Origin: Populus alba
Lineage: Eukaryota; Streptophyta; Magnoliopsida; Malpighiales; Salicaceae
Assembly: GCF_005239225.2 (NCBI RefSeq)
Contig: NC_133296.1
Location: 13,020,001 to 13,084,000 of the forward strand
DNA: 64,000 nucleotides
Direction: 5' to 3'
Below are positions 1 to 64,000 of this stretch, in pieces. The translations under genes were made by a program, and so were the position numbers. Each line of letters begins with the position of its first letter. Positions within the stretch are counted from its first letter, which is position 1. The notes beneath the pieces are model-generated. The model was not told where the DNA came from. It searched no databases and was given only the letters and a program-made list of their open reading frames with translations.

Positions 1-379
1 CTATTTGATAAAAAGGGAACAGATAAATTAAGTATGATGTAATGAGATAGATGGTGTAAGATTCCTCAGCCACATTAATTTTATCACCATTTGTAGTGAT
101 CGCATACTCACGGCAAGCGTGAAACAAAGACCTGTCATTTTTCATGCGATCTGTTGAGCCATAGCCAATTAGGTATAAGAAGAGACTTGCCTTGTTGATT
201 TGAGCTACGAGTAGCATCCACCGATGAACGACAACATGGCACAGCTGACAACAAATTCAGCCCTCTTTCATTGCTGGACAGTGGCCTGGACGAGCTGGAC
301 AAATTGGTAGATGTGACAGCCTCCATTCCATGCAAGGGCATCTAGTCCCGGATTGGTGGCAGTAGGACTTGTATTTTGT
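1..379. other. No gene seen at left edge
   Basis: This stretch has no open frame with recognisable protein features and no repeat I can name. A 68-codon minus-strand frame at 135-341 resembles nothing I know and has no supporting promoter or splice signal, so I treat it as chance. Confidence 0.5.
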
Positions 380-604
380 GCGGCCTTAAAGTCTAAAATT
401 TATTTTATTTTTATTTATTAAAAATTATTATTTAGAAAATATATCTATATAGAAAATATATTATATAGAAAATATTGTAATTATGCTCTTGTGTTGTAAC
501 CCCACCATTACTATTATATATTGCCCCCTATATATATATATATAGAGAGAGAGAGAGAAAAGGTTGGCTAACCAATAGATTAAGCCTTTTAATTATTTTT
601 AACT

Positions 605-616
605 TGGTATCAGAGC
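605..616 (+). other. Primer binding site, initiator tRNA-Met type
   Basis: TGGTATCAGAGC is the classic plant Copia primer binding site, complementary to the 3' end of initiator tRNA-Met. It marks the right edge of the upstream LTR. Confidence 0.85.
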
Positions 617-856
617 TTTTTGCTATCAGAACTCTTCTTCTCCTTTCCTTCCTTGTAGTCGGCCTCCTCTCTCCCTTTCCAAAACGGACTCTACTATTGC
701 TGCCACTTTCTCCCCTCACCAAAACAGCGGTGTAGCCCAACCAACTAGCCACTTAAAAGATGCCATCGCGGTTCCTTCTCCCATCAGTAGTAACCCCAAC
801 CTACAGAGCAAAACCATGACTCTTTCTTTCATTTTTCTGTCGTCCCTCTTCACATC

Positions 857-1350
857 ATGGGGACAATGACTCCTTTTATTGTTGCGTTGTCCAACACTTT
901 TCAAGTGGCCTTGTTGAAGCTTACGATCACAAACTATCTCTACTGGCGAATGCAGATGAAACCATATCTTCTTGGTCAAGGTGTTTTTCACTTTGTCAAT
1001 GGCTCAGTGTCGTGTCCTCCCTTTCATATTTCTGATTGTTCTGATGGTTCTTCTTCGGCAATCAACCCTTCTTTTCTTCGTTGGAAGCAATATGATTAGC
1101 TTATTTTAAATGCGTTACTCTCCTCCCTCTTTATGGACTCCCTATATCTCGTGGTAGATTGTCAGACTTTTTCTTGTGTTTGGTATATTCTTGAAAAAGT
1201 GCTCGCTTCTCCATCAAATTCTCGTGTTATGCAATTCCATGGGGTTTTTTAAGATCTTTAGCAAGAAAATGCTTTGGTTACTACATATATGCAACACGCT
1301 AAGTCATTATTTGATGAATTGGTTGTTGCTGGCCAACCCCTCTAGAAAAT
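857..1350 (+). pseudogene. Copia gag fragment (retrotransposon capsid region)
   Basis: The frame opens at 857 and is uninterrupted to a stop at 1097. It contains the plant Copia gag signature LTITNYLYWRMQMKPYL around residues 22-38, followed by GQGVFHFVNGS. This is the N-terminal gag motif that normally reads KL(T/S)..NY..W..Q..P.L....L.G.(V/I)DG. Beyond the stop, shifted frames still give gag-like sequence (VMQFHGVF, YMQHAKSLFDELVVAGQPL), so the gene is decayed by stops and frameshifts. It encodes no functional product. Confidence 0.75.
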
Positions 1351-1351
1351 A

Positions 1352-1450
1352 TACTATATAGATACATTAATATTTTTGATGTGTTGATTTAATTTAAAAA
1401 ATAAAAAATATTATTTTAATGTATTTCTAAATGAAAAACATTTTAAATCA
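1352..1450. repeat. AT-rich short interspersed repeat fragment
   Basis: The segment shares its style (runs of A and T around gatgtgttgat, then aaaaacattttaaat) with the copies at 9257-9486, 46186-46388 and 56770-56950. It truncates the Copia gag relic on its right side. I believe this is a dispersed MITE-like repeat, but terminal inverted repeats are not clear here. Confidence 0.4.
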
Positions 1451-3724
1451 TAACCGTTACCATAATTCCAAATATATCCAAGCTACTGACGACGGTCCAA
1501 ATACCAGTCAAGAAAGCCATTCTTTTTTAAACCATTCTCCTCAGTAAGTCGGCTTTTCTTACAATATGAGTAAATTAATCCATCCTTTTCTGTTGATCCA
1601 TTAACAGACGCCTTGGAAATCATAGCAACAATAGGATCTACAAAAGGGTCAAATGGATAAGAATTAGTTTTAGTTATATATTTTTAATAAAACATAATGA
1701 TCTCAATTCATTTATTATAGTTTTAATTTATAACCCCTTTACATAAAGTAAATTTTCAGTAAAAATACATATTTTTTGAAACGACCTTTTTAGGATTCCC
1801 TCGTTAAACGTGTGTTAAATCTTTGGTAAATATACATTGTTTCAATATTTATTCTATTTAATAAGACACATTATTTCATTAATAGTATAAATTCATTGAA
1901 TAAAATTTTCACAACTTCATAAAATATTACTTCTTTTAATAAAAAATGTATATTTTTAAAAAAAACCAGTTTAGGATTTTCTCAACAAATAAGTATATTC
2001 ATTCTTAATTTCTAATAAAACGCATCATTCCATTAATGACCTAAATTCATTGAATAAAATCTCTTATAACTTCTCCACAAACCTATGTATTATGTATGTA
2101 ATCTATTTAAATTATGTATCCTTTCATTCTAAGAGTTTTCTAAATATGAACACATACGTGAATAACGAATAATCATTGGAAGTAATCTCATTAAAAAAAA
2201 AAATCTAAAAGCAATTTCATGAAATTTAATTCATGATTTTGTATAACATCGATCCTTATATATAATATTAAATAATTTTTGAAGGATTATATTTGAGAAA
2301 TTGCCCACAATGCACAGTTCATTAATTAATTGATTAGTTAAATAATGATTTAGAACTTTAAGCTTTTGTTATATATATTTTTTCTTTTTATGTAGTTCAG
2401 TGGAACTTATTTAATTTTGTTTTTGGTAAGTACAAGTATCAACACCTATGGTGTCCTTGAGCATCTTCATATATATTGATGTGTGAGTGCTGGTATTGTG
2501 GCTTGGCTCCCATCTATCAACAGACCACTCCTTGAGGTCTCCACCATCCCCCAATTAGCCTTGCCTCCCACCATTTTTTTTCCCCTTAATCTATTCAAAT
2601 ATATCAGTTTTGTTTTAAAGAGATGTTTCAACTCAAGAATTGTTTTTTTAGCAACTCATTAGCAATCAAATATTTTAGTTGCTTCAATTACTAACTTCTC
2701 ATATTCAAACTTACATAATAATTACTCTAATACAAAATAGAAAAATGGTGTTCAAAATAATAAAATAGGTAGATAAAACCCTAATACAAGTATATTTTAT
2801 TGCAAGAGAATTAATTTTTATATTGTTCATGTTACCTTTTCCCATGCGGGAATTTGGATTCATGTGCTTCTCAGCTTGTGACTGTTCGTTGAAGAACTCG
2901 TCATTTTCAATAAAGATAGCATGATCTGAAGAATGTTGAATACCTTCTAAGGCAGTAAGCATTTTCAAATAAATTCAATATGCTATAGCACTGCCCTAAT
3001 TAAAGTGATGGATTTTCAACACTACATGGAGAACTCTAGTGATCATACAAGGAACCAAAAAAGTTTTTTGATGTTGCACGTTCGAATCTTGAGGACTATT
3101 TTATATTCAAAGAGCACCCACTTTTATAGTGTTTTGCTGTGAATCTAAGTGCATATTCTAATAGTTATAAAGCTTAAATATTGCATCCTAAAGAAAATGT
3201 CTTTGCCTTCCCGTTGAATGTATTATTTTCCAAGCTCCCTTTATATAAAAAATGATACTTTACGTTAAATTTTTAATTACATGCCGGTCAAGTGGTTCAA
3301 TAAATAAGACCCAACTAGAATTTAATATAAATAATTCTGGTATGGATAGTCTATTAAATAGGAGTTAGTGAACTAAGTTTCAATGGATGAAATCTAATCC
3401 AAAAAAGAAATGACTAAAAACATATTGATCCAAGAGGGAGACATGGTCTTGGTTTGCCCAAGTTAGTAGAAGAAAGAAAAGCTAGAGAAAAACAAGATGG
3501 AATTTAGTGCAAATATATTGATCTTTGTTCATGATAATTCAGTTCATGAACAATTGAGTCCGATGCCAAAAGCTAGAATTTCTCTTACATTCCATTACAT
3601 TTTCCATTATATAATAGCATTCACAGTCACAAACTGAACCTTATAAAAAAAACTAGTCTCACTTTGGTTTTGCAGTTGGTGCCGGAACTTGAATGAACAT
3701 GCATGGAAGTCCTGTCGTGAGATT
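1451..3724. other. AT-rich intergenic region, no gene seen
   Basis: About 2.3 kb without a supportable gene. Short minus-strand frames at 2711-2968 and 3607-3816 have no recognisable motif, and the second overlaps the CLE gene in another frame. The part nearest 3724 is the likely 3' flank of the CLE gene. Confidence 0.5.
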
Positions 3725-3964
3725 TTAGTGATGTTTGGGGTCTGGCCCTCCTGGGCTGAGTCGTTTGGATTCGTAAGGGCTTCGAGCCACGTCTCCATCA
3801 TCTGTGAAGCTGACATCGACTTGTTTTGATTTCTCTTGCAGTTCTTGCAAAACCCTTGCTAGGTTCTTCCTCCCGAGGTAAGGCTGATCAAGATGTCTAG
3901 TTTCTGACATTGTTAATGTAAGAAACAGCAAAACAAGGCATACCCAAAACTTCAAATTGGCCAT
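3725..3964 (-). CDS. CLE family signalling peptide precursor (CLE1-7-like)
   Basis: Encodes a 79-residue pre-propeptide. Residues 1-20 (MANLKFWVCLVLLFLTLTMS) form a typical signal peptide, residues 21-67 are the variable domain, and the protein ends exactly with the 12-residue CLE motif RLSPGGPDPKHH (68-79). In this family the motif is cut out, hydroxylated and often arabinosylated on proline, and sensed outside the cell by CLV1/BAM-type receptor kinases. The closest known motifs are Arabidopsis CLE1-CLE7 (RLSPGGPDPxHH). The gene is intronless, as most CLE genes are. The ATG at 3964 is chosen because it begins the signal peptide and lies about 70 bp downstream of a TATA box. Lys at motif position 10 is less usual than Q, R or N. 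Its exact orthology and target tissue cannot be read from the sequence. Confidence 0.95.
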   Translation of the reverse strand: MANLKFWVCLVLLFLTLTMSETRHLDQPYLGRKNLARVLQELQEKSKQVDVSFTDDGDVARSPYESKRLSPGGPDPKHH

Positions 3965-4030
3965 GATATCACTGTTTCTCCTCGTATGAATTCTAGCTAG
4001 TGTTGTGATTCAAACGATCATGAGAGACCT

Positions 4031-4039
4031 CCTTATATA
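4031..4039 (-). promoter_or_regulatory. TATA box of the CLE gene
   Basis: On the minus strand this reads TATATAAGG, about 67-75 bp upstream of the CLE start codon, which leaves room for a short 5' leader. Confidence 0.65.
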
Positions 4040-5337
4040 TTCTCATAACCTCTCTACTGAATCTATATTTAAACAAAGTGGAACCCTCAAAGGTCGTACT
4101 GACTTTGTCCTGTTCTATGATGCCAATTGATCTCATTCCAGCTGACAGAATTTTTCTCCATAGCCAATGTATGACGAGTTATGAGCTTGTCCAATTCAGT
4201 ACAAAGAATCATCTATTTTTTCCAAGGAATGAAATACTTGTAGGGGTCGAGGATCCTACCAATACTGCCAAAATGCAGATTAATTTTAAGGTCATCAGTG
4301 ATCTGGACCATGAGTGGTTTGTCTAGTCAATGATGCTGTGGCCTTGCAATGGAGGTAGAATTAGTTTTTGAACGTTTAGCGTAGTGAAAGGTCATCTTGT
4401 GTTTATGATTAGTCTCAAGCACTTCCCTCAATGATGTCAAATACTTCTGAGTTCAGCTGTTGTTGCTATTAGCTTTTAGTACCACTATTTGATTAGTCCA
4501 CCATTTGGCCTTTCTGCGTTGAGTTTTATTGGTTTGACAGGAGAATTTGGGTGATACGACAGCCACTTGAAAAATTAAATGTAGTCCTAGCTACTTTGCG
4601 TGCGCATGCGCACACAGATGTACAAATTAATATATATATATATATATATATACAGATTAAAAGTTTATTATTCCGATATAAACATTCAAAAGTATTATAT
4701 ATACATTAATATTTACTACTTACATACCGATGTTTCTCATTATTTATTTCAATGCCAGTTAACTAATACTATTTAAAAAAGAAATAGGAGAACATTCTAA
4801 TGATATTTTAAATGAGTTTTCTGAAAATCCGTTAGGTCAATATTCTGATAATATGTTTTATATTGGTTTTTAATATAAAAAAAAAAGCATCAAAATTTGA
4901 ATATTAATGTCTAATATTAATGTCTAATATCTTCTATACAGACATATTGTTTTGTAATGTTAATGTAGTGTTTAGTGGTTTTAAGTTAATTTCATAAGAT
5001 TTTTTTTTTTATCTTAATGGATTATTTAAATTAATTTATTTGTTAACTAATATATTGTAATAAAATTTTTAAGATAATATCAGAGTACTGTAATTTACCC
5101 TCCAGCTTTTAACCGTTGACCTCTTGGATTATTTATGAGCATGAAACACGAGCCAACAAGCTCCAAGGTCGGATATGGTGAAGTAGGATAAGCCTGTATA
5201 TACTCTTATTCTTCGAACTATTTCTAATATATTTAATATTAAATATGCATTTGAGATCGTGGTTTAGCAGAGAAATTTTTTTTTTTCTCTACATCTAGGT
5301 TTAATTTTTTTTGTACATGCATGTCATCCCTGATGTC
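4040..5337. other. CLE upstream region and AT-rich intergenic DNA
   Basis: This holds the presumed CLE promoter, an (AT)n microsatellite at about 4629-4652, and AT-rich DNA. A plus-strand frame of 82 codons at 4078-4326 has no recognisable domain. I see no second gene. Confidence 0.45.
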
Positions 5338-5425
5338 TTGTCTACTCACTAGATTTGTAGGGTGTTTATTAAACTCAGGAATAATTGTGATGCGCATAAG
5401 CTGGCCAGACACCCGGGTTATCAAA
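5338..5425 (+). mobile_element. SINE 3' fragment, tRNA-derived (Salicaceae-type)
   Basis: The stretch around gatgcgcataagctggccag, followed by acacccgggttatcaaaag, matches the 3' half of the SINE at 27385-27582, which carries gtgcacgcaagctgg and a cognate tail. The tRNA-like head is not preserved here. It is a truncated or decayed copy in plus orientation with a short A-rich end. Confidence 0.55.
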
Positions 5426-5809
5426 AGAAATGAAATAAAAATATTAAATATACGTTGGCTGTTATAAATTGTTTTTAAATATTAATTTAATGAAGTATGC
5501 AATGCTACTCGATAAGCATGATCTTCATTAATAATTGTTGACGTATATCTAGATCACTTAACACTATCACATTCAAAACCATGATATGTAGAGTGTGTCC
5601 TTTCGATCTCGAGAAACAAATGTTTCACATGTTTTATCTTATTGAGTAAGGACGCGTTAATTTGAATTTATTATGCTGATAATTAAAAATTTGATTTTTC
5701 TTTTGTTTATTATGATGCAATACCAAGGATAGGGCGAGCTAAAGCGGATAACTCCCTGCATGGCTTAAAAGACTCCTTGCCTATACAAGGAAATATATTT
5801 TTATTGTTA
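5426..5809. other. No feature seen
   Basis: AT-rich sequence with no open frame of note and no repeat I recognise. Confidence 0.45.
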
Positions 5810-8435
5810 CTTATTTATTTTTATTTTTACTAGGGTTATCATATATAAATATATACTTGTAATGTGTGAGAAATACATTAAATCTAATTTTAAAAAAATT
5901 ATAGCAAAGGGGCAAAATATTTTATGTATAATTCTCCTTTTCTTCTTTCCATTTCTATAATCTTATATGGTATCACAAACTTTGTTTAACAATATCCATG
6001 ATTTTCTCTGATAATCTCTTTTGCACTCTTAGATATAAAGAACAATAACCTATTTCTTCTCTTCTAATTAGCCAACAAACTACAACAACATACTATTTGC
6101 TACCAATGCTTGTCGTTATATATTCCTAAAACTAATGAAAGAAAACTATCTAGAAGGCTTACATCAAGCATTTTCTTATCAGTCAAGGCTTGCATAACTT
6201 CATTGATGGATCAAAACCATACCTACTAGCCCTTCTTACTATAAAAAAACACATCATTAGTAGCATCTTTGTCTACTAATGTATTATGCCATGTGATTAA
6301 TTATCATATCTCTCACTCTATTTAGATAATTGTAAAATTATCCATGGCTTTACTATCGACAACCTTAATTATATCTCTTTGCATAGGCTTTCTTGAACTA
6401 TAACAACTCTCTAGAGAATTAATTTCAACTTATCTGCATAGTAGGAAAACATATAATGACAAATTGGCAACAAGTGGTAAGCTACTCGTTCTCACAAATT
6501 ATAACTTATATTTGTTCAAAGGTTTATGATAAGAGTTCAAAGAGTTAGTGACCACTCTAATAGCTAAACCGAACTTGTTATGTTCTCAAAATCATATAGT
6601 TCATTCTTAAGCCATGGATTCTTAAACAAGGATGAATTTTTGTATGATCTCCATATCTGTTGATGATGTGACTAGCCATTTAGCCAACATCACTAGATAA
6701 TGCACTTCCGCTAAAATAGGTAATAACTTTAAATCTAGTTCTTTCTCTAGTCAAAATGGTCTTTTTTAATAGAGGGTGTGGTAGAAATCAACAAGGTTGA
6801 TAAAGAAGAAGAAACTTTAGCTAAATGAATGAATTAAGTTGGAATCAACCATAACAAAACACTCAAACCCAGTTCCCAATTTATGATAAATATAATTATA
6901 TTTCCATATCATGATCCTTCTACATTTCAAATGTAGGTTCTTTCCCTAAAGGAAATCTTTTGGCCTCTTTAATTTTAGGTCCTTCATATTTGGCCAAAAG
7001 TGCTTCAACTGGTCAACATTCTTTAAATCATGCCCAAAACATTATAATATCGAGATAACATATTATATCACGCTAGACATCATTTGAGTCACTCTCATGG
7101 AACCCTACACTGGATGTGAACAACTTGAAGTAGGTGATAAAAGAAACTTAATATCTCACACCTTAACTATACTTCGATTCATACACCTTAACATTTTCTA
7201 AAACTATCTTCCATTTTACATGTTCTTGATACCATGAAATCCCTACTTTTATATGATAATTTTCTTTAAATAATGATTTTTTTTTTTAATTTCATGCTCA
7301 TAATCACCCTTCTATCCAATATAGTTAAAGATGGATTATAATAGCTTTAATATCAATCATTTTATCTTTAGACCTCAAGTGCTCTTTATCATAAAAAAAT
7401 TATCCTTGAAGTCTAGCATTGATAGTTTGTTCATCCATAGTCTCATATCTTGCTTCAAATTCTCTCTAATAAGGCTCCTCTAGTTTTTTCTTTAACTAAT
7501 TATTATTTTAATTATATGGCTTGCCTTTTAGGCGAGTCCAATTATCATATTTAGGTTCATCGAAGCATGTTTAGGCAAGTCTAATGATCTCATTTAGGTT
7601 CATCTTAATTTTAGTGATATTTGGCCTTTACATTTTTGGTTTACATGGATACATGTAATTTGTTATTTTTTTTCAAACATATTTGGTCTCTTTCTTTGCA
7701 TAATAAATTTGAAACTTATTGATGTTTTTATTTAATTTTAAAATTTAATTTAAAATTCATATAAAGAATTTCATAGTGACTAGAAGGTGAGTTTAGAAAA
7801 ACTAAATTTCTTATTTAAAATTATAGGCATTATATCTTTAGTATGTTTTATTTTATTTTATCTTTTACTATCACTTCTGATCTCCTACTACATGATGTCA
7901 ATGATTCTGATTAGGTTGTTAATGTTGGTGATTAAAAGTTTATACATGCTTATGTTATTTATTTTTTTCATAACGTTATCTATTGGAAGTCTAGTAAGTA
8001 AAAAAATGGTTGCTTGATCTTACATAGATGCTTAATATAAGGTTATTGGTAATGCTGCTCGTGAGTTATGATGACTTTCTTTTTTACAATCTAATTTAGT
8101 TGTTTGATCATACCCATAATCAAATTATAAGGGTGCATTAGAGCTTATTATTGATAAGAAGGCCTAGAAGACTGACCAACCATATAAAAAAGACATACTG
8201 CTTATGTGTTTTTTATGTTATAGTTTGAAATATACCTTTTTTTAATCTATATTTTTCTAATTTGAAGTACTAGGGTTAACACATATATGCACTTTTAATG
8301 TATCATAAACACATTGAATCTAATTAAAAAAAACTCATGGCAATGGGGTAAAGTATTTTATGTCAAACTCTCCTCTTTATTCTTCTCTTTCTTTTCATTT
8401 TCCTAATCTTATATTCACACCCAAAAGTTCTAAAA
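5810..8435 (+). mobile_element. Old Copia-type retrotransposon with two decayed LTRs
   Basis: Two diverged direct repeats are visible, about 5825-5965 and about 8265-8425. Both run agggtta..., then acattaaatctaat or acattgaatctaat, then a purine-rich stretch, ttttatgt, a pyrimidine-rich stretch and aatcttata. Directly after the left one lies TGGTATCACAAAC, a mutated initiator-Met primer site (about 5970-5982). The internal 2.2 kb has weak gag similarity just after the primer site but no intact frame. The 76-codon frame at 7787-8017 shows no retroviral motif. The outer edges are uncertain and no target duplication was identified. Confidence 0.5.
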
Positions 8436-9256
8436 TCTTTTAATTTGATCTTTAAATAATTAATTTTTTTCATATTATTTATGCATTCCTCCTAATCAAA
8501 TTATATTTTCTCCCTGATCTTTCCTTAACTTAACCCTACTAAGGTGACCGTTTTTAATTTTATCTATGTAGTTTAACCATATTCAAAAGTTATTAGTTTC
8601 GCCTGAGAGGGTAAGCTATCTTTGTGTGGAGGAAGAAGTGGGAATCAATCCCAATATATTATGGGATGTGTTGTTTTTATATTCTTACATGTTGAGTATG
8701 TGTTTAGTATTGCATTGATAATGTGGAAATTAAAAGGCTATAAAATAATATAAAATACAAGCTTTTCCTTGTAAAATATCTAATATATATTGTAGAAAAA
8801 AACTTGAACTAAGATACCACAATAGTGTTGATGGCTAAAGAATTAATGCAAAGACAAATGAAAATAAAATAAAAATTTGAATTCAGATATAGCATGGCAT
8901 TTATGTAGTAAAGGAAATGATCCATGTAGCTCAATAGCATATGATCTTCATACAAGAATCAACCTTTCCAGGGCTACAATCTTGGGTTGGTTTGTTGACT
9001 TTCATGTAAAACAAGTACTTTATGGAACAAGGAATATTTTAATATTTAAGTTAGTAAGATGTAAGAGGAGAAAATATTATACAATAATTAAAAAAATAAT
9101 ACAAGAATGTAAGAGAAATTGTATGTTTTAGGAATTATTGGGTGGTTGTTTGTGGTTTATTATCTTTTGGATGGTTAATGATGGTTCCTAGACTTATTGG
9201 AAGGCTAATGTTCATGTATGAGATTGTATGGCTTGACCTTTAATGGTTGTATATCA
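8436..9256. other. AT-rich intergenic region, no gene seen
   Basis: Contains an 84-codon plus-strand frame at 8877-9131 with no recognised motif and no promoter or splice evidence. Nothing else stands out. Confidence 0.45.
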
Positions 9257-9486
9257 TGTCTAATAGGGTGTTTGATAGTATGACAACGATTGATTTTTAA
9301 AGTTTTTTTTAATAGAAATATATCAAAATAATATATATTTTTTTAATTTTAAAAAAATTATTTTTAACATCAACACATGAAAATGATATAAAAATACTTT
9401 TTTAAAAAAATAATTTGAAATAAAAAAAATAAAAATATTCAAATTTTTTTAAAAATATTTTTAAAATACAAAAACAAATGGGATCT
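9257..9486. repeat. AT-rich dispersed repeat (MITE-like)
   Basis: Runs from gtttgatagtatgacaacga through alternating A- and T-runs to about gggatcta. The internal phrases atcaaaataata, tttttaacatcaacacatg and aaaatattttt recur at 46186-46388 and, inverted, at 56770-56950. It looks like a very abundant short AT-rich repeat of poplar-like genomes; terminal repeats are too degenerate to define. Confidence 0.5.
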
Positions 9487-11790
9487 AAGATTTAAGACTT
9501 ATATTTGTTTATTTATGAATGAATATTCATACACCTAGTTCTTAAACTTATTTCATAATAAAAGAATATTTTTCAAGAGAATTGAGTCATCGAGTGCTAG
9601 GTCATGCTTGTGACTATTGACGGTGATGCTAATTGTAATATTTTTCAAAGAAATTAAGGGATAATAGAGATATTGGCAGTACTTAAATATACTAGTTAGG
9701 AAAAAAGAAAAAGTCTGCATTATATATATAAAAAAATTGCGTGGAATGAAAAACATTATATACACATGGAAACTTTGTGTGCACGATCATGGAACATTAA
9801 AAAATGCATAAAAAATATTTGACAAGACTAAAATGGATAAAATAAAATCAAGTCAAGGCCTTATAGGCATTTCGGGTATGGCCCCCCGTAGCTAGAAGAC
9901 CAGCATGACTGGGGCGTGAATTATTAATTTTTACTTTTTCTGTATCATCAACATTCATGTGTTGATATATAGATTAGTCAAGCCAAAATGTCTTTCTACA
10001 TTCCTTTTCAAATATCCTTTGTACTAATAATAATAATACGAAGCCACTAATGAAAGTGGATGTACGATGATTCTCCTTGGTCAATATTATCTGGGTTCAA
10101 TATCCACCCTGAATTTTGCTGTCTGCCAACGAGATTTAAAAAAAAAAGTTTTTTTTAATTATTAGATCACATTTGCAAGTTCTACCAGATAAGATTAGCT
10201 AGCTTATGTTATACATTTCATATGTCCTTTCGGGCTCTCGAACATTTACTTTCAAAATATATTGTAATGGAGACATACCTACTCAATTATGCTTCAAACT
10301 TAAATAATCCAACAACGTTGTTTGGTCACATGAAATCAGTACCTTTTCTAAGCATTCAAAAGGGTTCTTTCTCAATCAGTTAAGATTATATCTGGTATTT
10401 TAAGTTTGTTTTCTAAAAATTATTAATTTAAATTTTATAAATTTAAAAATATTAAATATTTATATATGGTTGTTAATTTCAGAACTTATAAGATTAGTTG
10501 AGGTGCGTATAAATTGGTCAAGACATCCATATTAATAATAATAATAAAAAACTAGATCTGAAATTGTTAAGATTGGTCAAATGAATCTCTTCTCCAAATC
10601 AAAATTCAAGCATGAGAGAAAAAAAACCAACTTCAATTAATTCCACACTGAGACCATTGTAAGAATTTTAACTCAAGGTCTATATATCATACTTAGAACA
10701 AACAAAAACAAATAATTAAAAAACTTTAGATATGTCTTTGGCTAGTTCTTCCTCTATTTCTGAATATTTAGCGGTTATATGGCTCTTAATGGAGCAAGCA
10801 AGATGAGAAAGAGGATCTAATCTAAATAAATCGTATTAGTTTTTTTTCATTAAGAATTGTATTTAGATTTCTTATTTACATAGAGATTAGAGAGATTATA
10901 GGATAAGATAAACTCAAACTATTTTATTCAAACAAAGATTCTAAATAGTAGTTCGGATTCTAATTAACTAGTTAAATAAGAATTTTTATTTAAAAAATGT
11001 TTTTCTATCTCAACAACCAAAATATGTCCAGATACTTAATAAATTATGTCAAGACACTTAGTAAATCAGGCCAGTTTTTTTAATATCATTGACATACATG
11101 TGATCCATGTGTACATGCCAATTTCTAAAAGATCCACGAGAGAAAGCACCTTAGTATATGAGTTGAGAAATGCAAGTGATAGAATTCAGATAAAAAAAAT
11201 ATATTCTTTTTTTAATTAACTTTTTATCATTTAATTATTGCCAAAGTATTATTAGTTTAGTTATTAGCTCACTTCCTACGTATTCTTCTTTTTGGCAAAC
11301 AAAAAACATGATTTACAATCTACAAGAGCCCATATTCATATTCCGATTTAATATAAGCATTTACAAGCATGCGGAAAATAAAAAACTTTCAAATTATTGT
11401 TTTTTTTTTGGGCGGTTACAAGTTTCTTATTCTACCAAAAAAAATATATTCATTTTTCACAGAAAGTACATAGCATAGCACCAAGATTTTTTTATTTGGC
11501 TGATAATTGTTGTTCAATTAAAAAATGTTAATAAATTTTTTTTTGAGGGGGGTTACAACTTCTTTATTCCTATTTTTCAAAAATGTTTCCGTGCTCTTAA
11601 ATTTAAAGTATGTAAGTAAACAAGTGTTTCAAAATTATATGTTGGAAACTTGCATTAAACATGATGTTGGAAATTGAAGTTCAATATGTTGTCAATCGTG
11701 AGAATGATGAGGGTGGATGGTGGAAATGTGTGTATCATGAATGTGTATATTACCCTCTGAATATTTATTAAAAATAGGAATAAAGAAGGA
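9487..11790. other. AT-rich intergenic region, no gene seen
   Basis: About 2.3 kb of low-complexity AT-rich DNA. The minus-strand frame at 9553-9765 is a chance frame in A/T runs. No coding signal, RNA gene or clear transposon end was found. Confidence 0.45.
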
Positions 11791-12079
11791 TGGATAAAAA
11801 AAAATAATATAAATTATATTTATCAGTTTAAGTTTTTAGGTTAAATTAATTTTTTAACATGATATTAGAATTTTTGATAAACTAAACAGTCACGAGTTTA
11901 AATTTTTATCATCCCTATTTATTTGATAAAAAAATAAGTACAAGATAGTGTGAGTTTTGTGCAAGTTTTATGCCCAAATAACTTTTTTACTTGAGGGGGT
12001 GTATTAAAGAATAATATAAATTATATCTTAAAACTTTACATAACCATTTAAGTTATTGAATCGAGATGATTTTTTAAAT
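11791..12079 (+). mobile_element. Miniature LTR retrotransposon (TRIM-like), copy A
   Basis: Two short direct repeats (about 11791-11859 and 12000-12079) share ataatataaattatat and end in a T-run followed by aa. The left repeat is followed directly by TGATATTAGAAT, a decayed initiator-Met primer site. The right one is preceded by the polypurine tract ACTTGAGGGGG (11989-11999). The internal 140 bp has no coding capacity. This is the layout of a TRIM, a terminal-repeat retrotransposon in miniature moved by enzymes of other elements. It matches copies at 49400-49698 and 50838-51052. Confidence 0.65.
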
Positions 12080-13631
12080 AAAATATATTTATAATAAAAA
12101 GTATAATGAGATGAGAGTGGTTTTATGTTATTTTTTTTTACTTTAGATATTTTCAAATAATTAATGAGTTATTCCTCATTATGATTGCTTCTTATTATTT
12201 ATTTATTTTATGAATATTCACCCATTACCATATCAAAAAAGGTAGGAGAAGAGATGAAGAGAAGACGAAAAGGAAAAATTTATATACACACACACTGGCC
12301 TAGGTGGATCCTGTGATCTCTGAATTCATATTTTATCTTCTTAGATCAATTAAAAAAGTTGGAATGGGTTTGACAATATAGCGGAAAAGTTAAAGCATAG
12401 TTGCCATGATGTGACTTTCAGCAAGGCTAAAATAGATTTAATAAGTAATGCAACTTTAAAATGAAACTATTTTGCTTTTGAAACCAGTTATGGTAACTTG
12501 TGTTTTTTAACCAAAAGCACAACTTTTTTTAATTAAATTAATGGCGCCATTTTCTTTCTAATTAAAATGATAACTTTCATTATTTTTCTTAAAAAATAGT
12601 TATAAACATATCAAAGATACTGCTAATGATTTACGTAACTCTATTAAAAACTTTTATTTATATTATTGATTTTTTTTATAGAAAAATCATCTTCATTAAC
12701 ATCAAGTTTATATATTTTTTACAAACTTGCTATAAATCAAACACCCCAATTTCATCGAACACCCCAGTTTCATGAGACTTGTTTGAATCAGACCAATAAG
12801 CTTCGTATCCACCCACAATCATCACCAAACAATGTTAGAATACCCCCAAAAAAAATAATATTAGAAGATCAAACTAGAAGAAAACAAAAAGGAGTATGAG
12901 ACAGTATTGATGTTTTTGTTTCCAGTCCAGAACTAGAAAAAAATTGGAACACTAAGCCCTAGCAACTCCACTGGTAAAATCAGGAACACCAAGCCCTAGC
13001 AACCCTACTGATAAATCTTATTTGGAAGTGGAGTCGGAAATGTAACCCTATTTCAGGTGTGCGATCTCAATTTCAAAACCAAACGTGACCTAGCTAGTGG
13101 TTTTGATTAGTACCTCTTAGTGGCATCTAGGGGCATCCTTATCAACCTATGAAACTCTCTTTCTAACCGAGAACACGCCTCCCTCCTATCCTTCTGGTTA
13201 CTTGTTCCTCTCGAGCTGCGAATCCATGACTTTTAGTCCGAATCCATGGCAAGACAAGGGGGGTCACTGCTCTCTTCTCAATGATTGCTTGCTTTGAACA
13301 CTAAGCCAATCTCGATTCAAGTAGTAGCCAAGCAGTTGTCTCCACTCACATTATTTTATTACAGTAAGAGGATGGTGGTACGTAAAAGGGTGACAATTTA
13401 TGATTGTTTCCACCATCAGATTGTCAAACACAGGAGATGCATTTGCAGACGATGATGCAAGAGATAGCGGCTTCATTGTTGTTGGAATTTGAGATGTTTT
13501 TCAAGCAGAATCTTGTGGAACTGTACTCAAGAGGCCCTTGAATTCGCAAGCTAGTTTAACATCAAATGAGGTTTATTTTTAAGTGTCCTCATGATTTTGA
13601 ATTTAGAAATTTTGTACCGGAAGTTTTAGCT
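12080..13631. other. Intergenic region left of the Ogre-like element
   Basis: No gene is supportable. At about 12944-13017 a 37-bp segment containing aagccctagcaa occurs twice in tandem with a few differences. Two frames (12666-12899 and 13566-13778) lack recognisable motifs, and the second crosses the transposon boundary and so cannot be a real gene. The region from 13050 to 13600 is less AT-rich and may be an old gene or transposon fragment I cannot identify. Confidence 0.4.
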
Positions 13632-13636
13632 TGGTG
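13632..13636. repeat. Target site duplication, left copy
   Basis: TGGTG, identical to 23611-23615 on the other side of the element. A 5-bp duplication is standard for Gypsy integrases. Confidence 0.9.
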
Positions 13637-14712
13637 TGTCGCACGTGGCGACGTCGCGGCGAAAAATGTATTGTTTGTTCCATTTTCTTATCTACAATGT
13701 AAATCTATCTATATCTATGGGGATACAAGAAAATATTGTCTTTTGTGGGTGGAAAATGGAATGGGAGTCGCCACCTAGTATTTTGGTCACTAGGAACCCT
13801 AACTGGTCTCAAAGATCGGGTACGGGGACTGGTTGCGTAAAGGGAAGGTATTAGCACCCCAAATACGCCCTACCTAAGGTAAGCTGCATTGTTTTATTGT
13901 CTGATAAAATCTAAGGTATTTTCGTGTTTTTCTAGTTGTTGGGCTGTCTATGGTTCAAGAAAAATCCTCCTCGGTAAGAAGGTCTTTATCTTATCGGGTA
14001 AAATCCTAACCGTTCTAATGTCTATACCAAAACTTTATTAATAATATTTAGGAATACGTTTTACGTATAAATTCGTAATCCCAAATACTACTAATAGCAC
14101 CAAAAAGATTTTTTAGAATTTTTGAAATATTGGCCTAGTTCTCATGGCTTGAATAAACTGGTTATTAAAGCCAAAATGCATGATTATACATATATTGTTT
14201 TGAAAATTTCCTTTGTTGTGTGAAAATATGATGTTATAATATTTATATATATATATTGGAGAGACTAGGCCGTATGCATGAAAACAAAACCTTTTTTGGA
14301 AAATATTTATTTTTTGATGTTTTAACAAAAATCAGGTATTTTAATATTGAGTTTGTATTCTTACGATATAAAAATACAACCCAATATTAATCCACTTTGA
14401 TAAAAATATGCAGAAAAATCAACAACATTTTTAGGGACTTTTTAGAATTTTTTTTGAAAGCAAAAACATTTTTTATTCTGAAAATCTTTGATATTTTGAC
14501 GAAAACCGGGTATTTTTAACACTGGTTTTGTATCTTTACGGTATAAAAATACAAACCAACATTAAACCACTTTGACAAAAATATGCAGCAAAATCAACAA
14601 TATTTTTTAAGATTTTTCAAAATATATATTTTTTAATTATTATATTTTTTTATATATATACACACATATATATTATAAACATATTATATAATATATAATA
14701 TAAAAACAATTC

Positions 14713-14860
14713 GGGCTGGGCCGGCCCAAATAAACGGGCCGGACTCAGCCCAACAAGGAAAGGTTGGGCCGAACTCGGCCCAACCGTAAATTCTTCTTCG
14801 GTCTGGGCCAGAAACGGCCCAGACGTTCATGGGCTGGGCCAGCATCGGGCTGGCCCAGCA
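14713..14860. promoter_or_regulatory. Cluster of GGCCCA/TGGGCC (site II-like) motifs in LTR
   Basis: Eight copies of TGGGCC or its complement lie within about 150 bp, several paired as inverted repeats such as GCTGGGCCGGCCCA. The same cluster recurs in the other LTR at about 21985-22140. Plant site II elements (TGGGCY) bind class I TCP proteins in growth-linked promoters, so a role in LTR transcription is plausible but is inference. Confidence 0.45.
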
Positions 14861-14868
14861 TTAGCAGC

Positions 14869-14930
14869 CCGGGGGGGGGGGAGAATTATTTCCCCCCCCC
14901 CCCCGCCTCCTGCATGCAACATGCAGGAGG
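14869..14930. repeat. G-run/C-run and palindrome hairpins in LTR
   Basis: A run of 11 G is followed after about ten bases by a run of 13 C, giving a perfect G:C hairpin. Directly after it lies CCTCCTGCATG, then caa, then CATGCAGGAGG, an 11-bp-arm palindrome. In the other LTR (about 22149-22205) the runs are 10 G and 10 C and the palindrome is identical. Confidence 0.85.
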
Positions 14931-16336
14931 CAAGGCTGCCACGAAAGGAATGCAGGGAAGAAGGAACGGGTACCTGGCGTGGAGGCGGTCGTTGGTGGAA
15001 CTGCGGTGGCGTGGCTCGCGCACGGCGACTCCGGGCGGTGCTGTGGCGGTTCGAATGGCGGCGGAGAGAAAAGATTTTCTTCCTCTTCCCCTCTTCTTTG
15101 TTTTCGGTTTTTCTTTCTTTTCCTTCCTTTCTCTTTGTTTTCTGTTTTCTTTTTGTTTTTCTGTTTATTCCTTTCTCTTTCCCTCTCTCTTGTTGGTTCT
15201 CTCTCTCTTCGGTCTCCTCTCTCTCTCCTCCCTTCGGGGTCTCTCCTCCTTCCTTTTTTTTTTTTCTTTTTTCTTCGGTTTTCTCTTCTATTTATAGGGG
15301 CAGAACCGGTGTGGGGGACCATTGTTAATGTGCCTTGGAGCGGGTTTCGCGGGTGGCTGGTCGGCCACCACCCGCGACAGCAAGGCCGTTTCTCTACTTT
15401 CGGCCGGTGGTCGGCCAATGCCTTTGGTCGGCCAATGCCTTTGGTCGGTGGTCCCACGGTGTGGGGGCTTCGGGTTGTTCGATGGAGATGCAAGGGAGAG
15501 AGGCGGGAAGATTTGAAAAAAAACAAAAATGGTTTTCTTCTTCTGTTGCTCTGCTTCGGGGGGAAGGAGGAAGATGAACAGTGTCGTTCAAAACGACACC
15601 GTTCTGGGCTTCCTTTTTTTTTTTTTTTTTTTAATATATATATGAAACGGCGTCGTTTTGGATAAAACGTGTCGTTTCATTTAAAGGAGCCAAAATCCAG
15701 ATCAGTCCTCCATTATTTCACCTTCGGTCTCCGTCCCTCTTGTTGGCCGCCTTTTTCACTTTGGTCCTTGGCCTCTGATCTATGCAATTTAGCCCTCAAT
15801 TGATTAATAAACTTTCAATTTCTTCAATTAAGCCCCTGAAACAATTCTAAACAGCCCCCTCTATCTTTGCGCCTTTCTCCAAATTGGTCCCCGGTTTCGG
15901 ATTTTCACAATTAAGTCCCTAATTGACCCTTAAACTTCAATATTTATGCAATTAAGCCCCTGATTTGACCCAATAAATTTCTAAAAAATATATTTTGGCC
16001 CCAGAACTTAAAATTTCTTCTAATTAAAGCCCAAATTGACTTAAAAATCGATTTTTCTTGCAATCAAATCCTCTATAAATTCAAATAAAAAATCCAATTA
16101 AGTCCATAAACATCCAAATTTGGGCTTTTCTCCTCCAAAAATTCAAATTTTCCTTTTCAACAAGGCTCTCATCCTTCAAGAATATATTTGTCAAAAATCC
16201 ATCTTTGTATTTTTTAACCTCCTTGACCGATTTTTTCTGACCATTTGCTGAGCGCTTCTGCCTCCTGTTATTTTTCTAACCTCCTTCAGCTATTTAATTT
16301 ATTTCAATTATGGGGACCCGAAAATGGGTTACAACA

Positions 16337-16352
16337 GATGCCCCCTCTTTAT
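16337..16352 (-). other. Polypurine tract beside the 3' LTR
   Basis: On the minus strand this reads TAAAGAGGGGGCATC immediately before the 3' LTR start TGTTGTAACCC. A polypurine tract here primes plus-strand DNA synthesis and independently confirms the minus orientation of the element. Confidence 0.8.
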
Positions 16353-16488
16353 AATGCTTACGGAGCAAGGGTTTTGCGCAGTAAGTTTTATAAAGATAAT
16401 CCAATTTGAACTCTCGAAACTGATCTGGTCGAAGGTTGATCGATCTGAAACTCTTTCTTTACAGCAAACCTCTTCAGCCTAAAACATT

Positions 16489-17715
16489 GGGATCCCATCT
16501 GGCGATTCCCTGAAAATGAAAAAATATGAGGTCCCCTCCGGCGACCTCCTTTGACAACTATCAAAATACGAGATCCCTTCTGGCGATCTCCTTTAATCAA
16601 CTTGGAACCCCATCTGGCGATTCCTATATGAAATATGAGATATGAGGTCCCATCTGGCGACCTCTAAATAGTGAAACACGAGATCCCTTCTGGCGATCTC
16701 AAACAACTTGGAATCCCATCTGGCGATTCCTTTTAACCAACATGAAATACGAGGTCCCATCTGGCGACCTCCAAATAGTGAAACACGAGATCCCTTCTGG
16801 CGATCTCCTTTAATCATCTTGGAATCCCATCTGGCGATTTCTTTTAACCAACATGAAATACGAGGTCCCATCTGGCGACCTCCAAATAGTGAAACACGAG
16901 ATCCCTTCTGGCGATCTCCTTTAATCAACTTGGAACCCCATCTGGCGATTCCTATATGAAATATGAGATATGAGGTCCCATCTGGCGACCTCTAAATAGT
17001 GAAACACGAGATCCCTTCTGGCGATCTCAAACAACTTGGAATCCCATCTGGCAATTCCTTTTAACCAACATGAAATACGAGGTCCCATCTGGCGACCTCC
17101 AAATAGTGAAACACGAGATCCCTTCTGGCGATCTCCTTTAATCATCTCGGAATCCCATCTGGCGATTCCTTTTAACAAACATGACATATAAGGTCCCATC
17201 TGGCAACCTCCACAATAGTGAAATACGAGATCCCTTCTGGCGATCTCAAACAACTTGGAATCCCATCTGGCGATTCCTTATTACCAACATGAACTATGAG
17301 GTCCCATCTGGCGACCTCCAAATAGCGAAACACGAGATCCCTTCTGGCGATCTCCTTTAATGAACTCGGAATCCCATCTGGCGATTCCTTTTAACAAACG
17401 TGAAATATGAGGTCCCATCTGGCAACCTCCATAATAGTGAAATACGAGATCCCTTCTGGCGATCTCAAACAGCTTGGAATCCCATCTGGCGATTCCTTAT
17501 TACCAACATGAAATATGAGGTCCCATCTGGCGACCTCCAAATAGCAAAACACGAGATCCCTTCTGGCGATCTCCTTTAATCAACTCGGAATCCCATCTGG
17601 CGATTCCTTTTAACAAACGCGAAATATGAGGTCCCATCTGGCGACCTCCACAATAGTGAAATACGAGATCCCTTCTGGCGATCTCAAACAGCTTGGAATC
17701 CCATCTGGCGATTCC
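16489..17715 (-). repeat. Tandem array of hairpin repeats in element 3' region
   Basis: Three related 21-nt hairpins alternate as A, B, C with 10-20 nt spacers, about 34 hairpins in all. The A arms are GGAATC/GATTCC, the B arms GAGGTC/GACCTC and the C arms GAGATC/GATCTC, around the loops CCATCTGGC or CCTTCTGGC. A-type hairpins start at 16489, 16604, 16710, 16821, 16932, 17038, 17149, 17257, 17368, 17476, 17587 and 17695, giving units of mostly 106-111 bp. From 17038 on, 111- and 108-bp units alternate as a dimeric higher-order repeat of 219 bp. Minus-strand frames through the array give a repeating peptide (GDRQKGSR...ARWDSK) because 108 and 111 are multiples of three; I do not think it is translated. 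Arrays at this place are known in Tat/Ogre elements and can seed satellites. Confidence 0.92.
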
Positions 17716-18872
17716 TTATTACCAAAGCTGATATATGTCGTTCTTCCTACGGGCAGGGTTTGGAAGCTATTATCTTCTCTTCTTGTTGTTCTAGAATCAA
17801 CTCAATGATTCTTTCTTCGTCCACAATCTTGTTGGAATGCGCTAAGATCTCCTCCTGTAACGATAAAAAACAAACATGCAATGATTTATGATTAGATGCA
17901 ATGCATGCATTCATACCTGGTTTGAAACATAGGCCCCATCATCTTCTTCTAGTTCATGAAGCTCTTTCTTAACACAAGCTTGCTTTTGAAGTTGTATGCT
18001 GGATTCATCTCTCGTGTTGCCTCTTTTTATTGATCATATTCTTGGAGAAGAAATCTTTGACTTTCTTCAAGTAGTCCTTTTCTCAAAATGTATGACTTGT
18101 CATTGCCTTTTTGTCATGCTTTTGTCAAATGCTTTATTTTTTCAAATCTACGGGCTCTCATCTTGCTTTGAAAAATATGTAAAACTTTTCATGAAATATC
18201 TTTTATTGCCCCCAGTATGGAGTGTGATCCTAGTCTGGGTTTTTATATAGAGAAGAAATTCATTCAGCTAGTGATAAACCTTTTAGTGAGTGAAGGGATA
18301 ATGATTTTTTTTTAAATTTCAAAATGCACATTGTTATGGTTGACAAATTCTATTCTTTAAAAGACAATTACAGATGATTATAAAGTGACCACTTAAACAT
18401 TTATCCATGCTATCAGAGATAGGGTTGTATTTTAGGGTTAGCTTTTCTTAAATTTCATCTTTGACCGATTTATGATACTTTCTTTGTAACCACTCAACTT
18501 TGTTTAAAAAGGTGCATAATCTCATCATTTATTTAAAGAAAAGGTGGGCTCAAAGACAAATACAAAATCTGGCTGACATCATGAGCCCTGATTGTCAACT
18601 AGAGAAAATAAAAGCAAATAAAAAACAATGACAAAAGCATGCTAAGGCAAATAAAGTCGGTTAACATTTTGAAAACTACAGGAACTTCTTGGGTCACCCC
18701 CTTCTGAAACTTCTCTACTCGCGTAAAAAGGTCTTGGCAGAGACTTCTTCTAGTGTGTGGACAATCAACCGTAGCAGCGCTTCATCTTCTTCCCCCACGT
18801 GTGTTTCCTTGTCATCTCTTTCGATCTTACCTTCTCATTATTGACAATTCTTGACCAAGGTTTTCCAGCCCT
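17716..18872. other. Internal element region without coding capacity
   Basis: Lies where pol would be expected (between gag and the 3' array) but shows no protease, reverse transcriptase, RNase H or integrase motif in any frame. The plus-strand frame at 17996-18250 runs against the element and has no known motif. A phrase near 18205-18245 (agtgtgatcctagtctggg) recurs in the old element near 53100-53180, so this filler is shared by the subfamily and is not a deletion scar unique to this copy. Confidence 0.6.
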
Positions 18873-20321
18873 TTATTCACTATTACTTGCGTCATGACTA
18901 GGCAATGGTTTTGAATTGATGTTGGGTGGGTCTTCAAATGACACCCATCCTACCTTGATGAGCTCCAACAACCTTTTCTTGAAAGCATAGCACGTTTCAA
19001 GACCATGCCCGGAGATACCAGCATGGTACTCACAAGTCAACTCGGGCTTGTACCAGATGGGGAATGGTGGTTGTAGTGGTAATGTGGGGATAGGAGCTAT
19101 TTGTCCAATGCTCAGTAGTTTGGCATACATGTCCTTCAAAGGCATGGGTAATGGCGGTAGTTGTTCTGAAATGTATCTTGTGTTCGGTCTTTGGTGGTGG
19201 TTTTGGTTGTTGGACTGGTTATTTGCTCGATTAGGGGAAAAAGTTTTGTTAAAGTTTATGTGGGCCACATGAGAGGTAGGTATTTGTGGGTTATATGAAT
19301 CCGTTATCTTGCCATTGGACCCATCTTCAAAGTTGTTAACGGGACCTTCCATTTTTCTTCCAATAAAACCCTTTGTCTCCAATGGCTCAACTATGCGTCC
19401 AGCTTTAATCCCTTGCTCTATTCTTTCCGCTATGCGTACAGCATTATAGAAATGCTGAGCTGAGCTACCCATTAAATGCTCATAGTAGGGTGCCTTGAAT
19501 GTATTGGCGAACAAAGTCACCATCTCCGTTTCTATCAAAGGGGGTTGCACATGTGTGGCCTCGTCCCTCCATCTTTGCGCATAAGCCCTTACTGACTCTT
19601 GGCTTCTCTTTTCCATTGACATAAGGCTTGTTCGATCTGGAGCAATTTCCAAATTGTACTTGTATTGCTTAAGGAAAGCCTCCACTAAATCCTTCCATTT
19701 CTTAATCCTGGCATTTTCCAACCTCATGTACCAACTTAGCGCCGACCCTGATAGACTGTCTTGGAAAAAGTAGATCAGTAACTTATCATCATGAATCACC
19801 TCAGCCATCTTATTGCAATAAGATCGAAGGTGAGTGTTTGGGCATTCCAACCCAGTGTACCTTATAAACTCCGGTATCCTAAAATCTTTTGGTACCGTGA
19901 TGTTTGGTACCAAGCATATTTCAGACGCTCGCATGGGGTTAAACCAGTCATTTCCCTCGACTGCTCTTAACCTTTCTTCAAAGGCTGATATCTTGTCATC
20001 GTTCATAAAACCAGTGGACCTATTATCGGAAGGCCCATCTGCTGTTAAATCTACAGTGATGTGAGCTCGAGGGGGCTGAATGGGAATGGCAGGTGCAAAG
20101 TGCTGTTCCGTCACTGAATCTGCCCCCAAGTTCTGAGATACCCCGGGGACATGAACTGACGGTGCTCCTATAGGTGGTTGGGTAGACGTTCCCTCCCCGT
20201 TCTTGGCTCTTAAAAGTTGCTCAAGCAGATTGGTCAGTCAGTCGAGAAAACTTCATTTTTTCACAGATTCCAACTCGGTCTGGTAGTGCGACTCTAAGTG
20301 AGCTCCTTCTTCGTTTTCCAT
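18873..20321 (-). pseudogene. Ogre/Tat-type gag (capsid protein), broken near N-terminus
   Basis: From an ATG at 20321 (MENEEGAHLESHYQTELES) the frame runs 483 codons to the stop at 18873. Codons 23 (20253-20255) and 28 (20238-20240) are TGA. Downstream it is open for over 400 codons and shows the Tat-lineage gag core, from DFRIPEFIRYTG through LSWYMRLENARIKKW and the RWRDEATHVQPPL motif. A proline-rich stretch follows, then a zinc-knuckle-like CEYHAGISGHGLETC near the C-terminus. Gag would package element RNA. The two stops fit two nearby small events: loss of a base from an A-run at 20256-20261, and a four-base tandem duplication at 20233-20240, which together keep the downstream frame. A product starting after the stops is possible but unproven. 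Confidence 0.88.
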
Positions 20322-20888
20322 TTTTGATCTGGACCGGGTTTGGTGGACTCTGGATGTGGGACCTATGTTTCACGATCTGGAATGCATATGATAATTTAAA
20401 AAATAAAATGCGTGATAAAAATGTGATGCATAAGTGGTGCGCGATGAGTATAATATTGCAAAAAAGATACATAACCTAAGGACAAGCTCTATTTATTAAG
20501 TGAGAGTGGGTAGATTTTCTATCTAGTCTTGAAGGGTCTCATATCTGCCCAGTGACGTTCTTCGTAAAGACAGTATGGGGGCGTTGCAAGGAACAGTTAA
20601 GACACGTATGCCCACCATTACCAAGCAGGCACTCAGATATGAGTTGGGTGTTTCACGCATTTAAACCCTGACCAATAGTCTTAGGGTAAATCGCTAATTC
20701 CCCACTTAACTTAAGGCTTGTGTGTGCTTCTCAAAATAAAAGCAAGTGATGCATGAGATAATTTTATACAATGCATAAATAATATGCGTAAAATAAAAAA
20801 CAAATATGCAAATAAACGGAAAGGCATATTAACAATAAACACACAAAAACACAAACAAATCAGACAAAAACAAAGCTTAGTCTACAAG
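20322..20888 (-). other. Element 5' leader between primer site and gag
   Basis: About 570 nt of untranslated leader. The part at 20576-20700, with cccaccattaccaagcagg and tgggtgtttcacgcattt, is recognisably conserved in the decayed element at 55785-55900, where it sits in the same place. Leaders of this kind carry packaging and dimerisation signals in LTR elements; that role is inference. Confidence 0.6.
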
Positions 20889-20907
20889 GTCCCCAGTGGA
20901 GTCGCCA
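20889..20907 (-). other. Primer binding site, tRNA-Arg type
   Basis: On the minus strand TGGCGACTCCACTGGGGAC lies three bases from the 5' LTR. TGG followed by the complement of a ...CCCCAGTGGAGTCG acceptor end fits plant tRNA-Arg, the primer reported for Ogre elements. It fixes orientation and lineage. Confidence 0.85.
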
Positions 20908-20910
20908 TTC

Positions 20911-22888
20911 TGTCGCACGTGGCGACGTCGCGGCGAAAAATGTATTGTTTGTTCCATTTTCTTATCTACAATGTAAATCTATCTATATCTATGGGGATAC
21001 AAGAAAATATTGTCTTTTGTGGGTGGAAAATGGAATGGGAGTCGCCACCTAGTATTTTGGTCACTAGGAACCCTAACTGGTCTCAAAGATCGGGTACGGG
21101 GACTGGTTGCGTAAAGGGAAGGTATTAGCACCCAAAATACGCCCTACCTAAGGTAAGCTGCATTGTTTTATTGTCTGATAAAATCTAAGGTATTTTCGTG
21201 TTTTTCTAGTTGTTGGGCTGTCTATGGTTCAAGAAAAATCCTCCTCGGTAAGAAGGTCTTTTATCTTATCGGGTAAAAATCCTAACCGTTCTAATGTCTA
21301 TACCAAAACTTTATTAATAATATTTAGGAATACGTTTTACGTATAAATTCGTAATCCCAAATACTACTAATAGCACCAAAAAGATTTTTTAGAATTTTTG
21401 AAATATTGGCCTAGTTCTCATGGCTTGAATAAACTGGTTATTAAAGCCAAAATGCATGATTATACATATATTGTTTTGAAAATTTCCTTTGTTGTGTGAA
21501 AATATGATGTTATAATATTTATATATATATATTGGAGAGACTAGGCCGTATGCATGAAAACAAAACCTTTTTTGGAAAATATTTATTTTTTGATGTTTTA
21601 ACAAAAATCAGGTATTTTAATATTGGGTTTGTATTCTTTACGATATAAAAATACAACCCAATATTAATCCACTTTGATAAAAATATGCAGAAAAATCAAC
21701 AACATTTTTAGGGACTTTTTAGAATTTTTTTGAAAAGCAAAAACATTTTTTTATTCTGAAAATCTTTGATATTTTGACGAAAACCGGGTATTTTTAACAC
21801 TGGTTTTGTATCTTTACGGTATAAAAATACAAACCAACATTAAACCACTTTGACAAAAAATATGCAGCAAAATCAACAATATTTTTTTAAGATTTTTCAA
21901 AATATATATTTTTTTAATTATTATATTTTTTATATATATACACACATATATATTATAACATATTATATAATATATAATATAAAAACAATTCGGGCTGGGC
22001 CGGCCCAAATAAACGGGCCGGACTCAGCCCAACAAGGAAAGGTTGGGCCGAACTCGGCCCAACCGTAAATTCTTCTTCGGTCTGGGCCAGAAACGGCCCA
22101 GACGTTCATGGGCTGGGCCAGCATCGGGCTGGCCCAGCATTAGCAGCCCGGGGGGGGGGAGAATTATTTCCCCCCCCCCCGCCTCCTGCATGCAACATGC
22201 AGGAGGCAAGGCTGCCACGAAAGGAATGCAGGGAAGAAGGAACGGGTACCTGGCGTGGAGGCGGTCGTTGGTGGAACTGCGGTGGCGTGGCTCGCGCACG
22301 GCGACTCCGGGCGGTGCTGTGGCGGTTCGAATGGCGGCGGAGAGAAAAGATTTTCTTCCTCTTCCCCTCTTCTTTGTTTTCGGTTTTTCTTTCTTTTCCT
22401 TCCTTTCTCTTTGTTTTCTGTTTTCTTTTGTTTTTTCTGTTTATTCCTTTCTCTTTCCCTCTCTCTTGTTGGTTCTCTCTCTCTTCGGTCTCCTCTCTCT
22501 CTCCTCCCTTCGGGGTCTCTCCTCCTTCCTTTTTTTTTTTTCTTTTTTTCGGTTTTTCTCTTCTATTTATAGGGGCAGAACCGGTGTGGGGGACCATTGT
22601 TAGTGTGCCTTGGAGCGGGTTTCGCGGGTGGCTGGTCGGCCACCACCCGCGACAGCAAGGCCGTTTCTCTACTTTCGGCCGGTGGTCGGCCAATGCCTTT
22701 GGTCGGCCAATGCCTTTGGTCGGTGGTCCCACGGTGTGGGGGCTTCGGGTTGTTCGATGGAGATGCAAGGGAGAGAGGCGGGAAGATTTGAAAAAAAACA
22801 AAAATGGTTTTCTTCTTCTGCTGCTCTGCTTCGGGGGGAAGGAGGAAGATGAACAGTGTCGTTCAAAACGACACCGTTCTGGGCTTCC

Positions 22889-22920
<32 letters not shown>

Positions 22921-23610
22921 TATGAAACGGCGTCGTTTTGGATAAAACGTGCCGTTTCATTTAAAGGAGCCAAAATCCAGATCAGTCCTCCATTATTTCA
23001 CCTTCGGTCTCCGTCCCTCTTGTTGGCCGCCTTTTTCACTTTGGTCCTTGGCCTCTGATCTATGCAATTTAGCCCTCAATTGATTAATAAACTTTCAATT
23101 TCTTCAATTAAGCCCCTGAAACAATTCTAAACAGCCCCCTCTATCTTTGCGCCTTCTCCAAATTGGTCCCCGGTTTCGGATTTTCACAATTAAGTCCCTA
23201 ATTGACCCTTAAACTTCAATATTTATGCAATTAAGCCCCTGATTTGACCCAATAAATTTCTAAAAAATATATTTTGGCCCCAGAACTTAAATTTCTTCTA
23301 ATTAAAGCCCAAATTGACTTAAAAATCGATTTTTCTTGCAATCAAATCCTCTATAAATTCAAATAAAAATCCAATTAAGTCCATAAACATCCAAATTTGG
23401 GCTTTTCTCCTCCAAAAATTCAAATTTTCCTTTTCAACAAGGCTCTCATCCTTCAAGAATATATTGTCAAAAATCCATCTTTGTATTTTTAACCTCCTTG
23501 ACCGATTTTTCTGACCATTTGCTGAGCGCTTCTGCCTCCTGTTATTTTTCTAACCTCCTTCAGCTATTTAATTTATTTCAATTATGGGGACCCGAAAATG
23601 GGTTACAACA
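20911..23610 (-). repeat. 5' LTR of the Ogre-like element
   Basis: Nearly identical to 13637-16336. In element orientation it precedes the primer site and gag, so it is the 5' LTR and should hold the promoter. On the plus strand TCTATTTATAGGGG near 22560-22573 resembles a TATA box but faces away from gag, so I do not assign it. The apparent frames of up to 284 codons are the same shadows as in the other LTR. Confidence 0.92.
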
Positions 23611-23615
23611 TGGTG
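23611..23615. repeat. Target site duplication, right copy
   Basis: TGGTG, matching 13632-13636; it fixes the right boundary of the element at 23610. Confidence 0.9.
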
Positions 23616-24515
23616 AATAAAAAAAATTAGGTTTCTTTGTAGAGTTTTTATTTTAAGTGTTTTGAAAAATAATATAATTTATATGAAGATAATCTGGTCT
23701 TTTCATTTAATTTAAAAATTTAGGTTGATCTATGATGTAAATTGTAATTTTTTTAAAATATAATGGGTGTTGTACTCTTTGCAAGTGCACAACGTTACGA
23801 CGACCTTTCTCAAACGAGTTGAGAGGTTTTTGGTTGGATAAAGAGTCGTCACCTAAAATAACTGTTATTAGAAACCCTAACTCGTGTTTACAGATTCTAA
23901 GCAAGGGATTAATTGTGTAAATAGAAGATATTAAAACTCCTCATATGTCTTATCTAAGGTAAGCTGCATTGTTTTTTTTTTTTTTTTTTTTTTTATGGTT
24001 ACTATGGTTTGATGGTATTTTTATTTCCATCTGTGCATCTATGACAAGACCACTACGATGAACGGATCCTGGTTTCTAAGGTTAAGAATTTAGTTTGAAA
24101 GTTGTCTAAAAAAAACAAATCTATTCACAATTTGTGCACGGTAAATGAATCAAAGATAGAAATTCTAAGATATTCAATTTTTTTTCCCTTTTTCTTTGGT
24201 ATTTTAAATTGTCCATGACTCTTGTATTATGAAACACAGGTTGAAATACCTCAATTATTATTGGGGCTTTTTTTATAACAAACTTGAAATTTTTATTTAT
24301 TGCATCATTCTAAAATATTTCAAATAAAACTCCTTATAATTTTATTTTTTATATAAGAAATGAATAACTTTATATTACTCCCAATAATATTTTCAATATT
24401 AACATCTCAGGTTTCATTATTTTTATATTAAAAATAAATAATAAAAAATATTATTCCTAATAATATTTTAAATATTAGTTATTTTAGAGGTTTTTTATTT
24501 TTATATTAAAAGTTA

Positions 24516-27371
24516 AATTTTTTTTTTTTTAAGCGAAACAAGTTTAGCCAAGAAAATGGCAAGCAAATCAAAGGTTCGCCAAAAAAAAACATATAAAAAC
24601 AACATAAAGTAAGAGCCCAGACGAATAACCAGCCTAGAAAATTATCTTGAAACAAATAGATCACCATCCTAAGCCATTCTCTTTGCAGAACACCAACAAG
24701 AAGAAGCTTTTTAAGAGTTCTTCAGTGGATTAATTCGACAACATTTCAAAAACATTCTGCATCTCCCAAAGCTTTAGCAACGATTACAAAATCTCATAGC
24801 CTATTTCATGCTCCAAAAATGCAAGATCTCCCATATAGCTTCAGTAGTTAATCCAGTCACCAACAACATGATTTCAACAACAATCATAAGATTCTAGCAA
24901 GAAGACTGAGGTTCTTGTCATCAAGCCTCCAGTAGGAAATGAAGATTCCACACACAACCGAGAGAATATATCCATAGCAGCATCAAATGCATGCTAGAAA
25001 CTCATGTATTCTATGCACCCAAAAATCTCAAATCCACGCCATATGCTCCTCCATTCTATTCACCCCTTGTTTTGCAAGGGAATCAGCCATGAAGTTTGCT
25101 TCTCGAAGATTATGACAGAAGGAAAAATGACCAAAAACAGAAGAAAACCGAGAAAATTTAACGAAAAGATCATGGATTTTTCAAGGTCTAGAACAGGGTT
25201 TATTCATCCAACTTACCACCAAAGCCAAGGCAGATTCCACTAAGAAACTTTGCCCAATAAAATCATCCATTTAGGAAGACAATTCAATATCTTTAACAAC
25301 TGCAAGCAGCTCAGCTTCCTTAGAGTCTTTATCACCCCCTAAATAAGAGAAGATACATCTAACAGCTCCTAAATGAACTCCTAATACCTCTCCAATACCT
25401 GCAGGCCCAAGATTTGCCTTGGAAGAACCATCAACATTCCATTTTAGAGAGTGACTATCAGGAGGATTCCAAAATAAGTAGGGCCTAATGCCCTTGATAT
25501 TCATCCAACGAACAAATCCCTTAGCTGATAAAAATCTAAATAGATAGCTTTTAACTAAACATTCAATCTTGCTAAGATTAATAAAAATTTGTATCATAAT
25601 CAGGTAGTCTATTATTGAACGCCCTGTCATTTCAAAGAAGACGTAAAGACCATGAAATATCAAAGAATATCATGGTCCGTACCTTTATTTGATGATTTCT
25701 ATGAACCAAATCCACCCACTATTTAAGCGGAGAAGACATATCTGCAAGGCATCCCGCCCTCCCCCACCAATCTGCAAATCTGGTCCAGACCCTCCATTGT
25801 TTATAGTAGTGTAGAAGAACATGATCTATGGATTCCTCATAAACCAGAAAAAATGGACAGTTGGTCTCAGTAGCATCAAGAACGCCTCTTTCAACCCCTT
25901 GTGTTAATTTCTCCTAGAACAGCCATACAACAAAAGACTTCAACCTTAGGAAGAGCCAGCCCCCTCCACAAAAAGTTACAGTTATTTACAATACCATGTG
26001 AGGCAAGTAAGAGACTTAGACATTTAACTAAATATTCACCATTGTTGTTCTGTTTTCAAATTAGCTTATCCTTTGTTTCTTCCTGTAAAAACCACAATGA
26101 CAGTTTCTTATAAAGGTCCTTGAAAACATTAGCCTCATAACCCCTGAAGGCTTTTCTTCACTATAAATTCGAAACCCATGAAAAGCCATCCCACACATCC
26201 ATGTTAGAAACTGAGGAATCCTTATCCTCAGAGAGACTAAGAAAATGGTCATGCATTTTTAATGAAGAAAAAGTTAATTCCATTTGGAAAAGGTGCTTTA
26301 TTGCTATCACAATCCCAAATTGGCCGCTTTGACCTCCTCATAAGAAAATGGAACTTCCAAAGAGTCTACAGACGAAAGCGATAGTCTCTTAAAACTAAGC
26401 TTAGAACATGCGGGTCTATCCCATCCATCCAACAACTCCTTATAGAAATTGAAGATATCCTTTTTGACTTCTGAAGGCTTGGAAACTGATTTCCATTCAC
26501 AAAAATGGAGAAAATGGCATTGCTTTTCTTCCTATTAGTGGCAGAAATATGAAAAAAATTCGTGTTCCTATCTCCCAGCTTACACCATTGTACTCGAGAC
26601 TTCTGGTGCCATAAAGACTCTTGAGTTTAATAAAGAACATGTATCTCCCCAACAATCTTCCTTTCCCTAAGTACCTCTTCATCTGAAAAATTTCTGCTTC
26701 TTCAACAGCTTCTAGAGCATCCACTTATGTTTCAAAAACATGGATTCTGTCTTCAATGTTACCAAATGAGTCCTTATTCCATTCCCGTAAGACATCCTTC
26801 AGCACGTTCATAGCCTTAAACCAAAAATCTTTAATTACTTGACGAAAATCAGCCTTCATCTACCAGGAATTCAAAAAATTAAAAGGCTTGAGCCCCCAAT
26901 TAACTTTATCAATCTTCACTTGAATTGGCCTATGATCTGAAATGGATTTATCCAAACCAAGCAAGAAAGAGGAAGGAAACAAGTTTAACTAATCCACAGA
27001 CACAAAAGCTCCATCGATACGGCTTGCAGAGTTACCTCTAGTCGACCAGGAAAACTTCTTCCCCATTAGCGGAAGTTCAATTAAGCAACAATCATTAATG
27101 CATTCCCGAAAAGCTTTCATGCTTCCAGATATTTGAGTTCCTCCTTTACGATTAGAGGGTAGCAAAGTCTCATTGAAATCTCCCAATAGACATCATGGTT
27201 TTGACATGCTAACTTTAAAATCTGCTAAGTGATTCCGTAAGTTCTTATTCCATGCAAATTAAACTACCCATAAAAATATCAGAAAACCCATACCTTCACT
27301 TTAAACAAAAGCTTTAGTGACGCTTTCCTCCATCATCCAAAATCCTTTTCTCCTTCAAAATGAAGTTGGAG
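24516..27371 (-). pseudogene. L1-like LINE, 5'-truncated, reverse transcriptase core deleted
   Basis: A poly(T) run at 24516-24531 is the poly(A) tail of a minus-strand LINE. Reading 5' to 3' on the minus strand there is an endonuclease piece (27186-26989, MGDFNETLLPSNRKGG, then FSWSTRGNSASRIDGAFVS), a linker (26724-26497), and the start of reverse transcriptase near 26350-26240 (SYEEVKAA, then a frame-shifted SNKAPFPNGINFFFIK). There is then an abrupt jump near 26235 into the region before the zinc-binding domain (LSEDKDSSVSNMDVWDGFSW). A C-terminal RNase H piece follows (25663-25271, LKWNVDGSSKANLGPAGIGEVL). Catalytic RT motifs are missing. Frames are interrupted by stops throughout, so it is inactive. 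It lies inside the old LTR. Confidence 0.85.
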
Positions 27372-27384
27372 AGGGTGTCCACCA

Positions 27385-27582
27385 CCTTCTTTTTTTTTTC
27401 TTTTTTTTTTATTTACGTGGATACCCAGACCAGCTTGCGTGCACCACGACTAATCCCACAGCTCATTGAACATCCTGCAACTAAGTAAGCATGTAAGGCG
27501 GGGGTGACGGTGTGCACGGTGACCCAGGATGCAGAGGAAGGGAACAAGTCCCTCCAACCACTGGGCCAAGACCTCAAGTGCA
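27385..27582 (-). mobile_element. tRNA-derived SINE with target duplication
   Basis: On the minus strand the element starts just after a target duplication, has an A-box-like TTGGCCCAGTGG near its start, a degenerate B-box-like region and a conserved tail CGCAAGCTGGTCTGG. It ends in an A-rich tract (27385-27413 on the plus strand). AGGGTGTCCACCA occurs at 27372-27384 and 27583-27595 and is the 13-bp target duplication. The 74-codon frame over it is not a gene. I believe it belongs to the Salicaceae SINE families, but the family name cannot be fixed from here. Confidence 0.8.
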
Positions 27583-27595
27583 AGGGTGTCCACCA

Positions 27596-29875
27596 TCTCC
27601 TTGATCTCTTTGTCCGGTTCCAAAATGGCTTTCTCAATTTCCTGATATTTTCTTTACAAAAATAAGTTTTTCATATTTTTAAGATGCAAGTCAAAATCCT
27701 TAAAAAATTTTATAAATTTATTATAAAATTCATGTAATATATTTCAAAAAAAAAAAACATGCTAAAGTATTTTATATATTTTTAAAAATATTCAAATAAT
27801 TTTTAGAATTCCTAGCTATATTAAAAAATAATTTTTTTTAAAATAAGTTTTTTTTTTTTAAGACTTTGTTGAGAAAAAAACTCATTTTTTTAATATAAAT
27901 TAAACTGTTAAAATAGATCTCAAAACATGTTTATCAAATACACCCTTAAACCAAAAATTCCTTTATAAAAAAGATTGAGAACTAAAAAAAGACCTTATCT
28001 ATTTGACTCGAATTTGATCTAATAAGATTGATCTGAAATATTTAGTTTGATCATAAACTGAACAAAAAACCATTGGCTTAACCCAAAAAACCAACCAAAA
28101 CCCAAAAAAAATCAAACTTGCAAAAACATGAAATTTTTTGTCAAAAACAAATCAAAACCTAGAAAAACTGAAAAACACAAAGAACATGCTCAATAAACAT
28201 GAATCAAAATACAAATCAGATATGAACAAAAAAAGAGAAGGCATGTTAGAAATCATTCACTGAACCATAATCAAGCATCAAATATAAACGATTATAAACT
28301 AATAATTATAATTTGTTCAAAATAGGTTTCGGTATAAAACAATCCTGGGATTAAAACTAAAAAAAAGAAGTTATTGATGTAAATTAACCGTTAATTATTG
28401 ATTAATCAAATCTAATGAATTTTCCAATACAAAGAATTGGATCAAAACTAAACTAAATCATGAAACCAAGAAAATGTTTTTTTCCAAGAACACGAAGAAT
28501 TGAAACCTATAAAACCTAGAAAGTATAAAATAAGCTGCCAACTCAGAAAAGTGCATTCTAAGCCTTAAAACTATGCCTTTTTATTCACACAAACAACTTT
28601 ACCATAGTTACACTTGTTTGAGTTACAACAAACAACAACAAATTATCAAAATCATCCATGGTGTTCTAATTTTCAAAATTGTCAAAACTAACAACATGTA
28701 TATTTGATAATTTTGAAGTTTAAATTTGATATTTTAACACTCAAAATGACTTGGCCAAAATCTAAGAGCCTAAAACATACATTAGCAAAAAAAAAAAAAA
28801 AACATCAATAACCCTACTAGCATATTTGGCATATTCCAAATCTATCTTATTTCATAAAAAGCGATCATCCAAACATCCATCAACATTAACAGCCAACTCA
28901 AAGCAAAATTAATTAAGAAAAAATATATTTTTTATGCATTAATCAAAATCATAACTAAAACTATTAGAACACTAAAACAAGTTCAAAAATTTCATTAAAC
29001 ATATAAAACAAGCTAGAAGTGTGCCTCATGGTAATCATCTACTAGGTTAATGTAGGATTATACCTTCCCAAAACCCAGAATAATTATTGCCCTTCTTCCT
29101 TCCAAAATCTAATCTATTGCTAAATCTTTAACTTATCCCTTTAGCTCTTAGATCCCAAGTAATAAACTTGATTATTAATGAACTCAAAAAATAAGTTTTT
29201 TTTCTCCTCTTCTCCTCTTTCTTTGGATTTTTCAATGGGTATTTATAAGATTTCAAGTTAGGATTTTGATCAAGGTTTGATCAATGCTTGACCCTCCAGT
29301 CAAAATAAAAGGGTTTTGGGTAGGTTTTAATAGCTGGAAGCTCTATACATTACTGGTTTTGCAATAATGGTTTTTGCAACAAACTTGATTTTGGATGTTT
29401 TGATCAACTTGGAGGCTACGGAGTTGTTTTTGACCTTTTGATCTTAAGATAAACGTGATCAACCCTTGATAAGAACCCATAAAAAAGGTTTGAAGTGTGA
29501 ACACATGAAAAAAATCGATGGTTTTGCACCTTTTATTGTGGCTGACTGAGTTTACCACTTTAGAAGCCTCGTTAAAGCAACTTTGAGATCATCATTGTAG
29601 GAGACCACCTAAAGTTGATAGAGGGGGTGCATACTTTTTTTTTTTTTTTTTTTTTTTATCTAACATTGCTTTATTTGAAGGTTTATAGCTTCATATTTAT
29701 TCATTTCAAGATGTCAACTTGATCAGTCCAGAATTGTCCAAAGAAGAAGATGAATAGTGGACGAACGACATGTTATCTACTCTCTATTACAAACATTGTA
29801 TTTTGAACATGAACTAAATGACGTGTCATCTATGTTAACCATAGAGAAATTAGAGTTTTTAATTTGAGACTTGTT
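27596..29875. other. AT-rich DNA, probably old LTR body; no gene seen
   Basis: Directly right of the SINE a short minus-strand frame (QEIEKAILEPDKEIK, ending MVDTLSNF across the insertion site) suggests more LINE-derived coding sequence. Beyond about 27660 there are only AT-rich repeats of short phrases such as aaaacctagaaa, with no frame I can support. Confidence 0.45.
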
Positions 29876-30570
29876 CAAAATTCAATTTAGTCTCTAATCT
29901 TTTGATTTCTTTTAATTGCACTCGTAATTTTTGTTCAACTTTTAATTTCATGCAATTTTACCCCTTCCAAACTCAATTGCCAACCCCAAAGTTTAGTGTT
30001 TTTTCCTATTTGATCCTTGGTTTTTTATTTATGCAAATTGACCATTATTTGTCTTTCAATTTTCTTAAATTTGATCCCTGATTTTGTCGATTTCAGCTCT
30101 TGAAGTCACTACCTTTTACAAATTTATCCTTGATTTTGAACTTCTCCAGTCAAGCCCCAATTAACCACCAAACTTTAATATTTATGCAATTAAGCACTTG
30201 TTTCAACCATAGTAGCTTCTCAAAATTCTAATTTAACCACATACTTCAATTTCTTCAAATTAAAGTCAAAATTAAATTTAAAAATCTTTTTTTTTTTCAA
30301 TTAAAACCTCAATAAATTTAATTAAACCTTTAAAAATTTTAATTAAGACCTTAAATATTCAATTTTGAATTTTCCTTCTCAAATTAATTTTTTTTTTCCT
30401 ATTATTAGGGCCTTCATTAGTCAAAAATGGATTGTCAATTTATCCAACCTTGTATATTTAATCCTCCCTAACCAGTCTTTGGTAATTTTCTAAGTGTTCT
30501 TCATGTTCCCGCCACTAATATATGAATTAGTCTAAATATGAATAGCCTAATTAATTTGCAATTGAAGCAG

Positions 30571-30933
30571 AACATAATATATACTTGTTTAGTCCATTAT
30601 TTTTCTAATTTATATTGTTTTGATTTCTCTCTTTTTAGAAAAAAAAAAAAAAACAAAAGTAACAGAAAAATTAAAATAAATATATATTTGGTAAGCAACT
30701 TTAAGCTGCATTATTTATCTTTGAAAAATGAATGGTGATTCCAATTGTAAAACATATTATATTTAAGTTTAAATTTAAATTTAAAATACAAGAAAATATG
30801 CTTTTTACGATGAATACATCTTTTTTCTCAAGAAACAAAGAAAAAAAATAACCTTAAAAACTTTTTCTCCATCTACAAATTTATCAACTGTGCATATTTA
30901 CGTTGATTTTATTTTCACTATTCCGAGTATTTT

Positions 30934-30981
<48 letters not shown>

Positions 30982-31130
30982 ACAAATATAAAAAGAAACT
31001 AGCTTTGGATTGTTTATTTGAAAATATATACATAATTAAGAATATTAATAATGAATATTTTATCTTTCTATATATTAATCATGGTATAAAATACATTAAT
31101 TAGTTGCTTATTATAGGATTTTGGATTGTG
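30571..31130 (+). pseudogene. Intron-only relic of a third cysteine-rich peptide gene
   Basis: This block aligns with the intron of the gene at 32047-32870. Shared phrases include ttttgatttctct, caactttaagct, atgctttttacgatgaa, tttatttgaaaatatatacataattaagaat against its counterpart at 32447-32484, aataatgaatatttt and tataggatttt. Neither exon is present: no signal-peptide exon lies just upstream and no cysteine exon just downstream. A (TA)n microsatellite (30941-30979) has expanded inside it. It is best read as a decayed duplicate whose exons were lost, or as a duplication of the intron alone. Confidence 0.7.
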
Positions 31131-31921
31131 ATAAATATAAATACAAAAAATGTATTATTCTAATATGACTTTTCAAATTTAAAATACGAGTGTTAATTTT
31201 TTATCATTTAGCTACTAAAAATATTATAATGAAATTATGTGCTATATAGTCATTTTAATTCAAATAAGATAATAATAAATTTACTAAAAGTACAATATCA
31301 TAGTTTATCATCAAATAATATAATTGATTTGTTTCACAGCAAAATAAAACATAATAAATAATTAATTTATAACACAAAACTCAAATCCCAACGGGTCAGA
31401 TAGGGTTATAAATACCTTTCTCTTTTTATCTCTTATGTTTCTAAATCTATGTTAGGAAAATTTAAAATTGTCTATACTGAGATAGTTATTTAGTCCCTTT
31501 GTGTGCGTTTATATTTTAATGATTTATTTTTATCCTTTTTTGTTATGCATGCAATGTATTTCAAGGATATATTTTTTTGTGCTTTCCATTAATTATATGT
31601 TTATATTTCAAGGATTTATTTTGATATGCTTTTAGCAAGCCTTTTTTTATGTTGATATATAATTATTTGGGAAACTTTTTATTATATGTCTATATATAAA
31701 TTATTTATTTATTAGTTTTTATGTGGTATTATCTTTTTTTGGTAAGATAATAAAATGTTGATCTTATTTTTAGATATATATTCTAATTATTTTTTTGAAT
31801 TTAGGATTTGTGTTGTTTCTTTTTGGTAAGAAAATATCTATGTTTGGAAAATTTAAAATTGTCTATAATGAGATTGTTATTTAGTCTTATTGTGTAATTG
31901 TGATACGGCATGCCTCTCGCC

Positions 31922-31930
31922 TATAAATAT
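31922..31930 (+). promoter_or_regulatory. TATA box of cysteine-rich peptide gene 1
   Basis: TATAAATAT, 117-125 bp upstream of the ATG at 32047. Upstream sequence from about 31495 to 31715 is shared with the promoter of the second copy (35706-35950). Confidence 0.6.
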
Positions 31931-32046
31931 ATAACGTTAGGATTGCAACTTTTTACCCAGAGATAGTTATTTAGTCTCATTTTTACCCAGAGAAAATCGC
32001 ATCATCAGGCGGATTGCAACTTTCTTGTCGAAAATACAAAACTGCA

Positions 32047-32870
32047 ATGGCTTCATTTCGGCTCGCTTTTCTACTCTTGGTCTTGGTCATGACATCTTGT
32101 AAGTTCATATAATACATGTTTGGTCCTCTGCTTTCTAAGTTTTTATTATTTTGATTTCTCTTTTCTGAAGTAAAGAACTTTGAAAAAATATTTGGTAAAC
32201 AACTTTAAGCTTTATTGGCTTAACTTTGAAATATGGAAGGTGGTTCTACTTAAAAAGCATGGAAAAAGATGCTTTTTACGATGAAATATTGCTTATTTTT
32301 TAAAAAAGAACAAAAATAACCTTGGTTTTAATTGTCAATTGTCCATATTAATTTACCTTGATTTTAATTAAAGTATTCCAAGTACTATTATTTCACATTA
32401 TTAACCTTATATATATCCTCAAATATAAAAGAAACTTGCATTTAATTGTTTATTTGAAATATATACATAATTAAGAATATCAATAATGAATATTTTTATC
32501 TTGTTATATATTAATCCTGATATGAAACATATAAATTAGTTAATTTATATAGGATTTTAAAAGGAAAATATTATTTTCACCATTTGTTTTCGGCCACGAT
32601 TTGAATTTGTAAGACCGCATTTTGATAGATTAGTTGCATTGATCATATTCTTTACATTTAATACAACAAATTCTTGGAATAATTTCAGACTTATTATCCA
32701 CAACTGAAGCAAGAACCACACCTGGGAGTTGCCACAGAGACAGCGACTGCACAGGTGCTTGTGGGAAATGCTCATATTGCAGTTGCGAACTGAAGACGAA
32801 TGTATGTGAATGCGCTAACTTTCGGCAAAAGCTTATTCAAGCCGAGGCCGTTTTGGGAGGGTCTAGCTAA
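32047..32870 (+). CDS. Small secreted eight-cysteine peptide, copy 1 (two exons)
   Basis: Exon 1 is 32047-32098, the intron 32099-32688 (GTAAGT...TTTCAG) and exon 2 32689-32870, giving 77 residues. Residues 1-17 from MASFRLAFLLLVLVMTS are a signal peptide. The mature part carries eight cysteines spaced C-X5-C-X3-C-X2-C-X2-C-X-C-X6-C-X-C, followed by a tail KLIQAEAVLGGSS that the second copy shares in similar form. It is probably exported to the apoplast and held by four disulfides. The spacing is not that of canonical plant defensins. The CX2CXCX6CXC part resembles one head of a Bowman-Birk inhibitor, but its loop is one residue short. I do not recognise the family. The start is set by the signal peptide, and the intron splits the reading frame at the same codon in both copies. 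Confidence 0.88.
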
Positions 32871-32958
32871 TCTCCACAGTGAATAGAACAGTGTAACAAT
32901 ACCAAGTGAGAGATGTTGAAACACTTGTTCATCTGCCTACCGATTAAATGTATTGACT

Positions 32959-32964
32959 AATAAA
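32959..32964 (+). terminator. Polyadenylation signal of cysteine-rich gene 1
   Basis: AATAAA about 90 nt past the stop codon, in A/T-rich 3' sequence. Confidence 0.5.
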
Positions 32965-35690
32965 AGATATAAATTTCTTATTAGTAAGGATTGATTTTCA
33001 AAATATTGACTTTAACTGAAGCTATAATTTCAAATGTATTGTTAGAGAGTAGATTTTACTAGGGCGGAGATACCCTTTTAGAGCTAATATTTAAGTTAAT
33101 ACTAATCTTAAACCTTGAAAATAATACATTGACATGTGGTTTTCATTTATGATATCTGCAAACTTGGTTATATTTAATAAAATTTTGTATCGATGATTTA
33201 AAGGTGAATGTTATTATTCTCACAACCTCAATGTTTGTAAACCTGAAATTGCATTTGTTAAATAAAATTATTTTCTAAAAATTATTAAACATGTCGTTGT
33301 GAAAGCAAAATGAACTTACATTGAAATATCGTCCTTCTAGTGGACCTCATACTTACATGTAAATGGATCTCGATATGAAGGGACTCCCTCAATGTTTTTG
33401 CATCGCACTTGACGAGTCCATATCATGAGTTGATAAATGTGCAAGTGCCTGTTCCTGGTTGGCACCTAAAGACTAGTGGTCATTAGCATCACTCCTAGAA
33501 GAACTACCATTGATCTTGTCTTTGCGATGTGAAATAGACTTTTCCTTAAGCATTTACATAAATTAACAAATAAAAAAATTAAATGATTTCTATTTAAAAA
33601 AAAAACATTCGACAACACCTTTCTTATACATGAGACTATTTAAAAGTTTTAAACCTACAAATACACAATATATATGGTAAAAAATAGTTGATTTTATTCA
33701 ATTTCTTCTAACAATTTAACATAAATCAATTTTGTAGGAAATTTTTATTTTCTATGTGATAATATTTTTAATCCTAAATTTAAAAAAAAATAAACTATAT
33801 ATCGAATAAATAAAAATAATAATTAAAATTAATCCCACAAATTTAATTGAATTTGAACAAAAAATTTGCAAAAAAAAAAAAAAAAAAACTAAAACTAAAA
33901 CTCAACAAAATAATGAAAAAATTATTTCAATAACAACTAAAAGTTCAAGACATTTATTAATTCATAAAATTATTAAGAACACAAAATTAAACAAAAATAA
34001 TGACAAAAAACACAAATAATGAAAAAAAAAACACAAAAAAGGATGAAAATGAATGAAAAATTCTTACCTTAATGGCGTGCTTAATTTTGGCTAATAATTA
34101 AAAAAATAAAAAAAAAAAGAAAATAAAATAAAAGAGATTGTTAATAAACTCAAAAAAAATGAAAAATAAGAAGAAAAATGAAAGACAACATATTTGAGGA
34201 TGAGATGAGAAGAGAATGCTTGATTTCGGTTGAAAACGGAGAGAGAAACAACCATATGAGAAAAGAAGAGAGAAGAAGAAATAAGAAGATGAAGCCTCGT
34301 CTGTTTTTATTTTGATATTTTAATTTAGTTTTATCAATGATATTACCGACATAATATTAATTATTAATATTTTTAATATTTCCATCACTGATCCATTTGT
34401 AAAGTCAAATTGAAATCTAATGGTTTTGGTATCTGTGCACTTTTTACCAACATAATCACAAATGAAAAATTAAATATTAATATTGTTAATATTTTTATCG
34501 ATGAGTCCGTATGTAAAGTCAAATGAAAATTTTTAACTAACAAAAAAATTTTCAAAAAGCCCTCCAAATTATACCAACAACTTTTTATTATGTTGGTGAT
34601 GCCATTAAAAAAACATAATCAGTCAAAGGAACACTGATTATCAATGTATTGAGAAGTAATAATTTTCATAGTCACTGAAATATACCAATTGACACATTTT
34701 GTCAATAAACCCGTATGTAATAAACATTATAAATAGTGCCAGGGAGAAGGAGAACAATTCTCATAGTCACTAGAATATACCGACCAACACATTATGTTGG
34801 TATACCCGTATGTAATGTATAATTTGTCGGTATACCTGTTAACGTATGATTTGTGTTTTTGGAATCCCATTATAATACCCTTTGTAATTCTCTCAGTATG
34901 TACATAGAAAAGTTTTCTATTTGCATATTTATAGACACACTTTACCGTTAGGTTAATTTAGTCGGTAACATCGTTTGTAAAAGTTACATCTCATCGTATT
35001 GTTTGTTTTTTTTTTTCCTTATTTTTTCACTGCAATTTCCTTGGTATATACCAAGAGAATTTTTCTGTTGGTGTTTACCGATGGATATAGGGATAAAAAA
35101 ATTTATTAGTAAAAATCATTATAATATATCCAATAAAATAATTCTGTTAATGTTTTCATTTGTATCTACTAATTTTTTGGTAATGTGTATTGGTGTCATT
35201 TTTTTCATATAAAATTCATGGCTTTTAGCTTTACTACATAAGATCACCTCATAGTTTTTGTGTGTTTTTTTTTTTCTTCACAATATTTTTGTTTTATATG
35301 GTTGCAAGTTGTTGAACTTTTCCTTTTTATTATGGAGAGTTTGAAAAGGTTTTATTTTGTGTTTATGATTTATTTTTGTTTTTCATAATGGTTTTTTGTT
35401 TTCAATATATTTTTAGCATTGATTTTGTGCATGATTTTTCATTTATTTTTGTAAATTAGGTTCTTTGAATCTTCTTGAATGATTTCAATCTTATTTATAG
35501 TTTTCTTTTATTGTTTCTATATGCTCAGGTTCTTTGAATCTTCATGAATGATTTTTTCATAATGGTTTTTTATTTTCAATAAATGTTTATATGTATTTCG
35601 TTATTTGGACGTAGTTATTGTTTTTTTGTTACGCACACAATCTTTCTTTAATAATTATATTAAATCAATTCCTTGAATTTCTTGAATTGA
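32965..35690. other. Intergenic DNA between the two peptide genes
   Basis: AT-rich and without a gene. At 34300-35200 there are repeated phrases of the type accgacataat, tgttggtatacccgtatgt and tttgtcggtatacc. These resemble the subterminal repeats of plant CACTA-type DNA transposons, but no terminal inverted repeats could be placed. A (T)n-rich frame at 35003-35212 is chance. Confidence 0.4.
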
Positions 35691-35705
35691 AATTAAATAC
35701 TTTAC

Positions 35706-35980
35706 ATCTTTGTGTGAGTTTCCTTTATGATAGTTTTATATTTTAAATGTTTATCTTGATTCCTTTTTTGTTGTGCATGCATTTTTTTCGGCAATTCAAT
35801 TTTCTTTTCTATGCTTTCCATTTATGGTAGATTTATATTTCAAGGATTTATTTTGATATGTTTATAGTAAGTATTTAATTTATTATTTTTATATATAATT
35901 ATTTTTGTAAAGTCTTAATTATATGTCTATATACAAATTATTTACATAATTAAGTAGTAGCGTTCTCTATATATATAAAC
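35706..35980 (+). promoter_or_regulatory. Promoter region of cysteine-rich gene 2, duplicated with gene 1
   Basis: Shares several phrases with 31495-31715 (ccttttttgttgtgcatgca, atgctttccattta, tatttcaaggatttatttt, attatatgtctatatacaaa). It ends with a TATA box TATATATAAA at about 35970-35979, roughly 100 bp upstream of the ATG at 36081. The duplication unit therefore included regulatory DNA. Confidence 0.65.
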
Positions 35981-36080
35981 GTAGTCGCATCTAACAATGC
36001 ATCCAAAAACCAATATAATTCTTTCTTAATTATTTCATTTTTCTTCAAAGAACATACTTATCAAAGATCATAATATTGCA

Positions 36081-36702
36081 ATGAGGTCATATCGGCTCAC
36101 TTCTCTATTCATCGTCTTAGCCATGACATCTTGTAAGATCTTTTTTCCCCATAATTTAGTTTGTTTAACCATCTCACTCGTGAGTAAATTCATAGCATTG
36201 TTACCAAATCTTCGGATTCATTTCTTCATCTTCTTCTTCTTCTTCTTCTTCTTTTTTGTTTGTTAGAAAGACCGATAGAATTGTGATGATCTTCAATATA
36301 ATTTTTTTAAAAAACAATTAATATTTTGGGACTCAAGCTTTTAATTTTTTAGTTCTGTAATTCATTAGAATAATATATTTTATATGATCAAAAGGCAGCA
36401 ATATTATGATAGATTAAAAATCCTTGAACTTTATATATTATTTATAGAGTATAACAAATCCTTGAACTTTATAATCTTAATAACAAAAGGAGACTTATTT
36501 AATTGCAGGCTTGTTGTCCACAACAGAAGCAAGAAAAGCAGGACGTTGCCAAAATGACGAGGACTGCGTCAATGCTTGTGAGAAAGGATGCGCAGTCTGC
36601 ACATGCGTGCCTGCCTTCAAGCAGTGTGAATGCGGAAACTCTCTCCCAAAGCTTATTCCTGCTGACGCAATTTTGGGAGAGTCTTCTGGGCACAAACAAT
36701 GA
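36081..36702 (+). CDS. Small secreted eight-cysteine peptide, copy 2 (two exons)
   Basis: Exon 1 is 36081-36132, the intron 36133-36508 (GTAAGA...TTGCAG) and exon 2 36509-36702, giving 81 residues. The signal peptide MRSYRLTSLFIVLAMTS is followed by CLLSTTEAR, matching copy 1. The mature part has eight cysteines spaced C-X5-C-X3-C-X3-C-X2-C-X-C-X6-C-X-C, one residue longer in the third loop than copy 1. The tail PKLIPADAILGESS parallels copy 1, then GHKQ is added. Exon 1 length (52 nt) and intron phase are identical to copy 1, so the genes are tandem duplicates. Loops between cysteines differ strongly (CQNDEDCVNAC against CHRDSDCTGAC), while cysteines, the STTEAR junction and the tail are kept. 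Function is unknown; a defence or signalling peptide is the usual guess for this class. Confidence 0.88.
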
Positions 36703-38687
36703 CAACGGAATACATTGATTGTAATTTGATGTATACGTAATAAGTGAAGATATTAATAAGTTTCATACTATTGAAATATATAAATAAGCTTTATATTATA
36801 ATATCTAAAATAGTATTTAGTTATTATCTTGGGATAAAATAAATTATAGAAAATTATTATGCACGATTGATCATACTGTTGTGACTATTTTATTTTTATT
36901 TTTTTGCTAAAAAACGAAGCATAGAACAGTCTTAAAGCATGTTTTTTTTTTTTTCCCCCGTACTCAGCAGGGGTCTCTATCAGATCTAACTAGCTAAAGC
37001 AGCGAGAGCAAAAATTGAGTAGGAAATCTTTTTCACCCAAAATCTGGCAGCCTAGGTCGCTTATTATAGAAAGAAATCATCTTAGACAATGTCCTAGCTA
37101 GGTGTCATAATATTATATTTCTTTTCTCATCAACTGTAACTTAAAATACTGTCTATGCCACAACTCTTACATTCAGCAGTTTTCAAACTATTTCCTAAGC
37201 TATAGGCTGGACAGAAGACAAGCGTCACAATCAAAGTAGTATGGTTCCAGTAACAAGCTTTTCTAATAGCAAACAAACATAAAAATATTTAAAAAATAAT
37301 TTTTTAAAAATCACTTTTCAAGAAACAATATAGCCTTAATGTTCTCTTTGAATCAGAACCAATTACCTCTGGCTAAGAGGATGATGAGATTCTCCTCTTT
37401 TCGGCTGTTGGAGTCTCGCCACCCTTCGTGTCTGGCACATCTTGTCCCGGATCATGATCGCCATCAGTGCTAGTTCTAGCTAGCTGAGCAACATTTAGAT
37501 ATTTGTAGCCTAAAAGGAAGCTAAAACCAGTAAGATAGGTTTTTTTTCTGTATCGTTGGCAAGCTATTTCTATTATGCGAGAAACCAAATCATTTATTTT
37601 TTACCCTTGAAAAAAAAAGGTATTGCAACATGTTCAAACTCTGCATTGAACCTGGTTTGAATATCATCAATTTTGAAGGGCAACTGCCTTCTGGTCTTGT
37701 TAGGTTCATCTGTGGAGATTATTGATTATAACAAAGAGCTTGTCGACAACATGGATTCAGGTGTTATCTTTAATGTGGGAGTTCGGTTTGCTAGGGTGAC
37801 TGGGCTATTGAGTGGTATTGTTCGGCCCACCTCCTTCCTCTCTCCCTTTGCCTTTCTATCTTCTCCTTCTCTACGAATTTAGAAAAAAATAACTTATTTT
37901 TATGCTTACTTCCAACAATTACCTTCCCTTTTATACTAAGAATATAAGTATTACTCCTTTTATCATGCACAACATCTTATCATATTGTCATGGCATATTC
38001 AGCACATATAACACATATTCATAATCACCACATCACACTAAATATTTTTAAAATATATTTTGTCCATGAAAAACAAAACAAGACAACATTTATTCATAAT
38101 TATCTTATATCTTCATTCAACCATTTCACTTCATAGGGGTATTGGAGTAATTTTTTTTTTCTAAGCTATAACTTATCCTTCACTTTGGTTGACAATCCAT
38201 TCTCACAGCTATAGAAGAAAAACTAAAGTTGTGAAGACTGGTTTTTGAAGAGAAACAACAAATGTATTTTTTTAATTAACGTGAGCAAATACACTATAGC
38301 AGTACAACAAGAGATTCCATATTTATAGACATATATTAACTACTTTTCTATGTATACGTAAGGCAAATCTCATCTTTATGTTTATGGATGATTTGCACAT
38401 TGTGTATTAAGACTAGAATTATGATTTTGTAAATTCTTTGAAGGCAGATTTTGATTGATATGCAATCACTCATGTAACTATTGTTTTCTTATCAATTTAG
38501 ACTAGCATGTTGGTTAGAGTTTGTTGCTTTTTGAACCTCTTTCTCTCCTAACATATCTCCACTAATATAGGCCATGTTGCTAATAGTAGGGTGTGAGAAT
38601 TCAACCAGTTTGTTTCTCCCATAATCTTGAGTCACCTTATAACTTCATTTACCCAAACCATGATTCCTGTCATAAGAATGTGTATTG
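36703..38687. other. Intergenic region, no gene seen
   Basis: Holds the 3' flank of the second peptide gene and about 1.9 kb of mixed sequence. Frames at 37373-37588 (minus) and 37673-37882 (plus) show no motif I know. The stretch around 37620-37830 is less AT-rich and could be an old coding or transposon remnant, but I cannot name it. Confidence 0.4.
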
Positions 38688-39020
38688 TTAATAGCTTCCA
38701 CCATCAATCATTAGATTGCATAACTTATCATTAATAGTACAAGTTATTTGGAAGATTTTAGAATGCAACCAATTTTGTCGTGAATCACCTTTGGGTGACA
38801 ACATGATTTTTTGAACAACTAGCGTAATACCGTCATTCCCATTCAAAATCTCTTCACTGCTATCAAAATTATCATAAACTAGATTAGTCATGCCATAAAT
38901 AGACTCCTCTATCAATTTATTCTTTTCCATATGACTTTCTGGTTTGCCGTTATACTCATTTGCTAGATGCCCTAATTCACCATAACTAGTATGGATTAGC
39001 CAAGGATTGTTGGAATCCAA
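38688..39020 (-). pseudogene. Ty3/Gypsy gag-protease fragment
   Basis: The 110-codon frame contains a decayed zinc knuckle HTSYGELGHLANEY, in which the two outer cysteines of the usual C..CGE.GH....C are lost. About 60 residues on comes QITCTINDKLCNLMIDGGSY, the start of the Gypsy-type protease (usually R..C.I....C..IIDGGS). The frame ends just where the active-site region would continue. It abuts a Copia relic in the opposite orientation at about 39020. Confidence 0.7.
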
Positions 39021-39969
39021 CTAGAAAGGTTGAAGAGAATGTTAATTTTATTATAGAAGAGGAGAAAGAATCCACCATATTACTAATTCATGATAAACAA
39101 CTGCAAGCCAAAGAAAACAAGTGGTATCTAGACAATGGTGCCAACAATCATATGTGTAAAGATAATGACGTGTATAGAGCTTGATGAATAAATTAAAGGC
39201 AATGTCATCTTCATGGATCATTCAAAGGTTTCCATCAAAAGCAAAGGTACAATTCTCATTATATTGAAAAAAGATAATCATCAATTTATTGGTGATGTTT
39301 ATTATATCCCAACTGTAAAAAAACAATATATTGAGTGTGGAAAAATTGTTGGAGAATGATTAAGAGATTAAGATGAAAGATCATACTTTGACATTACTTT
39401 ATACTTATGGAGCTATGATTGTAAAGGTAAACATTATAAAGAATATATTATATATATATAAAACATAGAGACATGTGTGCCTAAATGTTTAAAGGCATGT
39501 GTGAAATATGATTCTTGGCTTTGGGATATGAGACTTGGCCATGTCAAATTTTGTAGTTTGAAAATGATGGCACAAAAGGAGATGTTAAAGGGTCTATTAT
39601 TCATTATACATCCAAATTAGTTATATGAAAGATGTTTAGTGGGTAAAAATTTCTATAAGAGCTTTCCAAAGAAGTCTACATCTAGAGCAAGTCAACCCTA
39701 CAAAAGATACATGCAAATATATGTGGTCTTATTCAACCATTACTACTAAAAAGAAGGGTGATTAGCATTGGATGTTAGCATCAGAATAATTTAGATGCAA
39801 TTTTAGCAACAAATTAAAATTAGCAACGGATTATATATATATATTTTAATATTAGCAACAGATTAGCAATGAAAACTCAGATACTAAAAAATAAATTAAT
39901 ATATTAAAAATCAACAACAGATTTCCCATTACTAGTATGGTTGTTGTTAAAAAAAAGATTAAGTTTTAA

Positions 39970-40004
<35 letters not shown>

Positions 40005-40296
40005 AATAATAATGACACTTTCTATACTTCTTCAAAAAAACAAAATGAACCCCACAGTTGCAAAATTTCTTCATTCTCCGGAAGAAAATAGTGTCCCTTT
40101 CTATACTTCTCCACGTAAACCTGATTAACCCTTATCTCCCTTTCTATTCCTTCTCCAGAAACCAAACCCATATGTCCTTTTCAATTCTACCTATCTCTGT
40201 TATGCGTTATTTTTCACAAACATAATTTTTTATTTTCTTAACTTCTTCTCCAGTTAATTTACACTTCCAAACTTCTTTTGTACAAGTAGTTGAGAG

Positions 40297-40337
<41 letters not shown>

Positions 40338-41577
40338 GGGATGTTTTTGGCTTTGATTTGGGATTATAATAGAAATCAACGAGAGATAAGGACAAAGATT
40401 TCCTGGGTATCGAGCAAAGCTTTCTCTGGGAGTCTTGGTTGGCCCTGCTCTTTTCAACCAACCTGGCATCACCCTGCTTTGCGATATGAACGGACATGAA
40501 GAAAGAACGCAGGTAGTGGAAATGCAATAGAGGGCAGATTGTGGGAATGTGGGCTTGATTTTGGGTTAATAAAAATATTAATAGTTTAACTTTTTTTATA
40601 TTAGATTTAATTTTAGCGGAATCAATTTTAAAATTTTGAAATTAAAATTGAACTAGATAAGAATTTTTAATTAGCAACAAATCAGCAACGAAATTTCGCT
40701 GTTGATTTACACATTTAGCAATCGAATTTCAGCAATGGATAATTGGTTACTAAACAAATTAGCAACTGATAATTTGTTGCTAAAAAAATAGCATCTATTA
40801 TTTGCATATGAAATTATATGTAACTAATTTTGTTGCTAAATTTTATCAGCAACAAATTTTAATATTATCTGCAACAGACTGGTTAGTTGCTAATAGGCTA
40901 ATTTTTTAGTAGTGCATGCTCATTCGGTAAAAATCTATATTTTCTACTTTGTATTGATGATTATAGTAGAAGAATATGAGTATACTTCTTAAAATAAAAA
41001 TCTAATGCATTTAATTGTTATAAAAAGTTTAAGGCATTAGTTAAAAAAGAAAATGGTTATTTTATAAAATCATTTAAGACAAATAAGGGGTGAATTTAGT
41101 TCTAATAAGTTTAATGATTTTTTTATGAAGATCGTGGTATAAAAAGACTCCTAATAGTTCCTAGATCACTATAATAAAATGACATGGTGGGAAGAAAGAA
41201 CATGAGCAACTTTAACATGGTGAAAAGCATACTCAAAACCAAAAAGATGTTAAAAGAGTTTTAGGCTGAGGTTGTAGATTGTGTTGTTTTCTTGTCAAAT
41301 AGGTGTCCTACAAAAGGCTTGAATGACATGACTCCATAAGAAGCATGAAATGGAAAAAAAACGCACTGCCACAAGATTGCATTACCTACAAGATTGCATT
41401 ATAAAAAAGAAAGTTGAAGTTTAGTATGTAAAGACTCGAGATCAAATCGTGGATATTTTCACAAAGCCACTCGAATATGATGTTTTTGCCAAGATGAGAG
41501 ATATGTTGAAAGTTATAAAGAAATCAAGTTTAAAAAAGGATGTTAAAAGTAAATCAAATTTAGATTTTTTTGAAAAA
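39021..41577 (+). pseudogene. Ty1/Copia pol relic, split by a DNA transposon
   Basis: Plus-strand pieces in order: end of gag and protease (KWYLDNGANNHMC near 39120, then GNVIFMDHSKVSIKSKGTI), GAG-pre-integrase (WLWDMRLGH-like region near 39520), and integrase up to position 39740. It resumes after the insertion at 40918 (SFGKNLYFLLCIDDYSR) and continues to about 41350 (TKGLNDMTP). It then jumps to the RNase H tail (YVKTRDQIVDIFTKPLEYD at about 41428), so the reverse transcriptase core is deleted near 41360. Stops and frameshifts occur throughout. No LTRs were assigned. Confidence 0.85.
39741..40914. mobile_element. Non-autonomous CACTA-type DNA transposon
   Basis: 1174 bp bounded by TACTACTAAAAAG on the left and the inverted complement of CACTACTAAAAAATTAGC on the right. 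It is flanked on both sides by the 3-bp duplication CAT (39738-39740 and 40915-40917). Both ends carry many copies of TAGCAAC/GTTGCTA, the sort of subterminal repeat that binds CACTA transposase. Removing it and one CAT rejoins the Copia integrase reading frame. The interior has a (TA)n run, a (GA)n run and several short frames (40207-40527), none with a transposase motif. It needs a transposase from elsewhere. Confidence 0.85.
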
Positions 41578-41800
41578 TAGAAGAAACGGTTTACTAGTTG
41601 AGAACTGGTCGATCAATTCAGAAATGATTGACTGGTTAAATCGGTTGAATATGTTTCCTGTTCATATTATGATTTTCTTTGAATAGTTTAATTTCTTATT
41701 TTTCTAAGACTTGAGACTTATAAATAAGCTTCCAATCAAAAATATAATTAATAAGTGTTAAGAGGAATACAAAAGAGAAAATACACTTAATAAGATTATC

Positions 41801-42187
41801 TCAAATATCTTCTTCACAATATTTAGTTTTGCTTATTGCATTGTTTCCATGAACTCCTACCACACTAGCTTTTCTACCAAGAGTGGAAGGGTTTGATTTT
41901 CCAACCCATGTCTCAACAACTTTCCTTTTATCAACACAGCTGGGATTAACTTCTAAGCACGGTTCTTCCGTGACTTTGATGGAGAAGGCTGAGCATTTAA
42001 TTTCAACATGAGTAGTTCTAGCAATGTAATCCCTCATAGCAGTAACAATTAGAATTCTTCCAGCATCAAACTTAAGCTTCTTGAATGTTAAATGGTATAT
42101 CGTAATGTATCTACCAGATAAAGATCTGATAAATTTGAAAAAATCTACGTCCCAAACATGAAGAGGAACACCCTCAACACGTAGCAA
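41801..42187 (-). pseudogene. LINE ORF1-type fragment (DUF4283-like nucleic-acid protein)
   Basis: The 128-codon frame begins MLRVEGVPLHVWDVDFFKFI, which matches the plant LINE ORF1/DUF4283 pattern W(I/V).(V/I).G(V/L)P...W. It continues with IYHLTFKKLKFDAGRILIVT and KVTEEPCLEV. In a full LINE this N-terminal part would be followed by a zinc knuckle, endonuclease and RT; none are present here, so it is an isolated 5' piece. The conserved stretch is open, so it may not be very old. Confidence 0.7.
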
Positions 42188-42206
42188 AACAAAACGTTAA
42201 ATTTAT

Positions 42207-42257
<51 letters not shown>

Positions 42258-42899
42258 ATTCCCAGCAAATTTTTAACTCTAAAATAAAAATGAATGGAAT
42301 CCACTTTAAATTTATTGTACATTAACTACGTTTTTTTCTAAAATAAATTACAACGAAATGATTATTCAGCTACAAAATCATATCGCTTGTTAGACATTTT
42401 CCACCAAACAATTCTGCAATGGAAATTCGAGCTCTTGAAAATTCTGCATTTATAGCAATGGAAATTCACATTGACTACATATAACTTGCTAAATGACCAT
42501 CTTATCCTTGGAGATTGTAAAATCTTTCCCCTTCGACATTTGATGTCAAGGTATAACATTTGTAGAAAATATTAGAGACAACTAATGGATTGTCGAGTAT
42601 ATTGATTGCAATTCTTAAGATTAAGAAATTGAGAAGCAGAAAGATTAAGAAAAAAAATTAACACAATTTTTAAACTTTGTAGCACCAATTAACAAATAGT
42701 ATATTGAATGCAATAATACATGGAGTATATTGGTTGATAAGAATTAAACCTTTCCAATCAAATCCCATATGAAAATCTTTCCTTTATTCCCACTAAACAG
42801 AACAATCCCAAGTATATATGCTATGAAGAGAAAAAATAAATCTATATTTATCTGGCATCTCATGTAGACAATCAAACCAATCCTCAGTGACTTGGAGGA
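42188..42899. other. Intergenic DNA with GT/GA microsatellite
   Basis: A (GT)n-(GA)n microsatellite lies at about 42207-42254. An AATAAA on the minus strand (42783-42788) may be the polyadenylation signal of the gene at 42900-43193. The 65-codon minus-strand frame at 42362-42559 has no motif I know. Confidence 0.45.
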
Positions 42900-43193
42900 C
42901 TACTCTTCAGCCTCCTCAAACGTTTTTCTCTTCCTGGATTTTGATACACACACTGAAACAGAAGGAGCTAATGTAGCAATAGAACAATTCCCTTCACCTA
43001 AACTTGATACGGCAGAGTTTTTGAAGAGGTGAGTAATGTCGTCAAGAGGTCGCCTAACCCTTCTTTTAAAGGTTTTCTTGGTTGGTGGCACATTTGCCAG
43101 AAATGGGGTGGCCTGATTTACAGAGAGTGGAGGGATATTTTCTTTGTTGCTGCTGCTGCTGCTGTTGAGGTCACAAACATTAATGGACTCCAT
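42900..43193 (-). CDS. Small basic protein with KEN-box and D-box-like motifs
   Basis: Encodes 97 residues in one exon. Residues 1-21 (MESINVCDLN then a serine run and NKENIPP) contain KEN at about 17-19. Residues about 41-58 (KTFKRRVRRPLDDITHLF) hold a basic stretch and RRPLDDITH, which fits the destruction-box form RxxLxxIx(N/H). The C-terminus KSRKRKTFEEAEE is a basic then acidic tail, and KRRVRR or KSRKRK could serve nuclear import. KEN and D boxes are recognition signals of the APC/C ubiquitin ligase, so a cell-cycle-regulated nuclear protein is a reasonable inference. I do not recognise the family. Support for reality is composition unlike the AT-rich surroundings, a TATA-like box upstream and a downstream AATAAA. 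There is no direct proof of expression. Confidence 0.75.
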   Translation of the reverse strand: MESINVCDLNSSSSSNKENIPPLSVNQATPFLANVPPTKKTFKRRVRRPLDDITHLFKNSAVSSLGEGNCSIATLAPSVSVCVSKSRKRKTFEEAEE

Positions 43194-43268
43194 TTCGTAA
43201 TATTTTGAGAGGGATATTGAGGGATGGTGAACTAATTGGTGAGATGGAGAGGCTAAAGAGGAAGTGAA

Positions 43269-43280
43269 TATTTATCTATA
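43269..43280 (-). promoter_or_regulatory. TATA-like box of the KEN-box gene
   Basis: On the minus strand TATAGATAAATA, 76-87 bp upstream of the start codon. Confidence 0.5.
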
Positions 43281-46185
43281 CCAACGAGTTCATTTTGGAG
43301 GGATGATAAAAATTTGATGGCTTTAAAGTCTTGTCAAATTTAAGAATTTTGGAATTTTTGAGTTTTAGATTCAACTTTCAAGGAGGGAGTCAGAAATTCA
43401 TGTTGGTTTTTAAGTCAAAAATTGTGGAGGGACGGAGGGAGGGAGGGAGGGGAGACATTTTTTTAATTTTTAAGGTGCCAAAGTGGGAGAAGTTCCCGGT
43501 ACTAATGAAAATTTTAGCATTTAAGGTGCTGAGTTGGAGGAGCCAAAAAGAAAGAACAGTGAAAGTGAGATATTCAATGTGGCCAGGCAACAAGGTTAAA
43601 TGCTTCCAAATCGGCTTGCAAGCCTGTTTTGGCATCAGCCCAGTTTTAAATGCTTCCATGGAATTTGAAAGGTAAAAGAGCCTCATAGAACCCAGGGAAA
43701 CCAAATTTTCAGCCCAATGATCACGGCCTTTTGGAGATAGTTTCCTTTCTCTCTTGGGTTCCTATTAAATCTACTACAATTATTTTTTTTTAATTTAAAA
43801 TTTTTTTTAATATTATTATATCAAAATAATCTATATATATATATATATATATAAAATAAAAAATTATTTGTTTTACAATCAGCCAACGCCCAGACCTCCT
43901 CTATTTCCCCCCTTACAACCACCTTCCAAGCAACCTTATATATTCTATTTACACTAGAAAAACCTTATCTTGATCGAATTAATAACTCCAGCAGCTTCCT
44001 TTGGCATAAGAAAAACTGACATGTAATATAAGGGAAGGGAGGACAATACAATTTTAATAAGACAAACTTTTCTTTCCATGCTCACTAATCTTCCTTTTCA
44101 TAGTCCTAATCCTATATGGAAGTTGTTTATCACAGGTTTTCAAGTGAAGAGTTTTTTGTAGTTGGCCCCCAAAGAAAGTCCTGAATTTTGGATAGAAAAT
44201 GTGTCATATTTGCAATATATTGCATTTTCCATTCCTACCATAAACTCTTCATCTATGTTAATGCCAGCTACGAAACCTTTATAAAAATTGACTTTAGACT
44301 TCAAGCTAATTCAAATCACCTTAAAATACTCTTCACATGAATTTTATGGGCTGGGCTAGATTCAACCCATAAAAAATCAAAAAGAAAAAGGAATTGTTGA
44401 GGTTAAACTGAGCCTGAGCCTGAGCCTTAGACCCACCTGACCCAATTCTCTTTGAACTAAGGATATGTTTGGCAGAACACATTCTAATACCTTTTCCTTT
44501 TAATTTCATTCTTTTTAATGTTGATATATAGCCAAGTCATTTTAGATATCAAAAAATTATGAAAAAAATCTGGGGATCCTCTTTGATTTATTTGTGGGTC
44601 CCTCACATCTTTTTTGATGACTTTACGAGTATTTGGATTGCAAATTTATTTTGCGAAATACAAATTTAGTATGTAATACATATTTATCTTTTTCTATTTT
44701 TCAAAAAAAAAATCGATAAAATTGCATATGATATTTCATCAATTATATGGTAAATATCATGTGGGAAATACTAATGGGATAAAATGGGTAAATTATTTTT
44801 TGGCTCACTTTTTCCATATCTAAATCAATCGATAATTTTATTATTGACGGACTCATGAAAATAACAAAAATTATTGATAAATTGTTTTTGTTTATGAGCC
44901 CGTTGGTAAATTACTTTTTGATTGATTATAAATGTAAATATCAACAAAAATTTTTGTTAGTAAAACTGTAAAATCTAGTGGTAATTGTAAGAATCAATTC
45001 CTAAAAAGGAAAACTATCTAAATATCAAATGGAGTAACTTGCGTGAACTAGGAGCTCCAGCCAGTGTGTATTCTAGTTCATGTCCTGTCTCTATTATCCA
45101 TTATAATGTGACACCTTGACGGATACAGCTCAAGATGGAAAGAGACAGAGAGAGAAGGGCATGCCATTGGCAATTAAAGGAGGGAATGACTTTCCGATGG
45201 GATTGCTCTCATGGTTCACACATAACTTTCACTTTCATGAAATAATCACATAAAAAAAAAAAGTTAAATAAATTATAATAGGTGATTGGCTAAGCAGTGA
45301 CCTCATTGGTTTACGGACCAATTTTATTTGATTGAGAAGATTGAATTTAATTTTAACAAGTCAAGTTCATAAGTATGGTCTGGACATTTATATTAAATTA
45401 AAAATAAAATTAATTTATTAGGTTTTGAGTTTGGTTTTTAGAAATTACCTGCTCGAGTGTCACAAATCTCATTATTATTGAAGATTTATATAGTTATTAA
45501 TTTTATAATCTCGGATAATTAGTTAAAGTACATGTAAGCTGACCCAAACAATTATAATTATCAATAAAAAAAATGAAATGAAACTTTTTCATTAGAATGG
45601 GCTGAATTTAAAATCTTTATATTTGAATTCGCTGAATCAGTATTCCCACCTTACATTTTATCTATTGGAAAAAATGACTATAAAATGGTTTTGAAGATAT
45701 ATTTTAGTGTCGAATAAAAAAAGAAAAATAATTCTATCCAATTAATTTCTCAAGCATGTGAACAGATTCAATATTCTTTAACAGTCTACGTGTTTGCAAA
45801 GTTTGCTGGTATAATCTTCTTTTCAAAAAGTTTGGGGGCCCCCATGATGGTATGACACTCCATAAAATCATTTTATCATCATTTTAATGCTTGCTTTTAG
45901 CAGAAGTCTTTCGACTTGCCTAGTTGTATGCGTAGGTTGTCTGTACTTTTCCTCCTTACGTTTTGTGATCTTGAATATTTCTCAACTTCTCACATATGAA
46001 ACGGCGATGACTTTAGTTCCTTGCCCGCAATTAAAGATTTGTGTAGAAAAGAGGCTTTAGTTATAGATTGAAAGGAACTAGAGAATGTTGGAAAGTTTTA
46101 ACTAAAAAACACTCAAAAGAACACAACCAATTTCATGCATGGTGGAGAGTCTTGACGCAGACAACCCCTCTTGCTCCACTGACAT
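43281..46185. other. Intergenic region, no gene seen
   Basis: Overlapping frames on both strands at 43331-43704 (114 and 104 codons) show no recognisable motif and lie next to purine-rich DNA. An (AT)n microsatellite is at about 43829-43853. The phrases tattattgacggactcatg and atgagcccgttggtaaatta at 44840-44930 may be subterminal repeats of a DNA transposon. A poly-C/G-poor AT-rich stretch fills the rest. Confidence 0.4.
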
Positions 46186-46388
46186 AAAAACGTGTTTGAG
46201 AATATAATTATAATTATTTTTTAAAGTATTTTTTTATTTAAAAAAATATATTAATAATTTTTTTATTTTTAAAAATTAATTTTGAGATCAGTACATCAAA
46301 ATAATTTGAAAATATTAAAAACATATTAATTTAAATCAATTTTTTTTTAATACTTTTTAAAAATATTTTTAAAACATAGTGTCAAACC
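46186..46388. repeat. AT-rich dispersed repeat (MITE-like)
   Basis: Starts near aaaaacgtgtttgagaa and ends near aaaacatagtgtcaaaccct. It shares acatcaaaataatttgaaaa and tttttaaaaatatttttaaa with 9257-9486. The flanking gtgttt/aaaca phrases suggest short terminal inverted repeats. Confidence 0.5.
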
Positions 46389-48402
46389 CTCTAAGTCATC
46401 GTTACCACTGTACAGTGTATTGCCCTACCATTAGCATATTTGCTGTGATCTCAGATCTCACGGCTTCCATATTTAATTGCGAAACATTCAATTTTTCTTT
46501 TCTCTAGGGTTTTGGAGTTGGGGCCAGTTTGTTTTTCTAAAATTATAGTTTACTTTGTATGATAAAAAAAGTTTTTGGTCCTTGTGTTTTTTCTAAAATA
46601 ATAGTTTACTTCTTATGATAAAAACAAAACAAAAAAAAAATTCATTGACAATTTGGTCCCTTCATGATTACTCTAGACCATGTAATGATTCATTACATGA
46701 TTTTTTTTTTTAATTAGGCTTTAGGCATATGCGTTGCACATGGATTACTCAAACATTTCTATGACTCTAAATTTATGAATTATATATTAAAAATATTTAA
46801 AACAGAAAAATAACATCCACAATTTAAATTTTTTAAAAAAAATATTCAAAGTTTTTCTTTAATTATAATGGCTAAATAATATTATAATAATGATAGATGT
46901 TTATTTTACTATAGAAGGATTTTTTTTGTTTAATATATGTTTAAAATAAAAGGTTATTTTATAATAGTGTTCCAAAAAAAATAAAATTAATGGTGCTATA
47001 AAACGAAAAGTTCTTATGGCATGTGGGGAAAAATAATAAATTATGTACAAATGATGTATTGAATATGTTATATAAAAATTATATAGAAAAAAAAAAATAG
47101 AAATCATGGTATAATAATAAAAATGAAAAAAAAAATATAAGAAACAAATATTTAAAAAAGTGCAAAAAAAAAAGCTACATAGTAAACAAATATTCAAAAA
47201 AATTGTATTATAAATATAAGAAACTTGCATGTATTAAAAAATATATATAGTGTCATTTAAATAATTTAAGGATATTATATTTTTAAAATAATATTTAAAA
47301 GTATTATAGTCAAACAAAAGCTTTCATAGAGTACGGTCCTTTTATATATAGACGTTTTGAATCATCATAATTGTAATTGTAAATTACATTATAATTTTGA
47401 AAATTACACAACCAATGAACCATTATTTTATATGATCCATTGCTTGCAACCAATGAAACATATCATAAGGTTAGAAATAAGGTGTTCTTCTTTCCTTGCA
47501 CTTCACAAGAGTTTAAAGTAGCATTTGGCAATGTGACTCAAACGCTATTAGATAAAAATTTAAATTTTATTTTTATTTAAATTTTTTATTTTTTATTTTT
47601 AGATTTGTTAAAATAAAAAACATTTTTTTATAAAAAAAAATATTATTTTGATACAATATTTTTAAACAAGAAATATTTTAAAAATTAATGATGACCATCA
47701 AAATATTAAACACTACCTAAAAATAAACATGTAGTTTATTTTGGAATCTGATATTTTTACACATTTCAGATTAAAGGTTAAAAAATTTCAACTTAAAATC
47801 TCAAACTATTTCTTTGTATTAGTGTTCACATAAAATAAATATAAGATTGCAAAGTAAAGTAAAAAATTAAAAATAAACCATTTATTATAAAATTTAAGTT
47901 TTTCAAATTTAACCTATTCTAAATATTTTTGAAATACTATCCATGGGAAATCAAAACATGTCATAAAGCCCGCAAGGGATAACAATTTGCCAAACAGTTG
48001 TACAGTACAAACAAATTCTCATTCGATCATGTTTGCCCAAGACTTGTCTCCCTAGTTTTATCTCTCAAATATACTTTTTTCCACAACAGTTCATTAATTA
48101 ATTACTATGTAAGATAAATTAAATATGCCAACATATATAATCTTTACAGAAATTAATAAAATATATGTATTATCGTAAGTCAATAAGTGTTGAAACTATT
48201 GTTTAATAATATTTGGTGCCTTTCAAAAAAAGAAAAAGAAAAAAAGTCTTCTAGTCTCTACTAATACTTTAGATTTTCTTTATGTGTGTGAATGATACGA
48301 CTTTGACTTTATGTAGATATTTATATGATTAGATTAGAGACCTTTTTTGTTTTTAATCTAAATTTTATACTTCATCTATCACATAAATGTGTGTATCTCA
48401 AT

Positions 48403-48406
<4 letters not shown>
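46389..48406. other. AT-rich intergenic region, no gene seen
   Basis: Very AT-rich. A 109-codon minus-strand frame at 46901-47230 is built from Phe, Tyr and Ile codons of A/T runs and is not credible. A further AT-rich short repeat with the phrase tttaaacaagaaatatttta lies at about 47515-47720. Confidence 0.45.

Positions 48407-48450
<44 letters not shown>
48407..48450. repeat. (TA)n microsatellite
   Basis: About 44 bp of uninterrupted TA directly left of the GC-richer block at 48451-49390. It could be a simple-sequence tail of that block if it is a minus-strand retroelement. Confidence 0.85.
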
Positions 48451-48453
<3 letters not shown>

Positions 48454-49394
48454 CTTTAGCTAAAGAATAAGGAAAAATAATAACAAGATCCAAAAGCCTA
48501 ACCAGAGTAGATGAAGAAAAGAAGCAACTTGGAGCCTGAAGCCCCAGGGCTGCAAGAGCACCGGAGACAGCAAAAACCAAAAGAGAAACAGAGAAGCCGC
48601 AAGAGAGGGACTGCAGCCAAGGAAGCAGCGAGTGAACAAGGAAAAACTAGCAACCTGAGAACTATCTTCGAGCAAAACAGGAACAGCAGCACCTCTACTA
48701 AAAGAAAAAAGACCATCCAAAAACTGCACCCCATGATTATTAGGGCACTTGGTCGAGAGAGGACCACAACCACAGGACCTCTTGCAATGCAGCAGATGCT
48801 AACTAAACAAGATCAAAAACTAAAAAAAAAAAAAAAAAAAAACAGGGGAATACAAGATACAAGCAAGCAAGCAGACCAGTGTACAAGCAAAAACCTAGAC
48901 TGCCCCGAAACTGCATAAAACACTCCCTCACACCACTCAACCTAGAAGAGCTCTCAAATACACCCTGGGAACAGAACCAAGGCCAAGGGAGCCCCGAAAC
49001 AAACCTAGCCCTAGGACTAACCAATACTCCAAGAGACTCAACACACGCACTCAGGGAGACCCAACACACCCACACACCAACAGCCACTCGCACGCACCCA
49101 TGGGCACACATCACACAGCTACTGGCGGAAGCTCAAGAATGGGGAAAAAACAAGCCAGATGTTGTCTGTGGCCCGACCAAACAAGCTCCTAAACTAAACC
49201 ACAAGGCCCTCACTACCGGAACATCAACAGCAAAAGCCACCAAAAATCAATCCACTGCAGTCTAGGACGATATGCATTCATGGTTTCTGTATAGACCAGC
49301 ATCTATATACCAGAATAGACCATTTAGATTCCTGATCCGGCCCCATAGCGAAATAAAACAGATGCCATTGAACATCCTCCCAAATAGGGTGTTT
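48451..49394 (-). other. GC-richer unidentified block, possibly LINE 3' region
   Basis: About 0.9 kb with much higher GC than its surroundings. Several long overlapping frames occur on both strands (48511-48918 and 48879-49265 plus; 48460-48773 and 48803-49114 minus), which is typical of stop-poor composition. None has a domain I know. On the minus strand it is rich in T and G runs, like the 3' regions of plant L1 LINEs, and it ends against (TA)n. I lean to a transposon-derived fragment with low confidence; a small gene cannot be excluded. Confidence 0.35.
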
Positions 49395-49399
49395 TTTCT

Positions 49400-49698
49400 T
49401 GTAAATAACTATCTTAAATCAATAATTTAAGTTGTTAGATTAGATTAGATCCCGATATATAATTTATATTATTCTCTAAAACACCTACTCAAGTAAAAGC
49501 TTTTTAAGCTTGAAACTTGTATAAATTTACACTATTTTGTATTTATTTTTTATCAAATAAATAAAAATGATAAGATACAAACTCGTAACTACTTGATTTG
49601 TTATTAAGGCTCTGATACTAAGTCAAAAAATCATCTTAACTCAATAGTTTAAGCTATTAAATGAGATCTTAAAATATAATTTATATTATTCTTTAACA
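49400..49698 (-). mobile_element. Miniature LTR retrotransposon (TRIM-like), copy B
   Basis: 299 bp flanked on both sides by the 5-bp duplication TTTCT (49395-49399 and 49699-49703). In minus orientation the 5' LTR is about 49621-49698 (TGTTAAAGAATAATATAAAT...). A primer site TAGTATCAGAGC (49609-49620, one mismatch from the initiator-Met type) follows, then a non-coding middle and ACTTGAGTAGG next to the 3' LTR (49400-49483, TGTTTTAGAGAATAATATAA...). The LTRs are only about 80 bp, and no protein is encoded. Confidence 0.85.
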
Positions 49699-49703
49699 TT
49701 TCT

Positions 49704-50837
49704 CATCCAACAATTTAAACCTAAAACAACACTTAATAGATCTTTCAAAATAATAGTAATTATCCAGCAAAAGGCTTTGCTATTAACATCGAAAGTCATT
49801 CAGGTCATGAGATATTACACAGCTCAAGTCTTTCCATGTTACAATTTTATTCCAAAGTTTCCATGGGGCAATGCATGAAAATGTGGAAGACAATTTCAGA
49901 ATGTTAATCACAGAAAGGGCAAACTAGTTAATCGTTTACATGATTTACCTTACATTTCACATCAATTAAGAACACCGTTCTTTTCATGTCAGAAATGTCA
50001 TCGTCTGATGTAAAATCTTTCAGAGTAAATCTGCTTCCAAATTATGGTCATTTCATTTCGTCAGAATGGTAAAAGATGGGAGCATAGAATCATTTATCTT
50101 GAAATGTTCACTTCCAGTGCATGCATCATATGATAGCAACTAGACATCATAACTCAGCACACCAAATGCCCTCTCCTTTGCCCATGTTCTAAAATCAAGG
50201 CTCCTCACAAAAACACACAGTAGAAACAACTACAATAATCATATCTAGAGAGTGATGTCTTTTTCCTTTTCGCTACTGGAAATGATATTTTGTGTGTACG
50301 ATATGTAGGGTAGCTAGTGACAATTTTCGCTAATGGGGTCGGCGCTTTTTGATTGGTCATGAAACCATGCGCAATCAATTATCCATATTGTACAGCAGCA
50401 GCGGCAGCAACAACAACCCAACTGATGTTGATCGTAAAAGCATGTGAGTTGTCGAATATCTTTATCAGCATAGCTCAATACTTCTTCTGCTCTCTGCTTG
50501 ATATGGAGGATGATTCTCAACCGCAATGTTTTACTGCCTAGAGCTAGCGTAAAACGTTGCTAGCGCTACCTTTCACCACCTGAGTTTCTATATATATATA
50601 TATATATATAAAAGTTCTTGTATGGTTAAAAGAATCTCCTAGTTCTTATAAATTTTCTTAAAAAAATATGTAAAAGAGGCTAGTTTGGTCATTCCAGCAA
50701 ACCATGGAGTGGGCTGAATTTTTTTTCTTTTTATTAACCATAACGAAGAGAATCAGACACGATACAGTGTGCTTAATTAACAATTCAAGAAGAAAGAATA
50801 GTGTCAATCCATATATATATATATATATTATATGAGA
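49704..50837. other. Intergenic region, no gene seen
   Basis: Contains frames on both strands at 50314-50541 with a run of Cys or Ala caused by a GCA/GCC-type trinucleotide repeat; no motif is recognised. TA microsatellites lie at about 50590-50612 and 50812-50830. Confidence 0.4.
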
Positions 50838-51052
50838 AACACATTCCCTTAAATAAAAAGCATTTGAACATAAAACTTGTATAAATTTATATTATTTTAT
50901 ACTTGATTTTATCAAATAAATAAAATGATGAGATTTGAACTAGTAATCGTTTGATTATTAAAATTTTAATACCATGTTAAAGAACCATTTCAATCAAAAA
51001 ATTTAAATTATTAAATAAATTTTTAAAATATAATTTATATTATTCTATCACA
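50838..51052 (-). mobile_element. Miniature LTR retrotransposon (TRIM-like), copy C, truncated
   Basis: In minus orientation the 5' LTR is about 50978-51052 (TGTGATAGAATAATATAAAT...), then a decayed primer site TGGTATTAAAAT (50966-50977) and an internal region like that of copy B. The 3' LTR is lost at a TA-rich junction near 50838. Confidence 0.7.
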
Positions 51053-51771
51053 TGAAAAGGAAAAAGTGTATCTTTATATTAATCTCTCAATTATTGACCT
51101 TTTGCATATATTAATCATGGCTCTTCATTGCTAAATAAATCCCAGCTAAAAACTTTAAGAGAGAGCGCCTCTATTCAATTTAGCTTGAGTAGGTTTTCAA
51201 GCACTAATGATAAGTATCGATAAAAAAACAAAAAACATAATTAATAGTTTAAAAACTCTAAATTAAACAGTTCTCCTCTCTATTATATATATAATTCCAA
51301 ATTCTAAAGTCTGAACTAATTAATTAGACGATAGACTGCCAAAATCATAATCTTTTATTTTTTTAACTCAAGTTTTCAGTTTCATATACTAGTGATTTCT
51401 TCCATCTAAAGGGAGTTTTATAGGCAGTTGATGAAGAAATTATGGACAGTAATGGTCATTTCACAAGTGAACGTTTAATTCCACCAAAAAAAAAAAAAAA
51501 AAAAAAAGGAATGCAGAAAGCCACCTAGTCTTCCAATGGGAACTACTTGCTTCATCCTAGGGAGGAAGACTACAAAGGTTGGTTTAAGTCTTTCTTACAG
51601 AAAGCCAACTGGTCTAAGCCCCCATTTAGCTAGCTCCTATGGGCTATATGGCTCCAAGCCGCTTCTATAGAAATGGTCTTGCAGTCCTAAAAATATCAAT
51701 TCCATGCCTCAAGTCTTACAGATTGGGACGCCTTCCATAGTCATAAAACACACAAAAACGATAAAAGAAGA

Positions 51772-51820
<49 letters not shown>

Positions 51821-52011
51821 AGTTCTTTTGGCTGCCCTACAGTTACAACGCATGCAATTCAATAAAATGGCCAAATACACAGTTCAAGCTGTCAAATATA
51901 AATGCAAAATACGTATTTAAGTAAAGACAAAACAAAGCGATAACAACTTGGCAGCAGTTTTTGTAAGGTCTAAGGTGCACCATCCATAAATATTGCAATA
52001 TTATTCAATAT

Positions 52012-52049
<38 letters not shown>

Positions 52050-53029
52050 AGGATAAATCAGAAATATACATTCAGAATATTTAGACAGGGAGACAAATAA
52101 ATGATTATCTTGGATCACGCGCCTTGATTGGTGGCTTTCACGTTATACACAGATGAAAACATTAAAGGAGCTGATAAATCAATTTGGCATCACCCCCCCC
52201 CCCCCCCCTCTCTCTTTCTGCCATTGTCCTTTTCTAGGACTGCAACAAACTTTGCCCGCCCATTACTTTTCTTCCTCGCGTGCTGCACAACAGAGTTTTT
52301 TTCAGCATTGTGAAAAAAAAAAAAAAAACAATAATAAAGTAAAACAGTAGAAAAAATATTTGAAGATATAACAAGATTTAACAAATCAAATGATATTTGC
52401 AACTCTTGTTTTGTAATTGATATATGCGACACACAAGTTGAATATTCTATTTGTGATTTCATACAAAATTAAAGCTCATATAATTTCATTATGATAGTGA
52501 AATTTGATGAATTAAGGATAGAGTTGGGGTTTATTTAAGCTTAAAACAATTTATTTTTTTAATTTCTTACCATTATCAGGGAATTTAATATCTCTTACAT
52601 GATGAGATGTTCTTCTGTTTTGTAGGTTTTAAAGCAAAATACTTGAATAAAAACTCGAGGTTTTGTTATGAATAATTACGAGTAGTTTTGTTTGCAATGT
52701 CATGATTCTTTTGAAAAAATTCTTCACATTTTGAGAACATCATTTATTGATTCAGTTTGGTTGCTTGCTTGATTAAAAATGACTTTTACAAGCACATAAT
52801 GAGGTTAAGACTCTTGGTTATGAAAAAAAATAGATTTATAGGCTTAAAGAGTGTTTTAAGGCTCTAAAAACTTAAGATTATTGTCATTATATCTTTCAAT
52901 CTTTTGTTCTTTTATATTTAGTTGATTTTTCTTTTTTGCTTGCTTTAATGTGACATCCTCATTTGTTTTGACCTTGACTTGGTCATTTTTGTTTTCATTT
53001 AGGGATGCACCCCAACATCGTGATTTTTC
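51053..53029. other. Intergenic region with several microsatellites
   Basis: Microsatellites are (GA)n at about 51776-51818, (CT)n at about 52015-52046 and a C-run followed by CT at about 52193-52216. An A-run at 51487-51508 precedes a less AT-rich stretch (51510-51760) that I cannot identify. Frames at 52128-52350 are artefacts of the C and CT runs. No gene is supportable. Confidence 0.45.
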
Positions 53030-56000
53030 AAGCTCTTTGGATTTTCCATAACATCTCCTCAGTCATTGATCTTTGAATTTTTACTTGTTTCTCGTTATAG
53101 GATGTGATCCTAGTTAGGATCGACTATTGATCTTTGGGATTTCATTTACCCCAATGTGGATGTGATTCTAATAAGGGGTTTTATAAGGAAAAACTTTTTC
53201 AGGTTCAAATGGGAACCACAAGGGATATATTTTAGAATATGAAGGGATAGCAAAGATGGTCTCGCATCATTCATGCACAAGTGGTTAGATCAAATAGATT
53301 TTGTCCTTATTTAGTTTGATTGTTTTTGCATAAAGACTTATATTTTTGTGAATCAATGACTAGCAAAACAAACTACATGTGATTATGCATACAGCTAAAA
53401 TATGGACCAAGAGATATAAGATATGAGCTTTCTGTACATTTTTCATTTTTTGCATCTTGGTTCAAAATTGTTTAGTCACCTTGGAATGAGAATTGTTTTA
53501 AGAAAACATTGAATTATTTCTGAAATCAAAAAGGATTTTTAAAATCGATATGGCTAAAATGTTTTAAATAGAGTCATGGAGTCAATCATAAAAGTCAGTT
53601 TTATGAGTTTAAAAAAGGTGAGGATTACCTCTTAGCATCTTGCATAACGCACGTTAGGGTTCGATCATTTTTACCATTATATTTATTCAATCGTGGACAA
53701 CAATTTAATGCCAAGTTATTGCTTTCAAAAACATACCTTTTGATTTCAAAACAACAAAAAGATTGAAAAGGCATGTTTCATTAAAAGATGTGATGCAATC
53801 CCAAAACCAAAATGCGAAATAGCAAAGTTTGATGCATACAACATTATATCTTGGGTCAAATTCCAAGACAATATATGTGTCTTGTCAGTGTTTACTAGCC
53901 ACTTATTGTACTCATGATGATCTAGTGAAAATATGGTAAATGACATTGTCCTTCATAAACTTAACATGTTCCTTACTTACCAACTTCCAAACTTAATACC
54001 TAAAATTCTTATAGTTTTGATTGAATGGTTGAGGATCTCATTATGGCATTCACACTTCTCATTTGGATTGTACCACCTAGGGAATGGTGGTTTATGGGAT
54101 CTGATGGAGCTGGGGAAATATGTCTGGTGCTTAAGAGATGCTTGTAAATATATTTAAAAGTGGTGTTTGAGTAGCGAATGATATAGTGAGATCCAATTAA
54201 ACAAGGTTCCTTATTTCAGATCCATTCTTGAACTCAGGTTTCATCATCACTTTAGAGTTCATAGTTCCTACTTTAATAGTTTGTTCAATCCTTTCGGCCA
54301 TAATCACTAGATCAGTAAAATATTGGGTTGTACTTCCAATAAGGAATTCAAAGTAGGGCATTTTAAAAGTGTTAGTAAACAAGTTGACCATCTTTTTTTC
54401 TAACAGTGGAGGATCCACTTGAGTAGCAACCCCAAACCATCTCTGGACGTATTCCAAAATAAATTCCTTATCATCTATTTCCATATTTTGCATGTTAGAT
54501 ATGCTTGCAGCGATATCCATGATGTACTTATATTTTTTAATGAAATCATCTACCAGGTCTCCACTTTTAAATTTTCATATTGTCCAACCTTATATACCAA
54601 TCTAATGTTGCCTCACCCAAACTATCCTGAAAAAAATTCATCAATAATTTTTCATCGTGCATTATTTCTACCATTTAATTGCAATAACATTTAAGGTTAG
54701 TGACATGACACTGAGTTCTAGTATACTTAATAAACTTGGGTACATGAAACTTCTTTAGAACAATCGCATTCAAGACTAGACACATCTTGATAGCTTAGAC
54801 ATGATCATACAAGCCCACTCCTTTGATAGCCCTTATCCTAGTATCTAACGCTGCTATATTATCATAAGCAATGTTTTCAAAGGATTTTGTCTTGCAGGAT
54901 TCATTTGAGAATGCATCCACAACTGCTAGGGTCAATATAGGCATTGTTGATTACACAAATATTGTATTCCATTGAGTTTTCTAACTCTGTCCATCCTTTT
55001 TTTTCTTTAGGCTGGATTGTTGTAAAAGTCATAAGCTAATTGGACGGGGCTTCACCATAAAGGTGTTTGAGTGTGTTCTTAAAAAAGCTTGTGATGCGAG
55101 TTATGTTAACCTTCAGGGAGTCCAGCTCCTCAAAGAAATAGGCATCTTAGTGAGTGTGTTCTTCATATTCCATGTTTCCTTGTCGAAGTTGGGTAAACTC
55201 TATAAATTTGGACTTTGCGAGGACCTATATTTAAACCTGGATATGCACATATGACATTTAAACCTTAAATCATGAATACATGTATGCTTATAATGCAAGT
55301 GTATGTACATGTACATAGAATATGGATTAACTCATTTAAAAGTCTAATCCATAACTTCTTTGTTGAATACAGGCAACAATCCATAGTCTGAGAAAAGCTC
55401 TTTCCTAGGTCTTCATCTTAATTAAATCTCATACACATTGGAGAGTACAAAACAAAAAGGTATGTCAAAGCCTTATTTTTAAAAAAGACAAAATAATTCT
55501 TATGTGCGGTAACTTCTTGGTCTTGGTCCTTGTGCAATTCCCCTCAACTAGCTACATCATCTCAGATTCTTACCTGTATTAAAAAAAAAAAAATCCATGG
55601 TCTTAGCTCAAAAAATCCTAGGAAGTTTAAGATTACTAAACATGTCTGCCTTGATGCGAAATAAATTATTTGAAAGTCCATATCCTAAGGGTAGGTTCTA
55701 AGCTACTACATGAGAGGTAAGCTAACTACATGGTCTCAAAATGGTCTATGATTCACCTAGTGACCACCTTTCATGAAAGTAGTATAGGGGTTTATAAGGA
55801 ATGATTAGGAGACAGTATGGCCACCATTACTAAGTAAACACTCAACTCATAGTTGGATATTTCACGAATTTGAACTACTACTCTTCACCTAACCTAGAAT
55901 TGGCTTTAGTCTTAAAATTAAAATGCATGAAGGCATTAATTCATGCCTAATGTACTTATGCATGAGCAATATGTAAAACCAAATGCATGCTAAAATAAAA

Positions 56001-56060
56001 TTGCACAGACAAACAAAAATATACAAGCAAACAAGAAATAAGAACAAATAGCAACACAAA
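53030..56060 (-). mobile_element. Decayed second Ogre/Tat-type element, internal region
   Basis: Collinear with the young element at 17.7-20.8 kb in the same orientation. It has a filler segment (53100-53190, gtgatcctagttagg and a later gtggatgtgattcta), gag (53950-55173) and a leader (55785-55900 with ggccaccattactaagtaaa and ttggatatttcacgaattt). Neither an LTR nor a primer site can be recognised at either end, and no pol is visible. It is far more diverged than the copy at 13637-23610. Confidence 0.75.
53950..55173 (-). pseudogene. Decayed Ogre/Tat gag
   Basis: The start is at 55173 (MEYEEHTH then a stop), parallel to MENEEGAHLESH of the young copy. The clearest open piece is 54520-54197. 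It contains EYVQRWFGVATQVDPPLLEKK and NTFKMPYFEFLIGSTTQYF, matching the RWRDEATHVQPPL and NTFKAPYYEHLMGSSAQHF region of the gag at 18873-20321. Downstream (54150-53950) the proline-rich part and the knuckle region are only traceable by nucleotide similarity. Several stops and frameshifts; inactive. Confidence 0.78.
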
Positions 56061-56703
56061 TCAATCTACCTTTTATTTCTTACAATAATAACATTAACCA
56101 ACTCAGAGAGAGAAAGTGAAGGATCTCATGCATTTTTGCTTTTAGAGTTCAAAGAAAACGAAAATCAATACCAAATAAAAAGAGAGGAATTTTAATTCAA
56201 AGAAAAAAAGATCTATGCCTTGTTTTTTTATTATTTCTTTTGTTTTAGAAAGAGGGGGTGGAGTGGTGGTTGTTGGATTAAATGGTGACCAATGTGATGG
56301 ATGAGGTTTGATTTTTTAGCCATTAGATTTTAAGAGCTGGAATGTGATTTGTAAAAATGAGGTGAGTGAGATCTTGGTTTACTTAGAAGTGAAAAGTGGA
56401 AATTTTCATCTTTCAAATGTTAGCCAAAAATATTTATTTTTTAATTGGTATCAGTAATGGATTTTTTGTTGCATATTTGATGTTTTCAATTCAAAAATGA
56501 AAAATCCTTTAATTGATGAAGGATGCAAATCAATATAACTATACCATATGGTTATACAAGGGTAAATTAAGCGATAATACTTTGCACCCTCACTTTTCAT
56601 AAATTATAGATAACACCTTTAATTGATTGAATTATTATTCAAATCATTGAAAAATTAAAAATATTAAAATATCCTCATATAAAATAACCATCTAAATAAA
56701 GAA

Positions 56704-56745
<42 letters not shown>

Positions 56746-59700
56746 ACCGAGTGAGTGTTTATTTTCATGGTATTACATGCTTTTAAAAGTGTTTTTTTTA
56801 AATTGTTTTGCGCTTGAAAAAATATTAAATTGATGATTTTTAGGTGTTTTTGAATGATTTTGAATGTGTTGATATCAAAAGTAAAAACAAATAAAAAAAA
56901 ATTTAATGTATTTTTAATTGAAAAACACCATACATCAATCACAATATCAAACTCATTCATAAACCTAAACTAAATCCACCATCTCTATTTTACAAAATCA
57001 ACCATCTACCATCATTTTTATAAATTCTTAAACCTTTTTTTATGAATTTTAACATAATTTATAGATTAACCAAAACTAAACTACACGATGCTATGTAAAA
57101 ATGTGTGTGTGTAATTTATTGCCATCAAACTACAAGAGTTTTTAGACAAATTAGCCTTAGCTAGTAATAAATTTAGCCAACTTATGAAATGTTATAATTG
57201 AAATTCTAAAAAATAAATAGGTAGTAAAAGTTGGTTTAAATTAAACCTCCTCTTAATATTTGACAAGTATGCAATAGCTATGTTTTCAAAATTGATAAAA
57301 ATTTAATACACCATTATTTTCTTCTAGTCTTTTAGACATTAATGTTTAAAATATTTAATTAGTAGATTTAAAAGGGAAAAAACATATTTACTGTCTTATA
57401 CATGTTATGTTACTTTTTCATAGCTTTTATTGACGTGATTACAAGAGAGATGAGAGTTCAATTAGTTTGCTTATTGCTTTTGGGATAGAGAATATAATGT
57501 CAAAGCATTAGGGTAAGAAAGCAATGTTAAAGTATTGTTTAGAGAGATAGTGCATAGAGACATTGAAATTTTCATAGATATATGAAGATTTTAATAAAAA
57601 CATGAAGATTTTATTATAAAGATTTTATCGAAGAAGATAAGGGGATGAGCAATGTTTGTTGTGAATGAACTTATTGTTCTTGAATCCTCCTATCTCTTAA
57701 TTTTTCCTAAGATATTTATTAACCTTATTTACATTAGCTTACATCGTAAGGAGGTGTGATGATGGAAAATACTTGAAAATTGAGTTTCTAATTGTTATGC
57801 CTTGATATTCTTTCCTAATTGTTGAAAGATGTAGTATTTTTCAGTGGATGTGGTTCCTTGTAGTGTCATCGATGAAGAGGTGAGTAGCTGGTAGGTATCA
57901 TTTAAGGTAACATATAGACCGGAGTGTGCCAATGCATGGTGCGTGGTACTATTCTGACTTCTTAGAATTAAAAAATAAATTGAGGTGCATGCCTAAATGT
58001 TTTCCGGCTTGGCCCAAACGACCTGATTGTTCTTTTTTTTTTTTTTTTTTTAATGTACCATAAGGTAAAAGCCAGCTACAGATGAAGTAAGGGCAAAAAC
58101 AGCTGAGAGATAAGAAAGGGCGCCAGAGGAGCATAACATCAAACATGAGACTAAGGTATATATATGTTTCCAAAACATGAAAAGTTAATTTATTACGATA
58201 GTATTCAAAACCAGGGACGAAAGAAAAATAAGCTTTAATATTTTAGATGTTCGTGAGGAATTAAATTGCTAATTTTTTTTTTTTTGGGGGGGGCAATGTT
58301 GAAAATGTTCCAATTAAATTAACCCAATTTTTTCTTTACTTTCTTTTGATTTTCGCTGTGCTGAGGAATCGGGCCTTCATAAATTTGGTTAAATTACAAT
58401 GAAATGAGAGAAATAATGGCATCGTGTACCTTCCAGCCATAAGTGGCATGTGACAAAAGCATCATTGTAAGGTCACGAGTGGTTAAAGCTCATAATATAT
58501 CATATCAATGTCAATTAGGTTCACACACACACACACACACACCATTTCATATCACACTCTCTGATAATTCGCTTTTGCTTTCACGATTCCTAATACCATG
58601 TGCAACCATTTGTACCAATTCTTTTTACATTCTTGCACTTTATGGGTAAGATTTTAGGTTATTATTATTACATGAAACCCTTTTGGAAAAAAGACTTCCA
58701 GTGCGCACGGGTTCTCACCTTTTCATATAAGAATGAAAGCAATATTTATTGTTATTTTCATTTTATTTATTATTTTATAGCAGCATATTACTTAGATCCT
58801 TGGAATTCTTTTCGTTTTTTAATGGTGCTTGAATCTAAATGAAAGATTAAAAAAAAAAAAAAAACCGACCCCAGCAGTCTAACAAGACCACAAGAGCAAA
58901 TCGATCATGACTGAATTATGAACAATTTGGTTAGTGTAAAATGTATTTATTGCAGAAAATAGCAGAAGTGGAAATGACTTGATAAAATAACACGCATGTG
59001 CGCATTTGGGTGTTGTATTTTTGTGCTTCTCAAAAGAATGATAGAAGGCAAATTAATTTCTGGGGTTGTGAGAAGAAAATACCTAACACCCATAGAAAAA
59101 AAATGTGTTTTTCTTCACACAAAAAAGGAAGGTTGATAAAAAGAAATTTCCAGGTGCCATAATGCGGTGCCATGGGCGGCTGACTATTATTCAAATAATT
59201 GAAGAAAATGACTATAGCCATTTTATGTGTTGTGATGAAAGCGCTTTCTTGTGACAAGGAAATGTGAGCATTTTAGCTATGTCAATAGTTCTCTAAGGCT
59301 TTTGTATCACTTTTGCTATATTAGTGTAATCAAGACTGGAGGGTTGCGCCCTTGCTGTTTGTTCAAGAGGCAGAGGAAAGTTGCAGGCTATTTCTGATCA
59401 TCGCCCTCATGCACCAATTATTATAGGTACTGCAGAGACAATAATATATATTCTCGTTCATAAACAAATAATTAATACAATAATTTATATAGACTCGATC
59501 GTATACAAATAGAAAATTAAGAGCCTCCATCATGGTTTGGATAGTTTTTAATTAATGGGTATTTGGGTTTAATAAAGTAGTTACTGGCATCATTTGCAAT
59601 ATTTTAATATGGTGCCATGACTGAGTATACTTAATCGAATGATTAAGCCCAAGGAGCAGGAGAGTAGTTATGAGTTTGAGTGGATTTTGTCATGAAAAAT

Positions 59701-59879
59701 AGTGCAAATCAATTGATAACACTATCACATGCTTTTATCTTTATATAGTTTTCATACTAGATCATTTAAGGGTTATGTTGAGGTTGGATCGAGTTTTTTT
59801 TTAAAAAAAAAATATTCAAGTGTTTTTAATGTGTTTTTTAGTAGAAAATATTTTTTACTATATATGAGAATTGACTTAG
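56061..59879. other. Intergenic region, no gene seen
   Basis: Holds a (CT)n microsatellite at 56708-56742, an inverted AT-rich MITE-like repeat at about 56770-56950, a poly(T) run near 58030, a (CA)n microsatellite at about 58521-58543 and an A-run near 58849. Frames at 57949-58173, 58443-58842 and 59030-59257 show no recognised motif. None has splice or promoter support. Confidence 0.45.
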
Positions 59880-59929
59880 ATGACAACTCGGATGACCGAT
59901 AAAAATATAGTTTGACTCCAAAAAAAAAT

Positions 59930-60740
59930 CAAGACATCTTTTTTAAATATTACAATGACATTATATTAGATTGACTCGGATCAACTCAGGTTAACCTGTT
60001 AAATCCACTACTTAAGTTATGAGATCTTGATAACCCTATATAAAATAAATAAATAAAACTTATTAAACGTAATCTTCAATCAATCCAATATTGAAGGATG
60101 AAATTAAAACTAAACTTCAACTAAAAAACTGAGATGAGTCAACCCGGATTAACCTAAATCATGAGACTGAGATAACTTCATAGAAAATAAATTAAAATAA
60201 ATTAGAAAGATCGACTTCCAATCAACCCAATGATTAAATTAAAAAAAAATCAAAGAAAAAAAGTAAAAAAATAATCCAAGTTAACTTGGGTTAACTTATC
60301 AAACTCAAGTCAGAAGATCAGAAAATTTTTATAAAAAGCAAATAAAAAAAATTATAAAGTTCAATTTACAATCTATCTAATGTTACAAGATGAAATTTAA
60401 AAAAATCAATTAAAAAAGATAGAAAAGTTAAGTCAGCCTAACTAACCTGTAAAACTCACAACATAGATCATCAAACTGTGATAACCTTTTACAAAGAAAA
60501 TCAAAAAAATAATTATGAAATTCAATTCTCAATCAACCTAATGTTGAAGGAAGAAGTTAAGAAAAAAATTAATAAAAAAAATAATCTGAGTTAACACGAC
60601 TAACTTTTAAAACTCACGACTCAGGTTATGAGATTGAGATAACTTCATAGAAAACAAATCAAGATAAATTATGAAGTTCAATATCCAAAAACCTCAATGT
60701 TGGAGGATAGAATTTAAAAAAAAAAAATTAAAAACAAATA
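59930..60740. repeat. Tandem repeat, about five units of roughly 150 bp
   Basis: A degenerate unit with the phrases gttaacc(t)gt, aaactcacgactcaggttat, gagat(a)acttcatagaaaa, aaattatgaagttcaat and aatgttgaaggatgaaattt recurs. Its ttaacc or taac core is near 59991, 60149, 60290, 60440 and 60600. Units have diverged by substitutions and small indels. It looks like a short satellite or a minisatellite inside a transposon that I cannot delimit. Confidence 0.75.
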
Positions 60741-63296
60741 CTAGAAAAAACTCAATGTATAAAAACATAATATTAATATCAATTAAGCTATAGCCATCAG
60801 CTATTTGTGCTAATAGTAATTGTTATTATGTTCGTAGTGGAAGAAATTATTATTATCAATCATGTTTATGGAAATAATTTTAATTTGTTGGCGCAATAGA
60901 TCTCATTATTTATTTATATGATTGGCAATCATTCAGTGCTACTAGAAGCTAGCTATTGACTCAATTCTCCACCTCCTCCTCCTCCTCCTCCTCCTCCTCT
61001 TTCTCCCTTTTTCTTCTTTTTACCCCTTCTGTTTTTTATTCTACAAGTTATTCTAACACTTGCCAAGCAAGGGAGACAATTGTAAACAACAACTCTTTTT
61101 TAACATTTGGGAAATGGGGGAAAAAAGGAAAGGAAAAGGAAGGATCACTATGCTGTATCATATACATGATCGATTTTTGTGATGCAGCCAAGCACACAGA
61201 TCATCAACTGATTCCTTTGGACAATATGCACCTTTTATTCAAGATATCATTAATACTTGTAATAGAAAACTTTCAGACGGTATAACCTCACAATCTACCT
61301 GCACTAATTCTGAACTTAGCCTCACTCCCTTGCATTAAAACCACTCGTAAAAGCTAGAGCCTTCATATTTATGGCACTATTTAAGTTCATAAACTAGGCC
61401 CCCACCTACAATTAGTCAGAAAAAAGCTTACACTTTACATACTTTTACATCCTTAATTGTAGAAGAATTCAGTACATTAGAGAAAGAGGCTAGTTCTATT
61501 ATTATACCGCCCTATCGTAAGCTCTTGCCTGTACTTACCTCTTCTTTTTTTCTCTCTAAATGTTAGGAAATGGTAAGTATGATTATTCTTGAGAGAGTAC
61601 AAGGAGTAGAAAAAGGATGGAAAGAGTGTGTTTTGTGGGAAGGATGTTTGTATTCTTTATATATATATAGTGTTTGATTACTATTTTAAAAGAAAAAAGA
61701 TGAAGATAAATTAAAATAGAAAAGATAAGACAGATGGAGTTGTATTTAATAATAGTGGAATAAAAAAGTAAATATCTATATGTTTTTTTTTTTTGGTTAA
61801 TGAGAAGAAAAACATAACCAATAACAGAAATATATTTTACTCTTTATATATATTAACATCAAATTTTCTATGTTTGAAATAATAAATAATGCTAGTTATT
61901 TTGGCCTCAAATGATAATTAATTTTATTTTTATTTTTTAACTAATTTAAAATGACAATTTCTTCGCTCACCAAAATCTTATTAAAAAGGGACTGCAATCA
62001 TCTCATTAAAAAGATGATTAATTGCTAAGAAAATTATATAATTAAATTATGATTTAATTAGTCATTATATCATCTCTCTAAATATATTTAATAATAAAAT
62101 AATTAATTAAATCAATCATATGTTAAACAAGATATTTGCACGTACATAAAGTTAAAATGTACCATCTTTATTTTTAATGATTTATGCTTCCATATATTTC
62201 AAATTTCCTGATCTTTCTAGTGAAAATTAAGTTAATTAAAACCAAGGTTAAAATCTGAATGTAAGAATAAAGATTAATTTAAAAAAAAAATGTTTTAATT
62301 AAAAAATATATATGAACTAAGAATTAACTTGGTTCTTTTTCTATCCTCGTCCTCGCTATATATCTTATTTTCTAGAGATAAAAGCTAAAAATCATTAGAA
62401 ATAAAATCTTCATAGCCAAGCACGTCTGTGTTTCTTGCATCTCCATCTCTTCTTACTAGGAACAGCAATCAAAGGCTGTCTTGGTGAACCCACACTTATT
62501 AATAGTGGAAATATAAAGTATACAGTAGAAGAGAAACCAGAAAAAGCAGTTAGATATCATTATCAAAGCTTGGAAAGCAGTGTGCAAAAGTGGTGGCAAA
62601 TTGAGTCATCTCTTTATAATTCATGGCTCTAATTATAACACAACAATTCTGAGAAACAAGCCATTGAGAAAAAGTAGCAACTAGCAGAGAGAGAGAGAGA
62701 GAGAGAGTGGGGTAACTAGAAAGATGGATGGATGTATAGATTTTTATTTTATTTTTTCAACTTAAGATGTTGCTGTTACATTAGTGTTTTGTGGGGCTGT
62801 GATGACAAAATATCTTTAATCTCCTTTCTGACCAGACTCTGCCACCCTTTTCAGAGGCATCAAAATAGCTCCCATAGGCCAAGTTAGGATTTTGCTCTTC
62901 TATTACTGCTGCCTAACTTTTCCCTTTACCTTCCTCCTTCATCTTCAAGCTCTTGTAGTAAAGAGCAAAGCTCGTTCTATCTCTCTCCTTTCTCTCAAGT
63001 TTTCAGTTTTTTTAAATCTTTATATTTCAATTTTCTTCTTTCATTGGGTCCAAATTCTAGTTCAATCTTGTTTTGTTTTGCTCGCAAATTTTTGAGCTTG
63101 CATAGAGAAACTCACCCCATTCTAGTCTATTTTTCCTCTGACATCTTACTCTCTGTAGAGATAAAGATAGATGAGTTGGTAATAAATTTACTAAAAAAAA
63201 CCTTGAAATCAAGTTTGTTGGGCAGGCTGGTTTTTCTTGTGTTGTGTGGATTTTGGACTTAGTGGTGTTCTTGGGGTGTGGAATCTGAGGAGTGCA
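60741..63296. other. Upstream region of the TCP gene; no second gene proven
   Basis: Contains a (CTC)n run at about 60969-61000 inside a 109-codon frame (60956-61285) that I do not believe. On the minus strand a TATA-like TATATATATAAAG (about 61657-61669) lies about 120 bp from GAAGAG/GTAAGTAC, a good splice-donor match, so a minus-strand transcript is possible. A 65-codon plus frame at 62435-62632 has no known motif. A (GA)n run (about 62683-62708) and pyrimidine-rich DNA (62930-63060) are typical of a promoter and 5' leader. Confidence 0.4.
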
Positions 63297-63380
63297 ATGG
63301 CAGGAGTTTTTGGGATCAGCAGCAATAGCAGGAGGAGTATCAGCTTTATGTTGTGTGGCAGCAGGAAGCGACAACAGTAG
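63297..63380 (+). other. Upstream ORF of 27 codons in the TCP leader
   Basis: An AUG at 63297 (context gcaATGG) begins MAGVFGISSNSRRSIS and ends at 63380. Two further uORFs lie at 63632-63646 (four codons) and 63704-63733 (nine codons). The last one's TGA overlaps the main ATG as ATGA. If all are in the mature leader they would reduce translation of the TCP protein. Confidence 0.45.
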
Positions 63381-63729
63381 AAGAATCAAGATTAAAGGGG
63401 AGCAAAGCAAGGAGTTTATAATTTAGTGTACTATAAAACCTTTGAGAAATCAAAAACTTTTAGGAGAGCAAAATCTAAAGATTAGGAATCTGGATTTCCA
63501 GAGAAATCAGCAGCATCCACAGAATCCTATCCACCAAATCATACAACCAAGACCAGAAGAAACAGAAGAACATAGCTTAGGCATACACAGCCTTTCCAAA
63601 CGCCCTCAACCTCTCCAAAACCAACAACACTATGGGGAAGCCATAAATTCAAACCAAACAGAAGCAGTACCAAACACGCAATCATTACGCCAAACCATTG
63701 AATATGCAAAATATAGACAAAGACCAGAT

Positions 63730-64000
63730 ATGAAGAACAACGGAGGAGAAATTATTCAGGTCCAAGGTGGCCACATTGTTAGGTCCACAGGGCGTAAAGA
63801 TCGCCACAGCAAGGTTTACACAGCCAAAGGTCCTAGGGACCGCAGGGTTCGATTATCTGCACACACTGCAATACAATTTTATGATGTTCAAGACCGGCTA
63901 GGCTATGATCGACCCAGCAAAGCTGTTGATTGGCTTATCAATAAAGCGAAGAATTCAATTGACAGGCTTGCTGAGCTGCCACCGTGGCAACCACCAGCTA
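63730..64000 (+). CDS. CIN-class TCP transcription factor (TCP3/4/10 type), 5' part
   Basis: The first 90 residues are present; the frame is open at the window edge. Residues 23-42 ([20 protein letters not shown]) are the TCP basic region, 43-57 ([15 protein letters not shown]) helix I, and 58-80 ([23 protein letters not shown]) loop and helix [11 protein letters not shown] follows. The lead-in [18 protein letters not shown] is typical of the TCP3/4/10 clade, not of TCP2/24 or TCP5/13/17. CIN-TCPs bind GGACCA-like sites in the nucleus and promote leaf cell differentiation. Many are cut by miR319, whose target site would lie beyond this window. I chose ATG 63730 because clade members start shortly before GGEI and it is the first in-frame AUG. 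The same frame is nevertheless open back to 63427. Confidence 0.95.

Follow-up and report, generated by a model that had tools for sequence, protein, structure and literature searches.

Why would a retrotransposon carry dozens of copies of one short inverted repeat whose two arms change together, and are the stems kept as paired RNA? The question is raised by positions 16489..17715 of a 64,000-nucleotide stretch of Populus alba DNA, the window analysed here, in which an initial annotation made from the letters alone had noted about 34 copies of an inverted repeat in three stem classes and had proposed that their paired RNA form is maintained. We approached it through the host element, the variation within the window, the predicted folds, the relatives readable in protein codons and the DNA of the poplar's own genome. 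Judged from these sequences, the stems are likely to be maintained as paired RNA in the sense of the element at their inner pairs, the outermost pair being an exception.

The array and its host element

A pattern scan bore out the description of the array, which lies on the minus strand, 152 bases from the 3' LTR, and comprises 34 hairpin units of 21 nt (12 of class A, 11 of class B and 11 of class C) in an A-B-C order that is strict throughout. In the unit listing, read in element sense, class A is exemplified by GGAATC-GCCAGATGG-GATTCC (17695..17715, minus strand), class B by GAGGTC-GCCAGATGG-GACCTC (17628..17648, minus) and class C by GAGATC-GCCAGAAGG-GATCTC (17665..17685, minus), the last being identical in all 11 of its units within the window. 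Perfect 6-9-6 arms occur in 27 of the 34 units, whereas 200 dinucleotide shuffles of the array averaged 0.38 such units and never gave more than 3, although the copies are tandem and these 27 units are therefore not 27 independent events. The shared loops were also as described, with the edge copy at 16528 and its loop CCCTCCGGC as the sole departure. Arm variants are found in seven units (16489, 16604, 16821, 16932, 17038, 17190 and 17409), the unit at 17190 being altered in both arms. The units at one edge of the array, 16489 and 16528, are degenerate, and the array also shows higher-order repetition with periods of 219 bp and 328 bp. Hairpins are far less variable than the spacers of their own array, with a within-class pi of 0-0.067 in the arms and 0-0.040 in the loop as against 0.165-0.222 in the spacers.

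The host is an LTR element on the minus strand, delimited by self-BLAST and by reading of its ends to 13637-23610 of the window (9,974 bp). Its 3' LTR (13637..16336, minus; ends TGTTG...GACA) and 5' LTR (20911..23610, minus) are self-BLAST partners, and their 98.7% identity across 2.7 kb, the TG...CA ends and the flanking target-site duplication TGGTG, read at 13632..13636 on the left and at 23611..23615 on the right, identify an LTR retrotransposon. By reading, we located a candidate primer-binding site, TGGCGACTCCACTGGGGAC (20889..20907, minus), set three bases inward from the end of the 5' LTR, and a candidate polypurine tract, AAAGAGGGGG (16341..16350, minus), which adjoins the 3' LTR. The list of open reading frames contains a gag frame of 454 codons from stop to stop (18873..20237, minus) that matches Pfam PF03732 Retrotrans_gag with an E value of 1.2e-9. 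No pol-sized frame was present on the element strand, and because the longest of the remaining inter-LTR frames of 80 codons or more has 132 codons, the element is gag-only and presumably non-autonomous. Non-autonomous gag-only LTR retrotransposons form the TR-GAG type, which the poplar element resembles in its complete LTRs, target-site duplication, candidate primer-binding site and polypurine tract, gag frame and lack of a pol-sized frame on the element strand, and from which it differs in its two 2.7-kb LTRs and its hairpin array. Within each LTR a segment of about 120 bp is doubled at about 84-85% identity (14313-14432 with 14487-14607, and 21589-21709 with 21765-21886), and each LTR also carries one minus-strand match to K10_TLS of Rfam, at 21621-21663 (E 0.0006) and 14345-14386 (E 0.003), both below the gathering score.

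Tandem arrays at this place are known, as the initial annotation had stated for Tat/Ogre elements. Arrays of family-specific sequence that separate the coding part from the 3' LTR are described for Tat, Ogre and Retand elements (PMC11963269, PMC7004042); they are common and feed plant satellite DNA (PMC7004042), and their origin and function are called unknown (PMC11963269, PMC7004042). The poplar array differs in that its monomer is a short stem-loop with covarying pairing, and this monomer is apparently new: the word "hairpin" does not occur in the main texts, supplements aside, of PMC11963269, PMC7004042 and PMC6317226, and no description of covarying hairpins in such arrays was found among literature titles and abstract openings or in passages of PMC3735527, subscription texts aside. 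A 3' array is shared with other elements and is not diagnostic of Tat/Ogre, a lineage of Ty3/gypsy that is recognised by reverse transcriptase phylogeny and an aRH domain between RH and INT (PMC6317226); the poplar element is known from its gag, without pol. Retand carries an antisense 3'-region frame with a TRP28 domain in 97% of clusters (PMC11963269), and the two plus-strand, antisense frames at 17580-17888 and 17990-18247 of our window had no Pfam match at E 1.

Window variants and predicted folding

Transcribed in the minus sense, which is that of the element, the arm variants become G.U wobbles in five of the seven units and A.C mismatches at 16489 and 16821, in agreement with the initial reading that several variants preserve pairing and these two break it. 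Hand collapse of evident shared copies reduces the seven units to about 4 G.U and 2 A.C events. The loop edge is a CpG, read as GGCG in 31 of 34 units and as GGCA in the other 3, and since the GGCG>GGCA change contained in the G.U units 17038, 17190 and 17409 sits in this CpG, ordinary methyl-CpG decay can account for it. With a balance of about 4:2 that is partly CpG decay, we rejected the window wobbles as evidence for RNA pairing.

In the initial annotation the argument rested mainly on the three classes. Class matching by chance alone, that is, a second arm differing at the same places as the first, has a probability of 0.0004 when any base is allowed and up to 0.011 when changes are restricted to transitions. 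These values also fit an explanation at the level of DNA, where the palindrome would be a symmetric protein site or the product of quasi-palindrome template-switch correction, with arm copied from arm and no selection on RNA. Such a process needs few events to explain why the three classes are perfect and why 27 of 34 units have matching arms, but a binding site would fix the arm sequence as well, beyond its symmetry, and we hold the DNA-level palindrome to be improbable, also in view of the counts in relatives given below. Over the 10 distinct rows of the array, standard pairs fill 97.5% of pair cells, a value reached by 0 of 500 shuffles, and sliding the partner by 1-3 columns brings pairing down to 10-70%. 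Pairs altered on both sides (3 of 8) were equalled by 281 of 500 shuffles and the further pair types (6) by all 500, and in all two of the five shuffle measures did not exceed chance on these rows. By itself, the window is weak evidence for maintained RNA pairing, and wobbles plus three classes do not carry the claim that had been built on them.

Predicted folding supports element-sense pairing only partly. For a single unit in element sense, folding predicts a stem of 6 bp, followed by a bulged G and two further C-G pairs and capped by an AGAW tetraloop, at -8.8 to -11.1 kcal/mol. Local folding at a span of 60 gave a mean pair probability of 0.86 in element sense, with 31 of 34 stems above 0.5, and of 0.91 in antisense; at a span of 200 these means dropped to 0.61 and 0.69, respectively. 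In a long fold of the array, 14 of 34 stems were present in element sense versus 18 of 34 in antisense, and the antisense was the more stable strand relative to its own 20 shuffles. Folding the minus-sense RNA, the check that had been suggested, therefore predicts the stems locally but fewer than half of them at length. Because the antisense folds as well or better, the sense was not chosen by folding energy but by the bias between G.U and A.C.

Variation pair by pair in relatives and in the genome

Three protein searches returned 53, 27 and 58 proteins, 117 of them distinct, of which 3 are labelled Populus alba (P0021, P0026 and P0031), 110 carry JGI or ENA tags and 4 are marked "src". Hairpins were sought in the codons of all 117 proteins in six frames, instances with more than two changes being excluded, and this yielded 793 instances, 539 of them exact. 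The logic of the test is that a transition in a Watson-Crick pair produces a wobble on one strand and an A.C mismatch on the other. Since the unit is palindromic, both intermediates occur in nearly equal DNA context, and parity is thus expected under strand-symmetric mutation without RNA selection. The main count takes only pairs with both arms readable in codons.

At pairs 2-5, single-arm variants in element-sense RNA comprised 27 G.U contexts versus 5 A.C (p 1.1e-4, one frame-artefact context excluded), corresponding to G.U:A.C counts of 11:3 at pair 2, 2:2 at pair 3, 8:0 at pair 4 and 6:0 at pair 5, and to 12:2 and 15:3 in the two reading directions. Removal of class chimeras left 22:4, a count that omits seven contexts (five G.U and one A.C judged chimeras, plus the frame artefact); collapse of a recurrent motif as well, by merging four pair-4 contexts into one, left 19:4 (p 0.0026), and this set without pair 4 gave 14:4 (p 0.031). 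Counted as distinct types of pair, class and change, the ratio is 8:2, with too few types to decide. At pair 4, G-C, G.U and A-U are all present and A.C occurs in 0 of 308 readable cases. One-sided inner-codon counts were 9:2 at pair 3, 9:0 at pair 4 and 6:4 at pair 5. At pair 2, one reading frame holds 28 contexts that would be A.C if the unreadable partner were unchanged, a number perhaps inflated because the codon change is TGA>TGG and an unchanged TGA closes the frame. In element sense, the inner stem pairs of the relatives are more often kept or turned into a wobble than broken. Among protein units in which both arms, though not pair 1, could be read, no new Watson-Crick pair was seen at pairs 2-8, and one unit of P0008 looks compensated at pair 1.

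The outermost pair behaves in the opposite direction, with 35 one-sided changes of A.C type versus 17 of G.U type. Related arms that vary without preserving pairing, named at the outset as what would speak against RNA pairing, are thus found at pair 1, and pair 3 is evenly divided, but they do not prevail at pairs 2-5 as a group. Two further sets of pairs were set apart: pair 6, at 12:2, was excluded from the evidence as dominated by CpG, and the extra pairs 7 and 8 at the loop neck showed no clear preference (10:4, p 0.18), with balanced one-sided loop changes.

In DNA, the two intermediates of a palindrome are nearly equivalent, yet G.U is from about five-fold (27:5) to about eighteen-fold (88:5, among the matches listed) commoner than A.C, which speaks against a DNA-level palindrome. 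The larger of these ratios comes from the 416-Mb Populus alba assembly (96 contigs), where a pattern search, which gives minimum counts for large families, found at least 1749 + 1865 = 3614 adjacent-unit matches genome-wide and none in the reversed control. A neighbouring stretch of 200 kb on the same chromosome held no array. At the loci of one contig, C1, a hand count with near-copies included gave 12 G.U versus 1 A.C at pairs 2-5 among 54 units, these being the units with at least four paired positions out of 66 distinct ones (12 dropped; one spurious and one shifted unit set aside). A further 46 units came from the listed C1 matches, with a pattern that fixes pairs 5 and 6, so that pairs 1-4 are the informative ones, and with two of 70 adjacent-pair rows (C1:2190302 and C1:2542165) omitted from the count; they showed 7 G.U (6 contexts), 1 A.C and 2 other changes at pairs 2-4, and 5 A.C versus 1 G.U at pair 1.

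The genome-wide count of G.U against A.C covers pair 2. In B/C stems, 118 units have G in the 5' arm and C or T opposite, and among the matches listed (100 of 118) a hand count gave 88 G.U and 12 compensated G-C units, with 5 matches genome-wide for the A.C counterpart. The ratio of 88:5 would have a p of about 1e-20 if the copies were independent, which they are not, as they share family variants; with each contig and class/loop counted once, from a class list made by hand, it becomes 35:5 (p 1.4e-6). Among the matches listed, the G-C units comprise 11 of the form GGGGTC..GACCCC, all with an AGAA loop, and one GGGATC..GATCCC, which could, from its letters, alternatively derive from class A by a change at pair 3. 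Whichever polarity the G-C state has, A-U, G.U and G-C are all numerous at pair 2 and A.C is rare. For pair 5, the corresponding patterns are GRRRCCGCCAGAWGGGAYYYC for the A.C state and GRRRTCGCCAGAWGGGGYYYC for the G.U state.

An excess of this kind might also arise if a few old variants had been produced by mutation with a strand bias (A>G and C>T on the strand of the element, for example through transcription) and spread by transposition. Variants do recur in what appear to be copies of the same unit, such as C1:2273639, 2481142 and 2992047, which have similar neighbours, and the symmetry of the flanks of pair 2 is incomplete past one base. Loop transitions outside CpG served as a control, and with 19 G.U-like changes against 25 of the opposite type they are balanced, so that a general strand bias is not seen; the loop differs from the stem counts by Fisher's test both against 27:5 (p 3e-4) and against 19:4 (p 0.002). 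Shared descent is confronted with a G.U excess that extends over three pairs (2, 4 and 5) and over the backgrounds of all three stem classes; moreover, 15 independent G.U events versus 5 A.C would suffice for p<0.05, and the 100 listed pair-2 places spread over 16 contigs and several class/loop types. We therefore give shared descent with biased mutation a low probability. By the sequences compared, pairing is kept through compensatory or G.U changes at pairs 2-5 as a group and, genome-wide, at pair 2, and the proposal that the paired RNA form is maintained is supported for these pairs and not for pair 1.

What the hairpins might do

Maintenance of paired RNA would imply selection on the folded element-sense transcript, in which G.U is tolerated and at times completed to a Watson-Crick pair and A.C is removed. 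The loop is near-fixed while the stem letters differ among classes, and a constant loop above a stem free to vary in sequence is the trace that would be expected from an RNA-binding protein that reads the loop. Such a protein, either the Gag of the element or a host export or stability factor, would read the fixed loop on a paired stem whose sequence is free. The location upstream of the polypurine tract and 3' LTR, together with the copy number, suggests avidity for Gag or a host factor, and many hairpin copies could raise it for packaging or for nuclear export of the unspliced RNA. That the array is a series of small RNA hairpins within the untranslated 3' portion of the genomic transcript of a gag-carrying LTR family, selected as a fold and read by protein, is a reading for which we see the case as evenly balanced.

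The main rival that likewise acts on element-sense RNA and tolerates G.U is self-amplification, in which stems in the template stall the reverse transcriptase and cause strand jumps, foldable units being duplicated or re-homogenised and broken ones left behind. It predicts the same G.U excess as well as the periods of 219 and 328 bp and the degenerate edge units at 16489 and 16528, and abnormal strand transfer in replication has already been proposed for such arrays (PMC7004042, citing Macas 2009). It does not readily explain why a loop of nine bases stays near-fixed while the spacers diverge, and we regard it as unlikely, if worth keeping in mind. We infer that the hairpin would serve either as a repeated RNA-binding hairpin or as one that drives its own amplification. 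The at least 3614 adjacent-unit matches in one genome are natural variants with which it can be asked which base pairs are selected, and also whether the fold benefits the element or just the expansion of the array; in this way a covarying hairpin monomer makes the function of Tat-type 3' arrays testable.

The retroviral constitutive transport element is a structured genomic RNA that follows the coding region and precedes the 3' LTR, and packaging stem-loops are structured as well. The protein-read hairpins proposed here would resemble these 3' cis-acting RNAs in being structured RNA of the genomic transcript with a similar way of working, and they differ in being a single small hairpin repeated in tandem over a long array. 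A sequence link was sought in Rfam, where each of the 16 matches with an E value of 1 or less fell below its own gathering score. By this analogy, it is a tentative idea, which we would not favour at present, that a plant lineage carries a multivalent RNA signal read at the loop, made of thousands of hairpins under element-sense compensatory selection and serving Tat-like elements much as transport or packaging structures serve retroviruses. If true, a role could be assigned to at least part of the so far unexplained 3' arrays from which plant satellites are seeded.

Outside plants, the B/C hairpin pattern was matched once in each of 14 viral contigs (L001-L014), probably by chance, with no array among viral contigs and none found there by protein search; one match fell in a bacterial genome. 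Among the relatives, ten proteins (P0072, P0088, P0096, P0099, P0102, P0104 and P0112-P0115) have a second tandem repeat beside the hairpin array, which reads MGDLPKK, WVTYP and GWPTQ in its three frames and by hand back-translation resembles a short hairpin, TGGGT-5 nt-ACCCA; a search of the window for GGGTGAC-0 to 4 nt-ACCC gave no match. In the arrays of P0105, P0117 and part of P0116, class B stems carrying the AGAA loop predominate, and this unit is possibly the oldest, ancestral to classes A and C. Finally, an array of a different type, with the spacer CATGTAGCTTTGGTTAAAGG, occurs at positions 626801-627044 of contig C1 (G000:C1:626801-627044), at other places on C1 and in L062-L064, and its units apparently read GAGGTC..GATCTC, a standing G.U at pair 4.
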